Part shown: positions 1-64,000 of the stretch, one piece after another
How positions within the stretch are numbered: position 1 is the stretch's first letter
How the letters are laid out: every line of letters starts with the position of its first letter
Origin: Collinsella aerofaciens
Lineage (GTDB): Bacteria; Actinomycetota; Coriobacteriia; Coriobacteriales; Coriobacteriaceae
Assembly (NCBI RefSeq): GCF_015555045.1
Contig: NZ_JADNJQ010000001.1
Coordinates: 186,001 to 250,000 of the forward strand
Reading direction: 5' to 3'
DNA: 64,000 nucleotides
Notes under the pieces: model-generated
Seen by the model: only the letters and a program-made list of their open reading frames with translations
Database searches by the model: none
What the model was told of the DNA's origin: nothing
Made by a program: the position numbers and the translations under genes

Positions 1-652
1 GCATCGCGACAAGCTTGCGAGCCTCGCTTCCATCCGCATCGCCGTCGCCCATGGCAATCGAGAGCTGACCCAGAATAGCGCGTTCAAGTTCCTTCATGTC
101 GTTCCATGTCTCGGGGTCCATGTCCAGCAGCGCTTCGTTTGCCGCATCGATAGCCTCATCGCCATAGCGCGCCCGGGCTTCGGCACCGTGGCGCTCCTCG
201 TTTTCCTGCACGGTGCGCCAGCGCTCCAGTTGCGGCAGGACGGCGCCCATGAGCGAGACGGCTTCGTCGAGCGACATGCCGGTGTTTTGCGCCAGCCGCG
301 GGGCACAATCCTCAATCATCGCCTCCATGGTGGTGTCGTAGGTGTACTTGCCGTGGTCGTAGCACCACTTGCAGTAATGGTCGGTCGTGGCGCCCGTGGC
401 GTCGGTGCCGCAGTCGTCGGGCGTGAGTATCATGCCGCAGCTCTGGCAATAATGCTCGGGCATTTCGAGCAGGTGGGGCAGCGGCTCTCCGGTTACGGCG
501 GCAATGAGCTTCATCATGTCGATACCCGGGGTGACTTCGCCGCGCTCCCAACGGCTGACGGCTTGGCGTGTGACGAAGAGCTTGGTGGCGAGCTGCTCCT
601 GGGTAAGGTGATGGGCGCGACGGACAGCGATGAGCTTTTCTGCAAAGGCCAT
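1..652 (-). CDS. XRE-type HTH regulator with zinc-ribbon domain (3' end outside window)
   Basis: The reading frame starts at the ATG at 652, behind AAAGGAG, and runs off the left edge, leaving 217 codons. Residues about 5-58 form an XRE/HTH_3 DNA-binding domain (TQEQLA, RQAVSRWERG). This is followed by a small cysteine-rich module: YCQSCGM near residue 70 and YCKWCYDHGKY about 22 residues later. That pattern fits the putative zinc-ribbon domain often attached to XRE domains in Firmicutes and Actinobacteria. The rest is helical and acidic. It is probably a DNA-binding regulator whose zinc ribbon mediates sensing or protein contact, but no target can be read. It diverges from trmO, so the 653-793 gap holds both promoters. 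Confidence 0.8.
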   Translation of the reverse strand, partial: MAFAEKLIAVRRAHHLTQEQLATKLFVTRQAVSRWERGEVTPGIDMMKLIAAVTGEPLPHLLEMPEHYCQSCGMILTPDDCGTDATGATTDHYCKWCYDHGKYTYDTTMEAMIEDCAPRLAQNTGMSLDEAVSLMGAVLPQLERWRTVQENEERHGAEARARYGDEAIDAANEALLDMDPETWNDMKELERAILGQLSIAMGDGDADGSEARKLVAM

Positions 653-780
653 AGCGGCTCCTTTCTGCTGGTTGGCGGCTTAAGCATACGCGGCAGCAGG
701 TGCCCTTCCAAGCAACCGTTGGTTGCACGACGGGGGACCGCGGCGAAGAATTGCGCGCAACGCCCCACACCTTCATGCCG

Positions 781-786
781 TACAAT
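781..786 (+). promoter_or_regulatory. -10 box (TACAAT) of a probably leaderless trmO transcript
   Basis: TACAAT lies 7 bases before the ATG at 794, so a transcript starting 6-8 bases downstream would begin at or next to the start codon. No Shine-Dalgarno sequence precedes that ATG. No convincing -35 box is visible at 17 bases. Confidence 0.45.
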
Positions 787-793
787 GGCCGGC

Positions 794-1531
794 ATGGAAC
801 CTATTGCACACATACATACCGATCTGCCGCAGAAGTTCGGCATTCCGCGCAACAGCTTTTTGGCGCCTCATCTACAGGGACGAATCGTCTTTGAGCCGGA
901 ATTTGCCTCCAACGCGGCGGTTGAGGGTCTGGGCTCCTTCTCTCACCTATGGCTGCTGTGGCGCTTCGAAAACGGAACGCCCGGCGGCACGGCTAAGGAC
1001 ATAGCCGCCGATGCCAAGACGCGGGACAGGTCCGGAACCAACGCAAAATGGTCGAAGACCGTGCGTCCGCCGCGTCTGGGCGGAGCCGAGCGCGTGGGTG
1101 TCTTTGCCACGCGCAGTCCGTTTCGCCCTAATCCCATCGGGCTCACCTGCGTTAAGCTCGACCGCGTGGAGCTTACCGACGACGGCCCCATCATCCATGT
1201 GCTGGGGGCCGATCTGCGCGACGGCACGCCCATCTACGATATCAAGCCCTACATCCCGTTTGCGGACTGCCACCCGGATGCGACCGGCGGCTGGATTGAG
1301 GGTGCTCCGTGGCAAGAGCTCGATGTTGAGTTTCCACAAGCGCTGCAGGATATGGTCCCGCCCGCAAAGCTCCCCGGCTTGGTCGAGGTCCTTTGCCAAG
1401 ATCCGCGCCGCGCGGGCAGCAAGCACGAGCCAAACCGCGTTTACCACTTAGCTTATGCTGGGCTCGACATATCTTTTACGGTCGATAAAACCCAGCTAAC
1501 CGTAGTCGCCGTCAACGACGCGCAAGACTAA
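794..1531 (+). CDS. trmO: tRNA (N6-threonylcarbamoyladenosine37-N6)-methyltransferase TrmO
   Basis: A 245-residue protein of the TrmO/TsaA (YaeB) family, which uses S-adenosylmethionine to methylate t6A at position 37 of ANN-decoding tRNAs. Family landmarks are present. The N-terminal beta-barrel begins IAHIHTDLPQKFGIPR and continues GRIVFEPEF and FSHLWLLW. The cofactor-site motif TRSPFRPNPIGLT lies near residue 110, and DGTPIYDIKPYIPFAD near 145. The C-terminal extension after about residue 165 is the usual smaller domain. I chose the ATG at 794; an in-frame ATG at 785 would overlap the -10 box. A much longer open frame upstream is the antisense shadow of the regulator gene at 1-652. Confidence 0.92.
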   Translation: MEPIAHIHTDLPQKFGIPRNSFLAPHLQGRIVFEPEFASNAAVEGLGSFSHLWLLWRFENGTPGGTAKDIAADAKTRDRSGTNAKWSKTVRPPRLGGAERVGVFATRSPFRPNPIGLTCVKLDRVELTDDGPIIHVLGADLRDGTPIYDIKPYIPFADCHPDATGGWIEGAPWQELDVEFPQALQDMVPPAKLPGLVEVLCQDPRRAGSKHEPNRVYHLAYAGLDISFTVDKTQLTVVAVNDAQD

Positions 1532-1643
1532 CCAGTCATTCGTCTGAACCCGTCAAATTAAGCGCCAAGCCCCATGTCAAAATCGCCCATGCTGGTGGAC
1601 AATAACGCCTACCAAAATAGTCCGCTTTGCATGGGAGCTCAGC

Positions 1644-2858
1644 ATGAAATACGACTTTAGCTCGCTTATCGACCGCCACGGCATGGATGCCATCGCCGTT
1701 GACTCTTGGGGCGAGATCCCCGGTATGGCTCCGAACGCACCCGACGAGGGCTTCGACCGCATTCCCATGTGGGTGGCCGACATGAACTTCGCCACGGTGC
1801 CCACGGCTCAGGAGTACATCATCAAGCGCGCTCAGCACCCCATGTTTGGCTACTTCAATCCGCGTCCCGAGTACTTCGACCGCATCATCGAATGGCAGAG
1901 CCGTCGCAACGGCGTTGAGGACTTGGCGCCGGAGCATATCGGCTACGAAAACGGCGTGCTGGGCGGTGTCGTGTCGACGCTACGCGCGTATGTCCAGCCA
2001 GGCGATGCGGTGCTGGTCCACAGCCCTACCTACATCGGCTTTACCAAGTCCATCGAGGCCGCGGGCTATCGTATTGTCCACAGCCCGCTTAAGCTCGACG
2101 ACCAGGGCGTGTGGCGCATGGACTTTGAGGACATGGAGCGCAAACTCGCCCAAAACCACATCCATGCCGCGGTGTTCTGCTCGCCGCACAATCCCTGCGG
2201 CCGCGTATGGGAGCGCGACGAGATCGAGCGCGCCATGGACATTTATCGCCAGCACGATTGCGTGGTGATTTCGGACGAGATTTGGTCCGATATCATCCTG
2301 CCGGGACACAAGCACATCCCGACGCAGTCGGTGAGCGAGGATGCCCGCATGCGCACGGTTGCCCTCTACGCGCCCAGCAAGACGTTCAACCTGGCGGGCC
2401 TGGTCGGCAGCTACCACATCATCTACAACGAGACGCTGCGCGACCGCGTGTGCGCCGTGTCCAACAAGACCCACTACAACGAGATGAACGTCCTCTCCAT
2501 GCATGCGCTTATCGGTGCCTACCAGCCGCAGGGCTACGAGTGGGTGGACGAGCTCAACCAGGTGCTTGCCGGCAATATCGAGTACTTCTGCAATTACGTG
2601 GACGAGCATTTTGAGGGCGTGTCCTATTCGCGTCCGCAGGGCACGTACATGGTGTTTCTGGACTGCACCGAGTGGTGCCGCGAGCATGGCCGCGATATTC
2701 AGTGGTTGCTTGACGAGGGGGCGCGCGTGGGCGTGGGGTATCAGGACGGCCGCCCGTTCCACGGGCCCTGCCACATTCGCGTGAATCTGGCGCTGCCGCT
2801 TTCGCGCGTAAGGGAAGCGTGCGACCGCTTGGACCGCTACGTTTTTAATGCACGGTAA
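1644..2858 (+). CDS. MalY/PatB-type PLP-dependent cystathionine beta-lyase / aminotransferase
   Basis: A 404-residue fold-type I PLP enzyme. Its N-terminus (WVADMNFATVP), HSPTYIGF, FCSPHNPCGR, ISDEIWSDI and APSKTFNLAG match the MalY/PatB subgroup; Lys246 in SKTFN should hold PLP. Members cleave the C-S bond of cystathionine or cysteine conjugates, giving homocysteine or H2S, pyruvate and ammonia. E. coli MalY also acts as a regulator. It starts at an ATG behind GGGAG (1632-1636); GACAAT at 1598-1603 is a plausible -10 box. The gene is monocistronic and ends in a hairpin at 2870. The exact substrate cannot be told from the sequence. Confidence 0.9.
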   Translation: MKYDFSSLIDRHGMDAIAVDSWGEIPGMAPNAPDEGFDRIPMWVADMNFATVPTAQEYIIKRAQHPMFGYFNPRPEYFDRIIEWQSRRNGVEDLAPEHIGYENGVLGGVVSTLRAYVQPGDAVLVHSPTYIGFTKSIEAAGYRIVHSPLKLDDQGVWRMDFEDMERKLAQNHIHAAVFCSPHNPCGRVWERDEIERAMDIYRQHDCVVISDEIWSDIILPGHKHIPTQSVSEDARMRTVALYAPSKTFNLAGLVGSYHIIYNETLRDRVCAVSNKTHYNEMNVLSMHALIGAYQPQGYEWVDELNQVLAGNIEYFCNYVDEHFEGVSYSRPQGTYMVFLDCTEWCREHGRDIQWLLDEGARVGVGYQDGRPFHGPCHIRVNLALPLSRVREACDRLDRYVFNAR

Positions 2859-2869
2859 GTGAGCACTGC

Positions 2870-2909
2870 ATGCGGGGCCTTCTGTCAAGTCGGCAAGAAG
2901 GCCCCGCAT
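2870..2909 (+). terminator. 14-bp stem hairpin after the MalY/PatB gene
   Basis: Arms 2870-2883 and 2896-2909 are perfectly complementary (ATGCGGGGCCTTCT and its reverse complement) around a 12-base loop, 12 bases after the stop codon. No T-tract follows, so termination may be inefficient or factor-assisted. Confidence 0.6.
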
Positions 2910-3002
2910 GGTAAAACGTCTGTAACCATTGGGCGCTCGTGTGGTTTTGTTTGCTATTATTTTTAACCATTTCAGTCTGTAAACAGGATCGTCTGGAGTT
3001 CG

Positions 3003-3872
3003 ATGAAAAGACCCCGTCGCTCGGCTGCCATTTCGTTGTTTGTTGCGCTTGCAGTGGCGAGCGCCTTTGTCATAGCGATGGCCGGCTGTTCCGGGAACAA
3101 TGACGAAGCCTCGACGCCAGCATCAAAAGTCCCGGACGCCTCGCAGGCCAAAGACGACAACCTTAAGACGCTCAACGTCGGCAGCGACCTCTATCCACCG
3201 TTTGTGTATACCGACGAGTACGGCGATATCGTTGGCCTGGATGTCGAGATATTGACCGAGGCTTTGGCCCGCATTGGTTACAAGCCAAAATACCAGATGA
3301 TCGATTGGGAAAAGAAGAAAGAGCTGCTGGCGAGCGGCGAACTCGATTGCGTCATGGGCAGCTTTAGTATGACGGGTCGCGAAAACGAATATCGTTGGGC
3401 CGGCCCGTACCTTGCGAGCCGCCAGGTGGTCGCGGTCGATCCCCAGAGCGATATCTACACGCTTGCCGATCTTGAGGATAAGATCGTGGCGGTTCAGTCC
3501 ACCACCAAGCCCGAGGGCATTTTGCTCAATCGCACAAATGAAAACGTTCCGCAGACCAAGGAGCTCTACAGCTTTTCGGACGGTTCATATCTGAACCCGG
3601 CGCTCGTCGAGGGCCTGGTCGACGCTATCGCCGCGCATGAGTCCTCGTTCCTCACCTACGAAAAAGACTATGGTGTGACATATCGCATTTTGGATGAGCC
3701 GCTGCTAGAGGTCGGTTTGGGCACCGCTTTCGATATCAACGATACGCGCGGCATCGACGTTAAGCTCGCTCATGCCTATCAAGAAATGCTTGCCGATGGC
3801 ACCATGGAACGTCTGGTGTCAAAGTACTTTGATGACCCTTCGCCATTTTTGAATATGGAGGGCCTGTCATGA
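3003..3872 (+). CDS. Extracellular solute-binding lipoprotein (SBP_bac_3 family)
   Basis: A 289-residue protein. It has a basic N-terminus, a hydrophobic segment (about 9-26) and the lipobox AMAGC, so Cys28 should be lipidated and the protein anchored outside the membrane. Residues about 55-285 form a family 3 periplasmic-binding fold (LNVGSDLYPPFVYTDEYGDIVGLDVEI, DCVMGSFSMTGRENEYRWAGPY), typical of amino-acid binding. No ABC permease or ATPase gene is nearby. Instead the stop codon overlaps the start of a hybrid histidine kinase (ATGA at 3869-3872). It is therefore probably a sensor that presents its ligand to that kinase rather than a transport component. GGAG lies 4 bases before the start codon. 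Confidence 0.85.
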   Translation: MKRPRRSAAISLFVALAVASAFVIAMAGCSGNNDEASTPASKVPDASQAKDDNLKTLNVGSDLYPPFVYTDEYGDIVGLDVEILTEALARIGYKPKYQMIDWEKKKELLASGELDCVMGSFSMTGRENEYRWAGPYLASRQVVAVDPQSDIYTLADLEDKIVAVQSTTKPEGILLNRTNENVPQTKELYSFSDGSYLNPALVEGLVDAIAAHESSFLTYEKDYGVTYRILDEPLLEVGLGTAFDINDTRGIDVKLAHAYQEMLADGTMERLVSKYFDDPSPFLNMEGLS

Positions 3873-6061
3873 TCGATGCGCCCGACCACGCCGCTCAGGA
3901 GCGGGGCAATCGTTCGACAGGGGCATGGCTCCTTGTCGCTCTGCTGGGGATAGCGCTCTCGGTTGTTGCCGGCATGATGAGCTACGGTTACACGACGGCC
4001 CAAGCCGAGCAGCGCTTTGCCGACGTTGTCGATTACGTGGCGACGCAGAGCCTTTCCTACGACGCGTTCAACAGCGCCTATGCGACCAAAAACCTGATTC
4101 GCGTTATGGAGATTGCCGGAGAGACTGCTCGCGATATGGAGCGCGACGGTTCGGTGGATAACGCCATGCTGGAGCAATACGCCGACCAGTTCAACGTGAG
4201 CGCGCTGATTGTGACGGATGCATCGGGCAATTTGGTGTCCGAGTCCTCGACGGATGGCGTGGGCTACGAGTCGCTTGCTACGTATCTCAAGGAAGCACCC
4301 GTGCTGGAGGTGGCAACTCATCCGCTTAAGTCCTATACCGCCCGCATCACGCTTGCGGATGATTCGGTCGCAGACATTGGCTGCGTGTCTCGGCGGGATG
4401 GCGAGGGCGTCGTTATCGCGGTAAGGCATCAGGGCGCGAAGGCGGTCGCGAGTAATACGCTCAAACTGCAGAGCCTGCTCGAAGGCTACGAAACCATCGA
4501 TAGCGGCAATATCGTGATCGAAAGCGACGGCAAGGTCGTTGCGACCAATGCCGTTGAACCCACCATATTGGGCGTATTCGATCTGCCTGTGACGGATGTC
4601 TTCATTGTCGACGGTATTAAGGATCGATGCCTGGCCGGTAAGGTCAAATTGATTAACGCCGACGGCGAGTGGTATTTGGGCACATTTGGAAAAGCGCACA
4701 AATTCTATGTGTACACCTATGCCTCGGCGCGGCATTACTTCGAGATCGTCGCCGCCGTTGTCGCCTGCGTGCTGGTGCTCTACGGCGGTGCAATAGCCGC
4801 CGTTGTGATGATGCGTCGCCGTGCCGAGCGCCAGCGCATGACCGACCTGTTGCTGCAGGAGCGCGACTATGGCGACAAGCTGGCAAAGGCGGCGCGCGAG
4901 GCCTCGTCCGCCAACTCGGCAAAGACGGAGTTTTTGCGTCGCATGAGCCACGATCTGCGCACGCCTATCAACGGTATTCGCGGCATGGTCGAGGTTGGCG
5001 ATGCCAATGCGGACGATCTGCAAAAGCAGACCGAGTGCCGCTCAAAGATCTGGACGGCATCGGGACTGCTGCTCGACCTTGCCAACGAGGCGCTCGATAT
5101 GAGTCGCCTGGAGAGCGGGCAGGTCGACCTGAACCTCGTACCCACAAATTTGGTGGCACTCAACTGTGAAGTGCGCGATATTCTGGAGCGCCAGGCCGAG
5201 GAGCGTCTGGTGACAATTATCTGCGACCAGCAGACGCTTGATCATCCCTATGCACGGGTGAGCGTGACGCACCTCAAGCGCTTGTTGCTCAATATTGCCG
5301 GCAATGCCGTCAAGTACAACCGCCAGGGCGGCTATGTTCGCCTGGTGTGCCGCGAGGTGGAGCCTGTAGATGGCGTCCCTGTCTATGAATACACGATCGC
5401 CGACAACGGTATTGGCATGAGCGAGGAGTTCCAACAGCACCTCTACGAGCCGTTTTGCCGCGAGAAGCAACAGGTGGAAGGCGCTTCGTCGGGAACTGGC
5501 CTGGGCGCGCCTATCGCAAAACAGCTGGTCGAGCTTATGGGCGGAACCATGAGCTTTACGAGCGTCTTGGGGCAGGGGACGACGTTTACCATCCGCCTGC
5601 CGTTCGAGAAATGCAAGCGCTCCGAGATTCCTCAGGCAGTTCGCGTGGATGCGGGTGATGGCGATGCGCTCCAGGGCTTGCGCGTTTTGCTCGTAGAGGA
5701 TAACGATCTGAATGCCGAGATCGCGCAGTTTACGCTCAACCGTGCCGGTGCCGTCGTGACACATGCTAAGGATGGCGAGTCTGCCGTTGAGGCGTTTGCC
5801 GCGAGCGCACCGCACGAGTACGACGTGGTGTTGATGGACATCATGATGCCCGGTATCGATGGCCTTGAGGCCACGCGTCGAATTCGAGCACTCGATCGCG
5901 AGGATGCCGCGACCACGCCGATTATCGCCGTGAGTGCCAACGCCTTTGCCGACGACCGCAGGCTTTCGCGTGAGGCGGGCATGGATGCGCACCTGAGTAA
6001 ACCCGTGAGCTCGCAGGAGCTCGTTGAGGCGCTTGCGCACATAGCCGCCGACGCTTCATAA
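3869..6061 (+). CDS. Membrane hybrid sensor histidine kinase with receiver domain
   Basis: A 730-residue membrane kinase. TM1 is at about 17-38, followed by an extracytoplasmic sensor of about 245 residues that looks like a Cache/PDC-type domain (a guess from layout), and TM2 at about 290-312. The HisKA domain has phosphoacceptor His361 (RRMSHDLRTPINGIRG). The HATPase domain has an N box (NIAGNAVKYN), DNGIGM and GTGLGAPIAKQLVELMGG. The receiver domain, from about 612, has Asp657 (VLMDIMMPGIDG) and a conserved Lys (LSKP). There is no HPt domain and no separate response regulator in the window, so the output partner is unknown. Translation is coupled to the binding lipoprotein by a 4-base overlap. 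Confidence 0.9.
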   Translation: MIDAPDHAAQERGNRSTGAWLLVALLGIALSVVAGMMSYGYTTAQAEQRFADVVDYVATQSLSYDAFNSAYATKNLIRVMEIAGETARDMERDGSVDNAMLEQYADQFNVSALIVTDASGNLVSESSTDGVGYESLATYLKEAPVLEVATHPLKSYTARITLADDSVADIGCVSRRDGEGVVIAVRHQGAKAVASNTLKLQSLLEGYETIDSGNIVIESDGKVVATNAVEPTILGVFDLPVTDVFIVDGIKDRCLAGKVKLINADGEWYLGTFGKAHKFYVYTYASARHYFEIVAAVVACVLVLYGGAIAAVVMMRRRAERQRMTDLLLQERDYGDKLAKAAREASSANSAKTEFLRRMSHDLRTPINGIRGMVEVGDANADDLQKQTECRSKIWTASGLLLDLANEALDMSRLESGQVDLNLVPTNLVALNCEVRDILERQAEERLVTIICDQQTLDHPYARVSVTHLKRLLLNIAGNAVKYNRQGGYVRLVCREVEPVDGVPVYEYTIADNGIGMSEEFQQHLYEPFCREKQQVEGASSGTGLGAPIAKQLVELMGGTMSFTSVLGQGTTFTIRLPFEKCKRSEIPQAVRVDAGDGDALQGLRVLLVEDNDLNAEIAQFTLNRAGAVVTHAKDGESAVEAFAASAPHEYDVVLMDIMMPGIDGLEATRRIRALDREDAATTPIIAVSANAFADDRRLSREAGMDAHLSKPVSSQELVEALAHIAADAS

Positions 6062-6065
6062 GCAT

Positions 6066-6101
6066 ATGGCCTGGTTCCAAGGTGGGTTGGAACCAGGCCA
6101 T
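6066..6101. terminator. Hairpin after the hybrid kinase gene
   Basis: Perfect 14-bp stem (6066-6079 with 6088-6101, ATGGCCTGGTTCCA and its complement) with an 8-base loop, 4 bases after the stop codon. A moderately T-rich stretch follows. It lies between convergent genes and could serve both. Confidence 0.7.
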
Positions 6102-6131
6102 AGTGCTATTTGTGAGTTTTGCTTTTGAGGC

Positions 6132-6611
6132 TTACTTTTCCTGAATCTGCTTGCCGCAAAGATGCTCAATCGTAATCTCGTAGAGCTGGACGCCCTTAAT
6201 GTCCTTGGCGATTTCCTCTTCGACCTCCTCGGCAGAAGGGTAGTACTTAAGCGCGAGTTGGCGGACTTTATCCTCGATAAACGCGGGGGTGTCATTCGCC
6301 AGGCGACAGCGGCCAAAGACCACGGTACTCATAACGTAGGGAGCCCAGTCACCGTCCTTGTACCACTCGTTGCCGTAAACGGTAAAGCAGACCTTGTCAT
6401 CGCGCTTGAGTGCGTCGACCTTGTGGCCGGCCTTGGCGCCATGGAAATAAATCTTGTCGTGCTCGGCGTCAAAGAAGTAGTTGACGGGAATGGCGTACGG
6501 GTAGCCATCGTCGCCGTTGACGGCAAAGACGCCGCGCTTGCAGGTAGCGAGCAGTTCGCGCGCTTCCTCGTCGGTGATGGCGCGTTTCTTTCGACGTAAG
6601 GGCCTAAACAT
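6132..6611 (-). CDS. Pyridoxamine 5'-phosphate oxidase-fold protein (NimA-like)
   Basis: A 159-residue member of the split-barrel flavin-binding family (Pyridox_ox_2), the group that holds the nitroimidazole-resistance protein NimA. Visible landmarks are GVFAVNGDDGYPYAIPVNYFF, IYFHGAKAGHKVDAL and VCFTVYGNEW. Such proteins bind FMN or a similar cofactor and are thought to reduce small molecules. Resistance cannot be inferred from this sequence. The ATG is preceded by AAAGGA. The gene is monocistronic and convergent with the kinase gene. Confidence 0.85.
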   Translation of the reverse strand: MFRPLRRKKRAITDEEARELLATCKRGVFAVNGDDGYPYAIPVNYFFDAEHDKIYFHGAKAGHKVDALKRDDKVCFTVYGNEWYKDGDWAPYVMSTVVFGRCRLANDTPAFIEDKVRQLALKYYPSAEEVEEEIAKDIKGVQLYEITIEHLCGKQIQEK

Positions 6612-6652
6612 CGTTGGCGTCCTTTCTACTGCGTATGGTTGTTGAGCACAAA

Positions 6653-9457
6653 CTATAGCGAAACAGCTCCGTTTTTCTTGATGCGGGCGAGTATGTTTTT
6701 GAGCTTGTTAAAGTCGAGCGGTTTGGACAGATGGGCGTTCATGCCGGCTTCGTGTGCCGCCTTGGCGTCCTCGGCAAAGGCATTGGCGGTGAGCGCGATG
6801 ATGGGGATATCGGCTGCATCGACCTTCTCGCTCAGACGAATCGCGCGGGTCGCCTCGTAGCCGTCCATGCCCGGCATCATGATGTCCATCAGAATCGCAT
6901 CGAAGCTGCCGGCGGGACGGCCAACGTATAGGTCGACCGCTTCGTTGCCATCGGCGGCGCGAGTTACGACAATGCCTTCGCTTTCGAGCAGCGCCTGGGC
7001 AATCTCGGCATTGAGCTCGTTATCTTCTGCCAAAAGAACGTTCATGCCGGCAAGCGAGCAGCTGTCTGCTTGCTCGTCCGCGCGTTCTCTTGCCTGAGGG
7101 TCTTTGTCGATATCGAGCGGAATCTGGACGTTGAACGTACTCCCCACGCCAACCTCACTCGAAATCTCAATCGTGCCGCCCATCAGTTCAATAAGCGACT
7201 TGACGATTGGCATGCCCATGCCGGTTCCTTGGAACTTGCTGCGCGCATCGTCACCTTCTTGGGCAAACGGCTCATAGATATGCTTTAAAAACTTGGGAGT
7301 CATACCAATGCCGGTATCCGAAACGCTAAAGCAAAAGAGCGCGCGCCCGTTATCGAGTGGCTTGGTCTTTGAGCTAAAGGTGACGGAGCCGCCGTGCTTG
7401 TTGTACTTAATGCTGTTGTCTAACAGGTTGATCATGATCTGTCGGATATGGGTGGGACTGCCGATCATGTATGGCCCCGCGGCGTACGGCAGACTATTGT
7501 CCTGCATTGTGATGCCGTTACTGGACGCGCGGAGCTTGCACAGCACCAGTGTATCGTCACAGAGCTCTTTGAGGTTAAAAGGCGTATGCTCCAGTGTTAG
7601 CTTGCGGTCTTCGATTTTGCCCATCTCGAGGATGTCGTTGATCAGCGAGAGCAGGTGATTGGCGGCAACGCGCGCCTTGGCACGGCTTTCGCGGGCGACC
7701 TGGATATCGCCTTCCTTCAATTCCTCGATCTCGATAAGGCCCAGGATACCGTTGAGCGGTGTACGGATGTCGTGGCTCATGCGCGTGAGGAATGCCGTCT
7801 TAGCGGCGTTGGCGGAATCGGCTTTTTTGCGCTCGGTTCGAGCGCGCACGAGTGCCCAGATGAGCAGGACGATGCCGACCGACAACATACCGATGAGGGC
7901 AGCTGCAACGGCGGCACGGTTGCGATAAAGGAATTGAAGCGTGTTGGATTCCTGGGCCGTGTACGACGTGGAGGAGTAATTGCTTGCGGAGAGCGATTCT
8001 CCGGCATTGATGATGCCCTTGTTGATGATTCCCAACAGCTCGGGTTTTCCGCGCGAAATCCAGCACGAGAGCTCACAGGTGTCAGGGAGCTCGGTCGTCT
8101 CGTAGCTTTCGAGATCATAACGGTCGCCGATGGTTTTTACACGTGAACTGGGAGCGACGATGCAGTGTGCCGTTCCCTTCCTGAGGGCGTCGAACGCTTC
8201 ATCGGCGGATTGGTATTCGGTCACGGTCGCTGTGGGGAACAGACTTTCAAGTACATTTTGGTTGATAAACGATGATTTGGTGCAGGCGATGTTCTGAAGG
8301 TCTTTGTTCAGGTTGCCGCCGGTGTGGATGGCGGTGAGGGACACGGTTCCCAACGATACCGACTGCACAACGCCAGATTGCTCGGCAAACCAGTAATCTC
8401 GGTATACCGGCAGCGCAGCGTCGATGCTTCCCTTTGACAGGGCCTTTGACATCATCTTGTAGCTATCAAAGGCGACGGTTTTGACCGTAATGCCAAATTT
8501 ATCGTGCAACGTCGTCGCAAGCGATGCGAGCGAGCCTTCCATTTTGCCGTCCTCGTCTTCGTTGCAGTAGGGGAGTTTGCCCGTAATGTAGCCAAGCGTG
8601 ATGGTGTTGTCATTTGCTTTGAGCCAGGAACGTTCGGGGCCGTTGAGCGATGATGAACCGCTGTTTTGGGCCGAGTAGTTAGATTTGACTTCGTCGATAT
8701 AGCGTGGGTTGACGCGGGCGATTGCCGACATGGCGGCATTGATGTCGTCCATCAGGTCGGGGCGGCTTTTGGGGACGGCAAAATAGTAATCACTCGAGCC
8801 AACGTAGAACATGGGGGAGGCATCGGGCGACGAAATGGTGTCGTTCATGATAACGGCATCGACTTCGTCGTTTGCGAGTGCGTCAAAGAGCATGGGTCCC
8901 CCGTCATACTCCCTGTATGTGCAGGTAATGCCTTCGTTGGCGAGCCACTGCTGGCCAACGAAGGTTTGCATAACGTCGGGGTTGTAGCCGATGGTAAGGC
9001 CTTGGAGCGCTTGGGGGTCACCCTTGGTCAGGTCGTCACGATCGGGCTTGGCGTAGATGTAGTAGCGCTCGGTGCCCTCGGGGTTCGAGGAAAAGAGCAG
9101 CTTTTGGGCGCGTTCCTCGGAATAGGAGATGTTGGGCATGAGGTCGATTTCGCCCGTCTCGAGCATGTCCATAAGCTCGGTGAAGGTGCCGGAGACGTAT
9201 TCGTACCGCCAGCCGGGCGTGTAGTACGACAGGGTCTGGAGGTACTCGTAACCCCATCCCGAGAGACGCTCGCCGGGGGTGCCGTTCTGGAAGCCCTCGT
9301 TGTTGACGAGCCAGCCGACGCGGACCGTTTTGACTTGCTGACTAGAGTCATCGGCAAAAGCCTGGACAGGCGCGATAGAACTTAGTACGGCAAGCGCGGC
9401 AAGCACAATGGCCAGAGCGCGATATATAACTGAACGAAGGACAGTGGCAGCTCTCAC
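6653..9457 (-). CDS. BvgS/EvgS-like hybrid histidine kinase with two fused solute-binding domains
   Basis: A 934-residue kinase, counted from the GTG at 9457; a TTG at 9463 is also possible, but AGGA is better spaced for the GTG. It has a signal segment at about 15-38, then two SBP_bac_3-type domains (about 45-270 and 285-500). TM is at about 523-547. The HisKA domain carries phosphoacceptor His562 (TRMSHDIRTPLNGILG); the HATPase domain has NLLDNSIKYN, DTGIGM and GTGMGMPIVKSL; the receiver has Asp858 (ILMDIMMPGMDG) and LSKP. Binding domains fused to a hybrid kinase follow the BvgS/EvgS plan, but without the HPt module. Its last ORF residues resemble the kinase at 3869-6061, so the two are probably paralogous outputs with different input layouts. 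Confidence 0.9.
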   Translation of the reverse strand: MRAATVLRSVIYRALAIVLAALAVLSSIAPVQAFADDSSQQVKTVRVGWLVNNEGFQNGTPGERLSGWGYEYLQTLSYYTPGWRYEYVSGTFTELMDMLETGEIDLMPNISYSEERAQKLLFSSNPEGTERYYIYAKPDRDDLTKGDPQALQGLTIGYNPDVMQTFVGQQWLANEGITCTYREYDGGPMLFDALANDEVDAVIMNDTISSPDASPMFYVGSSDYYFAVPKSRPDLMDDINAAMSAIARVNPRYIDEVKSNYSAQNSGSSSLNGPERSWLKANDNTITLGYITGKLPYCNEDEDGKMEGSLASLATTLHDKFGITVKTVAFDSYKMMSKALSKGSIDAALPVYRDYWFAEQSGVVQSVSLGTVSLTAIHTGGNLNKDLQNIACTKSSFINQNVLESLFPTATVTEYQSADEAFDALRKGTAHCIVAPSSRVKTIGDRYDLESYETTELPDTCELSCWISRGKPELLGIINKGIINAGESLSASNYSSTSYTAQESNTLQFLYRNRAAVAAALIGMLSVGIVLLIWALVRARTERKKADSANAAKTAFLTRMSHDIRTPLNGILGLIEIEELKEGDIQVARESRAKARVAANHLLSLINDILEMGKIEDRKLTLEHTPFNLKELCDDTLVLCKLRASSNGITMQDNSLPYAAGPYMIGSPTHIRQIMINLLDNSIKYNKHGGSVTFSSKTKPLDNGRALFCFSVSDTGIGMTPKFLKHIYEPFAQEGDDARSKFQGTGMGMPIVKSLIELMGGTIEISSEVGVGSTFNVQIPLDIDKDPQARERADEQADSCSLAGMNVLLAEDNELNAEIAQALLESEGIVVTRAADGNEAVDLYVGRPAGSFDAILMDIMMPGMDGYEATRAIRLSEKVDAADIPIIALTANAFAEDAKAAHEAGMNAHLSKPLDFNKLKNILARIKKNGAVSL

Positions 9458-9526
9458 ATGCAATCCTAACGAATCGAGACATTACCGCATAAGGATACCA
9501 GCTCAGCCCGCCCAGGCGGCAGCTGG

Positions 9527-9611
9527 TAGTCATTGGGGACGTTCTTAAACGACTAGTCATCGGGGACGTTCTTGTTTGACTAGTCATTTAAGAACGTCCC
9601 CAATGACTAGT
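9527..9611. repeat. Three-unit palindromic repeat array bounded by ACTAGT
   Basis: Three units of about 31-33 bases lie end to end and share the palindrome ACTAGT: 9527-9557 (+), 9552-9584 (+) and 9579-9611 (inverted). Each carries the core GGGGACGTTCTT. Units 1 and 3 can pair as a long hairpin with unit 2 in the loop. The array sits between the divergent starts of the hybrid kinase gene and the K+ channel gene. A two-unit relative is at 24093-24151. Confidence 0.85.
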
Positions 9612-9680
9612 TTCGTTTGCGGGGGAGGCGTGGGACAATACCGAGCGAACGTGATTGGGCGTCTGGGAAAAGGGGTCGCG

Positions 9681-10106
9681 ATGAACAAGTTGAGGACGCT
9701 TGCCGACGTGTTGCGCCAGGCTGGCTTTGCGCGCATCACGGGCCTGTTTCTTATCTTCTATCTGCTGTGCTCGACGGCCGTTTGGCTGTCCGAGCCCACG
9801 ACCCTCACGTTTGGCGATGGCCTGTGGTTTAGCTTTGAGACGGTCTCGACCATCGGCTTTGGTGACATTCCGGCCGAGACACCGGTTGCCCGCGCCATTA
9901 CCGTCATTCTGAGCGTCATCAGCATCTTCTACATCGCCATGCTCACGGGCGTGGCGGTGAACTACTGCAATACGCTTATCAAGATGCGTCAAAAGGACAC
10001 CATGGCACGCTTTATGGATGATCTGGAGCATTTGGAAGAGCTCGATCGCGACGAGCTTGCCGATCTTTCGCGTCGCGTGCGCGAGTATCGTCGACGCCAG
10101 CACTAA
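9681..10106 (+). CDS. Two-TM potassium channel (Ion_trans_2)
   Basis: A 141-residue membrane protein starting at the ATG behind AAAGGGG. TM1 is at about 17-37, the pore loop carries the filter-like sequence TIGFGD near residue 60, and TM2 is at about 68-92. This is the KcsA-like two-helix plan that would assemble as a tetramer. The C-terminal 45 residues are charged and probably cytoplasmic (HLEELDRDELADLSRRVREY). GFGD in place of GYGD occurs in K+-selective channels. No RCK (TrkA_N) ligand-binding domain is attached. A -10-like GACAAT lies at 9634-9639. Confidence 0.88.
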   Translation: MNKLRTLADVLRQAGFARITGLFLIFYLLCSTAVWLSEPTTLTFGDGLWFSFETVSTIGFGDIPAETPVARAITVILSVISIFYIAMLTGVAVNYCNTLIKMRQKDTMARFMDDLEHLEELDRDELADLSRRVREYRRRQH

Positions 10107-10141
10107 GACGAACGTCGTGCGCCACAACAGGGGGGGCAAAT

Positions 10142-10675
10142 ATGAACATCACCGTGTACCTGGGTGCCAGTGCCGGCTATGACCCAGCATTTCTGCCTGC
10201 GGTGCAAGAACTGGGTAGCTGGATTGGCTCCAACGGACACGCGCTGGTATACGGCGGATCCAAATCGGGCCTGATGGGCGCGCTCGCCGATAGCGTGCTC
10301 GATGCTGGCGGACACGTGACGGGTGTGGAGCCGAGTTTTTTTATCGAGGCCGAGTTTCAACATGACGGTATCGACGACCTCATCGTGACGAGCGATATGG
10401 CGGAGCGCAAGGCCAAGATGATTGAGCTCGGCGATGCGTTCATCGCCTTTCCCGGTGGGACGGGCACGCTCGAGGAGATTGCCGAGGTCATGTCCGCGGT
10501 GTCGTTGGGGCACCTGAGTGCTCCGTGCATTCTGTATAACCTGGACGGTTACTACAACGACCTCAAGGCGCTGCTCGGGCACATGATCGATAAGGGTTTA
10601 TCGAGCCCGCAGCGCCAGCAAGGCATTTACTTTGCCGACGATTTGCGCGAGATTGCCTCGATTATCAACGGATAA
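10142..10675 (+). CDS. LOG family protein (nucleoside 5'-monophosphate phosphoribohydrolase-like)
   Basis: A 177-residue Rossmann-fold protein of the LOG/TIGR00730 family. The nucleotide-binding start VYLGAS, YGGSKSGLMG and the diagnostic PGGTGTLEE are present. Characterised members cleave cytokinin riboside monophosphates or nucleoside monophosphates to free base and ribose 5-phosphate; the bacterial role is often unclear. A G-rich Shine-Dalgarno stretch precedes the ATG, 35 bases after the K+ channel gene, so the two may be co-transcribed. Confidence 0.88.
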   Translation: MNITVYLGASAGYDPAFLPAVQELGSWIGSNGHALVYGGSKSGLMGALADSVLDAGGHVTGVEPSFFIEAEFQHDGIDDLIVTSDMAERKAKMIELGDAFIAFPGGTGTLEEIAEVMSAVSLGHLSAPCILYNLDGYYNDLKALLGHMIDKGLSSPQRQQGIYFADDLREIASIING

Positions 10676-10755
10676 GTCTTGAGCCTGTCCCGCTATGACT
10701 CCCAATGGTGCCGTTTGCGGCGCAGACGGTTGGCTCGTTCGGGCAACGCTCGCTC

Positions 10756-10761
10756 TACAAT
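10756..10761 (+). promoter_or_regulatory. -10 box (TACAAT) for the ClC-type channel gene
   Basis: TACAAT 40 bases before the start codon, in the 125-base gap after the LOG gene. The -35 region has no clear TTGACA match. Confidence 0.4.
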
Positions 10762-10800
10762 AAAACATAACTATGTCGACTTTGACCGCGGGAGGACCCG

Positions 10801-12090
10801 ATGGATAACCTTGCCAAACCCACAAACCGCGCGCTGTTTTTACTTAGCGTTGCCGTGACCGGTGCGTTCGCAGGTGCCGCGGTCTGGCTGTTCTTTTTTG
10901 CGATGGAGCACGGTATCGACTATCTATGGACCGAGATTCCGCACGCGCTGGGCGTCGCTTCGCCCGAGCTTGCCAGCGGCCCGTTTGGCTTTTTGCCGTA
11001 CCCGTTTTTCGTCTGCCTGCTGGGCGGTCTGTTAATCGGTCTGTACGAAAAGATGACAGGCACCAAGACCGATGACCTCAACCAGGTGATGGCTAAGGTT
11101 AAGCAAGACGGGCGCTACCCGTACGACAACCTGGGCAAGCTTTCGCTCGCGGCATTGCTGCCGCTGCTGTTTGGCGGAAGCATTGGACCGGAGGCCGGCC
11201 TGACCGGTGTTATCGCGGGTCTGTGCAGCTGGGTCGGCGACCGTATGCGTCGCTTTGGCGCCGAGTTTAGGGAGCTCACGCTGCTGGGTACCCAGGCTGC
11301 CCTGACGGCGCTCTTTACCGCGCCCGTCTTTGGCTTTGTGGCGCCGCTTGCCGGTAGTGCCGACGGCGACGAGGGCTCCGCGTCCGGCGAGATCACCATC
11401 AAGCTGCCCAAGGCGCAAAAGACGGTGGTCTACGGTATTGCGATTGCCGGCGGTCTGGGTACCTACCTGCTGCTTGGCCAGCTTGTGGGCGGCGGCATGG
11501 GCATGCCCAGGTTCGACGCCGCCGAGGTAGGCAATCTGGAGCTTACCTGGCTCATTCCTCTGTCGCTGATCGGAACAATCTGCGGCTGGCTGTACTTTGT
11601 CTCTGAGCACGCGAGCGAAGCGCTTGCCCATGCCATAGGGGAGTGTCCTGTCGTCAAGGCCATGCTAGCCGGTTTGGCGCTCGCCATCTGCGGCACGGTC
11701 CTGCCCTACACCATGTTTGCCGGCGAGACCCAGGCCGACGTGCTCATGGAAACCTATCTGACCATTCCCGCCGGCGTACTTATTGCGACCGGTCTTGTTA
11801 AGGCCATGCTGACGCCTGCCCTCATCAACCTTGGTTGGCGCGGCGGCCACTTCTTCCCGGTTATCTTCTCGGGCGTAAGCCTGGGCTATGGCCTTGCCAT
11901 CCTCACCGGCGCAGATCCGGTCTTTTGCGTCGCCGTCTGCACGGCATCGACGATGGGTGCGGTCATGCGTCAGCCGGTCATGGTCGTGGGCCTGCTGCTC
12001 ATGTGCTTCCCACTCAAGGGTATCGTCTGCATGATCATCGCCGCCGTTATCGCCGCCGGTATTCCACTGCCCAAGCCGCTGCGCAAGTAG
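10801..12090 (+). CDS. ClC-family ion channel/antiporter, divergent branch
   Basis: A 429-residue polytopic protein of about 10-12 hydrophobic helices with ClC signatures: GGSIGPEAG near residue 125 (the anion-path loop), a GXFXP-like GGHFFP near 348, and STMGAVMRQP near 385. The first loop reads G-S-I-G-P-E rather than G-K/R-E-G-P. This suggests the poorly characterised ClC branch that includes YfeO-like proteins rather than classic EriC. The ion carried cannot be read. The start follows GGGAGG and a TACAAT promoter. Confidence 0.82.
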   Translation: MDNLAKPTNRALFLLSVAVTGAFAGAAVWLFFFAMEHGIDYLWTEIPHALGVASPELASGPFGFLPYPFFVCLLGGLLIGLYEKMTGTKTDDLNQVMAKVKQDGRYPYDNLGKLSLAALLPLLFGGSIGPEAGLTGVIAGLCSWVGDRMRRFGAEFRELTLLGTQAALTALFTAPVFGFVAPLAGSADGDEGSASGEITIKLPKAQKTVVYGIAIAGGLGTYLLLGQLVGGGMGMPRFDAAEVGNLELTWLIPLSLIGTICGWLYFVSEHASEALAHAIGECPVVKAMLAGLALAICGTVLPYTMFAGETQADVLMETYLTIPAGVLIATGLVKAMLTPALINLGWRGGHFFPVIFSGVSLGYGLAILTGADPVFCVAVCTASTMGAVMRQPVMVVGLLLMCFPLKGIVCMIIAAVIAAGIPLPKPLRK

Positions 12091-12127
12091 CGCGGTTAAT
12101 CGTGAGTCAACTCCAGAGGGGTACGAG

Positions 12128-12919
12128 ATGATCCTGTACTTTAGCGCGACGGGGAACAGCGAACATGTGGCGCGTCGCATTGCGGCGGCGACGGACGACA
12201 GGGTTATGTCGATTGAGCGTTTTGATGCCGAGGCCTTTCGCCTTGCCTTGGCGGAAGGTCCCTGCCAACTGGGATTTGTTGCTCCGGTGTATGCCTGGGG
12301 TCTGCCGACGCCGATGATCGAGTTTTTGAAGACTGCCGACCTGTCGGATGGCGCCGATGCGAACGGTGGCAAGCAGCCCTATACGTTCTATGTTTCGACG
12401 TACGGTTCGACGACCGGCCAATCGGCCAAGTTTGCCCGCGATCTGCTACACGAGCGTAGGCTCGAGTTAGATGCGGCGATGAGCGTCAAGATGCCCGATA
12501 CCTGGACGCCTGTTTTCGACCTGTCTGACCCTCAAAAGGTTGAGGGTATCAATAGAGCTGCCGAGGCGCAGATTGATGCCGTGATCGAGGCGGTGCGGGC
12601 ACGCCGCACGGGCAACATGATGCGCCATCGCGTGCCTTTGTTTGCATCGTGCGCGTATCACGCAATTGGGCTGCCGCGCATGCAACAGACGAGCAAGTTT
12701 GCCGTCGATGCCGATCGCTGCATCGGCTGCGGTCTGTGTGCCAAGCGCTGCCCCATGGCGGCGATTGAGATGCGCGACGGCCTTCCCGTCTGGACAAAGC
12801 CGGAGTGCGCCGCCTGCCTTCGTTGCCTGCACTGTTGTCCCAAATTTGCCATCTCGCACGGTAAGCGCACGGCATCCCACGGTCAGTACAGGCATCCCAA
12901 ACCAGGTGTGAGGATGTAG
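12128..12919 (+). CDS. EFR1-type flavodoxin-ferredoxin fusion
   Basis: A 263-residue protein. It starts with a flavodoxin-like domain (ILYFSATGNSEHVARRI, APVYAWGLPTPMIEFL; about 1-165) and ends with two [4Fe-4S] motifs: CIGCGLCAKRCP (about 198-209) and CAACLRCLHCCP (about 225-236). This layout defines the EFR1 family of anaerobes, thought to carry electrons between FMN and iron-sulfur centres. The partner enzyme is unknown. AGAGGGG precedes the ATG, 37 bases after the ClC gene. Confidence 0.88.
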   Translation: MILYFSATGNSEHVARRIAAATDDRVMSIERFDAEAFRLALAEGPCQLGFVAPVYAWGLPTPMIEFLKTADLSDGADANGGKQPYTFYVSTYGSTTGQSAKFARDLLHERRLELDAAMSVKMPDTWTPVFDLSDPQKVEGINRAAEAQIDAVIEAVRARRTGNMMRHRVPLFASCAYHAIGLPRMQQTSKFAVDADRCIGCGLCAKRCPMAAIEMRDGLPVWTKPECAACLRCLHCCPKFAISHGKRTASHGQYRHPKPGVRM

Positions 12920-12934
12920 CGGCTGCTGGCCGCG

Positions 12935-13810
12935 CTACTTCCAAACTGCGAGCGCTGCAGTGCCCAGGACGATGAGGGCGAGACCGATGGCGCTGCGTCG
13001 TGAGAGTTTTTCGTTGAATGCCAGGCGCGCAAATAGTACCGATACGACAATCGATAGTTTGTCGATCTGCACCACGACGCTTACCTGGCCTGTGGCGATG
13101 GCGTAGTAATAGAGCAGCCACGATGCTCCGGTCGCGATGCCCGATGTTGCGAGAAATGTGAGCTCGCGCCGGTCAGCGTGCGCGACCTGATCCAGTTTTC
13201 CCTTGGCTGCCACGATCGCCCATGCCATAACCAGTACCACACAGGTACGGATTGCCGTGGCCAGGTTGGATTCGACGCCTTCGATGCCAGCCTTGGCAAG
13301 GATGGACGTGAGCGCCGCGAACACGGCGGCGCCGAGGGCGTAAGCGAGCCAGGTCCGGTCTTGCTGCTGCTCGGGTCCGGCAGACTGCTTCTTCTCGATC
13401 ATTAAAAACGTGCCGAGGGTGATGACAGCGGTTCCCACGAGCTTAACCGCAAGGTTGCCCGTCTCGCCAAAAAGCACGATGGCGATCAGTGCGGCGAGTA
13501 CGGTGCTCATCTTGTCGACCGGTACGACCTTATTGACGTCTCCGATGCCCAACGCCTTAAAGTAACAGATCCACGAAGCACCGGTAGCGAGTCCCGAGAG
13601 GACGAGAAAGAGCCAAGATCTGGGTTCGATGCTGCCGATGGTTCCAATGGATCCAGAAATGCCCGCCATTGCCCAGGCGAAAACGAGCACCACGCAGGTG
13701 CGAATGGCCGTCGCGATATCGGAGTCAGTCTGCTTGATGCCGCATTTGGCCAGGACAGATGTGACGCCGGCAAAGAAAGCTGACACAAATGCTGCTGCGA
13801 CCCACGACAC
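12935..13810 (-). CDS. EamA/DMT-family transporter
   Basis: A 291-residue membrane protein with 10 predicted helices built from an internal duplication. The two halves share nearly the same phrase, (S)xLAK(C/A)GI followed by ATAIRTCVVL, at about 18-42 and 168-192. This is the EamA repeat of drug/metabolite exporters. It begins at a GTG behind GGGGAGG and is convergent with the EFR1 gene, with only 15 bases between stops. The substrate is unknown. Confidence 0.87.
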   Translation of the reverse strand: MSWVAAAFVSAFFAGVTSVLAKCGIKQTDSDIATAIRTCVVLVFAWAMAGISGSIGTIGSIEPRSWLFLVLSGLATGASWICYFKALGIGDVNKVVPVDKMSTVLAALIAIVLFGETGNLAVKLVGTAVITLGTFLMIEKKQSAGPEQQQDRTWLAYALGAAVFAALTSILAKAGIEGVESNLATAIRTCVVLVMAWAIVAAKGKLDQVAHADRRELTFLATSGIATGASWLLYYYAIATGQVSVVVQIDKLSIVVSVLFARLAFNEKLSRRSAIGLALIVLGTAALAVWK

Positions 13811-13948
13811 GGGTGAAATGCCTCCCCAAAGAACGACCGCGCCAGATTTACGGCGCTCGTCCGATGATACCGTCCCGCCATGAAGCTTTGATATCGCTGT
13901 GGTGAGACAGGGGCCATAGTTCGAGAGGGCATTTGGTTAAGGCTCGAA

Positions 13949-14131
13949 TCGAAGGTGAATGGTTTTCCGCGAAGTGAACGAGTAAATCTGGACCCCTGGA
14001 ACATGCACACTTTTTTCGAACAAAACTGCAGGATTCTTAGACAAAACCGCAGGAATTGAGTCCTTAAAAATGTCGATGCTACAGGGCGCTGTTTTTACTC
14101 GTTCACTTCTCGGAAAAGTATTCACCTTCGA
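13949..14131. repeat. MITE-like element: 38-base inverted arms around a 107-base core
   Basis: The gene-free stretch 13811-14266 (456 bases) contains two 38-base arms, 13949-13986 and 14094-14131. They are inverted copies with about four differences; each starts TCGAAGGTGAAT and ends GAAGTGAACGAGTAAA in its own orientation. The core holds two imperfect direct copies of ACAAAAC(T/C)GCAGGA. No open frame of note is inside. The rest of the stretch holds the DMT gene promoter and the end of the ABC operon. The element could be a non-autonomous mobile element or a structured RNA. Confidence 0.65.
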
Positions 14132-14266
14132 TATGCTGACGGTGTCTTTTTGGTTGCCAAGAACTAGACGGCCTGCTGTGAGGGGCGGTGGTGACGCTAT
14201 GCCGCCTTGTTTCATTGAAAAAAAACGCGGGGTACCACCTACCACCTAAGCTTTTTTAGCTGTCGT

Positions 14267-14965
14267 TTACAGATCGCGTACTCGATAAACCTTGGTGCTG
14301 ACAGCGCAGCTGATTGCACATAGTGCGAGCGCCAGTACTGCAGTTCCTGCACACAGACAGCCAAGGACGGTGGGATCGGGATTCGCCCCGGCAATCGACA
14401 TGAGCCAGTTGCTGATGGGGTTGGAGGAGCTCAACGCGGCAATGGCAAGGCACCAGAGCAGGGCAAACAGGCCGACGGATAGGCGCAGCGCCTCCATGTG
14501 TCCAAAGCGAAAGAACAGCGGCTGCGCCAAGAACACCATCATGAGGGAGATGAGCATCGAGGCTGCCGAGGCTATTGCGATCTCAAAGACGGTTTGTCCT
14601 GTCGAAGGAATGCCCGTGCCGTTGAAGAGCGGGATGGCGACGATACTCAAAAGCGTAGCTGCACATGCCATGACGGCGGAGAAGACAATAACACTCAGGT
14701 AGCGTGCGCAGATGATGTCTTTGCGCGAGAAGGGCAGCGTTGCCCGGTAGCGCTCCCAACCGTTTTGATTGTCGAAACCGGCCAGTGAGTTCATGACTAT
14801 GATGGGCGACATGGCGCTGACGGCGCAGGCGCCGGCGCTCATACCGGAATCGCCATCCGACGCGTTGGCGAGCGTCAGCACAACGAAGATGAACAAGCCG
14901 ACGCCCGCAATACTCGGGATAAGCGAGCGAGCGATGGCGAGCTCGGACATAAAGGCGCGTTTCAT
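14267..14965 (-). CDS. ABC transporter permease (ABC-2 type)
   Basis: A 232-residue membrane protein with about six hydrophobic helices and the loop NGWERYRATLPFSRKDI near residue 70, typical of small ABC-2 permeases paired with YtrA-regulated ATPases. Its start overlaps the ATPase stop by 4 bases (14962-14965), so the two are translationally coupled and should form one exporter. The substrate is unknown; related systems act in cell-envelope stress or peptide antibiotic response. Confidence 0.85.
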   Translation of the reverse strand: MKRAFMSELAIARSLIPSIAGVGLFIFVVLTLANASDGDSGMSAGACAVSAMSPIIVMNSLAGFDNQNGWERYRATLPFSRKDIICARYLSVIVFSAVMACAATLLSIVAIPLFNGTGIPSTGQTVFEIAIASAASMLISLMMVFLAQPLFFRFGHMEALRLSVGLFALLWCLAIAALSSSNPISNWLMSIAGANPDPTVLGCLCAGTAVLALALCAISCAVSTKVYRVRDL

Positions 14966-15843
14966 TTCGAAGCCCCTTTCAGCATGAGGCGCAGATAGTC
15001 ATCAATGGTTGCCCGATCGCAGGGAATCTCGGGGAAGGCCTCGAGCGTTTCGCAACGGTTGGGCACGAGCACGTCCACGCTATAGGCGTGGTGGACGGCA
15101 CGGGCGCCTTCGACGCAAGCCATAAGCTCGGCGGCCTGTGCTTGGGTGCAGTGGGCGATGCCGGCGCGGTCGGTAATGTCCTCGCGCGGCAGGTCAAAAA
15201 TAATCGAGCCGTTATCGATGCAGATGACGCGGTCGGCGGCGCGATCGAGGTCAGACGTAATGTGGCTCGAGAGTAACACGCTGTGCTGGCCGTCGGCGAC
15301 AAAGGCAAGCAGCTCATCAAGCAGCTCCTCGCGTGCCATGGGATCAAGCCCCGCGGTGGCTTCGTCCAAAACGAGCAGCTTGGCCTGGTGGCTGAGCGCG
15401 CAGGCAAGCTGCAGCTTCATGCCCATGCCGCGGGAAAGGTCCTTGACCTTTGCCTTGGGATCGAGGCCAAATTGGCTGAGGAGGTCGGCGAAGGTGCCAT
15501 GGCTCCAGGCGGGGTACGCCGGGCTTACGAGTGCCTCAACTTCGGTCACCTTGAGTGTGGAAGGGAAGGGGCATGTGTCCAGCACGAGGCCGACACGAGT
15601 GTGCAAGCAGCGCTGCGCTTCATCGGGCGCGTCGGCGCCACAGTGCTGCCCAAACAGGTGCACTTCGCCGGCATCGAGTTTGATAAGCCCAAGCGCGGCT
15701 CGAATCGTCGTTGTTTTGCCGGCACCGTTGGCACCCACAAAGCCGACAATCTGGCCGGGCTCCACAGCGAGCGTGACATCACGCAGCGAAAAACGGTCGC
15801 TCACACGGCGTGAGATGCCTTTGAGTTCTAGCAAGTTTTGCAT
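14962..15843 (-). CDS. ABC transporter ATP-binding protein
   Basis: A 293-residue ATPase with Walker A GANGAGKTT (about 38-46), signature LSRGMGMKLQLA (one residue off LSGG), Walker B LLVLDEATAGLD and switch His in SSHITSDL. The last 75 residues are the accessory domain seen in CcmA/DrrA-type ATPases. It sits between a GntR(YtrA) regulator 23 bases upstream and the overlapping permease gene. This is one operon: regulator, ATPase, permease. Confidence 0.92.
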   Translation of the reverse strand: MQNLLELKGISRRVSDRFSLRDVTLAVEPGQIVGFVGANGAGKTTTIRAALGLIKLDAGEVHLFGQHCGADAPDEAQRCLHTRVGLVLDTCPFPSTLKVTEVEALVSPAYPAWSHGTFADLLSQFGLDPKAKVKDLSRGMGMKLQLACALSHQAKLLVLDEATAGLDPMAREELLDELLAFVADGQHSVLLSSHITSDLDRAADRVICIDNGSIIFDLPREDITDRAGIAHCTQAQAAELMACVEGARAVHHAYSVDVLVPNRCETLEAFPEIPCDRATIDDYLRLMLKGASK

Positions 15844-15866
15844 GGTATAGCCTTTCTTGCAGATGG

Positions 15867-16247
15867 CTACTGCATGGTTTCGGGGGCTACCAGGTCGAGC
15901 ATCTCGTGCAGTTTGTCGCGCGTGACGCCCAGGGTTTCGGCTTGGCTCGCCGCTTTCGCAAGCAACTCTTCGATATGGCAGAGCTGGTTTTCGCGCAAGA
16001 GCTCCTGGTTGCCCTCGGCGACAAAGCAGCCCTTGCCCTGCACGGTGCAGATAAAACCGAGCTGCTCCAGGTCGGCGTAGGCGCGCTTGGTGGTTATGAC
16101 GCTCACGCCAAGATCGCTCGCGAGCGCACGGATGCTGGGGAGTTTGGCTCCCGCAGTAGGTGCGCCCGAAAGGATCTGAGCTTTGACCTGCGAGGCTATT
16201 TGCTCGTAGATGGGCTTATCGCTCGAATTGGATAGGATGATGTCCAC
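15867..16247 (-). CDS. GntR-family regulator, YtrA subfamily
   Basis: A 126-residue protein: a GntR winged helix (PIYEQIASQVKAQILSG, LPSIRALASDLGVS, KRAYADLEQLGFI) followed by only about 55 helical residues. This short form defines YtrA repressors, which lack a large ligand domain and usually control an adjacent ABC transporter. The start is a GTG behind AAGGAG. The palindrome at 16275-16308 is placed for autorepression of the whole operon. Confidence 0.9.
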   Translation of the reverse strand: MDIILSNSSDKPIYEQIASQVKAQILSGAPTAGAKLPSIRALASDLGVSVITTKRAYADLEQLGFICTVQGKGCFVAEGNQELLRENQLCHIEELLAKAASQAETLGVTRDKLHEMLDLVAPETMQ

Positions 16248-16274
16248 AGCGACTCCTTAGCTGTTGAACTACAC

Positions 16275-16308
16275 GTGTATATAACCGGTAAGCACAGTAT
16301 ATATACAC
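16275..16308 (-). promoter_or_regulatory. YtrA-type operator: GTGTATATA-N16-TATATACAC
   Basis: Inverted 9-base arms at 16275-16283 and 16300-16308 lie 28-61 bases upstream of the GntR start. YtrA-subfamily operators are reported as GTGTA...TACAC inverted repeats, so this is the expected autoregulatory site. Confidence 0.75.
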
Positions 16309-16357
16309 TATGCACAGTTACGCAAGAGGCAAATAGGGATTGTCCACTCGTTCATTC

Positions 16358-16414
16358 ATCTCAATCTGTAACATCTGGAACCGATTTGGACGGCTACCTG
16401 TTACAGATTGAGAT
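16358..16414. repeat. 57-base hairpin element, copy 1
   Basis: Perfect 16-bp arms (16358-16373, ATCTCAATCTGTAACA, with 16399-16414) around a 25-base loop. A second copy follows at 16439. Both lie in the 392-base gene-free stretch between the GntR operon and prfC, which otherwise holds the GntR operator and the prfC promoter. Confidence 0.85.
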
Positions 16415-16438
16415 TTTGCTGGCGGGCCCCACCTGGTT

Positions 16439-16495
16439 GTCTCGATCTGTAACAACTGGAGAAGATTTTGGCTGCTAGATGTTACAGATCGAGAC
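16439..16495. repeat. 57-base hairpin element, copy 2
   Basis: Perfect 16-bp arms (16439-16454, GTCTCGATCTGTAACA, with 16480-16495) and again a 25-base loop. Two stem positions differ from copy 1, and both are changed on each arm so that pairing is kept. The loops share CTGGA and GATTT. Confidence 0.85.
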
Positions 16496-16586
16496 AAACT
16501 GCTGCGGAGTGCCGCTATCGACTGCTACCCTAGACCCCAACTGATGAATTTGTCCTGATAGGCGCCCTGTAACGGCATTTCGCGGC

Positions 16587-16592
16587 TACAAT
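16587..16592 (+). promoter_or_regulatory. -10 box (TACAAT) for prfC
   Basis: TACAAT 47 bases before the prfC start codon; no clear -35 hexamer. Confidence 0.4.
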
Positions 16593-16639
16593 AGGGCGGT
16601 TACAACGACGTAATGCACTCAATGCAAGAAAGGATCCGC

Positions 16640-18253
<1,614 letters not shown>

Positions 18254-18353
18254 CGCATCGGCGCGGTGGTCCTGCGGGGCTGCCGCGCCGTTTGCTTGCC
18301 TGATGCCGTGTGAGCGGCTATCATACCCACCGTCGTCTCAAGACCGGGGCGTC

Positions 18354-18403
18354 CGAGCAGTTCGGGTCCGATATCCTGCTCGTTAAACCTAAAACCAAAG
18401 GAG
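18354..18403 (+). promoter_or_regulatory. Candidate preQ1-I riboswitch ahead of the VUT gene
   Basis: A 7-bp stem (CGAGCAG 18354-18360 with CTGCTCG 18376-18382) closes a 15-base loop starting TTC. It is followed directly by an A-rich tail with ACC triplets and then AAAGGAG. Loop GGGT (18364-18367) can pair with tail ACC(T), giving the small H-type pseudoknot typical of preQ1-I aptamers next to a ribosome binding site. The downstream gene is of the family that carries queuosine precursors. The match is by eye only. Confidence 0.45.
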
Positions 18404-18409
18404 TACATA

Positions 18410-19132
18410 ATGATCAAGAAGGTCATGGAGGACTACAAGGTCCTGTTGCGGAGCATTCCCGCGGCAACGGTTTCGCTGTTTTTCGTGAGCGTCATCATGA
18501 TGAACCTGCTGGCCAACAAAGAGCTCATCAGCCTGCCGTATCTGGCACTCGATTGCGGCTTTGTGGTGAGCTGGGTTTCGTTTTTGTGCCAGGACATGAT
18601 CTGCAAGCGCTTTGGCGCCAAGGCATCCATCAAAATCTCTATCCTCGCGCTGCTGGTCAACCTTGCCGTGAGCCTGTGCTTTTGGGCGTGCTCGCTCACG
18701 CCCGGCATGTGGGGCGCGTACTACGATACGGGCATGATCGAGGTCAACAATGCCCTTAATGCCACCATCGGCGGCACCTGGTACGTGGTGCTGGGCTCTT
18801 CGCTGGCAATGCTCGTTTCTGCCGTGGTTAACTCCACGCTCAACCAGTCGCTCGGCCGTATGCTCAAAAAGAATAACTTTGCGAGCTTTGCCTTCCGCTC
18901 TTATGTGTCCACGGGCGTTGGCCAGTTTATCGACAACCTGGTCTTTGCCATTGTGGTAAGCCACACGTTCTTTGGTTGGACCTGGGTACAGGTCCTTATG
19001 TGCTCGCTGACGGGTGCCGTCGCCGAGCTGCTGTGCGAGGTCTTCCTGAGCCCCGTGGGCTACAAGGTCGTGCGCGGCTGGGAGCGCGAGAACGTGGGCG
19101 CCGAGTACCTCGAGCGCCACGCAACCGCCTAA
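18410..19132 (+). CDS. VUT family transporter (YhhQ-like, queuosine precursor uptake)
   Basis: A 240-residue membrane protein with about six helices of the COG1738 family (LALDCGFVVSWVSFLCQDMICKRFG, VGQFIDNLVFAIVV). E. coli YhhQ takes up preQ0/preQ1, so a queuosine-precursor role is likely, though the VUT name reflects earlier vitamin-uptake predictions. AAAGGAG precedes the ATG. A possible preQ1 aptamer sits just upstream. An SDR gene follows after 9 bases, so both are probably one transcript ending at 19864. Confidence 0.8.
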   Translation: MIKKVMEDYKVLLRSIPAATVSLFFVSVIMMNLLANKELISLPYLALDCGFVVSWVSFLCQDMICKRFGAKASIKISILALLVNLAVSLCFWACSLTPGMWGAYYDTGMIEVNNALNATIGGTWYVVLGSSLAMLVSAVVNSTLNQSLGRMLKKNNFASFAFRSYVSTGVGQFIDNLVFAIVVSHTFFGWTWVQVLMCSLTGAVAELLCEVFLSPVGYKVVRGWERENVGAEYLERHATA

Positions 19133-19141
19133 GGAGCAAGT

Positions 19142-19822
19142 ATGCGGGTTTTGATCACGGGCGCTTCGGGCGGTATCGGAGCCGCGTGCGTGCAGCGCTT
19201 TTTGGACGAGGGCCACGAGGTCGTGGGCTTTGATCTGCTGCCGGCGGCGATCGAACACGAGCGCTACCGCCATCTGATCGTTGATGTCCGCAAGCCGGAC
19301 GCGTTTCCGGACGACCTTGAACCCCAGGTAATCGTGAACGTTGCCGGTGTGCAGGATTCGGCTGACGACATCGCCGCCAACCTGTGTGGCACCATCAACG
19401 TGACCGAGCGCTACGCCTTTGTGGGGGAGGGGCTTGCCGCCAAGCCGGCGCCGGCTATCGAATCCGTGGTCAATGTGGGGTCGGCGAGCGGACATACGGG
19501 ATCGGAGTTTCCCGCCTATGCTGCCAGCAAGGGCGGCGTTATCGCCTACACCAAGAACCTTGCAAACCGCCTGGCGCCGCAGGCCATCGCCAACAGTGTG
19601 GACCCGGGTGGCGTTATCACGCCGCTCAACCGTTGCGTGATGGAAGACGAACACCTGTGGAACCAGATTATGGAGCTCACGCCGCTTAAGCGCTGGGCCA
19701 CCGCCCAAGAAATCGCCGAGTGGATCTACTTTGTGGGCGTGACCAACCGGTTTATGACCGGACAGAGTCTGCTGATCGATGGTGGCGAGGCCGGCCGCAC
19801 CCAGTTTATCTGGCCCGAGTAA
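19142..19822 (+). CDS. Short-chain dehydrogenase/reductase
   Basis: A 226-residue classical SDR: cofactor motif TGASGGIG (about 6-13), NVAG near 62, the catalytic Ser in NVGSASG and YAASK (Tyr and Lys), with the C-terminal MTGQSLLIDGGE. An Asp after the second strand (VVGFDLL) suggests NAD(H) preference. The C-terminal substrate loop does not identify the substrate. AAGGAG precedes the ATG. Confidence 0.88.
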   Translation: MRVLITGASGGIGAACVQRFLDEGHEVVGFDLLPAAIEHERYRHLIVDVRKPDAFPDDLEPQVIVNVAGVQDSADDIAANLCGTINVTERYAFVGEGLAAKPAPAIESVVNVGSASGHTGSEFPAYAASKGGVIAYTKNLANRLAPQAIANSVDPGGVITPLNRCVMEDEHLWNQIMELTPLKRWATAQEIAEWIYFVGVTNRFMTGQSLLIDGGEAGRTQFIWPE

Positions 19823-19825
19823 CAA

Positions 19826-19864
19826 AACGCGCCCGATGGCAAGATTGCCGTCGGGCGCGTTTTT
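19826..19864 (+). terminator. Rho-independent terminator after the SDR gene
   Basis: Stem arms 19826-19836 and 19851-19861 (AACGCGCCCGA and complement), with an inner GGCAA/TTGCC stem, followed by a T run. It starts 4 bases after the stop codon and also faces the end of ung on the other strand. Confidence 0.88.
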
Positions 19865-19877
19865 GATGTATCGATTT

Positions 19878-20603
19878 TTAGCCGAGGCAAGTCCAGTTGA
19901 CGGGGGTCGAGCCGTGCTGCTCGAGTAGCCGATTGGCTGCCGAGAAGGGGCGCGATCCCATAAAAGCGGGGAGTTCTGCCGTGGCACGGTTGGCCGAAAG
20001 CGGCGAGGGGTGCGTGGAGGCCAGGCAGAACTTGCCGGTTGCCTTGCCCGCGCCGGTCGCGGCGAGCTTGCCTTCGACCATCTGCTGGGCAAAGCGGCCC
20101 CATGCCAAAAAGACTACCGGCTGGGGCAGCTGGCAGCAGCATTCGATAACGTAGTCGGTGAGCGCGCTCCAGCCCAGCTTGGCGTGCGAGTTCGCGGCAT
20201 GCTCGCGCACGGTGAGCGTGGTGTTGAGGAGCAGGACGCCCTGTTGTGCCCATGGGGTTAGGTCTCCCGTGGCGGGAATGGGGCAACCCAGATCGGCTTT
20301 GAGCTCCTTATAGATGTTGCGCAGGCTCGGCGGCAACTTGGTTTGCGTCGCAGGGACCGAGAACGACAGCCCCATGGCCTGGTTGGGCCCGTGATAGGGG
20401 TCTTGACCCAGGATGACAACCTTGACCTGGTCGGCCGGCGTATAGGCGAGGGCATTGAGGATGTCGTCTTGTGCCGGGTAGATGGTCTGCTCGGCACGCA
20501 AAAGGGCGATGCGCTCGAGCAGCTGGTTCGTAGTGTCACGTACCGGCTGCGGCGCATCGCCCAACCAAGTTGCTATGTTGCGGTCGCGGGTCGCGGCGTC
20601 CAT
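19878..20603 (-). CDS. ung: Uracil-DNA glycosylase, family 1
   Basis: A 241-residue base-excision repair enzyme that removes uracil from DNA. The catalytic motif GQDPYHG (Asp near residue 67), the uracil-pocket NTTLTVR and the DNA-intercalating loop HPSPLSANR are intact. Length fits the family (about 225-240). It starts at the ATG behind AAAGGAG. Monocistronic as far as can be seen. Confidence 0.96.
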   Translation of the reverse strand: MDAATRDRNIATWLGDAPQPVRDTTNQLLERIALLRAEQTIYPAQDDILNALAYTPADQVKVVILGQDPYHGPNQAMGLSFSVPATQTKLPPSLRNIYKELKADLGCPIPATGDLTPWAQQGVLLLNTTLTVREHAANSHAKLGWSALTDYVIECCCQLPQPVVFLAWGRFAQQMVEGKLAATGAGKATGKFCLASTHPSPLSANRATAELPAFMGSRPFSAANRLLEQHGSTPVNWTCLG

Positions 20604-20691
20604 GGGGCTCCTTTACGTCAGATGCTCTGTTGGCATCTATTGTAAAGGCGCACCGGTTGCCTTTATGCCGCGGCTGTATAAGGAGCGGGGT

Positions 20692-21594
20692 CTACGAGAC
20701 GCGCTCGGGCGCTCCTGCCATGCGAGCCTGTCCATGTGCACGGAGGCGCGGAAGCTCGACGGTTGCTACCATGACGCCGGTGAGGATGAGGGCGGCGCCA
20801 AAGAAGGCGATGGGGCTCAGGACCTCGCCGACCAAGAAGAACGAGAAGACAGCGGAGCAGACCGGCTCGAGCGAGAAGGCGAAGCCGGTGGTCTCGGCGG
20901 GCACGTGGGGCTGCACGAGCGTCTGGGTGATAAAGCCGTAGGCAGAGCAAATGAGTGCGAGCGCGACAACAACCACGATCTCGCTGGGCGTACTGGGAAG
21001 TGTGAAACCGCCAAAGACGCATGCGGCAATGCCCGAGAACAGGCCGCCGAAGCCCAGCTGCCAAACGCCCAGGGACAGCGGATCGACTTCTTCGACAAAG
21101 CGCTTCGCCACAATGATATGGCCGGCATAGACAAAAGCGGAGAGCAGCATGATGAGCGCGCCCGGGTTCAGGCTGGTGAAGTCGGCGCCCGAGAGCAGCA
21201 ACATACCGCAGGTGACGATGGCGGTGCCGACGAGCGCTTTGCGCTCGGGGGCGCGGCGCAGCAGGGCGGCGTTGGCAAACGGCACGATCACGACCGTCAG
21301 GCTCTGCAAAAAGCCGGCAGTGGAGGCAGAGGTGAGGCTGGAGCCCAGGCACATGCAGGTGAGCTCGGTTGCCATGATGGCGCCGATGATGGCGGCACGG
21401 ACCATAAGGTCGCGGTTGATACGGAACGCGCACTTGTGGAAGAGCAGCAGGCAGACCACAAAGGCGATGATGCAGCGTAGCGCGACGATGCTCGTGGCGT
21501 TCATGCTGTCCATACCGATCTTCATGAGGGGATACGAAAAGCCCCATGCGACGGGAACGGAAAATGAGAGCGCGATTGCTTTTTTGCGATCCAT
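20692..21594 (-). CDS. EamA/DMT-family transporter, paired with a divergent LysR gene
   Basis: A 300-residue membrane protein with 10 helices in two EamA halves (WGFSYPLMKIGMD, ELTCMCLGSSLTSASTAGFLQSL, GFAFSLEPVCSAVFSFFLVGE). AAAGGAG precedes the ATG. It is divergent from the LysR gene at 21753, the arrangement in which the regulator usually controls the exporter. A similar pair occurs at 52666-54616. The C-terminal tail is charged and not membrane-spanning. Substrate unknown. Confidence 0.88.
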   Translation of the reverse strand: MDRKKAIALSFSVPVAWGFSYPLMKIGMDSMNATSIVALRCIIAFVVCLLLFHKCAFRINRDLMVRAAIIGAIMATELTCMCLGSSLTSASTAGFLQSLTVVIVPFANAALLRRAPERKALVGTAIVTCGMLLLSGADFTSLNPGALIMLLSAFVYAGHIIVAKRFVEEVDPLSLGVWQLGFGGLFSGIAACVFGGFTLPSTPSEIVVVVALALICSAYGFITQTLVQPHVPAETTGFAFSLEPVCSAVFSFFLVGEVLSPIAFFGAALILTGVMVATVELPRLRAHGQARMAGAPERVS

Positions 21595-21752
21595 GGGACT
21601 CCTTTTGTTACAGAACGGTTTCGCAAAAAGGATTCTGCTCCCAGATGTGGATGTAGTAAAGCGAATGTATCTTCAGTATGATTAAGAAATGCTAATGTTG
21701 GTGGGAAAAGCCCTGACAAAACGTTTTACAGCTACACCGATGTGGAGGCACG

Positions 21753-22619
21753 ATGGCATCGCGGTATCAGATTGTTTGTATGGTGGTCGATCGCGGCAGT
21801 CTGAAACGTGCGGCCGATGAGCTGGGCTATACGCAAAGTGCGGTGAGCCAGGCCGTCAAGGCACTCGAGCGCGAGCTGGGCACTACGATTATCGAGCGGG
21901 GTAAGCAGGGCGTGTCGCTTACGCGCGACGGTAAACAATATCTGCCGTACCTGCGCCAGATCGTGACTGCCGAGGCCGAGCTTGAGGGCAAGCGCCAGGA
22001 ACTGCTGGGGCTTTCGTCGACTGATATTCGCATCGCGACGTTTACCAACGTGAGTCGAACCGTGCTGCCGCGCGTGATTCGCGACTTTGGAGCTCTGCAC
22101 CCGGGCGTACGCTTTACCCTCAAGCAGGGCGATTACACGCGCAACGCCCAGTGGGTGCACGATGGCGTGGTTGATTTTTGCTTTACGGCACGTGGGTTTA
22201 CCGCTGGGCTCGAGAAGCGCGTGGTCTATCACGACGAGTTGGTAGCATTGTTGCCGGCCGAGCATCCGCTGACGGCAAAGGAAAAGGTGACACTTGCCGA
22301 CCTGGCGTCCGAGCCGTTTGTGCTGCTGGATGAGGGCGAACAGAGTCTGGTGCTCGATGCATTCGCAACGCATGGACTGTCGCCGCACGTGACGAGTGAG
22401 GTGACCGACGACTACACCATCATGGCAATGGTGGAGGAGGGCCTAGGCGTGAGCATGCTCTACCGGCGTACTGTGGAGGGCATGCGAGCCGATATTCGTG
22501 TGCGGCCCATCGTGCATGCCCCCTCGCGCGACGTGGTGGCCGCCTGGCGCAGCTGGGATACCATGCCTATCGCCACGAGGCGCTTTATCGACTATATGAG
22601 CTCGCATATTGTCAATTAA
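21753..22619 (+). CDS. LysR-type transcriptional regulator
   Basis: A 288-residue LysR protein: N-terminal winged helix (GSLKRAADELGYTQSAVSQAVKALERELG) and a substrate-binding domain from about 90. It starts at the ATG behind GGAGG. It is divergent from the DMT transporter gene. The effector domain ends in DDYTIMAMVEEGLGVSML, nearly the same phrase as in the LysR at 53759. The two regulators are therefore probably paralogs. Confidence 0.92.
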   Translation: MASRYQIVCMVVDRGSLKRAADELGYTQSAVSQAVKALERELGTTIIERGKQGVSLTRDGKQYLPYLRQIVTAEAELEGKRQELLGLSSTDIRIATFTNVSRTVLPRVIRDFGALHPGVRFTLKQGDYTRNAQWVHDGVVDFCFTARGFTAGLEKRVVYHDELVALLPAEHPLTAKEKVTLADLASEPFVLLDEGEQSLVLDAFATHGLSPHVTSEVTDDYTIMAMVEEGLGVSMLYRRTVEGMRADIRVRPIVHAPSRDVVAAWRSWDTMPIATRRFIDYMSSHIVN

Positions 22620-22646
22620 TGACTGGCGTGGCGTTGGGTGCGGTGT

Positions 22647-24029
22647 TTAGCGGGCTGTCGCTTTGGCTTGGGTGGCGCGATAGGTGCGTGCCGGGTGGCA
22701 GAGTAGTACCGCCACGACCATGAAGAACGCCGTGGTGCCCAAGCTGATGGGGTAGACCATCATGATGTTCGCAAAGGTGCGGAAGTGCGGGAACACGCAG
22801 AACACCCAGTAGAAGCGAATGCCGCAGACGCAAATCATGGTGATGAGAGCGGGCATGAGCGAGATACCAAAGCCGCGCAGGTAGCCGGACATGTTTTCGT
22901 AGAACATGCTAAAGGCGTACGCCGGGAAGATCGAACACACGCGGATATAGCCGATCGAGACGATGTTGGGATCGCTGTTGAACAGCGACAGGATCTCGCG
23001 CCCCAGGCTGACAATAACGATGATCGTGGTGAGTGCAACGATACCGCCTTCGACCAGGCAGACCTTGAGCGTCTTGGTGCAGCGGTCGATCTGGCGAGCG
23101 CCGTGATTTTGTCCCACAAAGGTGGTGCACGCCTGGCTAAAGCTGTTGAGCAGGTTGTAGCACACGTACTCCAGGCTCATGGCGGCGCTCGATGCTGCCA
23201 TGACCTCGGTTCCCAGGCTGTTGATGGCAGACTGGATGATGATGTTGGCGACGGCAAAGACGGCGCTCTGGATGCCGGCGGGCAGGCCGATCTTGACGAT
23301 GCGCTTGAGGGCGACGGGGTCGATAGCCAAGTCGCGCGGGGTGACACGGACGACGGAGTCGGTCTTGAGCAGGCGGACAAAGAGCGTAGCGGCGCTGACG
23401 GTGTAGGCGATGGCGGTGGCGATGGCGACGCCCGCGACACCCCAGTGGAGCACAGGGACAAAGATGAGATCCAGGCCAATGTTGAGGACGGTGGACACGG
23501 CAAGCGCCTGCAGCGGCATGCGGGTGATGCCGACGGAGCGGAAGATCGCGGCCTCAAAGTTGTAGAGCAAGATCGAGGGCATGCTCAGCAAAAAGACGCG
23601 TAGATAGAGTGAGGCGAGCGGCATGGTCTCGGCGGGAACGTTGAGCGCGGCGAGCATGGGCTCGGCAAAGATCTCGCCCAGCGCGATGACGACAAAGCCC
23701 ACGAGTGCCATTAAAATCGAGGTATGGACGGCGCGTTTGACCATGTTCTGATCGTTGCGGCCGATAGCGTTGGCGATGACCACGTTGGAGCCAAGCGACA
23801 TGCCAATAAACAGGTTGAGCATAAGACTGGTAAGCGGAACATTGGAGCCGACTGCCGCCATGGCGAGGGTTCCCTGGTCGCCCGAGAAGTTACCGATGAT
23901 GACCGTGGCGATGAGGTTCGACAGCTGCTCCAAGATGCTCGTGGCGGCCACGGGGAAGGCGAACAGGGGAATATTGCGCCACAGCGAGCCGGTGGTCATG
24001 TCAATGTGCTTAGATACGGTGTCAGCCAT
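22647..24029 (-). CDS. MATE-family efflux transporter
   Basis: A 460-residue membrane protein with 12 predicted helices in two MATE halves. The N-terminal PVAATSILEQLSNLIATVIIG and the second-half AGIQSAVFAVANIIIQSAINSLG match the NorM/DinF-like group. These pumps use Na+ or H+ gradients to export cationic compounds. The start codon follows a GAGAG stretch, about 60 bases from the ACTAGT palindromes at 24093. Confidence 0.92.
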   Translation of the reverse strand: MADTVSKHIDMTTGSLWRNIPLFAFPVAATSILEQLSNLIATVIIGNFSGDQGTLAMAAVGSNVPLTSLMLNLFIGMSLGSNVVIANAIGRNDQNMVKRAVHTSILMALVGFVVIALGEIFAEPMLAALNVPAETMPLASLYLRVFLLSMPSILLYNFEAAIFRSVGITRMPLQALAVSTVLNIGLDLIFVPVLHWGVAGVAIATAIAYTVSAATLFVRLLKTDSVVRVTPRDLAIDPVALKRIVKIGLPAGIQSAVFAVANIIIQSAINSLGTEVMAASSAAMSLEYVCYNLLNSFSQACTTFVGQNHGARQIDRCTKTLKVCLVEGGIVALTTIIVIVSLGREILSLFNSDPNIVSIGYIRVCSIFPAYAFSMFYENMSGYLRGFGISLMPALITMICVCGIRFYWVFCVFPHFRTFANIMMVYPISLGTTAFFMVVAVLLCHPARTYRATQAKATAR

Positions 24030-24092
24030 ACGCTCTCAATCTCTAACATGCTATTTCGTGCTTATTTGCGCAGACGATGATACTCCTAATCG

Positions 24093-24151
24093 ACTAGTCA
24101 TTGGGGACGTTCTAAAACGATTAGTCATTCAAGAACGTCCCCAATGACTAG
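24093..24151. repeat. Two-unit inverted palindromic repeat (GGGGACGTTCT family)
   Basis: Unit 24093-24125 (+) and its inverted copy 24120-24151 carry the core CATTGGGGACGTTCT, as in the array at 9527-9611. The shared central hexamer is ATTAGT here rather than ACTAGT. It again lies between divergent genes, and is followed by a G-rich stretch and GACAAT (24167-24172), a layout shared with the first locus. Confidence 0.82.
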
Positions 24152-24207
24152 GCGGGGAAGGCGTGCGACAATGGTGGGCGTTGTGTTGTTCGCGCTAAGG
24201 AGTTGCC

Positions 24208-25023
24208 ATGTTGTTGTGTCCCGTTTGCCATGAGCCGTTGGTGGACGACGAGCGTGGTGCTGCATGTGCGGGCGGACACCGGTTTGACCGAGCTCGCGAG
24301 GGCTATCTATATCTACTACGTTCGTCCAAGAGCGGCGACTCCATGGGCGATCCCAAGTCGCAGGCACGCAGCCGTCGTGACTTTCTGAACCGTGGATACT
24401 ATGCGCCGTTGCGCGATGCGATGGTTGAGCTGGTGCGCAAGCAGGTGTCTGGGCGCGCCGCGTCTACGAACGGCCCCATGACGTTGCTCGATATTTGCTG
24501 TGGCGAGGGCTACTACACCAGCGCCATGGGCGCGGTGCCGGGCGTGGATGCTTACGGTTTCGACTTGGGCAAAGAGATGGTTCGCCTGGCCGCCAAGCGC
24601 GGCGATGCAGCCTATTTCGTAGCCAACATGAAGGATATCCCCGTGGCCGATGGCGCCTTCGATATGGTGACCGAGCTCTTTGCTCCCTTTAACGAGCGCG
24701 AATTTGCCCGCGTGCTGGCGCCAGAGGGCTCGCTCTACACCGTGGTGCCGGGCGCCCGTCATCTCTTTGGGCTTAAGGAGGTGCTCTACGACACGCCGTA
24801 CCTTAACGATGAGAAGCTGCCGAAGACCACCGAGCTCGAGTTAGTCGGAATGCAGCGGGTGTCTGCGAATATTACGCTTCAGACCCAGGCCGACATCGAG
24901 GCAGTGTTCCAGATGACGCCGTACTACTACCGTACGCGCCCTTCCGACAAAGAACGCCTGGCAAACCTCGATACCCTTCAGACTGACATCGACTTCATCA
25001 TCGCCGAGTACCGCCACAGCTAA
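24208..25023 (+). CDS. RlmA-like 23S rRNA (guanine-N1)-methyltransferase
   Basis: A 271-residue SAM methyltransferase. The N-terminal zinc finger (CPVC at 4-7, then C and H near 20-24) and the SDSMGD-like segment SKSGDSMGDPKSQARSRRDFLNRGYYAPLRD are hallmarks of RlmA/TlrB proteins, which methylate G745 or G748 of 23S rRNA. SAM motif I is LLDICCGEGYYT. RlmA(I) and RlmA(II) cannot be separated here; the latter affects tylosin susceptibility. AAGGAG precedes the ATG. Confidence 0.85.
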   Translation: MLLCPVCHEPLVDDERGAACAGGHRFDRAREGYLYLLRSSKSGDSMGDPKSQARSRRDFLNRGYYAPLRDAMVELVRKQVSGRAASTNGPMTLLDICCGEGYYTSAMGAVPGVDAYGFDLGKEMVRLAAKRGDAAYFVANMKDIPVADGAFDMVTELFAPFNEREFARVLAPEGSLYTVVPGARHLFGLKEVLYDTPYLNDEKLPKTTELELVGMQRVSANITLQTQADIEAVFQMTPYYYRTRPSDKERLANLDTLQTDIDFIIAEYRHS

Positions 25024-25025
25024 CA

Positions 25026-25060
25026 ACCTGCCAAAAAGGGACAGGTTTATTTTGGTAGGT
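25026..25060. repeat. 35-base hairpin repeat (GGGACAGG family), copy A
   Basis: Imperfect hairpin beginning ACCTGCCAAAA and ending TTTTGGTAGGT with GGGACAGG in the loop. It starts 3 bases after the stop of the RlmA-like gene. Two further copies are at 42956-42990 and 43023-43057. Confidence 0.85.
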
Positions 25061-25077
25061 TTTATCTGGGCAAACGT

Positions 25078-25115
25078 AAAGGGCCGACCGCGGAGATGCG
25101 CGATCGGCCCTTTTT
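25078..25115. terminator. Rho-independent terminator after the RlmA-like gene
   Basis: 10-bp stem 25078-25087 / 25104-25113 (AAAGGGCCGA and complement) with a T run to 25115. It may act in both directions, since a minus-strand gene ends at 25152. Confidence 0.85.
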
Positions 25116-25151
25116 AGTTGCTTGGCTGCAGAGGTTATGAGAAGCGAGCGC

Positions 25152-25553
25152 TTATAGGCGGTCCTTGTTCTCGGCCTTAACGGCGTGTGCCTGCTGAACA
25201 AAGAACAGGTCGTACACCACGATGACAAAGGCGCCAAAGTTGATGGCATCGCCGCCAAACGCGGGAAGCGTGAGCGCCGCTTGGGCAAGCGTGGCGACCG
25301 CGGCAACAATACCGAGCTTAAACGCGCCGCCCACCTGCGAAGGCTTGTTGGCGCCCTTGATACCGGTGACGCCTGCGGCAAGGTCGACGAGACCCTTGGC
25401 GATAAGCACGACCGCTGCGAGCGTGGCGTACGAACCGTACGTGGAATCGAGACCGCCCGTGGCGATACCGACGCCGGCGGTGACGAGGCTGGCGATGCCC
25501 AAAACAAAGTAGATGAGAGCAAGGATTTTGAGAGTCTTGCGAGTGAAGCTCAT
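25152..25553 (-). CDS. Small four-helix membrane protein, function unknown
   Basis: 133 residues with about four hydrophobic helices (8-30, 41-65, 77-96, 103-122) and short polar ends. No motif that I recognise. It starts at the ATG at 25553 behind AAAGGA; an upstream in-frame extension to 25622 has no ribosome binding site. The glycine- and alanine-rich helices suggest a small integral membrane protein. Monocistronic. Confidence 0.75.
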   Translation of the reverse strand: MSFTRKTLKILALIYFVLGIASLVTAGVGIATGGLDSTYGSYATLAAVVLIAKGLVDLAAGVTGIKGANKPSQVGGAFKLGIVAAVATLAQAALTLPAFGGDAINFGAFVIVVYDLFFVQQAHAVKAENKDRL

Positions 25554-25780
25554 GGCTGGTCCTTTCGATACGAGTACGCCAACTTGGCGCACCCAATGTA
25601 CTGCACATATGGTGAAGCACATTGTAGTTCAACGCGGCGATGCATGCGTTTGAAAGCGTCTCTTGCCCGCACGGTCCAACCTTTCAAAAAAGAAAGCTGG
25701 GCGTAAGTCAAATCGATGGCAGCGTATGCGCGGCGCTGCGATGATGGGGCCATGGTAAGAGCTGGACCGAAGGAGAAGCC

Positions 25781-25924
25781 ATGATGTACGGAGCAGGGCA
25801 AGTGCGTGAGCCGCGGTCGTTGGGAAGGCGCATGAGTGATTCCGTGATCGCTGCCGTGTGCACGGGATTGATGGCGGTGCTTTGCATTGGGATGCTGTGG
25901 GCCATGTCGCATGTGGGACAATAG
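25781..25924 (+). CDS. 47-residue single-pass membrane protein, function unknown
   Basis: A short frame with a strong ribosome binding site (GAAGGAG, 6 bases before the ATG). The first 22 residues are polar and basic (REPRSLGRR). They are followed by one hydrophobic helix of about 20 residues (SVIAAVCTGLMAVLCIGMLW) and a short tail. The positive-inside rule predicts an N-in orientation. Its stop codon overlaps a GACAAT that may be the -10 box of the next gene. Comparative conservation would decide whether it is real. Confidence 0.55.
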   Translation: MMYGAGQVREPRSLGRRMSDSVIAAVCTGLMAVLCIGMLWAMSHVGQ

Positions 25925-25987
25925 CGGACGGTGGGGTGCCGACACAAACGGCGCTCACGTATTCGTTTTGCTTGCTAAGGAGTACCC

Positions 25988-26692
25988 ATGGGCGTAGTCG
26001 ATCCCTTTTCTGTTGCTCGGGCCGCGGGGCTTGAGCTGGCCGGGAAGTCCGAGGGACTCACGCTCACCGACGGCACGATGGAGCTGCGCGCCGATTTCAC
26101 CCGCATGCATCCGCGGCTCAAGCAGGGCCGTTTGCAGCAAGAGCTGCTGGTAAAGGCTGCGCGCACAAAAGGTATCGAGCGCCCATGGGCGATTGATGCC
26201 ACGGCAGGCTTTGGCGAGGATTCGCTGCTGTTGGCGGCCGCGGGCTTTACCGTCGATCTGTATGAGCAGGATTGCGTGATCGCGGCACTCCTCAAGGATG
26301 CTTTGGATCGCGCGGCAGATGATCCGGCGCTTGCGACAGCCGTGGCGCGCATGCGCTTACATGCGGGCGAGGACAGTATTACCGGCCTTCGCCATACAGC
26401 TGAGCTGATCGGGCAGGGCGAGCTCGCGGCTCCCGACGTGGTGTATCTGGACCCCATGTTTCCCGAGCGTACTAAAAGTGCGGCGGTCAAAAAGAAGTTC
26501 CAGCTCCTACATCATCTGGAACAGCCGTGCGCCGATGAGGAGACGCTGGTCGAAGCTGCGCTTGCGGTGCATCCGCGCAAGGTCGTTATCAAGCGGCCGG
26601 TGAAGGGGCCGCTGCTTGCCGGCGTTAAGCCGAGCTATCAACTTGCGGGCAAGGCAGTTCGTTACGATGTTTTAGTGCCGCCGCGCCCGTAG
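25988..26692 (+). CDS. rsmJ: RsmJ-type 16S rRNA (guanine1516-N2)-methyltransferase
   Basis: A 234-residue SAM methyltransferase of the RsmJ (YhiQ) family. Landmarks are the early LTDGTMELRADF, SAM motif DATAGFGEDSLLLAAAGF, the catalytic-type VVYLDPMFPERTKSA followed by VKKK, and VVIKRPVKGP. The family modifies G1516 in helix 45 of 16S rRNA. AAGGAG precedes the ATG. Length is close to E. coli RsmJ (250). Confidence 0.85.
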   Translation: MGVVDPFSVARAAGLELAGKSEGLTLTDGTMELRADFTRMHPRLKQGRLQQELLVKAARTKGIERPWAIDATAGFGEDSLLLAAAGFTVDLYEQDCVIAALLKDALDRAADDPALATAVARMRLHAGEDSITGLRHTAELIGQGELAAPDVVYLDPMFPERTKSAAVKKKFQLLHHLEQPCADEETLVEAALAVHPRKVVIKRPVKGPLLAGVKPSYQLAGKAVRYDVLVPPRP

Positions 26693-26740
26693 CTTGCGTG
26701 CGATGGCTGGCACTCCGTCAGTGCCGTACCGATGCGGTGC

Positions 26741-27037
26741 CTATTTCCAAGGGTGCGACGTCAGGTGCCAGCCGCCGCAGTATTCGCATTTGTAGCAGGC
26801 CAAACCACGCCGCCCATGGTTTTCGCAGTCGGCCATGACTGCCTCGGCCTCGGCACGCGTGTCGTAACGGTTTTTGCGTTCGCACGACTTGTAGCGCCAG
26901 GCTTCATCGCGCTCGGCGTCCAGGGCGTCGCGGCGCTCATCCTCGCGCGCAAACAGGTCGCTCATATCGCCGCCCGTGGCAGCGCCTAAAAACTCGCTTT
27001 TGGCTTTTGACCAAGCGGCTCGCTTTTTGCTCCCCAT
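26741..27037 (-). CDS. Small CxxC protein, function unknown
   Basis: 98 residues from the ATG at 27037, behind an AGAGGGG; an in-frame TTG at 27058 adds seven residues. The N-terminal half is charged. The C-terminal part has a Cys in KSCERKNRYDT, another Cys, then YKCEYCGGWHLTSHP: a CxxC plus WHLTSH that looks like a small zinc-binding knuckle. Similar short modules occur in Actinobacteria and phages. No function can be assigned. Confidence 0.7.
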   Translation of the reverse strand: MGSKKRAAWSKAKSEFLGAATGGDMSDLFAREDERRDALDAERDEAWRYKSCERKNRYDTRAEAEAVMADCENHGRRGLACYKCEYCGGWHLTSHPWK

Positions 27038-27111
27038 CTGCTTCGCGCCCCTCTTCAAACGCTGGTATCATTGCTCAATCAAAGTGATACCAATAAACGT
27101 GAGGTCGCCGC

Positions 27112-27603
27112 GTGATGATCAGAAAAACCCTCGATACCGACATTCCCGCCGTCATGGCTATCTACGACGCCGCCCGCGCCTTTATGCGCGCGCATGGCAA
27201 CGCCACGCAGTGGCCCGAGGGCACGCCTTCTGCCGAGCAGCTGGCTGCCGATATCGCCGCCGGTGGCAGCTATGTGTGTGAAGTCGACGGCCGCGTGGTG
27301 GCGACGTTTGCCTTTTTACCGGGCCCGGACGAGTGCTATGACGTAATTGAGGACGGTCAATGGCGTAGCGACACTCCGTACGCCGTGCTGCACCGTGTGG
27401 CATCCGACGGCACCGTGCACGGTATCACGGCTGCGATGTTTGCCTTTGCCAAGGAGCGTGCCGATCACCTGCGCATCGACACGCATCAGGACAACCTGCC
27501 CATGCAGGGGGCGAGCATCAAGGCGGGGTTTGAGCGCGCCGGCATCGTGTATGTGTCGGACGGCACACCGCGTGTTGCGTTTGACTGGCTGCGCGAGGCA
27601 TAA
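27112..27603 (+). CDS. GNAT-family N-acetyltransferase
   Basis: A 163-residue GNAT protein: N-terminal IRKTLDTDIPAVMAIYDAAR, a central beta strand GGSYVCEVDGRVVATFAFLPG, the acetyl-CoA segment around HRVASDGTVHGITAAMFAFA, and the C-terminal LRIDTHQDNLPMQGASIKAGF. Substrate unknown. The start is GTG at 27112 or ATG at 27115 behind GAGG. A hairpin at 27631 follows. Confidence 0.87.
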   Translation: MMIRKTLDTDIPAVMAIYDAARAFMRAHGNATQWPEGTPSAEQLAADIAAGGSYVCEVDGRVVATFAFLPGPDECYDVIEDGQWRSDTPYAVLHRVASDGTVHGITAAMFAFAKERADHLRIDTHQDNLPMQGASIKAGFERAGIVYVSDGTPRVAFDWLREA

Positions 27604-27630
27604 GAGCGGGGACGCGTATCAACAATTCGC

Positions 27631-27670
27631 GCGAACGAAAATGGCCTCAGGTGGGGCCATTTTCGTTCGC
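27631..27670 (+). terminator. 16-bp stem hairpin after the GNAT gene
   Basis: Perfect arms 27631-27646 and 27655-27670 (GCGAACGAAAATGGCC and complement) with an 8-base loop, 27 bases after the stop codon. Confidence 0.7.
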
Positions 27671-27857
27671 TGCACTGTTTTGAAAGCCGGCTTTCGCAAG
27701 GCGCGAACCTACGAAAACCGCCGCGCGGCAACGCGGGGCGATGAGCTCGGTCGGGGGATAGGGCCCGCTTCGCCCGCCGGCCCGTAAATTGTATCATCCA
27801 GTGTGGAGCGTGAACGCCCGTTGCCGCGTGCGATGGGCTTGTAATAAGAGGAGAGCC

Positions 27858-29861
27858 GTGTCGAAGCAAGCGGTCGTTGGAATCTTGGCGCATGTCGATG
27901 CCGGCAAGACCACGCTGGCCGAGGCCATGCTGTTCAACGCGGGCCGCATTCGCAAGTGCGGCCGCGTGGACGATGGCGATTCGCATCTGGACACTAACGC
28001 GATCGAGCGCGAGCGTGGCATCACGATTTTCTCGTCGCAGGCCGTGCTCGACCACGGCGATACCCACGTCATGCTCGTGGATGCACCGGGACATGTCGAT
28101 TTTTCAGCCGAGGCGGAGCGCACATTGCGAGCGCTCGACTACGCGATTTTGGTTGTGGGCGCCAACGATGGCGTGCAGGGGCACACCGAAACCCTGTGGC
28201 GTCTGCTTGCACGTTATGACATCCCGACGTTCATCTTCATCAACAAAATCGATTTGGAGAATCCCGGCCGCGATGTTTTGCTGGCACAACTTGGGCAACG
28301 TCTCTCCGAGGGCTGCCTGGATGCCGGCGAACTGCTGGCGGGCGGGGCCGTTCAGGAGGACGCTGCCGCGTTAGACGAAGAAGCGCTCGAGGAGTTTCTT
28401 GAGGCGGGTGAGCTTTCCGTCGCGACGCTGTCGCGCATGGTTGCCGAGCGCAAGCTCTTTCCCTGCTTTGCTGGCTCGGCGCTCAAGGACCAAGGCGTGG
28501 ACGAGCTGCTGGATGGCATATGCACGCTGATGCGCGACCGGGCATGGCACCCGGAGTTTGCCGTGCGCGTCTATCGTGTCAGCCGCGGGGATCGCGGCGA
28601 GCGCTTGGCATGGGTTAAAGTAACCGGCGGCACACTGCATGCCAAGCAGATGATTGACGGACGTTCCGGTGCCGAGGCATGGGAGCAAAAGGTCGATCAG
28701 GTACGCATCTATAACGGCGAGAAGTATGAGCTTGCCCAAGAAATTGCTGCTGGCGGTATTTGTGCCGTGACGGGTCTTGCGCACGTTCGCCCAGGGGACG
28801 CCCTGGGCGCGGAGCCTGCGGGCGATGCGCCCGTCATTGCGCCAGTCCTCACCTATACGGTGCTTCCGGGCGAACACGATGTCCATACGGTGTTCAAAGC
28901 GTTGACTGAGTTGGCGGACGAAGATCCCATGCTCGGCGTAAGCTGGAATACGCATCTTGAACAAATACATCTGCAGCTCATGGGAGCGGTGCAGCTCGAG
29001 GTCGTGCAGCGCGTGCTTGCCGATCGTTTTGGCCTTGCGGTCGAGTTTGAGCCCGGCGGCATTCTCTATAAGGAGACTATTTCGCAGCCGGTCGAGGGCG
29101 TGGGCCACTTTGAGCCACTGCGCCACTATGCCGAGGTACATCTGCGCCTGGAGCCGTTGCCAGCGGGTTCGGGCGTGCAGTTTGGCACCGTGACCTCGAC
29201 CGACGAACTCGATCTTAACTGGCAGCGTTTGGCACTCACCAACGCCATGGAGCGCGATCACCTGGGCGCGCTGACCGGCTCGCCCATCACCGATGTGTGC
29301 ATTACGCTCACGGGCGGCCGTGCGCATGCCAAACACACCGAGGGCGGCGATTTTCGCCAGGCCACGTACCGCGCGATTCGCCAGGGGCTCATGCAGGCGC
29401 GTGAGGCTGGCGCGGCGGTACTGTTGGAGCCGTGGTATCGCTTTGAGCTCGAGGTGCCGGGGGAGTGCGTGGGCCGGGCGCTCTCGGATGCCACGCGTAT
29501 GGGTGCCGAGTACGAGCCGCCGACGATGGCGGGAGACCGGGCGAAGCTTGTGGGTCGCGTGCCGGCATCCGAAGTGCAGGATTACGCGCTGGAGGTGGCT
29601 GCCTACACGAGTGGTCGCGGACATCTGTACCTAGAGTTTGCCGGCCACGCGCCCTGTCATGATGCCGAGCGCGTCATCGAGACGGCCGCCTATGAGCCAG
29701 AAGCCGATCTGCCCAACACGCCCGACTCGGTCTTTTGCTCTCACGGCGCCGGTTACACGGTCAAATGGTACGACGTACCCGCCGCGGCGCACGTAAAGAT
29801 CGATCCCGCCACCTTCCGCCCCTGGCGAGCAGCAGACGCCGAGTTTTTCGGCCACATGTGA
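27858..29861 (+). CDS. Tet(M)-like translational GTPase, probably not a resistance determinant
   Basis: A 667-residue EF-G-like GTPase, from GTG 27858 behind AGGAG. G1 AHVDAGKTTLAE, G3 DAPGHVDFSAE and G4 NKIDLENPGRD are intact, and the C-terminal domains align with Tet(M)/Tet(O)-type ribosomal protection proteins (SGRGHLYLEF near the end). The domain IV loop that in Tet(M) carries the SPVSTP sequence reads HAKHTEGGDFR here. Tetracycline protection is therefore doubtful; this form occurs in many gut anaerobes as a chromosomal factor. The stop codon TGA lies inside the hairpin repeat at 29855. Confidence 0.85.
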   Translation: MSKQAVVGILAHVDAGKTTLAEAMLFNAGRIRKCGRVDDGDSHLDTNAIERERGITIFSSQAVLDHGDTHVMLVDAPGHVDFSAEAERTLRALDYAILVVGANDGVQGHTETLWRLLARYDIPTFIFINKIDLENPGRDVLLAQLGQRLSEGCLDAGELLAGGAVQEDAAALDEEALEEFLEAGELSVATLSRMVAERKLFPCFAGSALKDQGVDELLDGICTLMRDRAWHPEFAVRVYRVSRGDRGERLAWVKVTGGTLHAKQMIDGRSGAEAWEQKVDQVRIYNGEKYELAQEIAAGGICAVTGLAHVRPGDALGAEPAGDAPVIAPVLTYTVLPGEHDVHTVFKALTELADEDPMLGVSWNTHLEQIHLQLMGAVQLEVVQRVLADRFGLAVEFEPGGILYKETISQPVEGVGHFEPLRHYAEVHLRLEPLPAGSGVQFGTVTSTDELDLNWQRLALTNAMERDHLGALTGSPITDVCITLTGGRAHAKHTEGGDFRQATYRAIRQGLMQAREAGAAVLLEPWYRFELEVPGECVGRALSDATRMGAEYEPPTMAGDRAKLVGRVPASEVQDYALEVAAYTSGRGHLYLEFAGHAPCHDAERVIETAAYEPEADLPNTPDSVFCSHGAGYTVKWYDVPAAAHVKIDPATFRPWRAADAEFFGHM

Positions 29862-29887
29862 CAAAGGGACAGTTCCTTTGTCACATG
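29855..29887. repeat. Hairpin repeat CATGTGACAAAGG... (GGGACAG family), left edge of the ATPase-UvrA2 island
   Basis: 13-bp perfect stem (29855-29867 with 29875-29887), then a G-T and an A-T pair, around loop CAG. The first ATGTGA contains the stop codon of the GTPase gene. Core AAAGGGACAGTTCCTTT is shared with 34838-34872; 33581-33615 has the same core with one change. Confidence 0.9.
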
Positions 29888-29890
29888 CTA

Positions 29891-29920
29891 TTGGTATAAC
29901 TCGGTATAAGTTGGTATAAC
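29891..29920 (+). promoter_or_regulatory. Three 10-base iterons TTGGTATAAC before the ATPase gene
   Basis: TTGGTATAAC, TCGGTATAAG and TTGGTATAAC follow each other without spacing, one helical turn apart. They end 34 bases before the ATPase start. Could be stacked protein sites or part of the promoter (TATAAC as a -10-like box). Confidence 0.6.
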
Positions 29921-29954
29921 TATTACCAGGGTTTGCCAATCCGAGGAGGCCGAC

Positions 29955-31073
29955 ATGAATCCAAATCCCTTTAAGCCCACGGCTGGCAAGCGGCCTCCGA
30001 TACTCATCGGTCGCGAGTCGGTCATCGAAGATTTTGAGGAAGGGCTCGATAACGGCGCCGGAGCGCCGGGCAGGCTCATGCTCATTACGGGAAACCGCGG
30101 CTGCGGCAAGACAGTTCTCCTGCGGGAGCTGCAACGTCTAGCCAGCGAGCGCGGATGGGCGGTTGTCTCCGATTCCGCTTCGCTTGGCTTATGCGACCGC
30201 TTGGCCGACGCGCTTCGCTCGAATAAACCCGTTGTGACGTCAATGGAGTTCGGTCCGTCGTTTGGGCGGATGTCGGTCGAGGCGGCGCGAGCAAAGGGCG
30301 AGACGTTGCGAGGGCTGGTCAACGAGCGCCTCAAGAAGCTCGGTCCAGGCAAGGGCATACTGTTTGCGATTGACGAGGCTCAATCTGCGTCTATCGAGGA
30401 GCTGGCGGCTCTTGCCGTTCTCTATCAGCAGGTGCTCGGAGACCAGGATGCCACGGGCTTGTCCGATAGCGACCAGCGCGGCCTTGCGCTTGTTTTTGCC
30501 GGCTTACCCAGTATGGTTGACGATCTGCTCGAAGAGCCGAGCGTGACGTTTTTGCGGCGTGCCCAGCAGCGCACGCTGGGGGCGATATCTTTGCCCAAGG
30601 TGCGCGATTCGTATATCCAGACGGTCAAAGACGCTGGTCTTTACGTTGACGCGGAGACGGCGGACCTTGCGGCGCGCAAAAGCATGGGGCATCCCTATAT
30701 GGTTCAGCTGGTGGGCTATTACATGTGGCGGTCTGCTGTCCGGCGTGGCTCGCAGGTCATCGAAAGGCGCGATGTCGAGGATGGCCATGCGGATGCCGTC
30801 TCCGAGTTCTACGAGGCGGTTGACGCGCCTCTATATTACGGACTGCGTAGTCCACAGCGCCTCTTTATCGAGGCCATGGCTGCTGACGAGGGTAAGCCGA
30901 CGCGCATGGCGGATATCATTGAGCGCTGCGATCGTACCCAGAGCTGGGCGAGTAAATATCGCGCAAGCCTGATTCGCGAGCGCGTCATCGAAGCTGCCGG
31001 ATACGGCCTCGTCCGATTTACCGTGCCCATGCTGGGCGCGTACATTAGCGATCGCATTTTATGGCACGAGTAG
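29955..31073 (+). CDS. AAA ATPase with C-terminal winged helix (Orc1/Cdc6-like layout)
   Basis: A 372-residue protein. It opens NPFKPTAGKRPPILIGRE, then Walker A GNRGCGKT (about 46-53), Walker B ILFAIDEAQ (about 136), sensor 1-like LALVFAGLP, and VTFLRRAQQRTLG. The last 70 residues (PTRMADIIERCDRTQSWASKYRASLI) form a winged-helix-like DNA-binding domain. It is about as long as, and clearly homologous to, the protein at 33620-34720 (shared FLRRAQQ, QLVGY). The UvrA2 gene follows with no gap, so the two are co-translated. GAGGAGG precedes the ATG. Function is not known for this family. Confidence 0.85.
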   Translation: MNPNPFKPTAGKRPPILIGRESVIEDFEEGLDNGAGAPGRLMLITGNRGCGKTVLLRELQRLASERGWAVVSDSASLGLCDRLADALRSNKPVVTSMEFGPSFGRMSVEAARAKGETLRGLVNERLKKLGPGKGILFAIDEAQSASIEELAALAVLYQQVLGDQDATGLSDSDQRGLALVFAGLPSMVDDLLEEPSVTFLRRAQQRTLGAISLPKVRDSYIQTVKDAGLYVDAETADLAARKSMGHPYMVQLVGYYMWRSAVRRGSQVIERRDVEDGHADAVSEFYEAVDAPLYYGLRSPQRLFIEAMAADEGKPTRMADIIERCDRTQSWASKYRASLIRERVIEAAGYGLVRFTVPMLGAYISDRILWHE

Positions 31074-31083
31074 GGTGATAAAG

Positions 31084-33579
31084 GTGACAGAACAGAAGAT
31101 GAGCCCGCAGGCTATCGAAGTGCGTGGAGCGCGTGTACACAACCTCAAGGACATCGATATCGATATTCCGCTGGGAAAGCTCGTGGGTATTGCCGGCGTG
31201 TCGGGTTCGGGTAAGAGCTCGCTGGCACTGGGCGTTCTTTACGCCGAGGGCTCGCGCCGTTACCTGGAGGCGCTCAGCACCTATACCCGCCGTCGTCTGA
31301 CGCAGGCCGAACACGCCCAGGTGGACGAGGTGCTGCACGTGCCGGCCGCGCTCGCATTGCATCAGCGCCCCAGCGTGCCGGGCGTGCGGTCCACTTTTGG
31401 CACCATGACCGAGCTCAACAACAGCCTGCGTCTGCTCTTTAGCCGTTGCGCCCATCACGTGTGCCCGCATTGCGGGGCACGCGTGGAGCCGAGCCTTAAC
31501 GTGGCTGCGGGCCTGTCGCTCACGTGTTCGACATGCGGTCGCGAGTTCTATGCGCCGAGTGCCGAGGATTTGGCTTTCAATAGCGGCGGTGCATGCCCCA
31601 CCTGTGGCGGCACCGGTGTCATGCGCGAGGTGGACGAAGCGAGCCTGGTGCCCGACGAGTCAAAGACTATCAACGAGGGCGCGGTGCTTCCCTGGGGTAC
31701 GCTCATGTGGGATCTGATGAAGCAGGTGGCAGGTGAGATGGGCGTGCGCACCGACGTGCCGTTTAACCAGCTCACGCCTCAAGAGCGCGACATCGTGTTC
31801 CGCGGCCCGGCGGTTAAAAAGCACATTCTCTACGTTCCCAAAAACGGCGAGGGCGCCACGCCGCTCGACTTCACCTATTACAACGCCGTCTATACCGTCG
31901 AGAATGCGCTCGCCAAGGTCAAGGACGATAAGGGGCTCAAGCGTGTTGCGCGCTTTCTGCGCGAGGGGCCATGCCATGACTGTGGCGGTACGCGTCTCTC
32001 CGAGGCCGCACGCCAGCCCCAGGTATGCGGTATCAATCTAGCACAGGCGGCGGCCATGACATTGAGCGAGGCGATTGAGTGGGTGCGCGGGGTGCCCGCA
32101 TCCTTGCCGGCCGAGATGCAGCCCATGGCGACGGATATCTGCGATTCGTTTTTGAGCGCGGCCCGTCGTCTGGTCGACCTGGGTCTCGATTACCTTTCAC
32201 TCGATCGCGCCGGTGCCACGCTCTCTACGGGCGAGCGTCAGCGTGTGCAGCTCGCCCGCGTGGTGCGCAATCGATCGACGGGCGTGCTTTATGTGCTAGA
32301 TGAGCCCTCGATCGGCTTGCATCCTGCCAATGTCGACGGCTTGGTAGGCGTGATGCGCGATCTGGTGGATGACGGCAACACCGTGGTCGTTGTCGACCAC
32401 GATACGCGCGTACTGGCGGAAGCTGATTATCTGGTCGAGATGGGCCCCGGTGCCGGAGCAGGCGGCGGTAATGTGATTGCCGCTGGCACGGTGGACGAGG
32501 TCGAACAATCGCAGGGCAGCCGCATCGCTCCGTTTTTGCGTGCAGAGTCCAAGCGCTTGCGTCCGCAGGTGACTGACGACGAAATGTTCGATCAGGGCCA
32601 CATCCGCATGGCAACCGAGGCCATCCATACCGTCAAACCGCTCGAAGTCGATATTCCGCGCGGCCGTCTCGTTGCGGTGACGGGCGTTTCGGGTTCGGGC
32701 AAGACGACGTTGGTGCTCGAGACGCTTATCCCGGCGCTTAAGGCGCAGGCAGCTGGCGAGCGCCTGCCAAAACATGTGCGCTGGGTCGATGCCGAGGGTA
32801 TCGCACGCGCAAACCTGATTGACGCTACGCCTATCGGCGCCAACGTGCGCTCGACGGTAGCGACCTATGCCGACATCCATGATGAGCTGCGCCGCGCCTT
32901 CGCCCGTACGCCTGAGGCCAAGGCAGCCGGCTACAAGGCGGGCGCCTTTAGCTACAACACCGGCGCCTTGCGCTGCCCTACGTGTGACGGCACGGGCTCG
33001 ATATCGCTCGACGTGCAGTTTTTGCCCGATGTCGAGATCGTCTGCCCAGCATGCCGTGGCTCACGTTATGCAGACGCGGCCTCGCTTATCCATCGCGAGG
33101 GCAAGGACGGGAACCTACTTACGTTGCCGCAGCTCATGGACATGAGTGTGGATGAGGCGCTCGATGCCACGGTGGGGCTCAAGAAAGTTCAGGTGCGTTT
33201 ACAGACCTTGCACGACCTGGGCTTGGGCTATCTCACGCTTGGTGAGCCCACGCCGGCGCTCTCGGGCGGCGAGGCTCAACGTCTTAAGCTCGCGAGCGAG
33301 ATGGGTCGCGTGCAGGATGATGCCGTATTCGTATTTGACGAGCCCACGATTGGCCTGCATCCGCTCGATGTTCAGGTGTTGCTGAGTGTGTTTGATGGCC
33401 TTGTTGCCAAGGGCGCCACGGTTATCGTGATCGAACACGATCTCGACCTTATCCGCAATGCCGATTACGTGATCGACATGGGCCCGGGCGGTGGCGACGC
33501 GGGCGGGCAAATCGTCTGCGCCGGCACGCCGGGCGACATCGCGGCCTGCTCCGCAAGCATCACCGGCCGCTACCTATAG
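31084..33579 (+). CDS. UvrA2-type excinuclease ABC subunit A paralog, lacking the UvrB-binding domain
   Basis: A protein of about 831 residues with two ABC ATPase halves: Walker A GVSGSGKSS and GVSGSGKTT, signatures LSTGERQR (first) and LSGGEAQR (second), Walker B VLDEPSIGLHP and VFDEPTIGLHP. Zinc clusters are CPHCG/CSTCG, CPTCGGTG/CHDCGGTR and CPTCDGTG/CPACRGSR. The roughly 115 residues that in UvrA bind UvrB are missing: the first zinc module follows straight after LLFSRCAHHV. This fits the UvrA2/DrrC group, linked to drug or DNA-damage tolerance rather than core repair. GTG 31084 has an AGGG; GTG 31075 is an alternative start. It is coupled to the ATPase gene upstream. Confidence 0.87.
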   Translation: MTEQKMSPQAIEVRGARVHNLKDIDIDIPLGKLVGIAGVSGSGKSSLALGVLYAEGSRRYLEALSTYTRRRLTQAEHAQVDEVLHVPAALALHQRPSVPGVRSTFGTMTELNNSLRLLFSRCAHHVCPHCGARVEPSLNVAAGLSLTCSTCGREFYAPSAEDLAFNSGGACPTCGGTGVMREVDEASLVPDESKTINEGAVLPWGTLMWDLMKQVAGEMGVRTDVPFNQLTPQERDIVFRGPAVKKHILYVPKNGEGATPLDFTYYNAVYTVENALAKVKDDKGLKRVARFLREGPCHDCGGTRLSEAARQPQVCGINLAQAAAMTLSEAIEWVRGVPASLPAEMQPMATDICDSFLSAARRLVDLGLDYLSLDRAGATLSTGERQRVQLARVVRNRSTGVLYVLDEPSIGLHPANVDGLVGVMRDLVDDGNTVVVVDHDTRVLAEADYLVEMGPGAGAGGGNVIAAGTVDEVEQSQGSRIAPFLRAESKRLRPQVTDDEMFDQGHIRMATEAIHTVKPLEVDIPRGRLVAVTGVSGSGKTTLVLETLIPALKAQAAGERLPKHVRWVDAEGIARANLIDATPIGANVRSTVATYADIHDELRRAFARTPEAKAAGYKAGAFSYNTGALRCPTCDGTGSISLDVQFLPDVEIVCPACRGSRYADAASLIHREGKDGNLLTLPQLMDMSVDEALDATVGLKKVQVRLQTLHDLGLGYLTLGEPTPALSGGEAQRLKLASEMGRVQDDAVFVFDEPTIGLHPLDVQVLLSVFDGLVAKGATVIVIEHDLDLIRNADYVIDMGPGGGDAGGQIVCAGTPGDIAACSASITGRYL

Positions 33580-33580
33580 A

Positions 33581-33615
33581 CAATGAGGCAAAGGGACAGT
33601 CCCTTTGCCTCATTG
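33581..33615. repeat. Hairpin repeat CAATGAGGCAAAGGGA..., between convergent genes
   Basis: Perfect 16-bp stem (33581-33596 with 33600-33615) and loop CAG. It starts one base after the UvrA2 stop codon and ends 4 bases before the stop of the minus-strand ATPase gene. It shares the core AAAGGGACAGT(C/T)CCTTT with the elements at both island edges and could act as a two-way terminator. Confidence 0.9.
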
Positions 33616-33619
33616 ATGC

Positions 33620-34720
33620 CTATTTCACGCATTGAGCCGCGAGATAGTCGCGGAAGAATGGCAATTCAAATGCGACGAGCCCTCGTCCTCGCTCCCCAAT
33701 GATGCCGGCATCTATCATGCGGCGTCGGTAGCGGGAGACCTGCTGTGGCGAACGCTTAAGGCGCTCGACAAGGTCAGCGGTGGTGGACTCTTCCTCGTCA
33801 TCGAGCATGGCGACGAGGAATCGCTTGTCCTCTGCAGTGAGTTCCCGATAGGTTGCCGCGAGGATTCGATCGTCCATCTCGTCGCGCGCGATTTTGATTC
33901 CCAGGTCAAAGTCGCGCGACGAGATTTTCTTCGAATCGCTTGTGAGATCCCAGGCACGGTAGCCTACGAGTTGCAATAGGAAGGGAAAACCAGAGATCGA
34001 GCGAACGGCTCTATCGATTCCCTCAGCATCTGCCAGGCGATCGTTTTCCTGGATTGTGCGAATCAAGGCCTCGCGTACGTCATAGTCGGCAATGCGACCC
34101 AGATGATATTGTTGGGCGCGGCGAAGGAACGAGACCGTCTTGTGGTTCAGTAGTGTCGATACGTTGTTGGGAAGTCCTGCCATGAGCAGGGCGACGCGTT
34201 TCCCATCGGTCACAAAGTGCTGATACGTCGCTGCGAGCTGAATCATCTCGTCGAGTGTCGGGTCCACCTCGTCAACCGTGACGAGCAGACCGGTGCCCGC
34301 TTCGTTGAGCTGGTCGATAATGTCGCTCATGCGATAACGCCAGGTTGAGGCATCGTGAACGCGATTGACCTCGATGCTGCCGAGCGGTGCAATTCCGAGA
34401 CCGGTGACTTCGAAGTTCTTAGACGGGTCGATAAGATGGCCGGCAGCACGTTTCGCCCCGAACTCGATTTCCTCAAGCATTCCCGGGAGCGCGGTCGTCT
34501 TTACGGCTATCCAGCCGTGGGATTCCGCCATTGTCGCGAGCGACGACATGAGAGCGGTTTTACCGGTTCCACGCGCGCCTGAGAAGATCGAGGTCAATTC
34601 TGGGCGCCTGCGCTGGCTCAAGAAGGCACGGTCCAAATCCCGAATAATCTGTTGTCTGCCAGCGAGATGGGCAGGAACCTCACCAAAACTGGGGGTAAAC
34701 GGGTTCTCGAGATATTTCAC
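33620..34720 (-). CDS. Second AAA ATPase with C-terminal winged helix
   Basis: 366 residues. ENPFTPSFGEVPAHLAGR opens the protein; Walker A GARGTGKT (about 48-55), Walker B LLVTVDEVD, sensor 1-like LLMAGLP, then SFLRRAQQYHLGRI and LLQLVGYRAWDL. The C-terminal segment (TTADLVERLKRSPQQVSRYRRRMIDAGII) looks like a winged helix. It faces the UvrA2 gene. It is paralogous to the ATPase at 29955-31073, and the two flank UvrA2. Upstream of its start (34721-34790) the DNA is AT-rich with a TTAACT-N12-AGTTAA inverted repeat, a possible operator. AAGGAGAG precedes the ATG. Confidence 0.85.
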   Translation of the reverse strand: MKYLENPFTPSFGEVPAHLAGRQQIIRDLDRAFLSQRRRPELTSIFSGARGTGKTALMSSLATMAESHGWIAVKTTALPGMLEEIEFGAKRAAGHLIDPSKNFEVTGLGIAPLGSIEVNRVHDASTWRYRMSDIIDQLNEAGTGLLVTVDEVDPTLDEMIQLAATYQHFVTDGKRVALLMAGLPNNVSTLLNHKTVSFLRRAQQYHLGRIADYDVREALIRTIQENDRLADAEGIDRAVRSISGFPFLLQLVGYRAWDLTSDSKKISSRDFDLGIKIARDEMDDRILAATYRELTAEDKRFLVAMLDDEEESTTADLVERLKRSPQQVSRYRRRMIDAGIIGERGRGLVAFELPFFRDYLAAQCVK

Positions 34721-34837
34721 AAGGCTCTCCTTTCACACCGCCGTTTAACTTCATTTTACTTTAGTTAATTCTGATTAAAAGTGAGGGCTCTTTATCTAGA
34801 GCATCAATTAGGCGTGTGCGCCATCGGCGCGGCGCTT

Positions 34838-34872
34838 GAATGTGACAAAGGGACAGTTCCTTTGTCACATTC
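34838..34872. repeat. Hairpin repeat GAATGTGACAAAGG..., right edge of the island
   Basis: 14-bp stem (34838-34851 with 34859-34872) around the same core as 29855-29887: the 31 bases from ATGTGAC through GTCACAT are identical. ATGTGA on the minus strand contains the stop codon of trmL. Confidence 0.9.
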
Positions 34873-35464
34873 CCGGAAAGCCTGTTTGGCGCAGGGCTTC
34901 GTAGAGGACGATGGCGGCGCTGTTGGAGAGGTTGAGGGCACTGATGCGGTAGTCGTCCGGGTTGACGAAGTTGCCGCAGATGTCCTGTTGAAGGATAGCC
35001 TCGTGGCTGTCCTCGGTATGTCCGAGCGATTCCTCGTGGGCTTCCCAAGCCTCGGCGTTATCGAGCGAGTCGCAATCGCGCAGCATAGGGATGCGCTCGC
35101 AGCGCTCGGGCGCCGCGGCGAGCAGTGGCTCGGGAATGCCCGAGCTCTCGCTGCCAAAGACCAAGTAGTCGCCGTCGCGGTAGGTACTCTGCGCATAGGT
35201 GCGGCGTGCCTTTTTGGTCAGCAGATGCAGGCGCTCGTCGGCGGGGGAGAGGCCGTTGCGGGCAAGGAAATCCTCCCAGCCGGCATAGGTCGTCACGTCC
35301 AAGTTTTGCCAGTAGCCCAGGCCGGCGCGACGCACCGTCTTGTCATCGAGCGAAAAGCCCAGTGGCTCCACCAGATGCAGGCAGGCGCCAGTGACCACGC
35401 AGGTGCGGCCGATGTTACCCGTGTTTGCCGGAATCTCGGGCGCATACAGCACGATGTTGAACAT
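34865..35464 (-). CDS. trmL: tRNA (cytidine/uridine-2'-O-)-methyltransferase TrmL
   Basis: A 199-residue SPOUT-class enzyme that methylates the 2'-OH of wobble nucleotide 34 in certain tRNAs. FNIVLYAPEIPANTGNIGRTC, VFGSESSGIPE and ALNLSNSAAIVLYEALRQTGF are the family motifs. Compared with TrmL (about 155 residues), an acidic segment of about 40 residues (LRDCDSLDNAEAWEAHEESL onward) sits between RIPM and LNLSN. The ATG at 35464 follows AAGGAG. The last codons (ATG, TGA) fall inside the hairpin repeat at 34838. Confidence 0.9.
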   Translation of the reverse strand: MFNIVLYAPEIPANTGNIGRTCVVTGACLHLVEPLGFSLDDKTVRRAGLGYWQNLDVTTYAGWEDFLARNGLSPADERLHLLTKKARRTYAQSTYRDGDYLVFGSESSGIPEPLLAAAPERCERIPMLRDCDSLDNAEAWEAHEESLGHTEDSHEAILQQDICGNFVNPDDYRISALNLSNSAAIVLYEALRQTGFPGM

Positions 35465-35487
35465 GAATCTCCTTGGCTCGGAATGAA

Positions 35488-35520
35488 AAACCACCACGAA
35501 GGGCACCTTCGTGGTGGTTT
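35488..35520 (-). terminator. Rho-independent terminator of the CobW gene
   Basis: Perfect 15-bp stem (35488-35502 with 35506-35520, AAACCACCACGAAGG and complement), 3-base loop, and on the minus strand a following TTTTTC. Confidence 0.88.
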
Positions 35521-35558
35521 GGCGGTTACGTAGGCGGAAAATGTCCGCTTGGATAAAC

Positions 35559-36689
35559 CTAGGCGCGGTGCCAGTCGGTCAGGCAGGCATCGAGGGAGGC
35601 GATGAGTGCATCCTTGTCCATGTGACGGCCGATGATGCACAGGCTCGTCATGCGGTCGCCCGTCTCGTCGTCCCAAATCTGCATGATCTCGGGGTTCTCG
35701 TCGATAATCTTCTGCTTCTCGCCCTCGGGCGCCGAGTCAACGAACAGGCCGTTCTCCATCAGGCGCATCTGGTGGCCGGCCTGCTCAAACATGTAGCACA
35801 TGTCCGGATCGCCGATCTGCCACAGCGGACCCTTGACGCGGATGACCTCGTCGGGCCATTCCTGCTCAACAAAATCGGTGAACTTCTGCAGGTCAAACGG
35901 CTTGCGGCGCGAGTATACAAAGGTCTCGATGTCGTACTCGAGCACCTCGGGGTCGTCGTGCTCCTCGGGATGCTCCATGGCCTCGATCCAGGCGGCGGAG
36001 TTGTAGGCGCGCATAAAGTCGAAGCGGTCGGTGTCGAGCAGCTCTTCCATGGGGACCTCGCCGTTTTGAGCCTCGACAATCACGGCGTCCTTCTGCAGGC
36101 TGCGCACGATGGCCTTGAGCTCGGCGATCTGCTCAGGCGTCACGGTATCGGTCTTGTTGAGGATCAGCGTGGAGCAGAACTCGATCTGCTGGATGAGCAG
36201 GCTTTCGATGTCGTCCTCGTCGATATCCTCGGCCAGCAGGTCGCGACCGCCGTTGAACTCGTCGTACATGCGGGCGCAGTCGACCACGGCCACGATGTTG
36301 TCAAGCGCGAGCTTGGGCTCGCCGCCCGCCTTGGCCTCGTCGCAGAAGCTCGAGATGGTGTAGGCGATGGGGATAGGCTCGCAAATACCCGATGCCTCGA
36401 TGATGATGTAGTCGAAGTTGCCCGAATCGGCGATGCCCTGCAGCTGGTTGGCCAGGTCGTCCGAAAGCGTGCAGCAGATGCAGCCGTTGGTGAGCGGGAT
36501 GAGGTCATCGGTCTCGGAAAGGCCGCCGTCGGCGATAAGGCTGGCGTCGACGTTGATCTCGCCGATATCGTTGACGATCACGGCGGCGCGGATGCCGCCG
36601 TCGTTAGCGAGGATGTGGTTGAGCAGCGTGGTCTTGCCGGCACCGAGGTATCCGGTAAGCATGATGATCTTGACGGGTTTGTTGGGCAT
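35559..36689 (-). CDS. CobW/COG0523-family GTP-binding protein (metal chaperone-like)
   Basis: A 376-residue G3E GTPase: Walker A GYLGAGKTT, the metal-binding GCICCTL motif (CxCC) at about residue 68, EASGICEP, and NKTD. The C-terminal CobW_C domain (about 230-376) is present. Members insert or deliver metals, often zinc or cobalt. There is no histidine-rich tail. It starts at the ATG at 36689 behind AAAGGAGG. The ArsC-like gene lies 86 bases upstream on the same strand. Confidence 0.88.
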   Translation of the reverse strand: MPNKPVKIIMLTGYLGAGKTTLLNHILANDGGIRAAVIVNDIGEINVDASLIADGGLSETDDLIPLTNGCICCTLSDDLANQLQGIADSGNFDYIIIEASGICEPIPIAYTISSFCDEAKAGGEPKLALDNIVAVVDCARMYDEFNGGRDLLAEDIDEDDIESLLIQQIEFCSTLILNKTDTVTPEQIAELKAIVRSLQKDAVIVEAQNGEVPMEELLDTDRFDFMRAYNSAAWIEAMEHPEEHDDPEVLEYDIETFVYSRRKPFDLQKFTDFVEQEWPDEVIRVKGPLWQIGDPDMCYMFEQAGHQMRLMENGLFVDSAPEGEKQKIIDENPEIMQIWDDETGDRMTSLCIIGRHMDKDALIASLDACLTDWHRA

Positions 36690-36775
36690 GTGCCCTCCTT
36701 TGTTAGACATGGCTTACAGTTGAATCTTATGCCAAACGCCTGCTCTTATACCCACGCGCCGGCAAATAACACAGG

Positions 36776-37117
36776 CTACTCCCAGGCTCCCCATACATCG
36801 GGGCAATAACCGACGGTGGCCTTTCTGCCGTTGCGCACGATGGGCTCGGCTAGAACCTGCTGGTTCTCGAGCAGCTTGTCGAAGCGCTGGCTGGGGGTAA
36901 GGTGCTGGATGAGCGCGAGCGTCTCCTCGTCCTTGGCCTTGGGGTTGAGCAGCTTGTCGATGCCGCCGACCGCCTGCATCACGCTCGTGAGCTCGCCTTT
37001 GCTCATCTCCTTTTCCTTAAGGTCAATAAACTGCACCTTAATGCGGCGCTCCTTAAAATAACGCTGTGCCTTCTTGGTATCGAAGGACTTCTTGGTGCCG
37101 AAGATTTGCACGTTCAT
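36776..37117 (-). CDS. ArsC/Spx-fold protein lacking the catalytic cysteine
   Basis: 113 residues with the thioredoxin-like fold of the ArsC/Spx/YffB family (IFGTKKSFDTKKAQRYFKERRI, QFIDLKEKEMSKGEL, AEPIVRNGRKATVGY). The usual CxxC or single Cys near residue 10-13 is replaced: the segment reads GTKKSFDTKK. The only Cys is near the C-terminus (GYCPDVW). It is unlikely to be an arsenate reductase. A Spx-like protein-binding role or a different thiol chemistry is possible. It lies 16 bases after the flavodoxin gene, so they are probably one transcript. Confidence 0.82.
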   Translation of the reverse strand: MNVQIFGTKKSFDTKKAQRYFKERRIKVQFIDLKEKEMSKGELTSVMQAVGGIDKLLNPKAKDEETLALIQHLTPSQRFDKLLENQQVLAEPIVRNGRKATVGYCPDVWGAWE

Positions 37118-37133
37118 AGTATGTTCCGCCGTT

Positions 37134-37757
37134 CTACCTGATGAAGTTGGTCGTTGCGCGATCGGCTTCGGGTGCGTTGATACCAGCGGCCTGTCCTGCC
37201 TCGATACAGCGCAGGAGCCAGGCCATGTTTTTACCGATGTTGCGCATGGTGGCAAGGCCCTCGGCATCCCCATCGGCGTCGCCGGGCACGCGGCCAAACA
37301 CGTTGTTCCAGTACGTGGAGGCGACCACGGGCATCTGGTTGATGGTGAAGTACTTGTTGAGCACATCGAAGGTGGTCGATGTACCGCCGCGACGGGCGAC
37401 GGCGACGGCAGCGCCCGGCTTGTGTGCAAAGGCCTTGCTGCCGGCATAGAATGCGCGATCGAGTGCCGAGAGGATGCGTCCGCTGGGATGCGCATAGTAG
37501 ACGGGCGAGCCAAAGACAAAACCGTCGGCCTGTTCGGCGGCAGCGATGAGCTCGTTCACCACGTCGTCGTCAAAGGTGCAGCGACCGCCAAGTTTGCCAC
37601 ACTGGCCGCAACCGATGCAATCGCGAATGGGCTTGGCGCCCAGCTGAAACGCCTCGGTATCAATGCCTTCGGCAATGAGCTGCTCGGCGACTTCGGCGAG
37701 TGCGCGGGCGGTGTTGCCGTTTGCCTTGGGGCTGCCATTGACCAAAAGAACCTTCAT
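37134..37757 (-). CDS. Flavodoxin-fold NAD(P)H-dependent oxidoreductase
   Basis: 207 residues of the NADPH-dependent FMN reductase group: N-terminal KVLLVNGSPKANGNTARAL (FMN phosphate loop), DCIGCGQCGKLGGRC near residue 47-61, and the isoalloxazine loop FGSPVYYAHPSGRI. The cysteine pattern resembles iron-sulfur flavoproteins, but spacing for a cluster is incomplete. The ATG at 37757 follows GAGGGAG. It heads a likely operon with the ArsC-like gene. Confidence 0.87.
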   Translation of the reverse strand: MKVLLVNGSPKANGNTARALAEVAEQLIAEGIDTEAFQLGAKPIRDCIGCGQCGKLGGRCTFDDDVVNELIAAAEQADGFVFGSPVYYAHPSGRILSALDRAFYAGSKAFAHKPGAAVAVARRGGTSTTFDVLNKYFTINQMPVVASTYWNNVFGRVPGDADGDAEGLATMRNIGKNMAWLLRCIEAGQAAGINAPEADRATTNFIR

Positions 37758-37831
37758 CACAAACTCCCTCTGCTTTTGGTGACTTCTGCAGAGGATTATC
37801 GCACGATGGGGGAGGCGGCGCGGGCGCGGCG

Positions 37832-39361
37832 CTAATCCAGTTTGGTACCTGGCACCTGCACGGCTTTCCCGAGCAACGCTTTGAGCTCGTTCAAAATGGA
37901 AACGGGCTGACGGTCGACGCCGTCCAGATGGAGCGTGGCCACGCGAATGGGCGGCTGATATTCAAGCGAGCCGATGAGCACGGGAGTACCCAGGAACCGT
38001 TCGATGTCGCTTGCGATCTCGTCGATTGCCTCGGGGCCGAGCTCATCGAAGAGTGCCACGAACATCGGCCCCGTTGAGCGGAACAGGCGGCCCTTGCCGC
38101 GCGAACAATCCATGAGGCAGGCGGCGCTTTCGGCGAGCACGCGGTCGCCTGCATCGAATCCAAAGCGGGCATTGACCTCGGCGATATCGTCGACCTTAAT
38201 GGCAATAAAACCTGCCTCGTGCGGCACGTGGCGCATCTCTCCAATAGCGTTGACCAGTGCGTGGACATCGCCCAGGCCCGTTACTGAGTCGGTCGTATCC
38301 GCTAGGCTTCGGTTGATGATAATGCCCACGTACATGTTGGGCTCGGTATCGGTGCCGTCCAAGCGGTAGCCCGTGCAGTCGCAAAGCGCGTACGCTCCGG
38401 TGGCGTCCATTACGCGATACTGCATGTAGTGGAAGTGCCACGTGCTGTTTATCACCATATCGAGCTCGGCGCGTACGTTGTCGCGGTCCTCGGGGTGGAC
38501 GCGGGCGAGCCACATGTCGAGTGAGTTAAAAGGGTGCTGGGAGGGCAGGTCAAAATCGCGCACGGCGTTAACCGACCATTGCGATTCTCCAGTATCGAGG
38601 TTAAGGATGAACGGATAGCGCGTCTCGGAGCTCATGGAGATCGCTTGGAACACCCGGTCGTTGCAGGGAAGCTGATCGACGATTGGGCGTTGCGGCGCGT
38701 CATCGTCTTTCGGTTGCTGCACACGATGCATAAGCTTATAGCGATACATCTTGCGATCGGCATCCATCGTCATCTGGCGACGCGTGTCGCCAGCAAGTGG
38801 ATCGACGCGCGAGCAGCCAAAGCTAAAGCTGCCGATCATGGGCGCCTTGCCGCCTGAGCTCGCCTCGATCAGCCCGGTACGTACCTGCTCCAAGCGCTGC
38901 TCGAGTTCAGTCTCGTTTGCGGAGAGCGAGATGAGCACAAACTCGTCTCCACCGATACGGAACAGCATCTCATCGTGTTCCATGGTTTCGGAGAGCGTGC
39001 GGCAGATGCTCAGAATATAGCGATTGCCTTCGGCGTGGCCAAACCTATCATTGCAATGCTTGAGATGGTCGATGTCAATATAGGCGCAGGTGAAGGGGTC
39101 GCCTTTGCGCCAGAGTTGCTCGACGTGACGGTCGAATCCGTTGCGGTTGCCCAAGTTGGTGAGCGGATCGATATAGGCGTTGCGCTCAAGCAGCTGGCGC
39201 TCTTGTTGCAGGATGGCATGCGTCTTTTGCAGTTGCTCACCAACGGCGCGTAGCTCAGCAGGCAGCGCGGCAACATCGAGTTCGGCGGTCGAGATGCCAT
39301 TCGCAAGTCGCTGAAGATAGGCAATAATCGATTGCTCGCCCATGCGGTACGACTCGTTCAT
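37832..39361 (-). CDS. GGDEF-PAS-degenerate GGDEF protein
   Basis: 509 residues with no membrane segment. A helical N-terminus (about 1-60) is followed by a GGDEF domain (about 65-215) with intact RIGGDEF, so diguanylate cyclase activity is possible. A PAS_3-like fold (about 235-345, ending CDCTGYRLDGTDTEPNMYVG) comes next, then a second cyclase-like domain in which the signature is lost (RSTGPMFVALF). It starts at the ATG behind AGGAGG. A remnant of an EAL domain lies just upstream. Confidence 0.85.
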   Translation of the reverse strand: MNESYRMGEQSIIAYLQRLANGISTAELDVAALPAELRAVGEQLQKTHAILQQERQLLERNAYIDPLTNLGNRNGFDRHVEQLWRKGDPFTCAYIDIDHLKHCNDRFGHAEGNRYILSICRTLSETMEHDEMLFRIGGDEFVLISLSANETELEQRLEQVRTGLIEASSGGKAPMIGSFSFGCSRVDPLAGDTRRQMTMDADRKMYRYKLMHRVQQPKDDDAPQRPIVDQLPCNDRVFQAISMSSETRYPFILNLDTGESQWSVNAVRDFDLPSQHPFNSLDMWLARVHPEDRDNVRAELDMVINSTWHFHYMQYRVMDATGAYALCDCTGYRLDGTDTEPNMYVGIIINRSLADTTDSVTGLGDVHALVNAIGEMRHVPHEAGFIAIKVDDIAEVNARFGFDAGDRVLAESAACLMDCSRGKGRLFRSTGPMFVALFDELGPEAIDEIASDIERFLGTPVLIGSLEYQPPIRVATLHLDGVDRQPVSILNELKALLGKAVQVPGTKLD

Positions 39362-39399
39362 GATGGATAACCTCCTTGGGCGGAACAACGGTTTGTATC

Positions 39400-39430
39400 A
39401 TATCCCCAATTTGGTTTGAATTGGGGATAT
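39400..39430. terminator. 12-bp stem hairpin between the EAL remnant and the GGDEF gene
   Basis: Arms 39400-39411 and 39419-39430 (ATATCCCCAATT and complement), 7-base loop, 39 bases upstream of the GGDEF gene. No T-tract. It could end the remnant or be a regulatory site. Confidence 0.5.
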
Positions 39431-39488
39431 AAGTTAGCTAATGGAGACAAATGTTCCCTTCGACGGTGGCGTTTTGCGTGCGAACGTA

Positions 39489-39785
39489 TCAGTTGTTATT
39501 GCCACCATCGAGCAATGCCTCAAAATCCTTCGCCGGCATGGGGCGGTAGTAGAGGAAGCCCTGAGCGTAGCGGGCGCCCATTTGTTGTAGCATGTTCGCC
39601 TGCTCGTTTGTCTCGACGCCTTCGACCGCGACGGGCAGATGGAGCGACTGCGCCATCTCGAGCATCGATGAAATGATTTGCGTGCTGCGGCCTTGATCGC
39701 GGTCGGTGGGCGCAATCTGCCAAATGTGCTTGTCGAGCGTCACCATAAAGCCGCTTTCCTCGAGTGCGGGGATATGGGTGCGCAT
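39489..39785 (-). pseudogene. Truncated EAL-domain phosphodiesterase remnant
   Basis: The minus strand encodes the C-terminal part of an EAL domain: MLEMAQSLHLPVAVEGVET, then ANMLQQMGARYAQGFLYYRPM, and a stop. The EVEGVET-type motif and QGFLYYRPM are typical of c-di-GMP phosphodiesterases. The part that should carry the EAL signature and first metal ligands is missing. Upstream, MRTHIPALEESGFMVTLDKH may be an earlier piece joined by a deletion. No ribosome binding site is visible. Probably a decayed gene, once part of a c-di-GMP pair with the GGDEF gene. Confidence 0.7.
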
Positions 39786-39913
39786 ACTGTGGGCGGCTAT
39801 TATTCGACAAACGGTAGCGCGGCGATGCGATGCTCGATAAAAATGCGACTGGGACGATATATGTTGACGGGTATACTTGTCCCGTTTTAAAACGCAGGAA
39901 CGGAGATGGTCGC

Positions 39914-40783
39914 ATGGCACAGTCAAATATGACGCGCACGGTGGGGCTGGCGCTCGAGGGAGGCGGCTACCGCGGTATGTATACGGCGGGCGTGCTCGAC
40001 GTTTGGATGGAGCACGGTTTGACCTGCGACCATATGGTGGGTGTCTCGGCGGGCGCGGCGTTTGGCTACAACTTTAAATCGCGGCAGATCGGCCGTGCCA
40101 TTCGCTACAACAAGGCCTATTGCGCCGATAAGCGCTATGCGGGTGTGACCAGCTGGCTGCGAACCGGTGATATGTTCAATGCCGATTTTGCCTATCACGA
40201 GGTGCCTATCGAGCGCGATCCCATCGACTTGGAGGCGTATCGCGCCTGCCCCATGCGGTTTACGTGCGTGTGTACCGATATCGAGACGGGCAAGGCCGTC
40301 TACCACGACCTGCCCTATGGCGACGAGAGGGATATCGAGTGGATCCGGGCATCGTCTGCGATTCCTGTGGCGACGCGTCCCGTTGCTATTGACGGGCATA
40401 AGTATCTGGATGGTGGCGTGGCTGATTCTATTCCCAGTGCATGGCTGTTTGCGCAGGGGTATGACCGCAATATCGTGGTACTCACGCAGCCGGCGGGCTT
40501 TGTGAAGCAGCCCAACAGCGTGATGCCCATGCTGCGTCGCGTGTTTCGTCACTATCCGGAGTTTGTCGCAGCGCTTGAGCATCGGCATGAGGTCTACAAT
40601 GCCACGCTCGATGACTTGGCACGTCGTGAGGCCGCCGGCGATATCTTTGTGGTGCGGCCGAGCGAATCGGTGAAGGTGCCGTCGCTGTGCCGCGAGCCGG
40701 ATGAGCTCGAGCGTATCCACCAGGTCGGCCGCCACGATGCGGAGGCGACCTTGCCGGCGCTGGAAGCGTATCTGGCAGAGTAG
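39914..40783 (+). CDS. Patatin-like phospholipase
   Basis: A 289-residue protein with all patatin landmarks: oxyanion loop LEGGGYRGMY (about 13-22), nucleophile GVSAGAAFG (Ser near 43), and catalytic Asp in LDGGVADSIP. It lacks a signal peptide, so it should act on lipids in the cytoplasm or inner leaflet. This bacterial clade (YjjU-like) has an extra C-terminal segment as here. It starts at the ATG behind GGAG. A TATACT at 39872-39877 may be its -10 box. Confidence 0.9.
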   Translation: MAQSNMTRTVGLALEGGGYRGMYTAGVLDVWMEHGLTCDHMVGVSAGAAFGYNFKSRQIGRAIRYNKAYCADKRYAGVTSWLRTGDMFNADFAYHEVPIERDPIDLEAYRACPMRFTCVCTDIETGKAVYHDLPYGDERDIEWIRASSAIPVATRPVAIDGHKYLDGGVADSIPSAWLFAQGYDRNIVVLTQPAGFVKQPNSVMPMLRRVFRHYPEFVAALEHRHEVYNATLDDLARREAAGDIFVVRPSESVKVPSLCREPDELERIHQVGRHDAEATLPALEAYLAE

Positions 40784-40805
40784 AGCAAACTGCCGTGGAC
40801 TCGGC

Positions 40806-40851
40806 GGAAAGCGCATCCCGGAATGGAGATCCAAACCGGGATGCGTTTTCC
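40806..40851. terminator. Hairpin between the patatin and thiE genes
   Basis: 16-bp stem with one G-T pair (40806-40821 with 40836-40851), TTTT in the right arm. It lies between convergent genes. Confidence 0.75.
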
Positions 40852-40895
40852 ATTGCTGAAGATATGAGGCTGCGGATCAGCTGCTCGGCCTATGC

Positions 40896-41591
40896 CTATG
40901 CCTGCTGCCAGGTGTCGACGAGTTCCTTGGCCGCGGCGTGGGGGTCATCGGCGCTGCAGACAGCGCTCACCACAAAGAAGCCGTCGACGCCGGTGGCCTT
41001 GAGCTGCGGCAGGTCGGCCGTCTTGACGCCGCCGCCCACCACGATGGGCACGGGGCTTGCCGCGTGGAGTGCGTCCAGGTCCTCAAAGCTCTTGGTGATG
41101 ATAGAGCCGTCGGCCGCGCGTCCGCAGTCGCGCTTGGTCTCGGTCTCGTGGAGCGGGCCGATGCCTAGATAGTCGACTAGGCTCATGTCGGCGGTCTTGA
41201 CGTACTCGAGCATCTCCTCGCAACGGGCCGAAAGGCCCACAATGGCATCGGGGCCCAGCAGCTTGCGGCAGACCTCGACGGGAATATCGCTCTGGCCCAC
41301 GTGCACGCCGTCGACGGCAATGCCCTGCTCGCGCGCGGCGAGTACGCAGTCCAGGCGGTCATCGATTAACAGGGCGACCTGACCGGTCTTGCCAGCCTGT
41401 GCGATTGCCTGCGCGGCGTCGCCGGTCAGCGCAATGATCTCGCGGGCGCTTGCCACCTTGGAGCGCACCTGGATGCAGGTAAAGCCGGCGTCGAGCGCCT
41501 GGGCCACTACATCGCCCACGGGACGTCCCAGCGTGTTTTCGGGGCCGAGTACCAGATAGGCCGAGATATCAAGGTTGTCGCGGATGCTCAT
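40896..41591 (-). CDS. thiE: Thiamine-phosphate synthase
   Basis: A 231-residue TIM-barrel enzyme joining HMP-PP and HET-P to give thiamine phosphate. TCIQVRSK, LLIDDRLDCVLA, GVHVGQSD, VGLSARC, YLGIGPLHETETK and VVGGGVKT are the ThiE motifs. Its start overlaps the stop of the upstream gene (ATGA) and follows AGGAGG. It is the last gene of the thi operon controlled by the TPP riboswitch at 42837. Confidence 0.95.
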   Translation of the reverse strand: MSIRDNLDISAYLVLGPENTLGRPVGDVVAQALDAGFTCIQVRSKVASAREIIALTGDAAQAIAQAGKTGQVALLIDDRLDCVLAAREQGIAVDGVHVGQSDIPVEVCRKLLGPDAIVGLSARCEEMLEYVKTADMSLVDYLGIGPLHETETKRDCGRAADGSIITKSFEDLDALHAASPVPIVVGGGVKTADLPQLKATGVDGFFVVSAVCSADDPHAAAKELVDTWQQA

Positions 41592-41929
41592 CGTGCTTCC
41601 TCCTGCTTTTTGATCTGTGCTTCCATGCGCTCGAGCTTGCCGGTCATGGTGTCGGTAAATCCGGGCCGAATATCGGCTTTGAGCACGACTTCGGTGCGGA
41701 TTCCCTTGCTCGCCAACACAAAGGTTGCGTCGCGCACGACCTGCATGACCTCGTCCCAGTCGCCCTCGATCTCGGTGAACATCGAGGTGGTGCGGTTGGG
41801 AAGGCCGCTCTCGCGTATGACGCGCACGACCTCGGCGACCTCGGCGGACAGCTCGTCGCCGGTGCCGCACGGGGCGATGGCCACGGCGATGAGCGTGTTC
41901 ATTCCGGCATTGGTTGCGGGCTCGGACAT
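41588..41929 (-). CDS. Thiamine-binding protein, MTH1187/YkoF-like family
   Basis: A 113-residue protein of the DUF77/MTH1187 family, a ferredoxin-like fold reported to bind thiamine or HMP. TLIAVAIAPCGTG, SEVVRVIRESGL-like strands (here VAEVVRVIRESGLPN) and FTEIEGDWDEVM are visible. Placed between thiM and thiE with a 3-base gap and a 4-base overlap, it should be made with them. A carrier or buffering role for thiamine precursors is inferred. Confidence 0.85.
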   Translation of the reverse strand: MSEPATNAGMNTLIAVAIAPCGTGDELSAEVAEVVRVIRESGLPNRTTSMFTEIEGDWDEVMQVVRDATFVLASKGIRTEVVLKADIRPGFTDTMTGKLERMEAQIKKQEEAR

Positions 41930-41932
41930 GGC

Positions 41933-42772
41933 TTACGCCTCCTCGAGCTCGAGCTGGTTGTTGGCGATGTCCTGGGCGCTCGCGCGGTAGAGCTCGTCGA
42001 TAAAGGCGACCTTAAAGCTTGCCGGGGCGTCGGCGACAGCGGCGGCACGCGTGCCGGCAACGTTGTAGACCGCGGTGCCGCAGATGGCTGCCGTAAACGG
42101 GTCGGCGGCGCAGGCATACACGGCCAGCACGCCGCCCTGCGAGCAGCCGCAACCGGTGATCTTGGACATGAGCGGGCTGCCGCCGTGGGACTTGGCCACG
42201 GTTGTGCCGTCGGTAATCAGGTCGACTTCGCCCGAGACCACAACGGCGCCGCCGGTGTAGCGGGCGAGCGCCACGGCGGCATCGCGGGCAGCGTCTACCG
42301 TGTCGGTGGTATCGACACCGCGCACGCGGCTCAGATCGGCCGCCTCGCCCTCAAGACCCCACAGGCCGGCGAGCGCGATGATCTCGGAGGCGTTGCCGCG
42401 CACGATGGCGGGCTTGTACTGCTTGAGCTCGTTTACCAACTGGGTGCGCAGGCTACCGATGCCCAGGCCCACCGGATCGAGCACCCAGGGCTTGCCGGCG
42501 TCGTGTGCCGCCTTGGCCGCGCGGGGAATCGTCTGCTCGTAGATGGGGAAGAGCGTACCCATATTGAGATAGATGGCGCCGCCGCCGGCAACGAGTGCCT
42601 CGCCCTCGTCGGGCAGATAGACCATGGCGGCCGATCCGCCCACGGCGAGCTGCGCGTTGGCGACAAAGTCGATCGTCACCGTGTTGGTGATGGAGCCGGC
42701 CATCGGATTGGTGGCGCGAATCTCCTCCACGGCCTTGACCATATGTTGTTTAAGCTGTTCCGAATCAATCAC
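41933..42772 (-). CDS. thiM: Hydroxyethylthiazole kinase
   Basis: A 279-residue ribokinase-like ThiM that phosphorylates hydroxyethylthiazole for salvage. SITNTVTIDFVANAQLAVGGS, LDPVGLGIGSLR, VRGNASEIIAL and the anion-hole GCGCSQGGVLAVY are present. It starts at a GTG at 42772 behind AAGGAGG; the longer frame upstream runs through the riboswitch. It is the first gene of the operon. With ThiE it suggests salvage of thiamine pieces; no thiC or thiD is in the window. Confidence 0.95.
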   Translation of the reverse strand: MIDSEQLKQHMVKAVEEIRATNPMAGSITNTVTIDFVANAQLAVGGSAAMVYLPDEGEALVAGGGAIYLNMGTLFPIYEQTIPRAAKAAHDAGKPWVLDPVGLGIGSLRTQLVNELKQYKPAIVRGNASEIIALAGLWGLEGEAADLSRVRGVDTTDTVDAARDAAVALARYTGGAVVVSGEVDLITDGTTVAKSHGGSPLMSKITGCGCSQGGVLAVYACAADPFTAAICGTAVYNVAGTRAAAVADAPASFKVAFIDELYRASAQDIANNQLELEEA

Positions 42773-42793
42773 TGCACATGCCTCCTTGGCATA

Positions 42794-42825
42794 GAAAAGG
42801 GGCGCTGTGCATAGACAGCGCCCCT
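42794..42825 (-). terminator. Riboswitch expression-platform terminator
   Basis: 11-bp stem 42815-42825 / 42798-42808 (AGGGGCGCTGT and complement) followed on the minus strand by TTTTC. It lies between the TPP aptamer and the thiM ribosome binding site, as expected for transcription attenuation. Confidence 0.88.
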
Positions 42826-42836
42826 GTAAAGGCGGC

Positions 42837-42928
42837 ATGCTCCCTACGCCAGCATTAACTGACAGGTTCAAAGGATTGGGCCCCATGCCCTCTCAGCCTT
42901 GTGGTTTGCACCGCCGGCACTCCCGCAT
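42837..42928 (-). promoter_or_regulatory. TPP riboswitch (THI element)
   Basis: The minus strand carries the conserved aptamer parts in order: GGGAGTGCC, GGCTGAGAGGG, GAACCTGTCAG, TTAATGCTGGCGTAGGGA. P1 closes as ATGC (42928-42925) with GCAT (42840-42837). TPP binding should favour the terminator at 42794-42825 and switch off thiM-thiE. Confidence 0.96.
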
Positions 42929-42945
42929 CGAATCTGTTGCTCCCT

Positions 42946-42951
42946 ATACTA
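42946..42951 (-). promoter_or_regulatory. -10 box (TAGTAT) of the thi operon
   Basis: TAGTAT on the minus strand, placed so that transcription would start about 10 bases before the TPP aptamer. A GGGACAGG-family repeat ends 4 bases upstream. Confidence 0.5.
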
Positions 42952-42955
42952 GCGC

Positions 42956-42990
42956 ACCTGCCAAATAGGGACAGGTTTATTTTGGTAGGT
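42956..42990. repeat. 35-base hairpin repeat (GGGACAGG family), copy B
   Basis: Nearly identical to 25026-25060 (two differences near the loop). It ends 4 bases from the -10 box of the thi promoter. Confidence 0.88.
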
Positions 42991-43022
42991 GGCAACAGGG
43001 GCGTTGCATTTTCCCAGATAAA

Positions 43023-43057
43023 ACCTGGCAAAATAAACCTGTCCCTTATTGGCAGGT
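43023..43057. repeat. 35-base hairpin repeat (GGGACAGG family), copy C, inverted
   Basis: Inverted relative to copy B and 32 bases away from it. It ends 3 bases before the TACAAT (43061-43066) that is the likely -10 box of the HAD gene. Copies B and C therefore stand in the same place relative to two divergent promoters. Confidence 0.88.
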
Positions 43058-43094
43058 CGTTACAATGGTTACGGTGAAAATGACGGGGGGCTCT

Positions 43095-44003
43095 ATGATC
43101 AAACTTGTGCTGACCGATATGGACGATACGCTGATTCCAGCCGGGCATGACGGCGCCAGCGACTACGCCATTGAGGGTATTCATGCCATGCAGGCGACGG
43201 GTCTGCACTTTGGGCCGGTTTCGGGTCGTCAGCCGTCCGCGATGGGCTGGATGTTCAAAAACCGTTCCGAGTGTTTTTCGACCGGTGCGTTCTGTAACGG
43301 CCAGGTGATGTTTGTCGACGGCGAGGTTGTTGCCTCCCGTGCGAGCGACAACGGTGCCCTCATGCGTCTTGCCGACTATCTTGAGCAAGAGACCGACGAT
43401 ACCTATCTGAAGGTCTATAGCCTGGGCGATGACTTTTGGGGCAACGATGCCTATTGCGTGACGAGTGATCCCGAGCGTGTTCGTCGCGCCATGGAGTCGG
43501 GCGGCAACGCATGGCTCAAAGGCGAAGAAGCCCCGTGCCGTCCCGTCGTCGATGACGCGCCGGTGTTTAAGGCGAATATCTGGAGTGCCCGTTCGCGTGA
43601 GGAGCTCGCGGAGCTACGTGAGCGCGTTGCCGCCGAGGTGCCGGAACTCTCGCTCGTGTTTCCCAACAACCGAGTGCGCCTGTTTGACATCCTTCCGGCT
43701 GGTTGGGACAAGGGCTGCGCTGCGCTGGAGCTAGCGCGCGCTTTGGGCCTGACGCCCGATGAGGTGGCCGTATTTGGCGATTCCGATAACGACCTGCCCA
43801 TGATCGATGCCGTTCCCAACTCCGTTGCAGTCGCCAATGCCAACGAGGCTGTCACGGCTGCCGCGCGCTGGCATATCGGCGCTGCGGCAGACGATGCGGT
43901 TGCCGGGGCTTTGCATCAGATTGCCGCCTGCGCCGCGACGGGGGAGATGCCGCCGTTTATGCGTCAGATGGATGCGACGGGTTTCGACGTCACGAACATC
44001 TAG
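43095..44003 (+). CDS. Cof-type HAD-IIB phosphatase
   Basis: 302 residues with HAD motifs: DMDDTLIP (nucleophile Asp9 and Asp11), GPVSGRQPSA (motif II-like Ser), a type IIB cap, DKGCAALEL (Lys) and FGDSDNDLPMI (motif IV). Cof proteins dephosphorylate sugar phosphates, pyridoxal phosphate or HMP-PP-type molecules. The divergent thi operon makes a thiamine-related substrate possible but unproven. The ATG at 43095 follows a G-rich ribosome binding site. Confidence 0.88.
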   Translation: MIKLVLTDMDDTLIPAGHDGASDYAIEGIHAMQATGLHFGPVSGRQPSAMGWMFKNRSECFSTGAFCNGQVMFVDGEVVASRASDNGALMRLADYLEQETDDTYLKVYSLGDDFWGNDAYCVTSDPERVRRAMESGGNAWLKGEEAPCRPVVDDAPVFKANIWSARSREELAELRERVAAEVPELSLVFPNNRVRLFDILPAGWDKGCAALELARALGLTPDEVAVFGDSDNDLPMIDAVPNSVAVANANEAVTAAARWHIGAAADDAVAGALHQIAACAATGEMPPFMRQMDATGFDVTNI

Positions 44004-44013
44004 GGAGAAAGCC

Positions 44014-44910
44014 ATGAAGCTTCAGCAGCTCAGGTATGTCGTCAAAGTCGCCGAATGCGGCAGCATCACCGAGGCCTCGCGCCGGCTCTTTGTGTCGCAG
44101 CCTTCGATTACCGCATCGATTCGCGATCTCGAAAACGAGATGGGTGTGCACATCTTTGAGCGCACCAACAAGGGCGTCATTGTGTCCGAGGAAGGCGAGA
44201 CCTTCTTGGGCTACGCGCGACAGGTGCTCGACCAGGCCGATCTGCTCGAAGGCAAGTACAAGGGCGCGTCCGAGCAGGTGCCGCACTTTAGTGTGAGCTG
44301 CCAGCATTATTCCTTTGCCGTTAACGCGTTTGTCGATGTGATCCGTGAGTTCGATGCCGCGCGCTACGACTTTACCCTGCGCGAGGAACAGACCCACGAG
44401 ATTATCGAGGACGTCGCACATATGAAAAGCGAGCTCGGCATCCTGTATCTGTCGGAGCACAATCGCGAGGTCATCGAGCGCATGCTGGCGGCCAACGAGC
44501 TCGTGTTCGAAGGGCTCTTCTGCGCCACGCCGCATGTCTTCGTGTGCGCCGACCATCCGCTGGCGGGCCGCTCCAGCGTGACGCTCGAGGACTTGGAAGA
44601 CTACCCGTTTTTGTCTTACGAGCAGGGCAGCTATAACTCGTTCTACTATTCCGAGGAACTGACCTCGACCTTTGAGCGCCGCAAGAATATCCGCGTGCGT
44701 GACCGTGCGACACTGTTCAACCTGGCCATGGGCCTCAACGGCTACACGGTGTGTTCGGGCGTGATCAGTCACGAGCTCAACGGCCCCGGCATCATCTCGA
44801 TTCCGCTCGATGTGGACGAGTACATGGAGATCGGCATCATCACGCGCAAGAACACGACGCTCACGCGCTACGGCCAAGCCTATATCGACGCGATCCGCCA
44901 GCATATCTAG
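44014..44910 (+). CDS. LysR-type regulator, probable controller of the MetE-like gene
   Basis: 298 residues: winged helix (MKLQQLRYVVKVAECGSITEASRRLFVSQ... pattern with QPSITASIRDLENEMG) and effector domain from about 90. AGGGAG precedes the ATG, 10 bases after the HAD gene. The MetE-like gene follows after 155 bases, with a 23-bp palindrome between. CysB/MetR-like control by a sulfur metabolite is an inference from this neighbour. Confidence 0.92.
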   Translation: MKLQQLRYVVKVAECGSITEASRRLFVSQPSITASIRDLENEMGVHIFERTNKGVIVSEEGETFLGYARQVLDQADLLEGKYKGASEQVPHFSVSCQHYSFAVNAFVDVIREFDAARYDFTLREEQTHEIIEDVAHMKSELGILYLSEHNREVIERMLAANELVFEGLFCATPHVFVCADHPLAGRSSVTLEDLEDYPFLSYEQGSYNSFYYSEELTSTFERRKNIRVRDRATLFNLAMGLNGYTVCSGVISHELNGPGIISIPLDVDEYMEIGIITRKNTTLTRYGQAYIDAIRQHI

Positions 44911-44956
44911 GCTGCTGTGCTCCACGCGGGTCAAATCTCTTTATGGCGGTCCAGAC

Positions 44957-44979
44957 TGATATAGGAAGTATCTATATCA
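44957..44979 (+). promoter_or_regulatory. Candidate LysR operator TGATATAG-N7-CTATATCA
   Basis: Perfect 8-base arms (44957-44964 and 44972-44979) lie about 90 bases upstream of the MetE-like gene and 47 bases after the LysR stop. Size and A/T-rich half-sites fit LysR-type activator sites (T-N11-A pattern). Confidence 0.6.
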
Positions 44980-45065
44980 AACTGTTATAAACGTATATTT
45001 TACGATGGCCATATAAGCGCTCATACTCTGTCCCAGTAAAGCAACCAATGCAAAGGGAGATATCT

Positions 45066-46199
45066 ATGAGCACTTCGATTCAACCGAACGCGCCGTTTCG
45101 CGCCGATATCGTTGGCAGCTTTCTTCGTCCGCAGGCTGTAAAGGACGCCCGTGCCGCCTATGTCGCGGGTAAACTCGACGCTTCCGGCCTTAAGGCCGTC
45201 GAGGACGATGCCATTCGCGATTTGGTGGCCAAGCAGAAGGCCGCCGGCCTGCAGGTGATCACCGATGGCGAGTTCCGCCGCAGCTACTGGCACCTCGATT
45301 TTATGTGGGGCCTCAACGGCATTGAGCGCCGCACCTCACGCACGGGTTATATGTTCCATGATGAGGAGACGACGGCCGACACCGCCGTGGTTACTGGTCC
45401 CATTAGCGGCGAGAACCACCCGTTCGTCGAGCATTTTAAGTTCGTCAAGGCGCTTGAGGGGGAGGGCCAGGTCGCACGCCAGACCATTCCGGCGCCGATC
45501 CAGACGTTCTCTGAGGTCACGCTCGATCGCTGCGACGGCCAGCAGGAGAGCCTGCGCGCTGTCTATAAGACCGATGAGGAACTTGCCGACGCCATTGCGG
45601 CCGCTTATCGCACGGTGATCGCCGACCTGTACGCAGCAGGCTGCCGCAACATCCAATTTGATGACTGCACCTGGGGCATCTATTGCGATACCGACTTTGT
45701 GTCCAAGACCGGCATGAGCCCGGTTGACCTGCAAAAGGTGAGCGAGCTGGGCGTGGCGCTCAACAATGCCGCCATCGCGGGCAAGCCCGACGATCTGGTT
45801 ATCAACACGCACGTGTGCCGCGGCAACTATCACTCCACGTATGCCTTCGAGGGTGGTTACGATCCCATTGCGCCGTACCTGTTCGCACATGAGAACGTCG
45901 ACGCGTTCTACCTTGAGTTCGATACGCCACGCGCCGGTGGCTTTGAGCCGCTCAAGTACGTTGCTCCCGGCAAGAAGGTCGTGCTGGGCCTGGTGACCAC
46001 CAAGGCGGCTGAGCTTGAGGACGAGGACGTTATCGTCGAACGTATCCACGAGGCCGCAAAGTATGTGCCGCTCGAGAACCTGTACCTGTCGCCCCAGTGC
46101 GGCTTTGCCAGCTGCGAGATTGGCAACAAGCTGACCGAGGACGAGCAGTGGGCGAAGATCGCGCTGGTCAAGCGCATTGCCGAGCGCGTTTGGAAGTAA
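45066..46199 (+). CDS. MetE C-terminal-like methyltransferase (COG0620, YxjG/YxjH-like)
   Basis: A 377-residue protein similar to the catalytic half of cobalamin-independent methionine synthase. It keeps DGEFRRSYWHLDFMWGL, IQFDDCTWG, NTHVCRGNYHS (His and Cys metal ligands), YLEFDTPRAGGFEPL and LSPQCGFAS (second Cys). It lacks the N-terminal half of MetE, as do B. subtilis YxjG/YxjH and archaeal MetE. The methyl donor may be a folate or another methyl compound. GGGAG precedes the ATG. LysR gene upstream. Confidence 0.9.
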   Translation: MSTSIQPNAPFRADIVGSFLRPQAVKDARAAYVAGKLDASGLKAVEDDAIRDLVAKQKAAGLQVITDGEFRRSYWHLDFMWGLNGIERRTSRTGYMFHDEETTADTAVVTGPISGENHPFVEHFKFVKALEGEGQVARQTIPAPIQTFSEVTLDRCDGQQESLRAVYKTDEELADAIAAAYRTVIADLYAAGCRNIQFDDCTWGIYCDTDFVSKTGMSPVDLQKVSELGVALNNAAIAGKPDDLVINTHVCRGNYHSTYAFEGGYDPIAPYLFAHENVDAFYLEFDTPRAGGFEPLKYVAPGKKVVLGLVTTKAAELEDEDVIVERIHEAAKYVPLENLYLSPQCGFASCEIGNKLTEDEQWAKIALVKRIAERVWK

Positions 46200-46322
46200 C
46201 GCTACCGTTTGCAGGTGGCGGCGCGCGCGAGACATTGCGTATCACGTACAATGGTTCGGATCGTATCGTTCGGGCAGGTTATCCGATATGCCTGATCGCC
46301 CTTCCATCATGAAAGGACATCC

Positions 46323-46376
46323 ATGCCCCAGTTCTCGACGCCCACCGTATCTGAACTCGAGGAGACTGTCGAATAG
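46323..46376 (+). CDS. 17-codon open frame with ribosome binding site, leader or remnant
   Basis: AAAGGA precedes an ATG. The product, MPQFSTPTVSELEETVE, ends in two stop codons and is followed 18 bases later by a strong terminator. TACAAT at 46248-46253 could be its promoter. The whole would be a transcript of about 190 bases. It could be a leader peptide, a small protein or the truncated start of a lost gene. No regulated codon run is seen. Confidence 0.35.
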   Translation: MPQFSTPTVSELEETVE

Positions 46377-46393
46377 TAGCTGCGTTCAGCCAA

Positions 46394-46441
46394 ATTAAAA
46401 ATGGCGTCCATGCGTATGTACGCGTGGACGCCATTTTTAAT
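46394..46441. terminator. Bidirectional terminator, 17-bp stem
   Basis: Perfect arms 46394-46410 and 46425-46441 (ATTAAAAATGGCGTCCA and complement), with A-rich and T-rich ends that serve both strands. The esterase stop codon on the minus strand lies inside it. Confidence 0.88.
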
Positions 46442-47102
46442 GCGTCAGTATCCAGTGGATGCCGCGCGCCATGCGCAGGTCAGTTTGGGCAAAGTGATTG
46501 CCGGGGTTGAGCTCCAGCGTTGTTGGAATGTCACGCTCGATAAGCAACTCTTCCATCGCGTGCGTATCGTCGAGTACGTGCCGCATCATGCGGTTGGGCG
46601 TCTTGGTTTCCTTTTTACCGAGCGACAGATAGGCGGCGTCGGGCGTAGCTGTCATCGTGCGCTCGCGCGCGTAGTCGATAAAGCCAGGGAACCACAGCGA
46701 CCCCGATGCACTCGCTGCGCGCTCAAAGACATCTGTTTGCCAAAGTGCCCACAGTGCAAAAAGGCCCGCCAACGAGTAGCCGGCAACGCCGCGCCAGGCG
46801 GGTGGTTGCGGGAGCGATGATTCGGCCTGGGGGATTATCTGCTTCAACAACTCGTCAAGAAAACCAGCAGCCTGTCCACCAAAGGGCTCGGCATCTCGTA
46901 TAGTTCCCTCACATTCCCAGGGGCTCAGCTCGCGATTCCAATCGAGCCCTCCAATGGCGACAAGGGTGAACGGCGGGCAGTCGAGCTCTCGGCAGCGCTC
47001 GTAGACTTCACTACCGTCGCCCATAACCACGGGGAGGTAGATGACGGGCGCGCCTTCCGCACACTCTGAATAAACGGTTATCTGCTTATGATGCGCTTCC
47101 AA
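46437..47102 (-). CDS. Alpha/beta-hydrolase of the enterochelin esterase-like group
   Basis: 221 residues from a TTG at 47102 behind AGAGAAG. The frame is open up to a GTG at 47150, but a GACAAT -10-like box overlaps that codon. The nucleophile elbow is GYSLAG (Ser near residue 107). VIYLPVVMGDGSEVYERCRE and LNPGNHFAQTDLRMARG (catalytic His) fit the COG2819 type, putative esterases with a short cap. No signal peptide. Substrate unknown. Confidence 0.78.
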   Translation of the reverse strand: MEAHHKQITVYSECAEGAPVIYLPVVMGDGSEVYERCRELDCPPFTLVAIGGLDWNRELSPWECEGTIRDAEPFGGQAAGFLDELLKQIIPQAESSLPQPPAWRGVAGYSLAGLFALWALWQTDVFERAASASGSLWFPGFIDYARERTMTATPDAAYLSLGKKETKTPNRMMRHVLDDTHAMEELLIERDIPTTLELNPGNHFAQTDLRMARGIHWILTH

Positions 47103-47177
47103 GGCAGGCTTCTCTCGGTGTTGTGATATTGATAGCCTCAATTGTCGCACGCTGGCACGGGGGCAGACGCTAAAAGA

Positions 47178-47212
47178 AAGGCGCGGAGCCGTTCGATGCG
47201 ACTCCGCGCCTT
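47178..47212 (-). terminator. Terminator of the NCS2 permease gene
   Basis: 11-bp stem (47178-47188 with 47202-47212, AAGGCGCGGAG and complement), followed on the minus strand by TTCTTTTAG. Confidence 0.8.
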
Positions 47213-47239
47213 GTTGTTTTGCTTTAGCAGACTATGCCG

Positions 47240-48550
47240 TTACGCCACGAAGAAGTAGACGAGGAAGGCAAGGGCTGCGATCCACATGAGCGGCTTGATC
47301 TTGGAGGCCTCGCCCTTAAAGAGCGCGACGATTACGTAGGCGATAAAGCCCAGGCCAATGCCGGCAGAGATGGAGTAGGTGAAGGGCACGCCGGCGACAA
47401 TCATGAACGCCGGGAAACCCTGCGACACGTCGGACCAGTCGATCTCGGAGGCCTCGCTCATCATGAGGTAGCCGACGTAGACCAGAGCACCGCAGGTGGC
47501 GGCGCTGGAAACGATGGTGACGATGGGGGAGAAGAACGCGGCGAGAATGAACAGCACGCCGGTGATGACGGAGGTGAGACCCGTGCGGCCACCGTCGGCA
47601 GCGCCAGAGGTGGACTCGACGAAGGTGGTGATGGAGGAGACGCCCATGAAACCGCCCACAGCAGCGGCGGCGGAGTCGACGATCAGGATCTCCTTGATAT
47701 TCTCGACGTTGCCGTCGTCGGTGAGGAACTCGCCCTGCTTGGCCACGGCCATCGCGGTGCCCATGGTGTCGAAGAAGTCACTCATGAGCAGCGAGAACGA
47801 GATGACGAGGAGCGCGGGGTCGGTAAGGACCTTGACGATGGCGGGCACGCCGCCGGCGTCGGCGATGGGGCCACCAATGCTCGAGAAATCGAGCGGGGCG
47901 ATGATACCGGTCGGAGCCTGGGTCACACCTAGGGGGATACCGGCGATGACGGCGACGACGATGCCGATGAGCAGCGAGCCGGGGACGTTGCGGCAGGCGA
48001 GGGCGACTGTCACCAGGATGGAGATGATGCCGACGATGAAGGTGGGGGAGGTGATGTCGCCCAGACCGACGAGTGTACCGGCGCCAGCGGTGATAATGCC
48101 GGCATCGCACAGGCCAATCATGGCGATGAACAGGCCCAGACCCACCGAGATGGCGTGACGCAGGGCAACCGGGATGGCGTCCATGATGGCCTCGCGCAGG
48201 CCACAAAGCACGAGCAGCAAGATGACGACGCCCTCAAGGAAGATGACGCTCATGGCCACGTGCCAGTCACCGCCGCAGACGGTGGTGGTGATTCCAGCGA
48301 TCATCGCGTTGACGCCTAAGCCCGACGCGCAGGCGAGCGGGCGGTTGGCGAAGATGCCCATGCAGATGGTCATGATGCCGGCGCCCAGGCAGGTGGCGCA
48401 GGCGAGCGCTCCCGCATCGATGCCGGCGCCCGAGAGCACCGCAGGGTTGACGGCGATGATGTAGGCCATCGCCAGGAATGTTGTCAGTCCAGCGCGAAGT
48501 TCGGTCCCGATTGTGGACTTGCGCTCACTGACGTGAAAAAGTTCGTCCAT
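47240..48550 (-). CDS. NCS2-family purine/pyrimidine permease (AzgA-like)
   Basis: A 436-residue permease with 12-14 helices. ELRAGLTTFLAMAYIIAVNP is the standard opening of the AzgA/PbuG branch; FFDTMGTAMAVAKQGEFL and GVSSITTFVESTSGAADGGRTGLTS form the substrate-binding core. This branch imports adenine, guanine and hypoxanthine by proton symport. The ATG at 48550 is preceded by AAGGAAAGGG. The 193-base upstream region shows no purine riboswitch core that I can recognise. Confidence 0.92.
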   Translation of the reverse strand: MDELFHVSERKSTIGTELRAGLTTFLAMAYIIAVNPAVLSGAGIDAGALACATCLGAGIMTICMGIFANRPLACASGLGVNAMIAGITTTVCGGDWHVAMSVIFLEGVVILLLVLCGLREAIMDAIPVALRHAISVGLGLFIAMIGLCDAGIITAGAGTLVGLGDITSPTFIVGIISILVTVALACRNVPGSLLIGIVVAVIAGIPLGVTQAPTGIIAPLDFSSIGGPIADAGGVPAIVKVLTDPALLVISFSLLMSDFFDTMGTAMAVAKQGEFLTDDGNVENIKEILIVDSAAAAVGGFMGVSSITTFVESTSGAADGGRTGLTSVITGVLFILAAFFSPIVTIVSSAATCGALVYVGYLMMSEASEIDWSDVSQGFPAFMIVAGVPFTYSISAGIGLGFIAYVIVALFKGEASKIKPLMWIAALAFLVYFFVA

Positions 48551-48743
48551 GCATACCCTTTCCTTGTTCGGCCCCGAGTTTAGGCCGATTGACACGAACT
48601 CAACTACTATATCGCCTTTGAAAGGTTGATGTTCCTCGCATGTTGATGTTCGGCGCTTTGTAGCAGACGGACGGTATTTTTCGCATGAAAATGTGTGGGT
48701 ACCGTATACTTAAGCAGTTACAACGACCCCTATGGAGGAACGT

Positions 48744-49163
48744 ATGATTAAAGAGCTCTGCCACGACGAGGCTATTCTGTCCCAGCGTTGCGAGGTCGCG
48801 ACCGTCGAGGACGAGTCGGTGGCACAGGACCTGATCGATACCATCAAGTCGCTCGACGATGCCGGCTGCCTTGCCGCCAACCAGATCGGCGTCACCAAGA
48901 AGGTCTGCGTCTATCTGGACGACGCCGGCGAGCCCCATGTGCTGTACAACCCCCGTCTGGTGTTTGGCCTGGGTGCCAGCAAGATGGAGGAGAGCTGCCT
49001 GACGCACGAGGAGGTCACCAAGTCCACGCGCTATATCAAGTGCAAGGTCGCTTATGACGTGATCGTCGACGGCAAGATGCGCGAGCGCAAGCAGGACTTT
49101 GTGGGCTTCGAGGCGCAGATGATTCAACACATGATTGACCACTGTCTAGGAAAGTTGGTCTAA
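48744..49163 (+). CDS. Peptide deformylase-like protein with a substituted catalytic Glu
   Basis: A 139-residue deformylase-fold protein. Motif 1 is GCLAANQIG (Gln kept), motif 2 EESCLT (zinc-ligand Cys kept), and motif 3 QHMIDH where QHEIDH is expected. Both His ligands are present, but Met130 replaces the general-acid/base Glu. Activity as a deformylase is doubtful. The window holds a second, more normal copy at 62689. The ATG follows GGAGG. A TATACT box is at 48707-48712. Confidence 0.82.
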   Translation: MIKELCHDEAILSQRCEVATVEDESVAQDLIDTIKSLDDAGCLAANQIGVTKKVCVYLDDAGEPHVLYNPRLVFGLGASKMEESCLTHEEVTKSTRYIKCKVAYDVIVDGKMRERKQDFVGFEAQMIQHMIDHCLGKLV

Positions 49164-49197
49164 GGGGACCAAAGCACCGCACTTCGTCTCTTTTGGT

Positions 49198-49225
49198 CCG
49201 GACGTGACATTGTTGTCATGTCCGG
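49198..49225 (+). terminator. Rho-independent terminator after the deformylase-like gene
   Basis: 12-bp stem with one G-T pair (49198-49209 with 49214-49225), TTGT loop, then GCTTTTGTGTTT. Confidence 0.85.
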
Positions 49226-49294
49226 GCTTTTGTGTTTAGCGCCTTTTTGTTTGGTGACAATAACCTTAGCAGGAACGCAAAGCTAGGAGGCGCT

Positions 49295-50260
49295 ATGTGT
49301 ACGAGCATTCGATTTACCGATAATTCTGGTCACATGTATCTAGGCCGCAACCTAGACTGGAGCTTTGACTACGGCCAACAGGTTCGCGTGATGCCGCGCG
49401 GGTTCCACGTCCCGTATTCGTTTATCGACGATGCGTCGGCGGCGCACGCGGTAATCGGCATGTGCATCGATTACGAGAACTACCCTATGTTCTTCGACTG
49501 CGGCAACGATGCGGGCCTCGCCGTGGCGGGTCTCAATTTCCCGGGTTATGCCGAGTATGCCGAGGGCCCTGTCGACGGCAAGACCAATATCGCGGCCTAT
49601 GAGTTTCCCCTGTGGGTGGCAGCGACGTTCTCGACGGTCGATGAGGTCGAGGCCGCGCTGCGCGACACGGTGATTGTCGCCAAATCTGCCGGAGAGGGGC
49701 TGGGCGTGTCACTGCTCCATTGGATTATCGGCGACAGCCAGCGCAGCATCGTGGTCGAGATGATGACTGACGGCCTGCATGTATACGACGATCCGGTCGA
49801 CACCCTTGCCAATCAGCCGACCTTCCCGTGGCATATGGAAAACCTACGCACCTATATCACCGCCACAAGCGATTTTCCGCAGACGGCGACATGGCGTGGC
49901 GCCGAGCTCAAGCCCTATGGAGCCGGTGCCGGCATGCGCGGCATTCCGGGCGATTGCTATTCGCCGAGCCGTTTTGTAAAGGCGGCGTACCTCAATGCCA
50001 ATTACCCGCAAAAGGAGAGCGAGACCGAAAACGTCGTTCGCATGTTCCGCTCGCTCGAGGGCGTGGTGATGATCGAGGGAGCGTCCAGGATGGGCGATGG
50101 CAAGTTCGAGAAGACTATCTACACCGGATGCTTTAGCGCGCGCACGGGCAATTATTACTACGCGATGTATGGGGATCCGTCGATTCGCTACGTGAGCCTG
50201 ATGGATGCCGAGGGCGCGAGCCCCGATAGACTCGTGGTTCCCGAGCCGCGTCGTTCGTAG
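49295..50260 (+). CDS. Bile salt hydrolase (choloylglycine hydrolase family)
   Basis: A 321-residue Ntn hydrolase that cleaves the amide of glyco- or tauro-conjugated bile acids, or a penicillin-V-acylase-like relative. The nucleophile Cys2 is set by the ATG-TGT start. Arg18 and Asp21 in GRNLDW, Asn81 in LNFPG, NQPTFPWHMENL (oxyanion Asn) and SPSRFVKAAYL (Arg) match bile salt hydrolases. No signal peptide. AGGAGG precedes the ATG; the longer upstream frame would bury Cys2. Substrate preference cannot be read. Confidence 0.88.
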   Translation: MCTSIRFTDNSGHMYLGRNLDWSFDYGQQVRVMPRGFHVPYSFIDDASAAHAVIGMCIDYENYPMFFDCGNDAGLAVAGLNFPGYAEYAEGPVDGKTNIAAYEFPLWVAATFSTVDEVEAALRDTVIVAKSAGEGLGVSLLHWIIGDSQRSIVVEMMTDGLHVYDDPVDTLANQPTFPWHMENLRTYITATSDFPQTATWRGAELKPYGAGAGMRGIPGDCYSPSRFVKAAYLNANYPQKESETENVVRMFRSLEGVVMIEGASRMGDGKFEKTIYTGCFSARTGNYYYAMYGDPSIRYVSLMDAEGASPDRLVVPEPRRS

Positions 50261-50283
50261 CCGATAGCTTTACCGCAATGCAA

Positions 50284-50319
50284 AGCGGCCCTGCATCTCC
50301 CGTGAGGTGCAGGGCCGCT
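50284..50319. terminator. Hairpin between bile salt hydrolase and kup genes
   Basis: 12-bp perfect outer stem (50284-50295 with 50308-50319, AGCGGCCCTGCA and complement) between convergent genes. Confidence 0.8.
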
Positions 50320-50339
50320 GTCGTTGATTTGTGACGTCG

Positions 50340-52571
50340 CTAGAAGTTGGCGTCGTTGAGTTGTTCGTTCTCGAGGCCGTCGAGCTGTTGCTGTTCGGGC
50401 GTATCGGCGACGCTCTCGAGCAACTCGGTGGGATCGACGTTCATGTCCTTACCGGCTTCGTTGCCGTTGACCAAGTCGTCCGAGAAGATGTCGACTTCCA
50501 TTTCCTCGGCCTCTTCGATCTGAACCTCGAGCGGCACCTGGGTGCGCACGAGCTTAACGGCCGGGCGCATGCGGGCAAACAGCGGCACGTACTCGATGAT
50601 GATGGCCGAGTTCTCGAGACCGTACCAGCGTGCCGGGCTTCCGCAGGCGCGGCGGACGGCGTACTTGATGGCCATCACGCGGTGGTCATTGCGGTTGATG
50701 TCCGTTTCGGGGGCAAGCATCTTGCGCAGCATGCAAAAGCGGAAGTCACCTACGTTGCCGCGCGTCTCGTAGATGGAGTAGGTGTGATGTTGCGGCGGCA
50801 GCTCGCCCGATGCCATCAAGTCGCCGACGATCTGACGCAGATAGGCGTTGACGCGCTGGTTGACCTTAAAGCCCAGGTCCAGGCGAACGCGGAAGAGGAA
50901 GTCCGTGCCAAAGGTCTCGACGGAATACTCGTGCGTATAGGGTTCGTCGGTAACGTGCACGTTAATGAACCAATATGCCTTGGCGCGCTTGGGATGCTTA
51001 TCTAGGATGGAATAGAGCACGTCGCGGTCGAGCGTGAGCGGGTCGGGGCTGTTGGTGAGAAATACCAGATTGTCAGCGAGCACGGGATAGGTCTCGTCGT
51101 TGCGCAGGCGGCCGAGCTGGTCAATGTACTTGGAGACGGGCAGCAGAATCGTCTGCGTGCGCTCGATGGCGGTGCCGCGACGCCACACATACATAAGGCC
51201 GAACAGCAGTGCGGCCAGGAAGATCATGACGTAGCCGCCGTCAAAGAACATGGTGAGGCACGAGGCGAAGAAGCACAGCTCAATGGCACCGAAGAGCAGG
51301 GCGAAGACGCAGGCGCCCAGCTTGTGCTTGAGAATGCCAGCGATATAGCTCGTCAAAAGCGTGGTGGTCATGAGCATGGTCACGGTAATGGCGAGGCCGT
51401 AGGCGCTTTCCATGCGCTCGGAGTTTTGGAACAGCAGCACGATGAAGATGCAGCCGACCCACATGATGTTGTTGACGAGCGGAATATAGAGTTGACCCTT
51501 GGTGTCGCTGGGGTAGTGGATGCGCAGGTGCGGCATAAGGTTGAGGCGCGTAGCCTCGGATACCAGCGAGAACGAGCCGGTTATGAGCGCTTGCGAGGCG
51601 ATGATGGCCGCCACGGCCGAAAGCACAATGGCAAAGGGGCGCAGGGGCTCGGGAAGCATCATATAGAACGGGTTAACGATATCCATCGCGAGCATCTGGG
51701 GGTTGGAGCTGTTGGCGAGCAGCCAAGCGCCCTGACCCAGATAGTTAAGGATGAGGGCCGCCTTTACGAATGGCCAGGATGCGTAAATGTTAGCCTTGCC
51801 CACGTGGCCCATGTCCGAGTAGAGGGCCTCGGCGCCGGTCGTCGACAGAAAGACGAAGCCGAGCACCATGATGCCCGAGTGGTTGATGGGCGAGAACAGG
51901 AACATGATGCCGCGGATGGGGTTGAGCGCGCGTAGGATGGACAGGTTGCCGAGCATGTTGAACAGGCCGGCGCCTGCCAGGAACAGGAACCACAGCGTCA
52001 TGAGCGGGCCGAACAGCTTGCCGATCGACGAGGTACCGGCGCGCTGCATGGCAAACAGGCCGCAGATAATGATGATGGTGATGATGATGACGTTGGTCTG
52101 GCCGTCGCCCAATAGCGCGTGGCCCCACTCGATGGTACGCAGGCCCTCGATGGCTGTGGTGACCGTGACCGCGGGAGTGAGGATGCCGTCGGCGAGCAGC
52201 GCCGCGCCGCCGATCATGGCAGGTAGGATCAGCCATGGTGCCACTTTTCGCACCAGGCTAAACAGGGCGAAGATGCCGCCTTCGTTGTGGTTGTCGGCCT
52301 TCATGGCGATTACCACGTACTTGACCGTGGTCACGAGTGTCATGGTCCAGATGACGAGCGAAAGCGCGCCCAAGATCATGTCCTCGCTGACGGTACCGAT
52401 GCCGCCGTTGTTGGCGACAATTGATTTCATGGTATACATGGGGCTCGTGCCGATGTCGCCGTATACGACGCCGAGCGTTACGAGCAGCATGCCAGCGGAG
52501 AGGGGAATGGCTCCATGCCCGCCTTGACCACGCTGGTCTTGGGGGCTTGCCTCCAGTTTGTTGTGTGCCAC
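50340..52571 (-). CDS. kup: KUP/HAK/KT-family potassium transporter
   Basis: A 743-residue K+/H+ symporter from the GTG at 52571, behind AAGGGAG; an ATG at 52589 has no ribosome binding site. The KUP signature GVVYGDIGTSPMYT is at the N-terminus, 12 helices extend to about residue 450, and the C-terminal cytoplasmic region is about 290 residues with an acidic tail. No c-di-AMP ydaO-type riboswitch is visible upstream. A 24-bp palindrome lies about 100 bases before the start. Confidence 0.94.
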   Translation of the reverse strand: MAHNKLEASPQDQRGQGGHGAIPLSAGMLLVTLGVVYGDIGTSPMYTMKSIVANNGGIGTVSEDMILGALSLVIWTMTLVTTVKYVVIAMKADNHNEGGIFALFSLVRKVAPWLILPAMIGGAALLADGILTPAVTVTTAIEGLRTIEWGHALLGDGQTNVIIITIIIICGLFAMQRAGTSSIGKLFGPLMTLWFLFLAGAGLFNMLGNLSILRALNPIRGIMFLFSPINHSGIMVLGFVFLSTTGAEALYSDMGHVGKANIYASWPFVKAALILNYLGQGAWLLANSSNPQMLAMDIVNPFYMMLPEPLRPFAIVLSAVAAIIASQALITGSFSLVSEATRLNLMPHLRIHYPSDTKGQLYIPLVNNIMWVGCIFIVLLFQNSERMESAYGLAITVTMLMTTTLLTSYIAGILKHKLGACVFALLFGAIELCFFASCLTMFFDGGYVMIFLAALLFGLMYVWRRGTAIERTQTILLPVSKYIDQLGRLRNDETYPVLADNLVFLTNSPDPLTLDRDVLYSILDKHPKRAKAYWFINVHVTDEPYTHEYSVETFGTDFLFRVRLDLGFKVNQRVNAYLRQIVGDLMASGELPPQHHTYSIYETRGNVGDFRFCMLRKMLAPETDINRNDHRVMAIKYAVRRACGSPARWYGLENSAIIIEYVPLFARMRPAVKLVRTQVPLEVQIEEAEEMEVDIFSDDLVNGNEAGKDMNVDPTELLESVADTPEQQQLDGLENEQLNDANF

Positions 52572-52665
52572 GTGGACTCCCTTAGACATCCGGTTATCTG
52601 TTTAGGACAGACAATCTTTATGCCGTCTTTATACATACAAGAGCAGTTTGGCACATCAAGTTATT

Positions 52666-53640
52666 TTAGACAATAATCCCCAGCTGGGGATTATTTATAT
52701 ACGCAGGTGGCATTTCAAAGCAGGGGCTTTTAGGCACGTGCCGCTTGGGCGATGCCAGCCTTGGCGCTTGCGCGTTTGCCGGCGAGTTCGCAAAAAATCG
52801 CGCCGCCGATGATAAGCGCGCGCCCATCAGACGGACCGGTGTTATGGCTTCGCCCAAAAGGACGGCCGAGAACACGACGGCCGAAAGCGGTTCGAGGTAG
52901 CCGACAACTGCGATGGTCTGGACGGGCAGCTTGGCGACGGCGCTAAAGTAGAGCAGACAACCGAGTCCGGTGTTGACAATGCCGAGCATGGCAACGGCGC
53001 GCCAATCGATGCCGGCGGCAATGCTGGGGGAGAAAAACGAGGGGGCACCTTGCGTGAAGAGCGTAAGGATCAGCGCGGTCACAAAGGCAGCGCTTACCTG
53101 GAGCGCGGAGTTCTCGAGACCCTCGATGTGCGGCGCACCCTTGCTAGCGATGACCATCAATGCATAGCAGAAGGCCGAGGCGATTCCACAGACGATACCC
53201 GCAATGGGCATATTGCCGCCTAGACCTTGCGCTGCAATGAGAAAAGCACCGCAGGCGACGGCGATAAACCCGGCGATTTTGCCGCCGGTCAGTTTTTCGC
53301 CAAAGATGAGTGGGGAGAGCGCCATGACAATGATGGGGCCGCAGTAGTACAGCAGCGAGGATACGCCGACGCCGATCGTCTGGTAGGCGCGGAACAGAAA
53401 AATCCAGCTGGCGCCCAGCGCGGCTCCCGAGAGGAGGAGGGCTGCGGCTTCGCGGGGGCGAGATGGCGCCTGCAACTTATGGCGTTGGGTGATGGCGAGG
53501 ACGGTGACAAGCGAGAGTGCGCCCAAAAACGTGCGCAGGAGCACGATATCGGAGCTCGGCAGCGCGATGGCAGCGGCGATGATGCCGTTGGAGCCAAACA
53601 ATAGCAATGCTGCTAAGTACGTAAACAGTCCGTTGTTCAT
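52666..53640 (-). CDS. EamA/DMT-family transporter with a C-terminal frameshift
   Basis: The frame gives 324 residues. The first about 270 are a normal 10-helix EamA protein (two halves, GEKLTGGK and GEAITPVR at the usual places). After LMGAR the frame shifts to an unrelated polar tail. Shifting by one base at the GCGCGCG run at 52816-52822 restores LIIGGAIFCELAGKRASAKA and a stop at 52730-52732, the expected hydrophobic last helix and length. So either one base is missing in the read or the gene is freshly damaged. Divergent from the LysR gene at 53759. Confidence 0.82.
   Translation of the reverse strand: MNNGLFTYLAALLLFGSNGIIAAAIALPSSDIVLLRTFLGALSLVTVLAITQRHKLQAPSRPREAAALLLSGAALGASWIFLFRAYQTIGVGVSSLLYYCGPIIVMALSPLIFGEKLTGGKIAGFIAVACGAFLIAAQGLGGNMPIAGIVCGIASAFCYALMVIASKGAPHIEGLENSALQVSAAFVTALILTLFTQGAPSFFSPSIAAGIDWRAVAMLGIVNTGLGCLLYFSAVAKLPVQTIAVVGYLEPLSAVVFSAVLLGEAITPVRLMGARLSSAARFFANSPANAQAPRLASPKRHVPKSPCFEMPPAYINNPQLGIIV
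52672..52695. promoter_or_regulatory. Perfect 24-bp palindrome AATAATCCCCAGCTGGGGATTATT
   Basis: Uninterrupted dyad between the end of the DMT gene and the kup start, both on the minus strand. With no loop it suits a protein dimer better than an RNA terminator. Confidence 0.55.
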
Positions 53641-53663
53641 GCGCTGACATCCCCTCTATATCC

Positions 53664-53686
53664 GAACATGTTCACTATGGGTGAAC
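53664..53686. promoter_or_regulatory. Candidate operator in the second LysR/DMT divergon
   Basis: GAACATGTTC (53664-53673) overlaps the inverted repeat GTTCAC-N5-GTGAAC (53670-53686). It lies just upstream of TATAAT (53708-53713), the likely -10 box of the LysR gene. Probably bound by that LysR. Confidence 0.5.
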
Positions 53687-53758
53687 TGGCTTTAGAAGAA
53701 AAGCGAATATAATGCATAGATAACATGACAAAAACTCATGCAAGGGTGGAGGCGCGTC

Positions 53759-54616
53759 GTGGAAACGAATATTCAAAAGATGCAGGCGCTGCTCGAGACC
53801 GTGCGCGCCGGCAGCTTTACGCGTGCTGCAGAGCGGCTGAGCTATTCGCAATCGGGCGTGAGCCGCATGGTGGGCGACCTTGAGGCAGACTGGGGTTTTA
53901 AGGTGCTTGATCGCAGCCGCGAGGGCGTGGTGCTTTCTGCCGACGGGCGGCAGGTCATGCCGGCGGTCGAGGCGTTATACGAAGAGTTTGGCCGTCTGCA
54001 GCGACGCGTGGACGAGATGCGAGGGCTCATGCGTGGCAAGATCTGTATCGGTACGTTTTCGAGTGTGGCGACCCATGTGTTGCCGCCGGTGATTGCGCGG
54101 TTTCGCGCCGATCACCCGGACGTTAATTATGAGTTGCTGATGGGCGATTACTCAGAGATTGAACAATGGGTGTCAGAGGGCCGCTGCGACCTGGGCTTTA
54201 TTCCGCGCGAGCCACGCGGCGCCGGCATGGCGTCGCGGCCGTTGGTGCGCGACGAGTTAATGGCGGTAGTGCCAACGGGCTCTTTGCTTGCCGCGGCGGA
54301 GGTCGTCTCTCTTGCCGATTTGGCCAACGAGCAGTTTATTCTGCTGGAACGCGGTAGCGACGACGAGATTACGCCGCTGTTTCGTCGGGCGGGACTGACA
54401 GTGCGCTCCAGGCTGTCGACCTGGGATGACTATGCGATTATGGCCATGGTCGAGGACGGCCTGGGCGTGAGCATTCTTCCCGCGCTCATCTTGCGCCGCT
54501 GCCAGTTCGATGTTGCCGTGTGCCCGCTCGAGGGACGTCCTCATCGGCAGATCAACGCCATATACCGCACCGCTGACGTTTCGCTTGCGGCGGCTCGTTT
54601 CCTTGAATATCTCTAA
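53759..54616 (+). CDS. LysR-type transcriptional regulator
   Basis: 285 residues from a GTG behind GGTGGAGG. Winged helix (AGSFTRAAERLSYSQSGVSRMVGDLEADWG) and effector domain (CIGTFSSVATHVLPPVIARF, ending DDYAIMAMVEDGLGVSIL). It is most like the LysR at 21753 and likewise divergent from an EamA transporter gene, so the pair was probably duplicated. Confidence 0.92.
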   Translation: METNIQKMQALLETVRAGSFTRAAERLSYSQSGVSRMVGDLEADWGFKVLDRSREGVVLSADGRQVMPAVEALYEEFGRLQRRVDEMRGLMRGKICIGTFSSVATHVLPPVIARFRADHPDVNYELLMGDYSEIEQWVSEGRCDLGFIPREPRGAGMASRPLVRDELMAVVPTGSLLAAAEVVSLADLANEQFILLERGSDDEITPLFRRAGLTVRSRLSTWDDYAIMAMVEDGLGVSILPALILRRCQFDVAVCPLEGRPHRQINAIYRTADVSLAAARFLEYL

Positions 54617-54674
54617 AAGCGCGTACCTGTTGTCCACTTTGGACAATTCTCGGGGCTCGGTACATTTTCTTGTG

Positions 54675-54759
54675 AAATTGAACTTTCGGATAATGTGCCG
54701 CGCTATACTGCTGCCTAAATTGAACTCAGGTTCAATTCGTGTTCTATAAATTGAACTTT
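54675..54759 (+). promoter_or_regulatory. Operator region with repeated TTGAAC sites before the XRE-aminotransferase gene
   Basis: AAATTGAACTTT occurs twice (54675-54686 and 54748-54759) and a dyad ATTGAAC-TCAG-GTTCAAT lies between (54719-54736, allowing one base in the centre). TATACT at 54704-54709 is a good -10 box. The first site covers the -35 region and the others lie downstream of the start. Layout of an autorepressed promoter. Confidence 0.65.
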
Positions 54760-54777
54760 GCCAGCAAGGAGGTTCTA

Positions 54778-56298
54778 GTGGCCCAAGAGACGTTTAGCGA
54801 TCGCCTGCGACAGACTATGTCCGATCGCGACGTTCGCCAGTCGGACGTAATCCGCGCATCGGAGATGCTCGGCAAAAAACTCGGCAAGAGTCAGATGAGC
54901 CAATATGTGAGCGGCAAGACGATTCCGCGGCGCGATGTGGCAGAGCTGCTCGCTCGCATTTTGGAGGTCGATGTTACCTGGCTGCTTGCCGGTGACGCCG
55001 ATCAAGGCGAGGCATCATCGCCCCGTAACGTTTCCAAGCCCGAACCCCATCCCTCAGCTCAAATTCCAAGGAGCACCACCATGCGTACTTTTTCTAAATC
55101 CACCAAGCTCGAGAACGTTCTATATGACGTGCGTGGCCCCGTCGTCGACGAGGCCGCCCGCATGGAGGGCGAGGGCGAGCGCATCCTCAAGCTCAACATC
55201 GGTAATCCGGCACCCTTTGGTTTCCGCACGCCCGATGAGGTCATTAAGGACATGCGCCAGCAGCTGCCCGACTGCGAAGGCTATTCCAACTCGCGCGGCC
55301 TGTTCTCCGCGCGCAAGGCGATTATGCAGTACTCGCAGATCAAGGGCCTGCCCAACGTTCAGATGGAGCATATCTACACGGGCAACGGCGTGTCCGAGCT
55401 CATTCAGCTTTCGATGAACGCGCTGCTCGACAACGGCGACGAGATTCTGATCCCCAGCCCCGACTACCCGCTGTGGACGGCGTGCGCGACCCTTGCCGGC
55501 GGCCATCCCGTGCACTATCTGTGCGACGAGCAGGCCGATTGGTATCCCGACCTGCAGGATATGGAGTCTAAGATCACGAGCGCGACCAAGGCCCTCGTCA
55601 TCATCAACCCCAACAATCCCACGGGCTCTGTCTATCCGCGCGAGGTGCTCGAGGGCATTGTCGAGATTGCGCGCAGGCACCAGCTCATGATTTTTGCCGA
55701 CGAGATTTACGACCGCCTGTGCATGGACGGCTACGAGCACGTCTCCATTGCATCGCTCGCCCCCGACCTGCCCTGCATTACGTTTAGCGGCCTGTCCAAG
55801 TCGCATATGATTGCGGGCTATCGTATTGGCTGGATGGTGCTTTCGGGCAACCAGCGCTGCATGAGCGACTTTATCATGGGCGTCAACATGCTTTCCAACA
55901 TGCGCCTGTGCTCCAACGTGCCGGCTCAGTCGATCGTTCAGACGGCACTCGGTGGCCATCAGTCGGTCAACGACTACATCCGTCCCGGCGGCCGTGTCTA
56001 CGAGCAGCGAAACTTTGTGTATGAGGCACTCAACAAGATTGACGGCATCTCGGTGGTTAAGCCGCGTGCGGCGTTCTACATCTTCCCCAAGATGGATGTT
56101 AAAAAGTTCAACATCACCGATGACGAACAGTTCGCCCTTGACCTGCTGCACGAGAAGAAGATCCTGATTACGCGCGGCGGCGGCTTTAACTGGGCTGAGC
56201 CCGACCACTTCCGTATCGTGTACCTGCCGCGCATGGAAGTGCTCAAAGAGTCGCTCGAAGACCTCGCCGATTTCTTTGACCATTACCGCCAGGCGTAA
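54778..56298 (+). CDS. XRE-HTH domain fused to a class I PLP aminotransferase
   Basis: 506 residues from GTG 54778 behind AAGGAGG. Residues about 4-68 are an XRE-type HTH (RQSDVIRASEMLGKKLGKSQMSQYVSGKTIPRRDVAELL). A proline-rich linker (about 75-100) leads to a full aminotransferase of the AlaA/AspC-like class (YTGNGVSELIQLSM, NPNNPTGSVY, ADEIYDRL, PLP Lys341 in SGLSKSHMIAGYRIGW). XRE is unusual here: known regulator-aminotransferase fusions (MocR) use a GntR helix. The linker contains an in-frame AAGGAG-N7-ATG at 55068-55083. TTGAAC sites upstream suggest autoregulation sensing PLP or an amino acid. Confidence 0.88.
   Translation: MAQETFSDRLRQTMSDRDVRQSDVIRASEMLGKKLGKSQMSQYVSGKTIPRRDVAELLARILEVDVTWLLAGDADQGEASSPRNVSKPEPHPSAQIPRSTTMRTFSKSTKLENVLYDVRGPVVDEAARMEGEGERILKLNIGNPAPFGFRTPDEVIKDMRQQLPDCEGYSNSRGLFSARKAIMQYSQIKGLPNVQMEHIYTGNGVSELIQLSMNALLDNGDEILIPSPDYPLWTACATLAGGHPVHYLCDEQADWYPDLQDMESKITSATKALVIINPNNPTGSVYPREVLEGIVEIARRHQLMIFADEIYDRLCMDGYEHVSIASLAPDLPCITFSGLSKSHMIAGYRIGWMVLSGNQRCMSDFIMGVNMLSNMRLCSNVPAQSIVQTALGGHQSVNDYIRPGGRVYEQRNFVYEALNKIDGISVVKPRAAFYIFPKMDVKKFNITDDEQFALDLLHEKKILITRGGGFNWAEPDHFRIVYLPRMEVLKESLEDLADFFDHYRQA
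55068..55083 (+). promoter_or_regulatory. Internal ribosome binding site and start for a free aminotransferase
   Basis: AAGGAG (55068-55073), 7 bases, then ATG (55081-55083), exactly where the aminotransferase domain begins and in frame with the fusion. It would give a 405-residue enzyme without the HTH domain. Confidence 0.65.
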
Positions 56299-56319
56299 CG
56301 GCAAAGGTAGCCTGTAATG

Positions 56320-56356
56320 AAACGGTCGGCCCGCAACGGATGCGGGCCGACCGTTT
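56320..56356 (+). terminator. Terminator after the XRE-aminotransferase gene
   Basis: Perfect 16-bp stem (56320-56335 with 56341-56356, AAACGGTCGGCCCGCA and complement), 5-base loop, right arm ending in TTT. Confidence 0.85.
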
Positions 56357-56426
56357 TCTGTCTAAGCCCGTGCTGTTAGCGCTTGTCTCGTTGAGCGGGC
56401 GAGGTTCGCGTGTGAGCGGTAAGTTC

Positions 56427-56443
56427 TATTCCAAAATGGAATA
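56427..56443 (+). promoter_or_regulatory. Operator-like palindrome TATTCCA-AAA-TGGAATA
   Basis: 17-base dyad, 81 bases before the amidohydrolase start, overlapping a -10-like TACAGT (56442-56447). It is the best candidate control site for the 56525-61605 operon. Confidence 0.5.
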
Positions 56444-56524
56444 CAGTGGGCTTAAGCTGGAATTGATGTCCGGGTACCTGCTTTTCTAGAATGTTTTCAA
56501 CAAGATGAAAGGCGGTTTCAACCA

Positions 56525-57559
56525 ATGATTATCGATGCAAATTCCTACTGGTTCGACGAGCGCATCTTTCATGACGAGACGCTCTGCGAACAGTTTTTGG
56601 CCGAGGTACCCCGCGCCTATGACACCGAAGGCTATCTGACCATGAATTCCGCTGGCAAACGACAGATCGTGATCGAGATGCCCGCCGGTTCTCCGGGTCT
56701 TAACTACATTGAGGGCGACTACACCCTCGAGAAGCGCTTGGCCGATATGGATGAGGCGGGGGTCGACAAGGCGATCCTCAAGCTCCCCGGCTGTCACGAG
56801 TGGATGTCGCTCGAGATGTGCCGGCGTTTCAACGACGGTATGGCTGCTGACGCGAAGGCGTCAAGTGGCCGTCTGATTCCGCTTGTCGCTGTGCCGCCCT
56901 TTGGCACCAAAGCAAATTTGGAGGAGCTCGACCGCAGACTCGACGATGGTTTTGCGGGTGTGCAGCTCTGCGCTCACTACGGCAAGCGCTATCTCGACGA
57001 CCAGGTCTTCTCGAGTTTTTTCGAGCACCTGAACGAACGCCATGTCACCGTTTACGTGCACCATGTTCCCGTGCCGGTCGAGAACGAGTCGCTTCTCGCG
57101 TACGACAACCTTCGCCGCTCTTATGGCCGCTGCGTCGACCAAACTACGGCGATCGGCCGAGAGATCTTTGGCGATTTCTTTGAGCGCTACCCCAATATCA
57201 AGATGGTCCACTCCATGCTCGGTGGCGCTTATTTTGCGTTTAAGGAGATGCTGCTGCCGCACGGTCCCAAGCGTCCAGATGCCTCGGGTCGCTTCCAGAC
57301 CGATACCGAGACGGTCTCCAAGCGTCTTGAGAACAACGTTTATTTCGACATGTCCCATGCTCAGCCCTGGGGCGAGACGCTTCTTGCCTGTGCGGTTGAG
57401 GTCCTTGGTGCAGACCATATTGTCTTTGGTACGAGTTATCCCGTTAAACGCGAGTGGCTAACAGAGGGTGTCGCCTGCGTCCGCGCCACAGATTTAAGTG
57501 ATACGGACAAGGACCTTATGCTTGGCGGCACGGCACAGCGCTTGTACGGCATCGAGTGA
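56525..57559 (+). CDS. Amidohydrolase 2-family (ACMSD-like) metal hydrolase
   Basis: 344 residues with the TIM-barrel layout of Amidohydro_2 proteins: IIDANSYWFDERIF at the N-terminus (the usual HxH is replaced by NSY), VQLCAHYGKRYLDD, VYVHHVPVP, the central NIKMVHSMLGGA and the C-terminal VFGTSYPVKREW (Asp of the usual GSDYP is Thr). Several metal ligands are thus unlike those of ACMSD, and a different chemistry or weak metal binding is possible. It opens an operon with two ceramidase-fold genes and a PTS permease; GAAAGG precedes the ATG. Confidence 0.78.
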   Translation: MIIDANSYWFDERIFHDETLCEQFLAEVPRAYDTEGYLTMNSAGKRQIVIEMPAGSPGLNYIEGDYTLEKRLADMDEAGVDKAILKLPGCHEWMSLEMCRRFNDGMAADAKASSGRLIPLVAVPPFGTKANLEELDRRLDDGFAGVQLCAHYGKRYLDDQVFSSFFEHLNERHVTVYVHHVPVPVENESLLAYDNLRRSYGRCVDQTTAIGREIFGDFFERYPNIKMVHSMLGGAYFAFKEMLLPHGPKRPDASGRFQTDTETVSKRLENNVYFDMSHAQPWGETLLACAVEVLGADHIVFGTSYPVKREWLTEGVACVRATDLSDTDKDLMLGGTAQRLYGIE

Positions 57560-57585
57560 GCGACAGATAAAGGAGGGCGTTCGTC

Positions 57586-58833
57586 ATGGATAAGGGAGAG
57601 ATGAAGGCCGGAGCCGCCCGGGTGGCCATTAACTTAGAGGACGTATTGCCGTTCGACGGTTTCGACGCACTCCGTCATGAAATCTTTGCCCGTGCCTTCG
57701 TGGTCGAAGGGATGGGGCGGCGCGCTTGCATCCTTTCACTTGAGGTTACCTCGATCGCTCCGGCCCTACTCGTCGATCTGCGTGAGGTTGTCAAGGATGT
57801 CTCCAATTGCGACGGCGCCTTTTCTTGGGTGGTCCCGACCCACACGTTTTCTGCGCCTCACGTGCGCACCCCTGGGCATCTGGCCGACACCGATGCCCGC
57901 GATCGAAATGAGCGCTATCGTGCCGCGCTCATCGCCGCGACACGCGCGGCCGTTGAGCAGGCGGTTGCGGGCATTCGCTCTGTCACGCTCGCCTCGGCGG
58001 AGGGCTACTGTCCTGTGAACGTTAACCGCGACATTGAGACGCCGGCCGGCTGGTGGCTGGGAGTAGACCCCAAGGGGTTTGCCGACCACGCGATGCCCAT
58101 ACTTGTCGCGAGGGATGCCGAGGGCGGGCTCGTTGCCATGCTTGCGACGGCTGATGTCCAGTCTTCCGTGCTCGACGGATCGCACGATTCTCAGGGGAAG
58201 CGCTTGGTGAGCGGGGACCTCTTTGGCTTTGCCGCCATGGCTCTCGAGCGCGAATTGGGCGGAGTCGTGTTGCTGCTACCCGGTGCCGCGGGGGATCAGA
58301 GTCCGGCGGAGCGCGCCGTAACCGTTGCGTTCGATTCGACCGGGGCGAAGCAAACGTTAGATGCTCACGAGAGTGGATATCGCATGCTGCATCGACAGGG
58401 TCGCGCTATGAGCGATGCGTTGATTGAGGCCGTCCGTGCGGCGCGTGAGGACGATGCCATCGGCGTCGATGCTCGCACGGTCGACGTCCTTTTGCCCGCC
58501 CAGACGCGCGCCGACTTCTGCTCATTGGCCCCGCATCGAACTTATGGGTTTCATGCGGCAGGCGAACAGCGTACGAGGGTCTATTTACTTCGGCTGGGAA
58601 ATGTCGAGTTCGTTGGTATCCAGCCCGAGGTTTCGAGCTCGTTTGGCGCCGCCGTGCGCGCCGCCCGATTCTGCCCCGTGCTCTTTGCCACGCTTGTCAA
58701 CGGAGGGCAAAAGTATCTGCCGGCCCCCGATGCGTACGAGAAAATCACCTATGAGGCCATGAACTCCGGCTTCGCCGCCGGTTCCCATGAGCGCCTCCTT
58801 CAAACCATCCTTGCCGCTTTAAACGCGGCATGA
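57586..58833 (+). CDS. Neutral ceramidase-fold protein, first copy (reduced metal site)
   Basis: 415 residues of the neutral/alkaline ceramidase N-terminal domain family (PF04734-like). The early VPTHTFSAPH corresponds to the ceramidase ATHTHSGP motif but has Phe for the second His. The usual strand with a zinc His reads ATADVQSSVLDG here, without it. GAAGDQSPAERA matches the active-site GDxSPN with Ser kept. No signal peptide, so it is cytoplasmic, unlike secreted ceramidases. GGAGGG precedes the ATG, 26 bases after the amidohydrolase gene. Its substrate is probably not ceramide. Confidence 0.75.
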   Translation: MDKGEMKAGAARVAINLEDVLPFDGFDALRHEIFARAFVVEGMGRRACILSLEVTSIAPALLVDLREVVKDVSNCDGAFSWVVPTHTFSAPHVRTPGHLADTDARDRNERYRAALIAATRAAVEQAVAGIRSVTLASAEGYCPVNVNRDIETPAGWWLGVDPKGFADHAMPILVARDAEGGLVAMLATADVQSSVLDGSHDSQGKRLVSGDLFGFAAMALERELGGVVLLLPGAAGDQSPAERAVTVAFDSTGAKQTLDAHESGYRMLHRQGRAMSDALIEAVRAAREDDAIGVDARTVDVLLPAQTRADFCSLAPHRTYGFHAAGEQRTRVYLLRLGNVEFVGIQPEVSSSFGAAVRAARFCPVLFATLVNGGQKYLPAPDAYEKITYEAMNSGFAAGSHERLLQTILAALNAA

Positions 58834-58850
58834 CAAAAAGGAGAACTTGC

Positions 58851-59969
58851 ATGAATATCGGACATGCACGCCGCAAGATTACCCCGCAAGGCGACATCTA
58901 TCTAATCGGATACCGCAACCTCCCCAACCGTCTGGAGCCTGCGACAGGCGTCCATGACGACGTCTTCGCCAACGCGATTCTTTTCCAACAGGACGACCGC
59001 GAAGTTTTTCTCTTCAACGCCGATGTTCTCGAGTTTGAGGAGGGCATGGCCGAGGAGGTTAAGACGATGCTCGCCGAGCGCTACGGAATCGACCGTGACT
59101 GCGTTCTGCTCTCCGCGACGCACGACCACACTTCGATCGTCGCCTACCATCGCAGCTGGTGGACGGGAAAATTCAACGAGGACTACTATCGCTGGTTCCT
59201 CGATACCATCTGTCAATGCTTCGAAGAGTGCCGCGCCAACGCGCGACCTGCGACCTGCCGCATGGGCAAAAAAGTCATCACCGGTTTCTACGACAACCGC
59301 ATCATCCCAGGTGAACTCGCCGACAATGAGGTCATTGTCGTATCGTTCTTCGATACCGAAGGCAAGCCATTTGCGGGCTTTGTGAACTGGGCGGTGCATT
59401 CTGCCTGTGTCGGACCCGACTGCACGGAGCTCACGAGCGAACTCGCCGGTCTTACCGGCAAAAAGCTCGCTCAGAGTCTTGGTTACTATCCGGCCATGGT
59501 CGTCGGTGCTGCTGGCGACTGTAGCGACCGCAATTTTCGCCAGGGACGCGGCATTCCCGAGGTCGAGCGCGTTTCGACCGGTCTTGCCGAGGCGATTTCC
59601 CAGATCAAGCTCGATCGCGAGGTCGTTCTTGACCGCATCGAGCCTCAGACGTTCTATCACACCGTTGCCCATGACGACTTTTCGCTCACGCTTAAGTGTG
59701 CCGTCATCAGTCTGGGCGGCCTGCATCTCTTTGTGTTCCCGAGTGAGCTCGGCAGCGACTTGGGTATTCGCATGAAGCGCGAATGCCCGGTCGAGGGAAT
59801 AGTTTGCGGTTACACCAACGGCTATTTCGAGTATTTCCTTCCGGCACGCGAGTACGGCCTCTCCTTTGAGACCGAGCGTACTCAGATTCCCCAGGGCGAA
59901 CCGGAACGTCTGTGTGACAAGTTCTGCCAGACGACGAGACTTCTCGGCGCAGCAGATTCGCGTCTGTAG
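58851..59969 (+). CDS. Neutral ceramidase-fold protein, second copy (metal site largely kept)
   Basis: 372 residues, paralogous in plan to the gene before it. LLSATHDHTSIVAYH matches ATHTHSGP with both His kept, FVNWAVHSACVGPD keeps the next His, and VVGAAGDCSDRNF fits the GDxSPN nucleophile loop (Ser kept). No signal peptide. AAAAGGAG precedes the ATG at 58851, 17 bases after the first copy. Together with the PTS permease behind it, a cytoplasmic amidase acting on an imported phosphorylated compound is inferred. Confidence 0.75.
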   Translation: MNIGHARRKITPQGDIYLIGYRNLPNRLEPATGVHDDVFANAILFQQDDREVFLFNADVLEFEEGMAEEVKTMLAERYGIDRDCVLLSATHDHTSIVAYHRSWWTGKFNEDYYRWFLDTICQCFEECRANARPATCRMGKKVITGFYDNRIIPGELADNEVIVVSFFDTEGKPFAGFVNWAVHSACVGPDCTELTSELAGLTGKKLAQSLGYYPAMVVGAAGDCSDRNFRQGRGIPEVERVSTGLAEAISQIKLDREVVLDRIEPQTFYHTVAHDDFSLTLKCAVISLGGLHLFVFPSELGSDLGIRMKRECPVEGIVCGYTNGYFEYFLPAREYGLSFETERTQIPQGEPERLCDKFCQTTRLLGAADSRL

Positions 59970-60162
59970 ACCTGATTGCGTGACATGGGCCAATGAGGCT
60001 CGCTGCCATGTGATCGGCATCTTCCATCTTCTCTGCCGTTTCCCATCCCGGGCGTACGTGCGTCCGCGGATTTCAAAGGGGGAAGCGGGTTCCTTGCCCT
60101 CCCACGTCGACTACGGAGGCATGAAATCGATGCTATACCCCGCTCAGAAAAAGGAGAATTCC

Positions 60163-61605
60163 ATGAAATACCAGAAGCTTTGCGATGAAATCATCACAAA
60201 GGTCGGTGGTCGAGACAATGTGTTAGACGTGAGCCACTGCATTACGCGTCTCCGCTTCCACCTCAAGGATGAATCGCTCGCCCAGACTAATGAGCTTAAG
60301 GCGACGAAGGGCGTCGTTGACGTCATCCAGGCCGGCGGACAGTATCAGGTCGTGATTGGTGCCACTGTCGAGGCCGTCTACAACGACCTTGTTCAGATTG
60401 GCGGGTTCGACTCCAAACCCGCACTCGATATCGATGAAGGCGACGACGTCAAAAAGGGCGATCCATTCTCGCGTCTGCTGGCCATCATCTCCGAGATTCT
60501 GCAACCGGTTCTTGGCGTGCTTATGGCCGGTGGCTTTATCAAGTCGATGCTCGCGCTCTGCACGGTTGCCGGTTGGCTTGCCAAGGACAGCAATACGTAT
60601 GTGACGCTCTCGGCAATCGGAGATTCGGTCTTCTATTACTTTCCGCTAATCATTGGCTGGACGTCGGCCAAGAAGTTCGGACTTAAGCCCGTTATGGGAA
60701 TGGCGCTCGGTGGTATCCTCGTCTACCCGACGCTCGTTGCCCTTATGGGCGGAGATCCGCTCTACACGCTCGGCGCCGGCACGGTCTTCGAGTCCAATGT
60801 CTACGGTGATATTTTTGGCATCCCGCTGATCATGCAGAATTACTCATCGACGATTCTGCCTGCGATCTTTATCGTCTGGATTGCCTCCAAGGTGCACAAG
60901 GCCCTTTCTAACGCGCTGCCCGCGCTTGTGAGCTCGTTCTTCTCCAACATCCTGACGCTCCTCATTTGCGGCATCCTTGGCCTGCTTGTGGTCGGTCCGG
61001 TCATGACGGTCCTCTCCAACATCGTTGCCCAGATCATCTTGATGCTCATCAACTTCCAGCCCGCCATCGCCGGCTTCGTCATCGGCACGTTCTGGAGCCT
61101 GCTCGTCATGTTCGGCCTGCACTGGGGTATCATCCCGCTGTGGTTCCTCGATGTCGCAACCTACGGCTATGACCTCATTAATCCGCTCGTGTATGCAGGC
61201 GGTTGTGCCATCGCCGGTGCTGTGCTTGGCATGATCATCCGAACCAAGGATTCCGAGGAAAATGCTGCCGTCAACATTCCCGCCCTTGTCTCTTCGATTT
61301 TCGGTGTCAACGAGCCTGCGCTTTACGCCATCTTGCTGCCGCGTAAGCGCCTTATGTGGGCAACCTTTATTTCCGCTGGTGTAGGCGGCGCCATCGCCGG
61401 CCTCATGGGTGCCAAACTCTATGCCTTCGGTGCCTCCGGCCCGCTCGGTTTTCCGAGCTTTATTAACCCTGCCGGCATCGACATGGGCTTTATCGGCCTT
61501 GTCATCTCCGGTGTGGTCGCTTTCGTTCTGGCTCTTGTCGCCGCTATGGTGATCGGTACCAGGAAGGACGAGGGCGGTAAGGCGCTCAACATCTCGGTGG
61601 ACTAG
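60163..61605 (+). CDS. PTS transporter EIIBC, beta-glucoside/glucose-type superfamily, without EIIA
   Basis: 480 residues. The EIIB domain (about 1-80) has the phosphorylation motif DVSHCITRLRFHL (Cys26). The EIIC domain (about 105-450) has 10 helices with GIIPLWFLDVATYGYDLINPL and FGVNEPALYAILLPRKR, typical of the Glc/beta-glucoside superfamily. There is no EIIA domain, so a Crr-like EIIA elsewhere must phosphorylate it. AAAAAGGAG precedes the ATG at 60163. The 193-base gap (59970-60162) after the ceramidase-like gene holds no gene. The sugar cannot be read. Confidence 0.9.
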   Translation: MKYQKLCDEIITKVGGRDNVLDVSHCITRLRFHLKDESLAQTNELKATKGVVDVIQAGGQYQVVIGATVEAVYNDLVQIGGFDSKPALDIDEGDDVKKGDPFSRLLAIISEILQPVLGVLMAGGFIKSMLALCTVAGWLAKDSNTYVTLSAIGDSVFYYFPLIIGWTSAKKFGLKPVMGMALGGILVYPTLVALMGGDPLYTLGAGTVFESNVYGDIFGIPLIMQNYSSTILPAIFIVWIASKVHKALSNALPALVSSFFSNILTLLICGILGLLVVGPVMTVLSNIVAQIILMLINFQPAIAGFVIGTFWSLLVMFGLHWGIIPLWFLDVATYGYDLINPLVYAGGCAIAGAVLGMIIRTKDSEENAAVNIPALVSSIFGVNEPALYAILLPRKRLMWATFISAGVGGAIAGLMGAKLYAFGASGPLGFPSFINPAGIDMGFIGLVISGVVAFVLALVAAMVIGTRKDEGGKALNISVD

Positions 61606-61625
61606 TCTGTCTGCGCACTTTAACT

Positions 61626-61666
61626 AAATATGCCTCGGACGGCGACGTGCCGCCCGAGGCATATTT
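61626..61666 (+). terminator. Terminator after the PTS gene
   Basis: 13-bp stem (61626-61638 with 61654-61666, AAATATGCCTCGG and complement), loop with its own GCGGC/GCCGC-like pairing, then GTGTTTTGTG. Confidence 0.86.
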
Positions 61667-61728
61667 GTGTTTTGTGCCGTTGTCAGCGTGTTTGCGGACA
61701 CAAGTCTGCGGTTGTGGAGCAGCGGGGA

Positions 61729-62652
61729 TTATGACGGTCGTGCCGCGGTGGAAGACGTACGGTCGCCCTGCAGGAGCTGACGGTAGGGGAGGAAGCCGAT
61801 GAACGAGACGACCGCCTGCGAGTGCGCAGCGTTTCGCTTGAGGTAGAGCCTGACCTCGGAGGTCGTCGCGGGCTCGAGCGGCACCAGGGCTACCTTTCCG
61901 CTGGCGAGCGATTCCGCCGGCTTGCGCATGAGGAATGAGACGCCGGCGCCGCGCGCGACAAGGGAGATGATGTTCTCGGCTCGTTTGCCGGTAAACGTAA
62001 CACGTGGGCCAAATCCAGCTTCGCGACAAAGGGAAAGGACGAGCTCGCTTACGAACGAGCCTTGGGGAAGCATGAGGAAATTCTCGTCGATAAGGTCGTC
62101 TATCTCGACGGTGTCACGTTCGGCGAGCGGATGGTCGAGTGGAAGGACGGCCACGAGCCGGTCGGTCGTAAAGGGAATCTTTTTGAACTCCGGCTCGATG
62201 GCGCCGCCGTCACGGATGAAGGCCAGGTCAATGTCCCCGTGCAGGAGCATGCGCCTGAGTGTGTCGCCCTCGCCCTCGATGAGCTCAACGGAATATGAGG
62301 GGTTCGCCTGCTGAAAATCGATGACGGCGTCCGTGATCCCATAAGGGGCCATAATGGGGATAGAACCTACGGTGAGGTGCTCGAGCGGCTCACCTGCGCC
62401 TATTTGAATGGCGGCAAGATAGCGGTGCTGAAGCGTCGCAATTTTTTGCGCATAGGGGAGGAGCGCTTCACCTTGCGCGGTGAGTGTTACGTGGCGCTGG
62501 CTTCGATCGATGAGCTTGCAGCCGAGTTCGTGCTCCATTGCCATGATGTGCTTGGAGAGGGTTGATTGCGACATGAAAAGCAGTTCCGCCGCATCAAGAA
62601 ACGTGCGTGACTGCGCTAAGATGGCGAATTCGCCAAAGCGGCTGATATCCAT
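61729..62652 (-). CDS. LysR-type regulator, convergent with the PTS operon
   Basis: 307 residues: winged helix (LDAAELLFMSQSTLSKHIMAMEHELG) and effector domain (LTVGSIPIMAPYGITDAVIDF). GGAGG precedes the ATG. It faces the operon end and may control it in trans, or another target. The C-terminal tail (about 295-307) is polar and extra. No divergent partner: the deformylase gene is upstream on the same strand, 36 bases away. Confidence 0.9.
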   Translation of the reverse strand: MDISRFGEFAILAQSRTFLDAAELLFMSQSTLSKHIMAMEHELGCKLIDRSQRHVTLTAQGEALLPYAQKIATLQHRYLAAIQIGAGEPLEHLTVGSIPIMAPYGITDAVIDFQQANPSYSVELIEGEGDTLRRMLLHGDIDLAFIRDGGAIEPEFKKIPFTTDRLVAVLPLDHPLAERDTVEIDDLIDENFLMLPQGSFVSELVLSLCREAGFGPRVTFTGKRAENIISLVARGAGVSFLMRKPAESLASGKVALVPLEPATTSEVRLYLKRNAAHSQAVVSFIGFLPYRQLLQGDRTSSTAARPS

Positions 62653-62688
62653 AGGGAGGCCTCCGGTACCCTCATTTTGGCAGGTGGC

Positions 62689-63099
62689 CTAAACCACGAC
62701 GCCATTGCAGTGGTCGATTTCGTGTTGGATGATCTCGGCGGTGTAGCCCGAGAAGTTTTTGATGCGGTGGACGAAGTTCTCGTCCAAATACTCAACCTTA
62801 ATGCGGCGATAGCGGGTACAGGGGCGCTCGCCGATCAGCGAGAGGCATCCTTCGCTCGTCTGATAGGCATTGACCTGCTCAAGAATTTGAGGGTTGTACA
62901 TCAGGAGTGTCCTGTTGCCGTCCTTTACGCAGATGATGCGCTTGCGCACACCGATCATGTTGGCGGCGAGCCCCACGCACTCGTGCTCATGCTCGTGGAG
63001 TGTATCTAGGAGATCCTGCCCGGTCACGGCATCGTCGGGTCCCGCGTCTTCGGAAGGCAGGCGCAAAAAGAACTCGGATTTCATGATGGGCTTAATCAT
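62689..63099 (-). CDS. Peptide deformylase, short Def-like form
   Basis: A 136-residue deformylase with intact motif 2 (EGCLS) and motif 3 (QHEIDHCNG); motif 1 reads GLAANMIG, with Met where most deformylases have the oxyanion Gln. This short variant is common in Firmicutes and Coriobacteria. It removes the formyl group from nascent N-termini if active. GAGGAG precedes the ATG. Compare the copy at 48744, which keeps Gln but loses the Glu. Confidence 0.87.
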   Translation of the reverse strand: MIKPIMKSEFFLRLPSEDAGPDDAVTGQDLLDTLHEHEHECVGLAANMIGVRKRIICVKDGNRTLLMYNPQILEQVNAYQTSEGCLSLIGERPCTRYRRIKVEYLDENFVHRIKNFSGYTAEIIQHEIDHCNGVVV

Positions 63100-63171
63100 G
63101 GCGGGCTCCTCATGTCTTATGCTTTCGTGGACTTTTAATAATAGCGCGGAAGGAAAGCTGCGCGTCCGCGT

Positions 63172-63258
63172 TACAATCTATCAACGTTGGACCATGTTGC
63201 CAGATTCGTCGTGTACGGCGTCTGGCGTAAGTCTAGGGCTCATTTTTCGCCCTGGACT
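63172..63258 (+). promoter_or_regulatory. Promoter and structured leader of the MFS gene
   Basis: TACAAT at 63172-63177, then a leader of about 125 bases. It holds a small CCAGA/TCTGG hairpin and a 10-bp stem (63230-63239 with 63249-63258) with a T-rich loop. An ATG at 63194 is open and in frame with the MFS gene. Could be attenuation control. Confidence 0.4.
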
Positions 63259-63304
63259 GTTCCTCTGGGGCGATGCGACTGTCGTTCCAAGAGGAAGGAA
63301 ATGC

Positions 63305-64000
63305 ATGGGGAGCAAATCTCAGCAACAAGTTCAAGCAACGCCATCGGCCACTGCGGCGATTCTCGTCGTAATGTATATTGCAGCCTTTGTTGCCGCGTTT
63401 AACGAGAACATCATTAACGTGGCGTTGCACGATATTATGGCAGCCTTTTCGGTGAGTGCCACCACGGCGCAGTGGCTCGTCTCGGGCTACATGATTGTGA
63501 CGTCGATCTTTACGGCCATCATGGCCTTCCTGTCAGGCCGTTTCTCGACGCGCAAGCTGTTGTTTTTCGCATGCGGATGCATGGTCGCCGGTGAAGTCCT
63601 GTGCCTGGTCGCTCCGTCGTTTAGCGTTTTGCTGCCAAGTCGTATTTTGCAGGCTGCGGGATCGGGCATCTTGTTCCCGCTCATGATGAACGTGGTGCTG
63701 TCTTGCGCGCCGCGCGAGAAACTCGGTCTGTATCTGAGCCTGGGCGGTGCCTGCATTACGCTGGGGCCGGCGTTTGGACCCGTGATCAGCGGCCTTATGT
63801 GCACGTTATTTGGCTGGAGGGCGGTGTTCGTAGTGCCGCTGGTGGGCGGCATTGTGGTCGCTGCGGCGGGCGTTAAGCTTGTTCAGAATGTCGGAGAGCG
63901 CTCGAACACCACGCTTGATATTCTGTCGGTTGTTTTGCTCGCCGCCGGCATTACGGCATTTGTATATTCCGTAGGCGAGTTCTCGACCAATCTGATTGCC
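63305..64000 (+). CDS. MFS drug exporter, DHA2/QacA-like (3' end outside window)
   Basis: 232 codons, cut by the right edge. N-terminal MFS helices: AFVAAFNENIINVALHDI, TTAQWLVSGYMIVTSIF (motif D region), a motif-A-like GRFSTRKLLFF, and GWRAVFVVPLVGG before helix 6. The order fits the 14-TM DHA2 family (multidrug efflux). AAGGA precedes the ATG. A structured 125-base leader lies upstream. Confidence 0.85.
   Translation, partial: MGSKSQQQVQATPSATAAILVVMYIAAFVAAFNENIINVALHDIMAAFSVSATTAQWLVSGYMIVTSIFTAIMAFLSGRFSTRKLLFFACGCMVAGEVLCLVAPSFSVLLPSRILQAAGSGILFPLMMNVVLSCAPREKLGLYLSLGGACITLGPAFGPVISGLMCTLFGWRAVFVVPLVGGIVVAAAGVKLVQNVGERSNTTLDILSVVLLAAGITAFVYSVGEFSTNLIA

Follow-up and report, generated by a model that had tools for sequence, protein, structure and literature searches.

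Why should proteins with the fold of neutral ceramidase, which is normally a secreted enzyme, sit in the cytoplasm and share an operon with a sugar permease? The question is raised by four forward-strand genes (56525-61605) in the window, the stretch of 64,000 nucleotides of Collinsella aerofaciens DNA that we analyzed. A sequence-only reading had described these genes as an amidohydrolase (AH), two ceramidase-fold proteins (CD1 and CD2) and a PTS permease (EIIBC), and had proposed that they import and phosphorylate an amide- or acyl-linked sugar and split it inside the cell. Its interpretation as a whole is partly supported. Gene calls, Pfam matches and predicted folds bear out all four genes, but a convergent LysR gene (62652-61729) and a putative operator (56427-56465) had been overlooked. 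The features of the locus are:

56427-56443, + strand: putative LysR-type operator TATTCCAAAATGGAATA, an inverted repeat with T-N11-A; lone match in the window, kept in relatives
56439-56465, + strand: GAATA-N16-GAATTG operator layout, found 5' of AH in relatives
56525-57559, + strand: AH, Amidohydro_2 protein (PF04909)
57586-58833, + strand: CD1, neutral-ceramidase fold with altered site (Foldseek to 2zws)
58851-59969, + strand: CD2, neutral-ceramidase fold with all zinc ligands (PF04734 above cut-off; Foldseek to 2zws)
60163-61605, + strand: PTS EIIBC, beta-glucoside/sucrose type (PF00367, PF02378, TIGR01995)
61729-62652, - strand: LysR-family regulator, convergent with the operon (PF00126/PF03466)

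Gene order, linkage and operator

The intergenic gaps are 26 (AH/CD1), 17 (CD1/CD2) and 193 bases (CD2/EIIBC); CD2 starts at ATG 58851 behind the ribosome-binding site AAGGAG, and the same start is used in relatives. The PTS genes of Konateibacter and Breznakia, EIIA included, begin no more than 30 bases after CD2, so a single transcript is likely there and may be presumed in the Collinsella window. Rfam models detected no riboswitch or other known RNA within the operon. Elsewhere in the window, a class I/II aminotransferase carries an N-terminal helix-turn-helix domain in a single reading frame (54739-56298), and a protein with the residues MCTSIRF...GRNLDWSFDYG (49232-50260) resembles, by eye only, penicillin V acylase or bile salt hydrolase.

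Of the 45 Collinsella genomes examined, each from a different species, 6 have CD1; where CD2 was searched for as well, it was found in these six, together with AH, EIIBC and the same flanks. A PF04734 profile search of the C. aerofaciens genome itself returned nothing over threshold though the CD2 protein passes the Pfam cut-off, and we do not count this as absence. Outside Collinsella, this gene order, AH-CD1-CD2-EIIBC(A), is repeated in a Coriobacteriia MAG, in MAGs of Clostridiales, and in Konateibacter massiliensis and Breznakia pachnodae. The cassette is also found in two further genomes of Breznakia's order (L113 and L114, the latter with an internal TGA in the AH frame) and on a plasmid of Enterococcus raffinosus, whose record lists CD1 and CD2 alike as 'hypothetical protein'. 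In every cassette CD1 and CD2 are neighbours. A chance neighbourhood is ruled out by the cassette's conservation in lineages of Coriobacteriia, Clostridia, Erysipelotrichia and Bacilli.

The regulatory features are conserved along with the genes. A LysR homologue adjoins the cassette in Konateibacter (47%), Breznakia (44%), Clostridiales (43%) and others. The sequence TATTCCAAAATGGAATA occurs once in the window, with 0.10 matches expected when one mismatch is allowed, and is present in 7/7 Coriobacteriia copies; its half-site GAATA is found at equal spacing in Firmicutes. In the initial comparison, each of the 14 cassette loci had the layout GAATA-N16-GAATTG 5' of AH; among the 83 loci compared, one unrelated locus had it too. 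It was afterwards found in both further cassettes, L113 and L114. The E. raffinosus locus (L107, position 6660) has it with one mismatch, about 100 bases before AH; two-mismatch matches at that locus are at chance level. The layout occurs once in this 2.29-Mb genome, 8 times in Konateibacter and 10 times in Breznakia, so that in the latter two the evidence is its position, not its count. The lone promoter-like match on the scanned stretch, TTGATG-18-TAGAAT (56463-56492, a consensus match only), overlaps GAATTG. An adjacent LysR gene and a T-N11-A operator common to relatives mark this as a probable LysR-regulated operon, and the LysR protein probably binds at the operator.

The permease has the EIIB and EIIC domains of the glucose-superfamily PTS (PF00367, 51.2 bits; PF02378, 122.4 bits). 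Its best NCBIfam match, TIGR01995, scores 441.9 bits, under the cut-off of 614.7 bits for a model that includes EIIA. Both domains and their order are the same as in TIGR01995-type systems, but the operon here lacks a 6-phospho-beta-glucosidase or sucrose-6-phosphate hydrolase and has an adjoining LysR gene. EIIA is fused to EIIBC in Clostridiales, L113 and E. raffinosus and is a separate gene in Breznakia; it is absent from the present operon and must act in trans. Three EIIA (PF00358) genes are found elsewhere in the genome, one of them flanked by a glmM-like and a nagB-like gene. Across phyla, the cassette unites a regulator of its own, a PTS permease and three hydrolase-like proteins; this combination is best accounted for by a PTS catabolic pathway, and we assign the cassette to this class with high confidence.

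Catalytic sites of the three hydrolase-like proteins

Predicted models of CD1 and CD2 both have the catalytic-domain fold of Pseudomonas aeruginosa neutral ceramidase (PaCD, 2zws; Foldseek E 1e-22 and TM 0.72 for CD1, E 3e-22 and TM 0.80 for CD2). They match the P. aeruginosa and human (ASAH2, 4wgk) enzymes and no other fold at E<0.001; CD1 is also linked to 2zws by a profile match (E 3e-8). The AlphaFold models have pLDDT 81 and pTM 0.86 (CD1) and pLDDT 77 and pTM 0.85 (CD2). Against the PF04734 gathering cut-off of 32.1 bits, CD2 scores 41.5, while CD1 falls below it with 13.5 bits, as does CD1 of E. raffinosus with 23.9. Hydropathy reveals no signal peptide or hydrophobic N-terminus in either protein, in agreement with the sequence-only reading. 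The CDs are thus unlike neutral ceramidase proper, which is secreted and has a C-terminal domain: they are cytoplasmic, about 370-415 residues long (CD2 has 372, compared with about 640), devoid of the C-terminal domain and encoded in a PTS operon.

The sites of the two proteins differ as had been proposed. Profile alignment to 2zws equates PaCD site residues H97, H99, H204, E411 and Y448 with CD2 H91, H93, H183, E299 and Y328, so that CD2 has all five site residues in common with neutral ceramidase. H91, H183, E299 and Y328 form its predicted zinc site and are invariant over a 16-row alignment. CD2 is the sole cassette protein with an intact hydrolase site, and by this comparison it is likely to be a zinc hydrolase. 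In CD1, the five equivalent positions together with the aspartate of the GxxGD motif read H86, F88, Q192, D237, E348 and Y377. This H-F-Q-D-E-Y pattern is found in 10/10 CD1 proteins of a 54-member family alignment, and an eleventh CD1 agrees; PaCD H204 is thus replaced by Gln, and neighbouring H99 by Phe, in 11/11. Loss of two His is seen in CD1 alone among the family members compared. All three His are retained by the other 44/54, of which 34 read H-H-H-D-E-Y, nine depart from this pattern only by having Asn or Glu in fourth place, and one has a gene call that ends before the last two site residues.

AH matches PF04909 (86.9 bits), and its closest solved relatives by sequence are LigW, ACMSD and resorcylate decarboxylases, which it resembles over about 270 residues. 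Unlike these enzymes, and again as the sequence-only reading had proposed, AH has NxY in place of the strand-1 HxH and Ser in place of the strand-8 Asp (N6, Y8 and S304 here), and only the strand-5 His is retained (H179). The same replacements occur in 13/13 AH proteins compared, which come from cassette, mannose-type PTS, ABC and MFS contexts; other His, Glu and Asp residues also stay invariant. Because the altered residues of AH and CD1 are themselves invariant, the changes are old and have been kept, which rules out decay of either protein. One AH relative (L119, 6277-9057) lies beside a GH3 glycosidase, an MFS sugar transporter and a metallo-beta-lactamase-fold protein, with no CD or PTS genes; a metallo-beta-lactamase-fold protein is found near AH in three contexts (L112, 6283-7233; L117, 9763-10830; L119, 4883-6277).

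Measured against its Collinsella siblings, CD1 of this genome shows about 80% identity in both DNA and protein, compared with 87-99% (DNA) and 94-99% (protein) for AH, CD2 and EIIBC; its low identity may reflect either a replaced or a fast-diverging allele.

Relatives of CD1 and CD2 in other operons

The description of CD1 and CD2 as two copies is misleading: they are 21% identical and fall in deeply separate clades. The tree indicates that they are ancient paralogues and rules out recent tandem duplication. Every PTS-linked CD falls in one clade (support 100/99) that spans two PTS families; CD1 lies outside it, its nearest outgroup being a protein from an Agrobacterium plasmid. The linkage to PTS genes on which the sequence-only reading depended holds in relatives: a PTS gene adjoins CD2 in the cassette loci, and CD2 relatives (24-29% identity) are found in separate, mannose-type PTS operons of Collinsella, Olsenella and others, including one with a second Breznakia copy. 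AH is close by in two of these operons (L115 and L117). Some mannose-type PTS operons serve for amino-sugar derivatives, among them glucosaminate and Amadori compounds. The CD-bearing operons have EIIABCD and a LevR-like activator in common with these, but no SIS-type deglycase was recognised in those examined. In Breznakia, a mannose-type PTS cluster (L083, 929-11644) combines a ceramidase-fold gene with genes for a HAD phosphatase and a PIG-L deacetylase. Conversely, in one Lachnospirales-order genome AH and CD1 accompany an ABC transporter with SBP_bac_5, and PTS and CD2 are absent. Since AH and CD1 occur without CD2, and CD2 relatives occur in PTS operons without CD1, the cassette looks like two modules joined.

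Cytoplasmic members of the ceramidase family are not the exception they had been taken for: relatives are present in 53 of 391 genomes of Konateibacter's class, mostly beside ABC-transporter, kinase and isomerase genes for sugars. None of 19 distant loci from that class carries PTS genes; they instead have aminotransferases, sugar kinases, isomerases and ABC transporters. Neighbours in the wider family include DegT aminotransferases, SIS proteins, FGGY/ROK/BadF kinases, Glucosamine_iso, NagA-like Amidohydro_1 and PIG-L. On a Microvirga plasmid (L108, 5383-9287), Glucosamine_iso, sugar isomerase, Amidohydro_1 and ceramidase-fold genes precede an ABC sugar transporter.

Proposed pathway and its alternatives

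The account that we favour, with about even confidence, is a LysR-controlled PTS cassette: CD2 would hydrolyse what has been imported and phosphorylated, and non-canonical steps would fall to AH and CD1. A modified sugar would be imported and phosphorylated by EIIBC, served by an EIIA encoded elsewhere, and CD2, a predicted zinc hydrolase without secretion signal or C-terminal domain, would cleave the product in the cytoplasm. The bond cut would most likely be an amide, of an N-acyl or N-linked amino sugar, and the amino-sugar phosphate released could enter NagB-type catabolism. AH and CD1 would act on the other part of the molecule, with CD1 possibly a partner of CD2. The wider-family neighbours (DegT, SIS, Glucosamine_iso, NagA-like and PIG-L proteins) favour an amino-sugar derivative and amide cleavage; an amide-bearing amino sugar as substrate is nevertheless slightly less probable than the scheme as a whole. 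Several observations stand against it: the cassette encodes neither a glycosidase nor a kinase or deaminase, the PTS resembles the beta-glucoside and not the GlcNAc subtype, the closest solved relatives of AH are aromatic decarboxylases, and AH occurs with CD1 beside the ABC transporter and, in one case, with an MFS carrier and GH3.

In the main rival, the cassette handles a glucoside that is acylated or aromatic; CD2 would then cleave an ester or an aryl amide, and AH would act on the aromatic part. The permease has its best score with the beta-glucoside family, and aryl glucosides are among the substrates known for that family; AH is nearest to LigW, ACMSD and the resorcylate decarboxylases; and a tannase gene lies a few kb from the gene for CD1's Agrobacterium outgroup. 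However, the cassette lacks a 6-phospho-beta-glucosidase, AH has lost the metal ligands of the decarboxylases, and the wider CD family adjoins amino-sugar genes; we consider this substrate class unlikely, though more probable than the remaining alternatives. Still less probable is an arrangement in which CD2 is the sole enzyme: CD1, without catalytic activity of its own, would form a complex with CD2 and mould its pocket, and AH would be a non-catalytic binding protein. Replacement of the zinc ligand H204 in every CD1, the single metal residue left in AH and the invariable adjacency of the CD1 and CD2 genes would fit such an arrangement, but AH and CD1 occur without CD2 in the Lachnospirales-order genome, and invariant His, Glu and Asp residues persist in AH. 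It is very improbable that the CDs are genuine ceramidases working inside the cell on sphingolipid or glycosphingolipid fragments that it has taken up: fold and ligands agree with PaCD, but there is no signal peptide, the C-terminal part of 2zws is absent, identity is about 15%, and PTS systems are not known to transport lipids.

A search of open-access literature found no description of this system. A bolder reading, which we advance tentatively, is that the ceramidase fold would serve as a sugar-phosphate amidase in a new class of PTS catabolic pathway, and AH and CD1 would carry out chemistry undescribed for their families. Together, our observations point to an undescribed route for uptake and splitting of a modified, probably amide-bearing, sugar, common to gut Collinsella and several unrelated gut Firmicutes. 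Cassette and operator have been kept across phyla of gut bacteria even where, as in E. raffinosus, the CD genes are annotated as hypothetical. If the proposal is true, the ceramidase fold gains a role outside lipid metabolism, its cytoplasmic relatives, present in 53 of 391 genomes of the one class sampled, become targets for assay, and one of the nutrients of Collinsella aerofaciens, a species often met in the human gut, would be identified.
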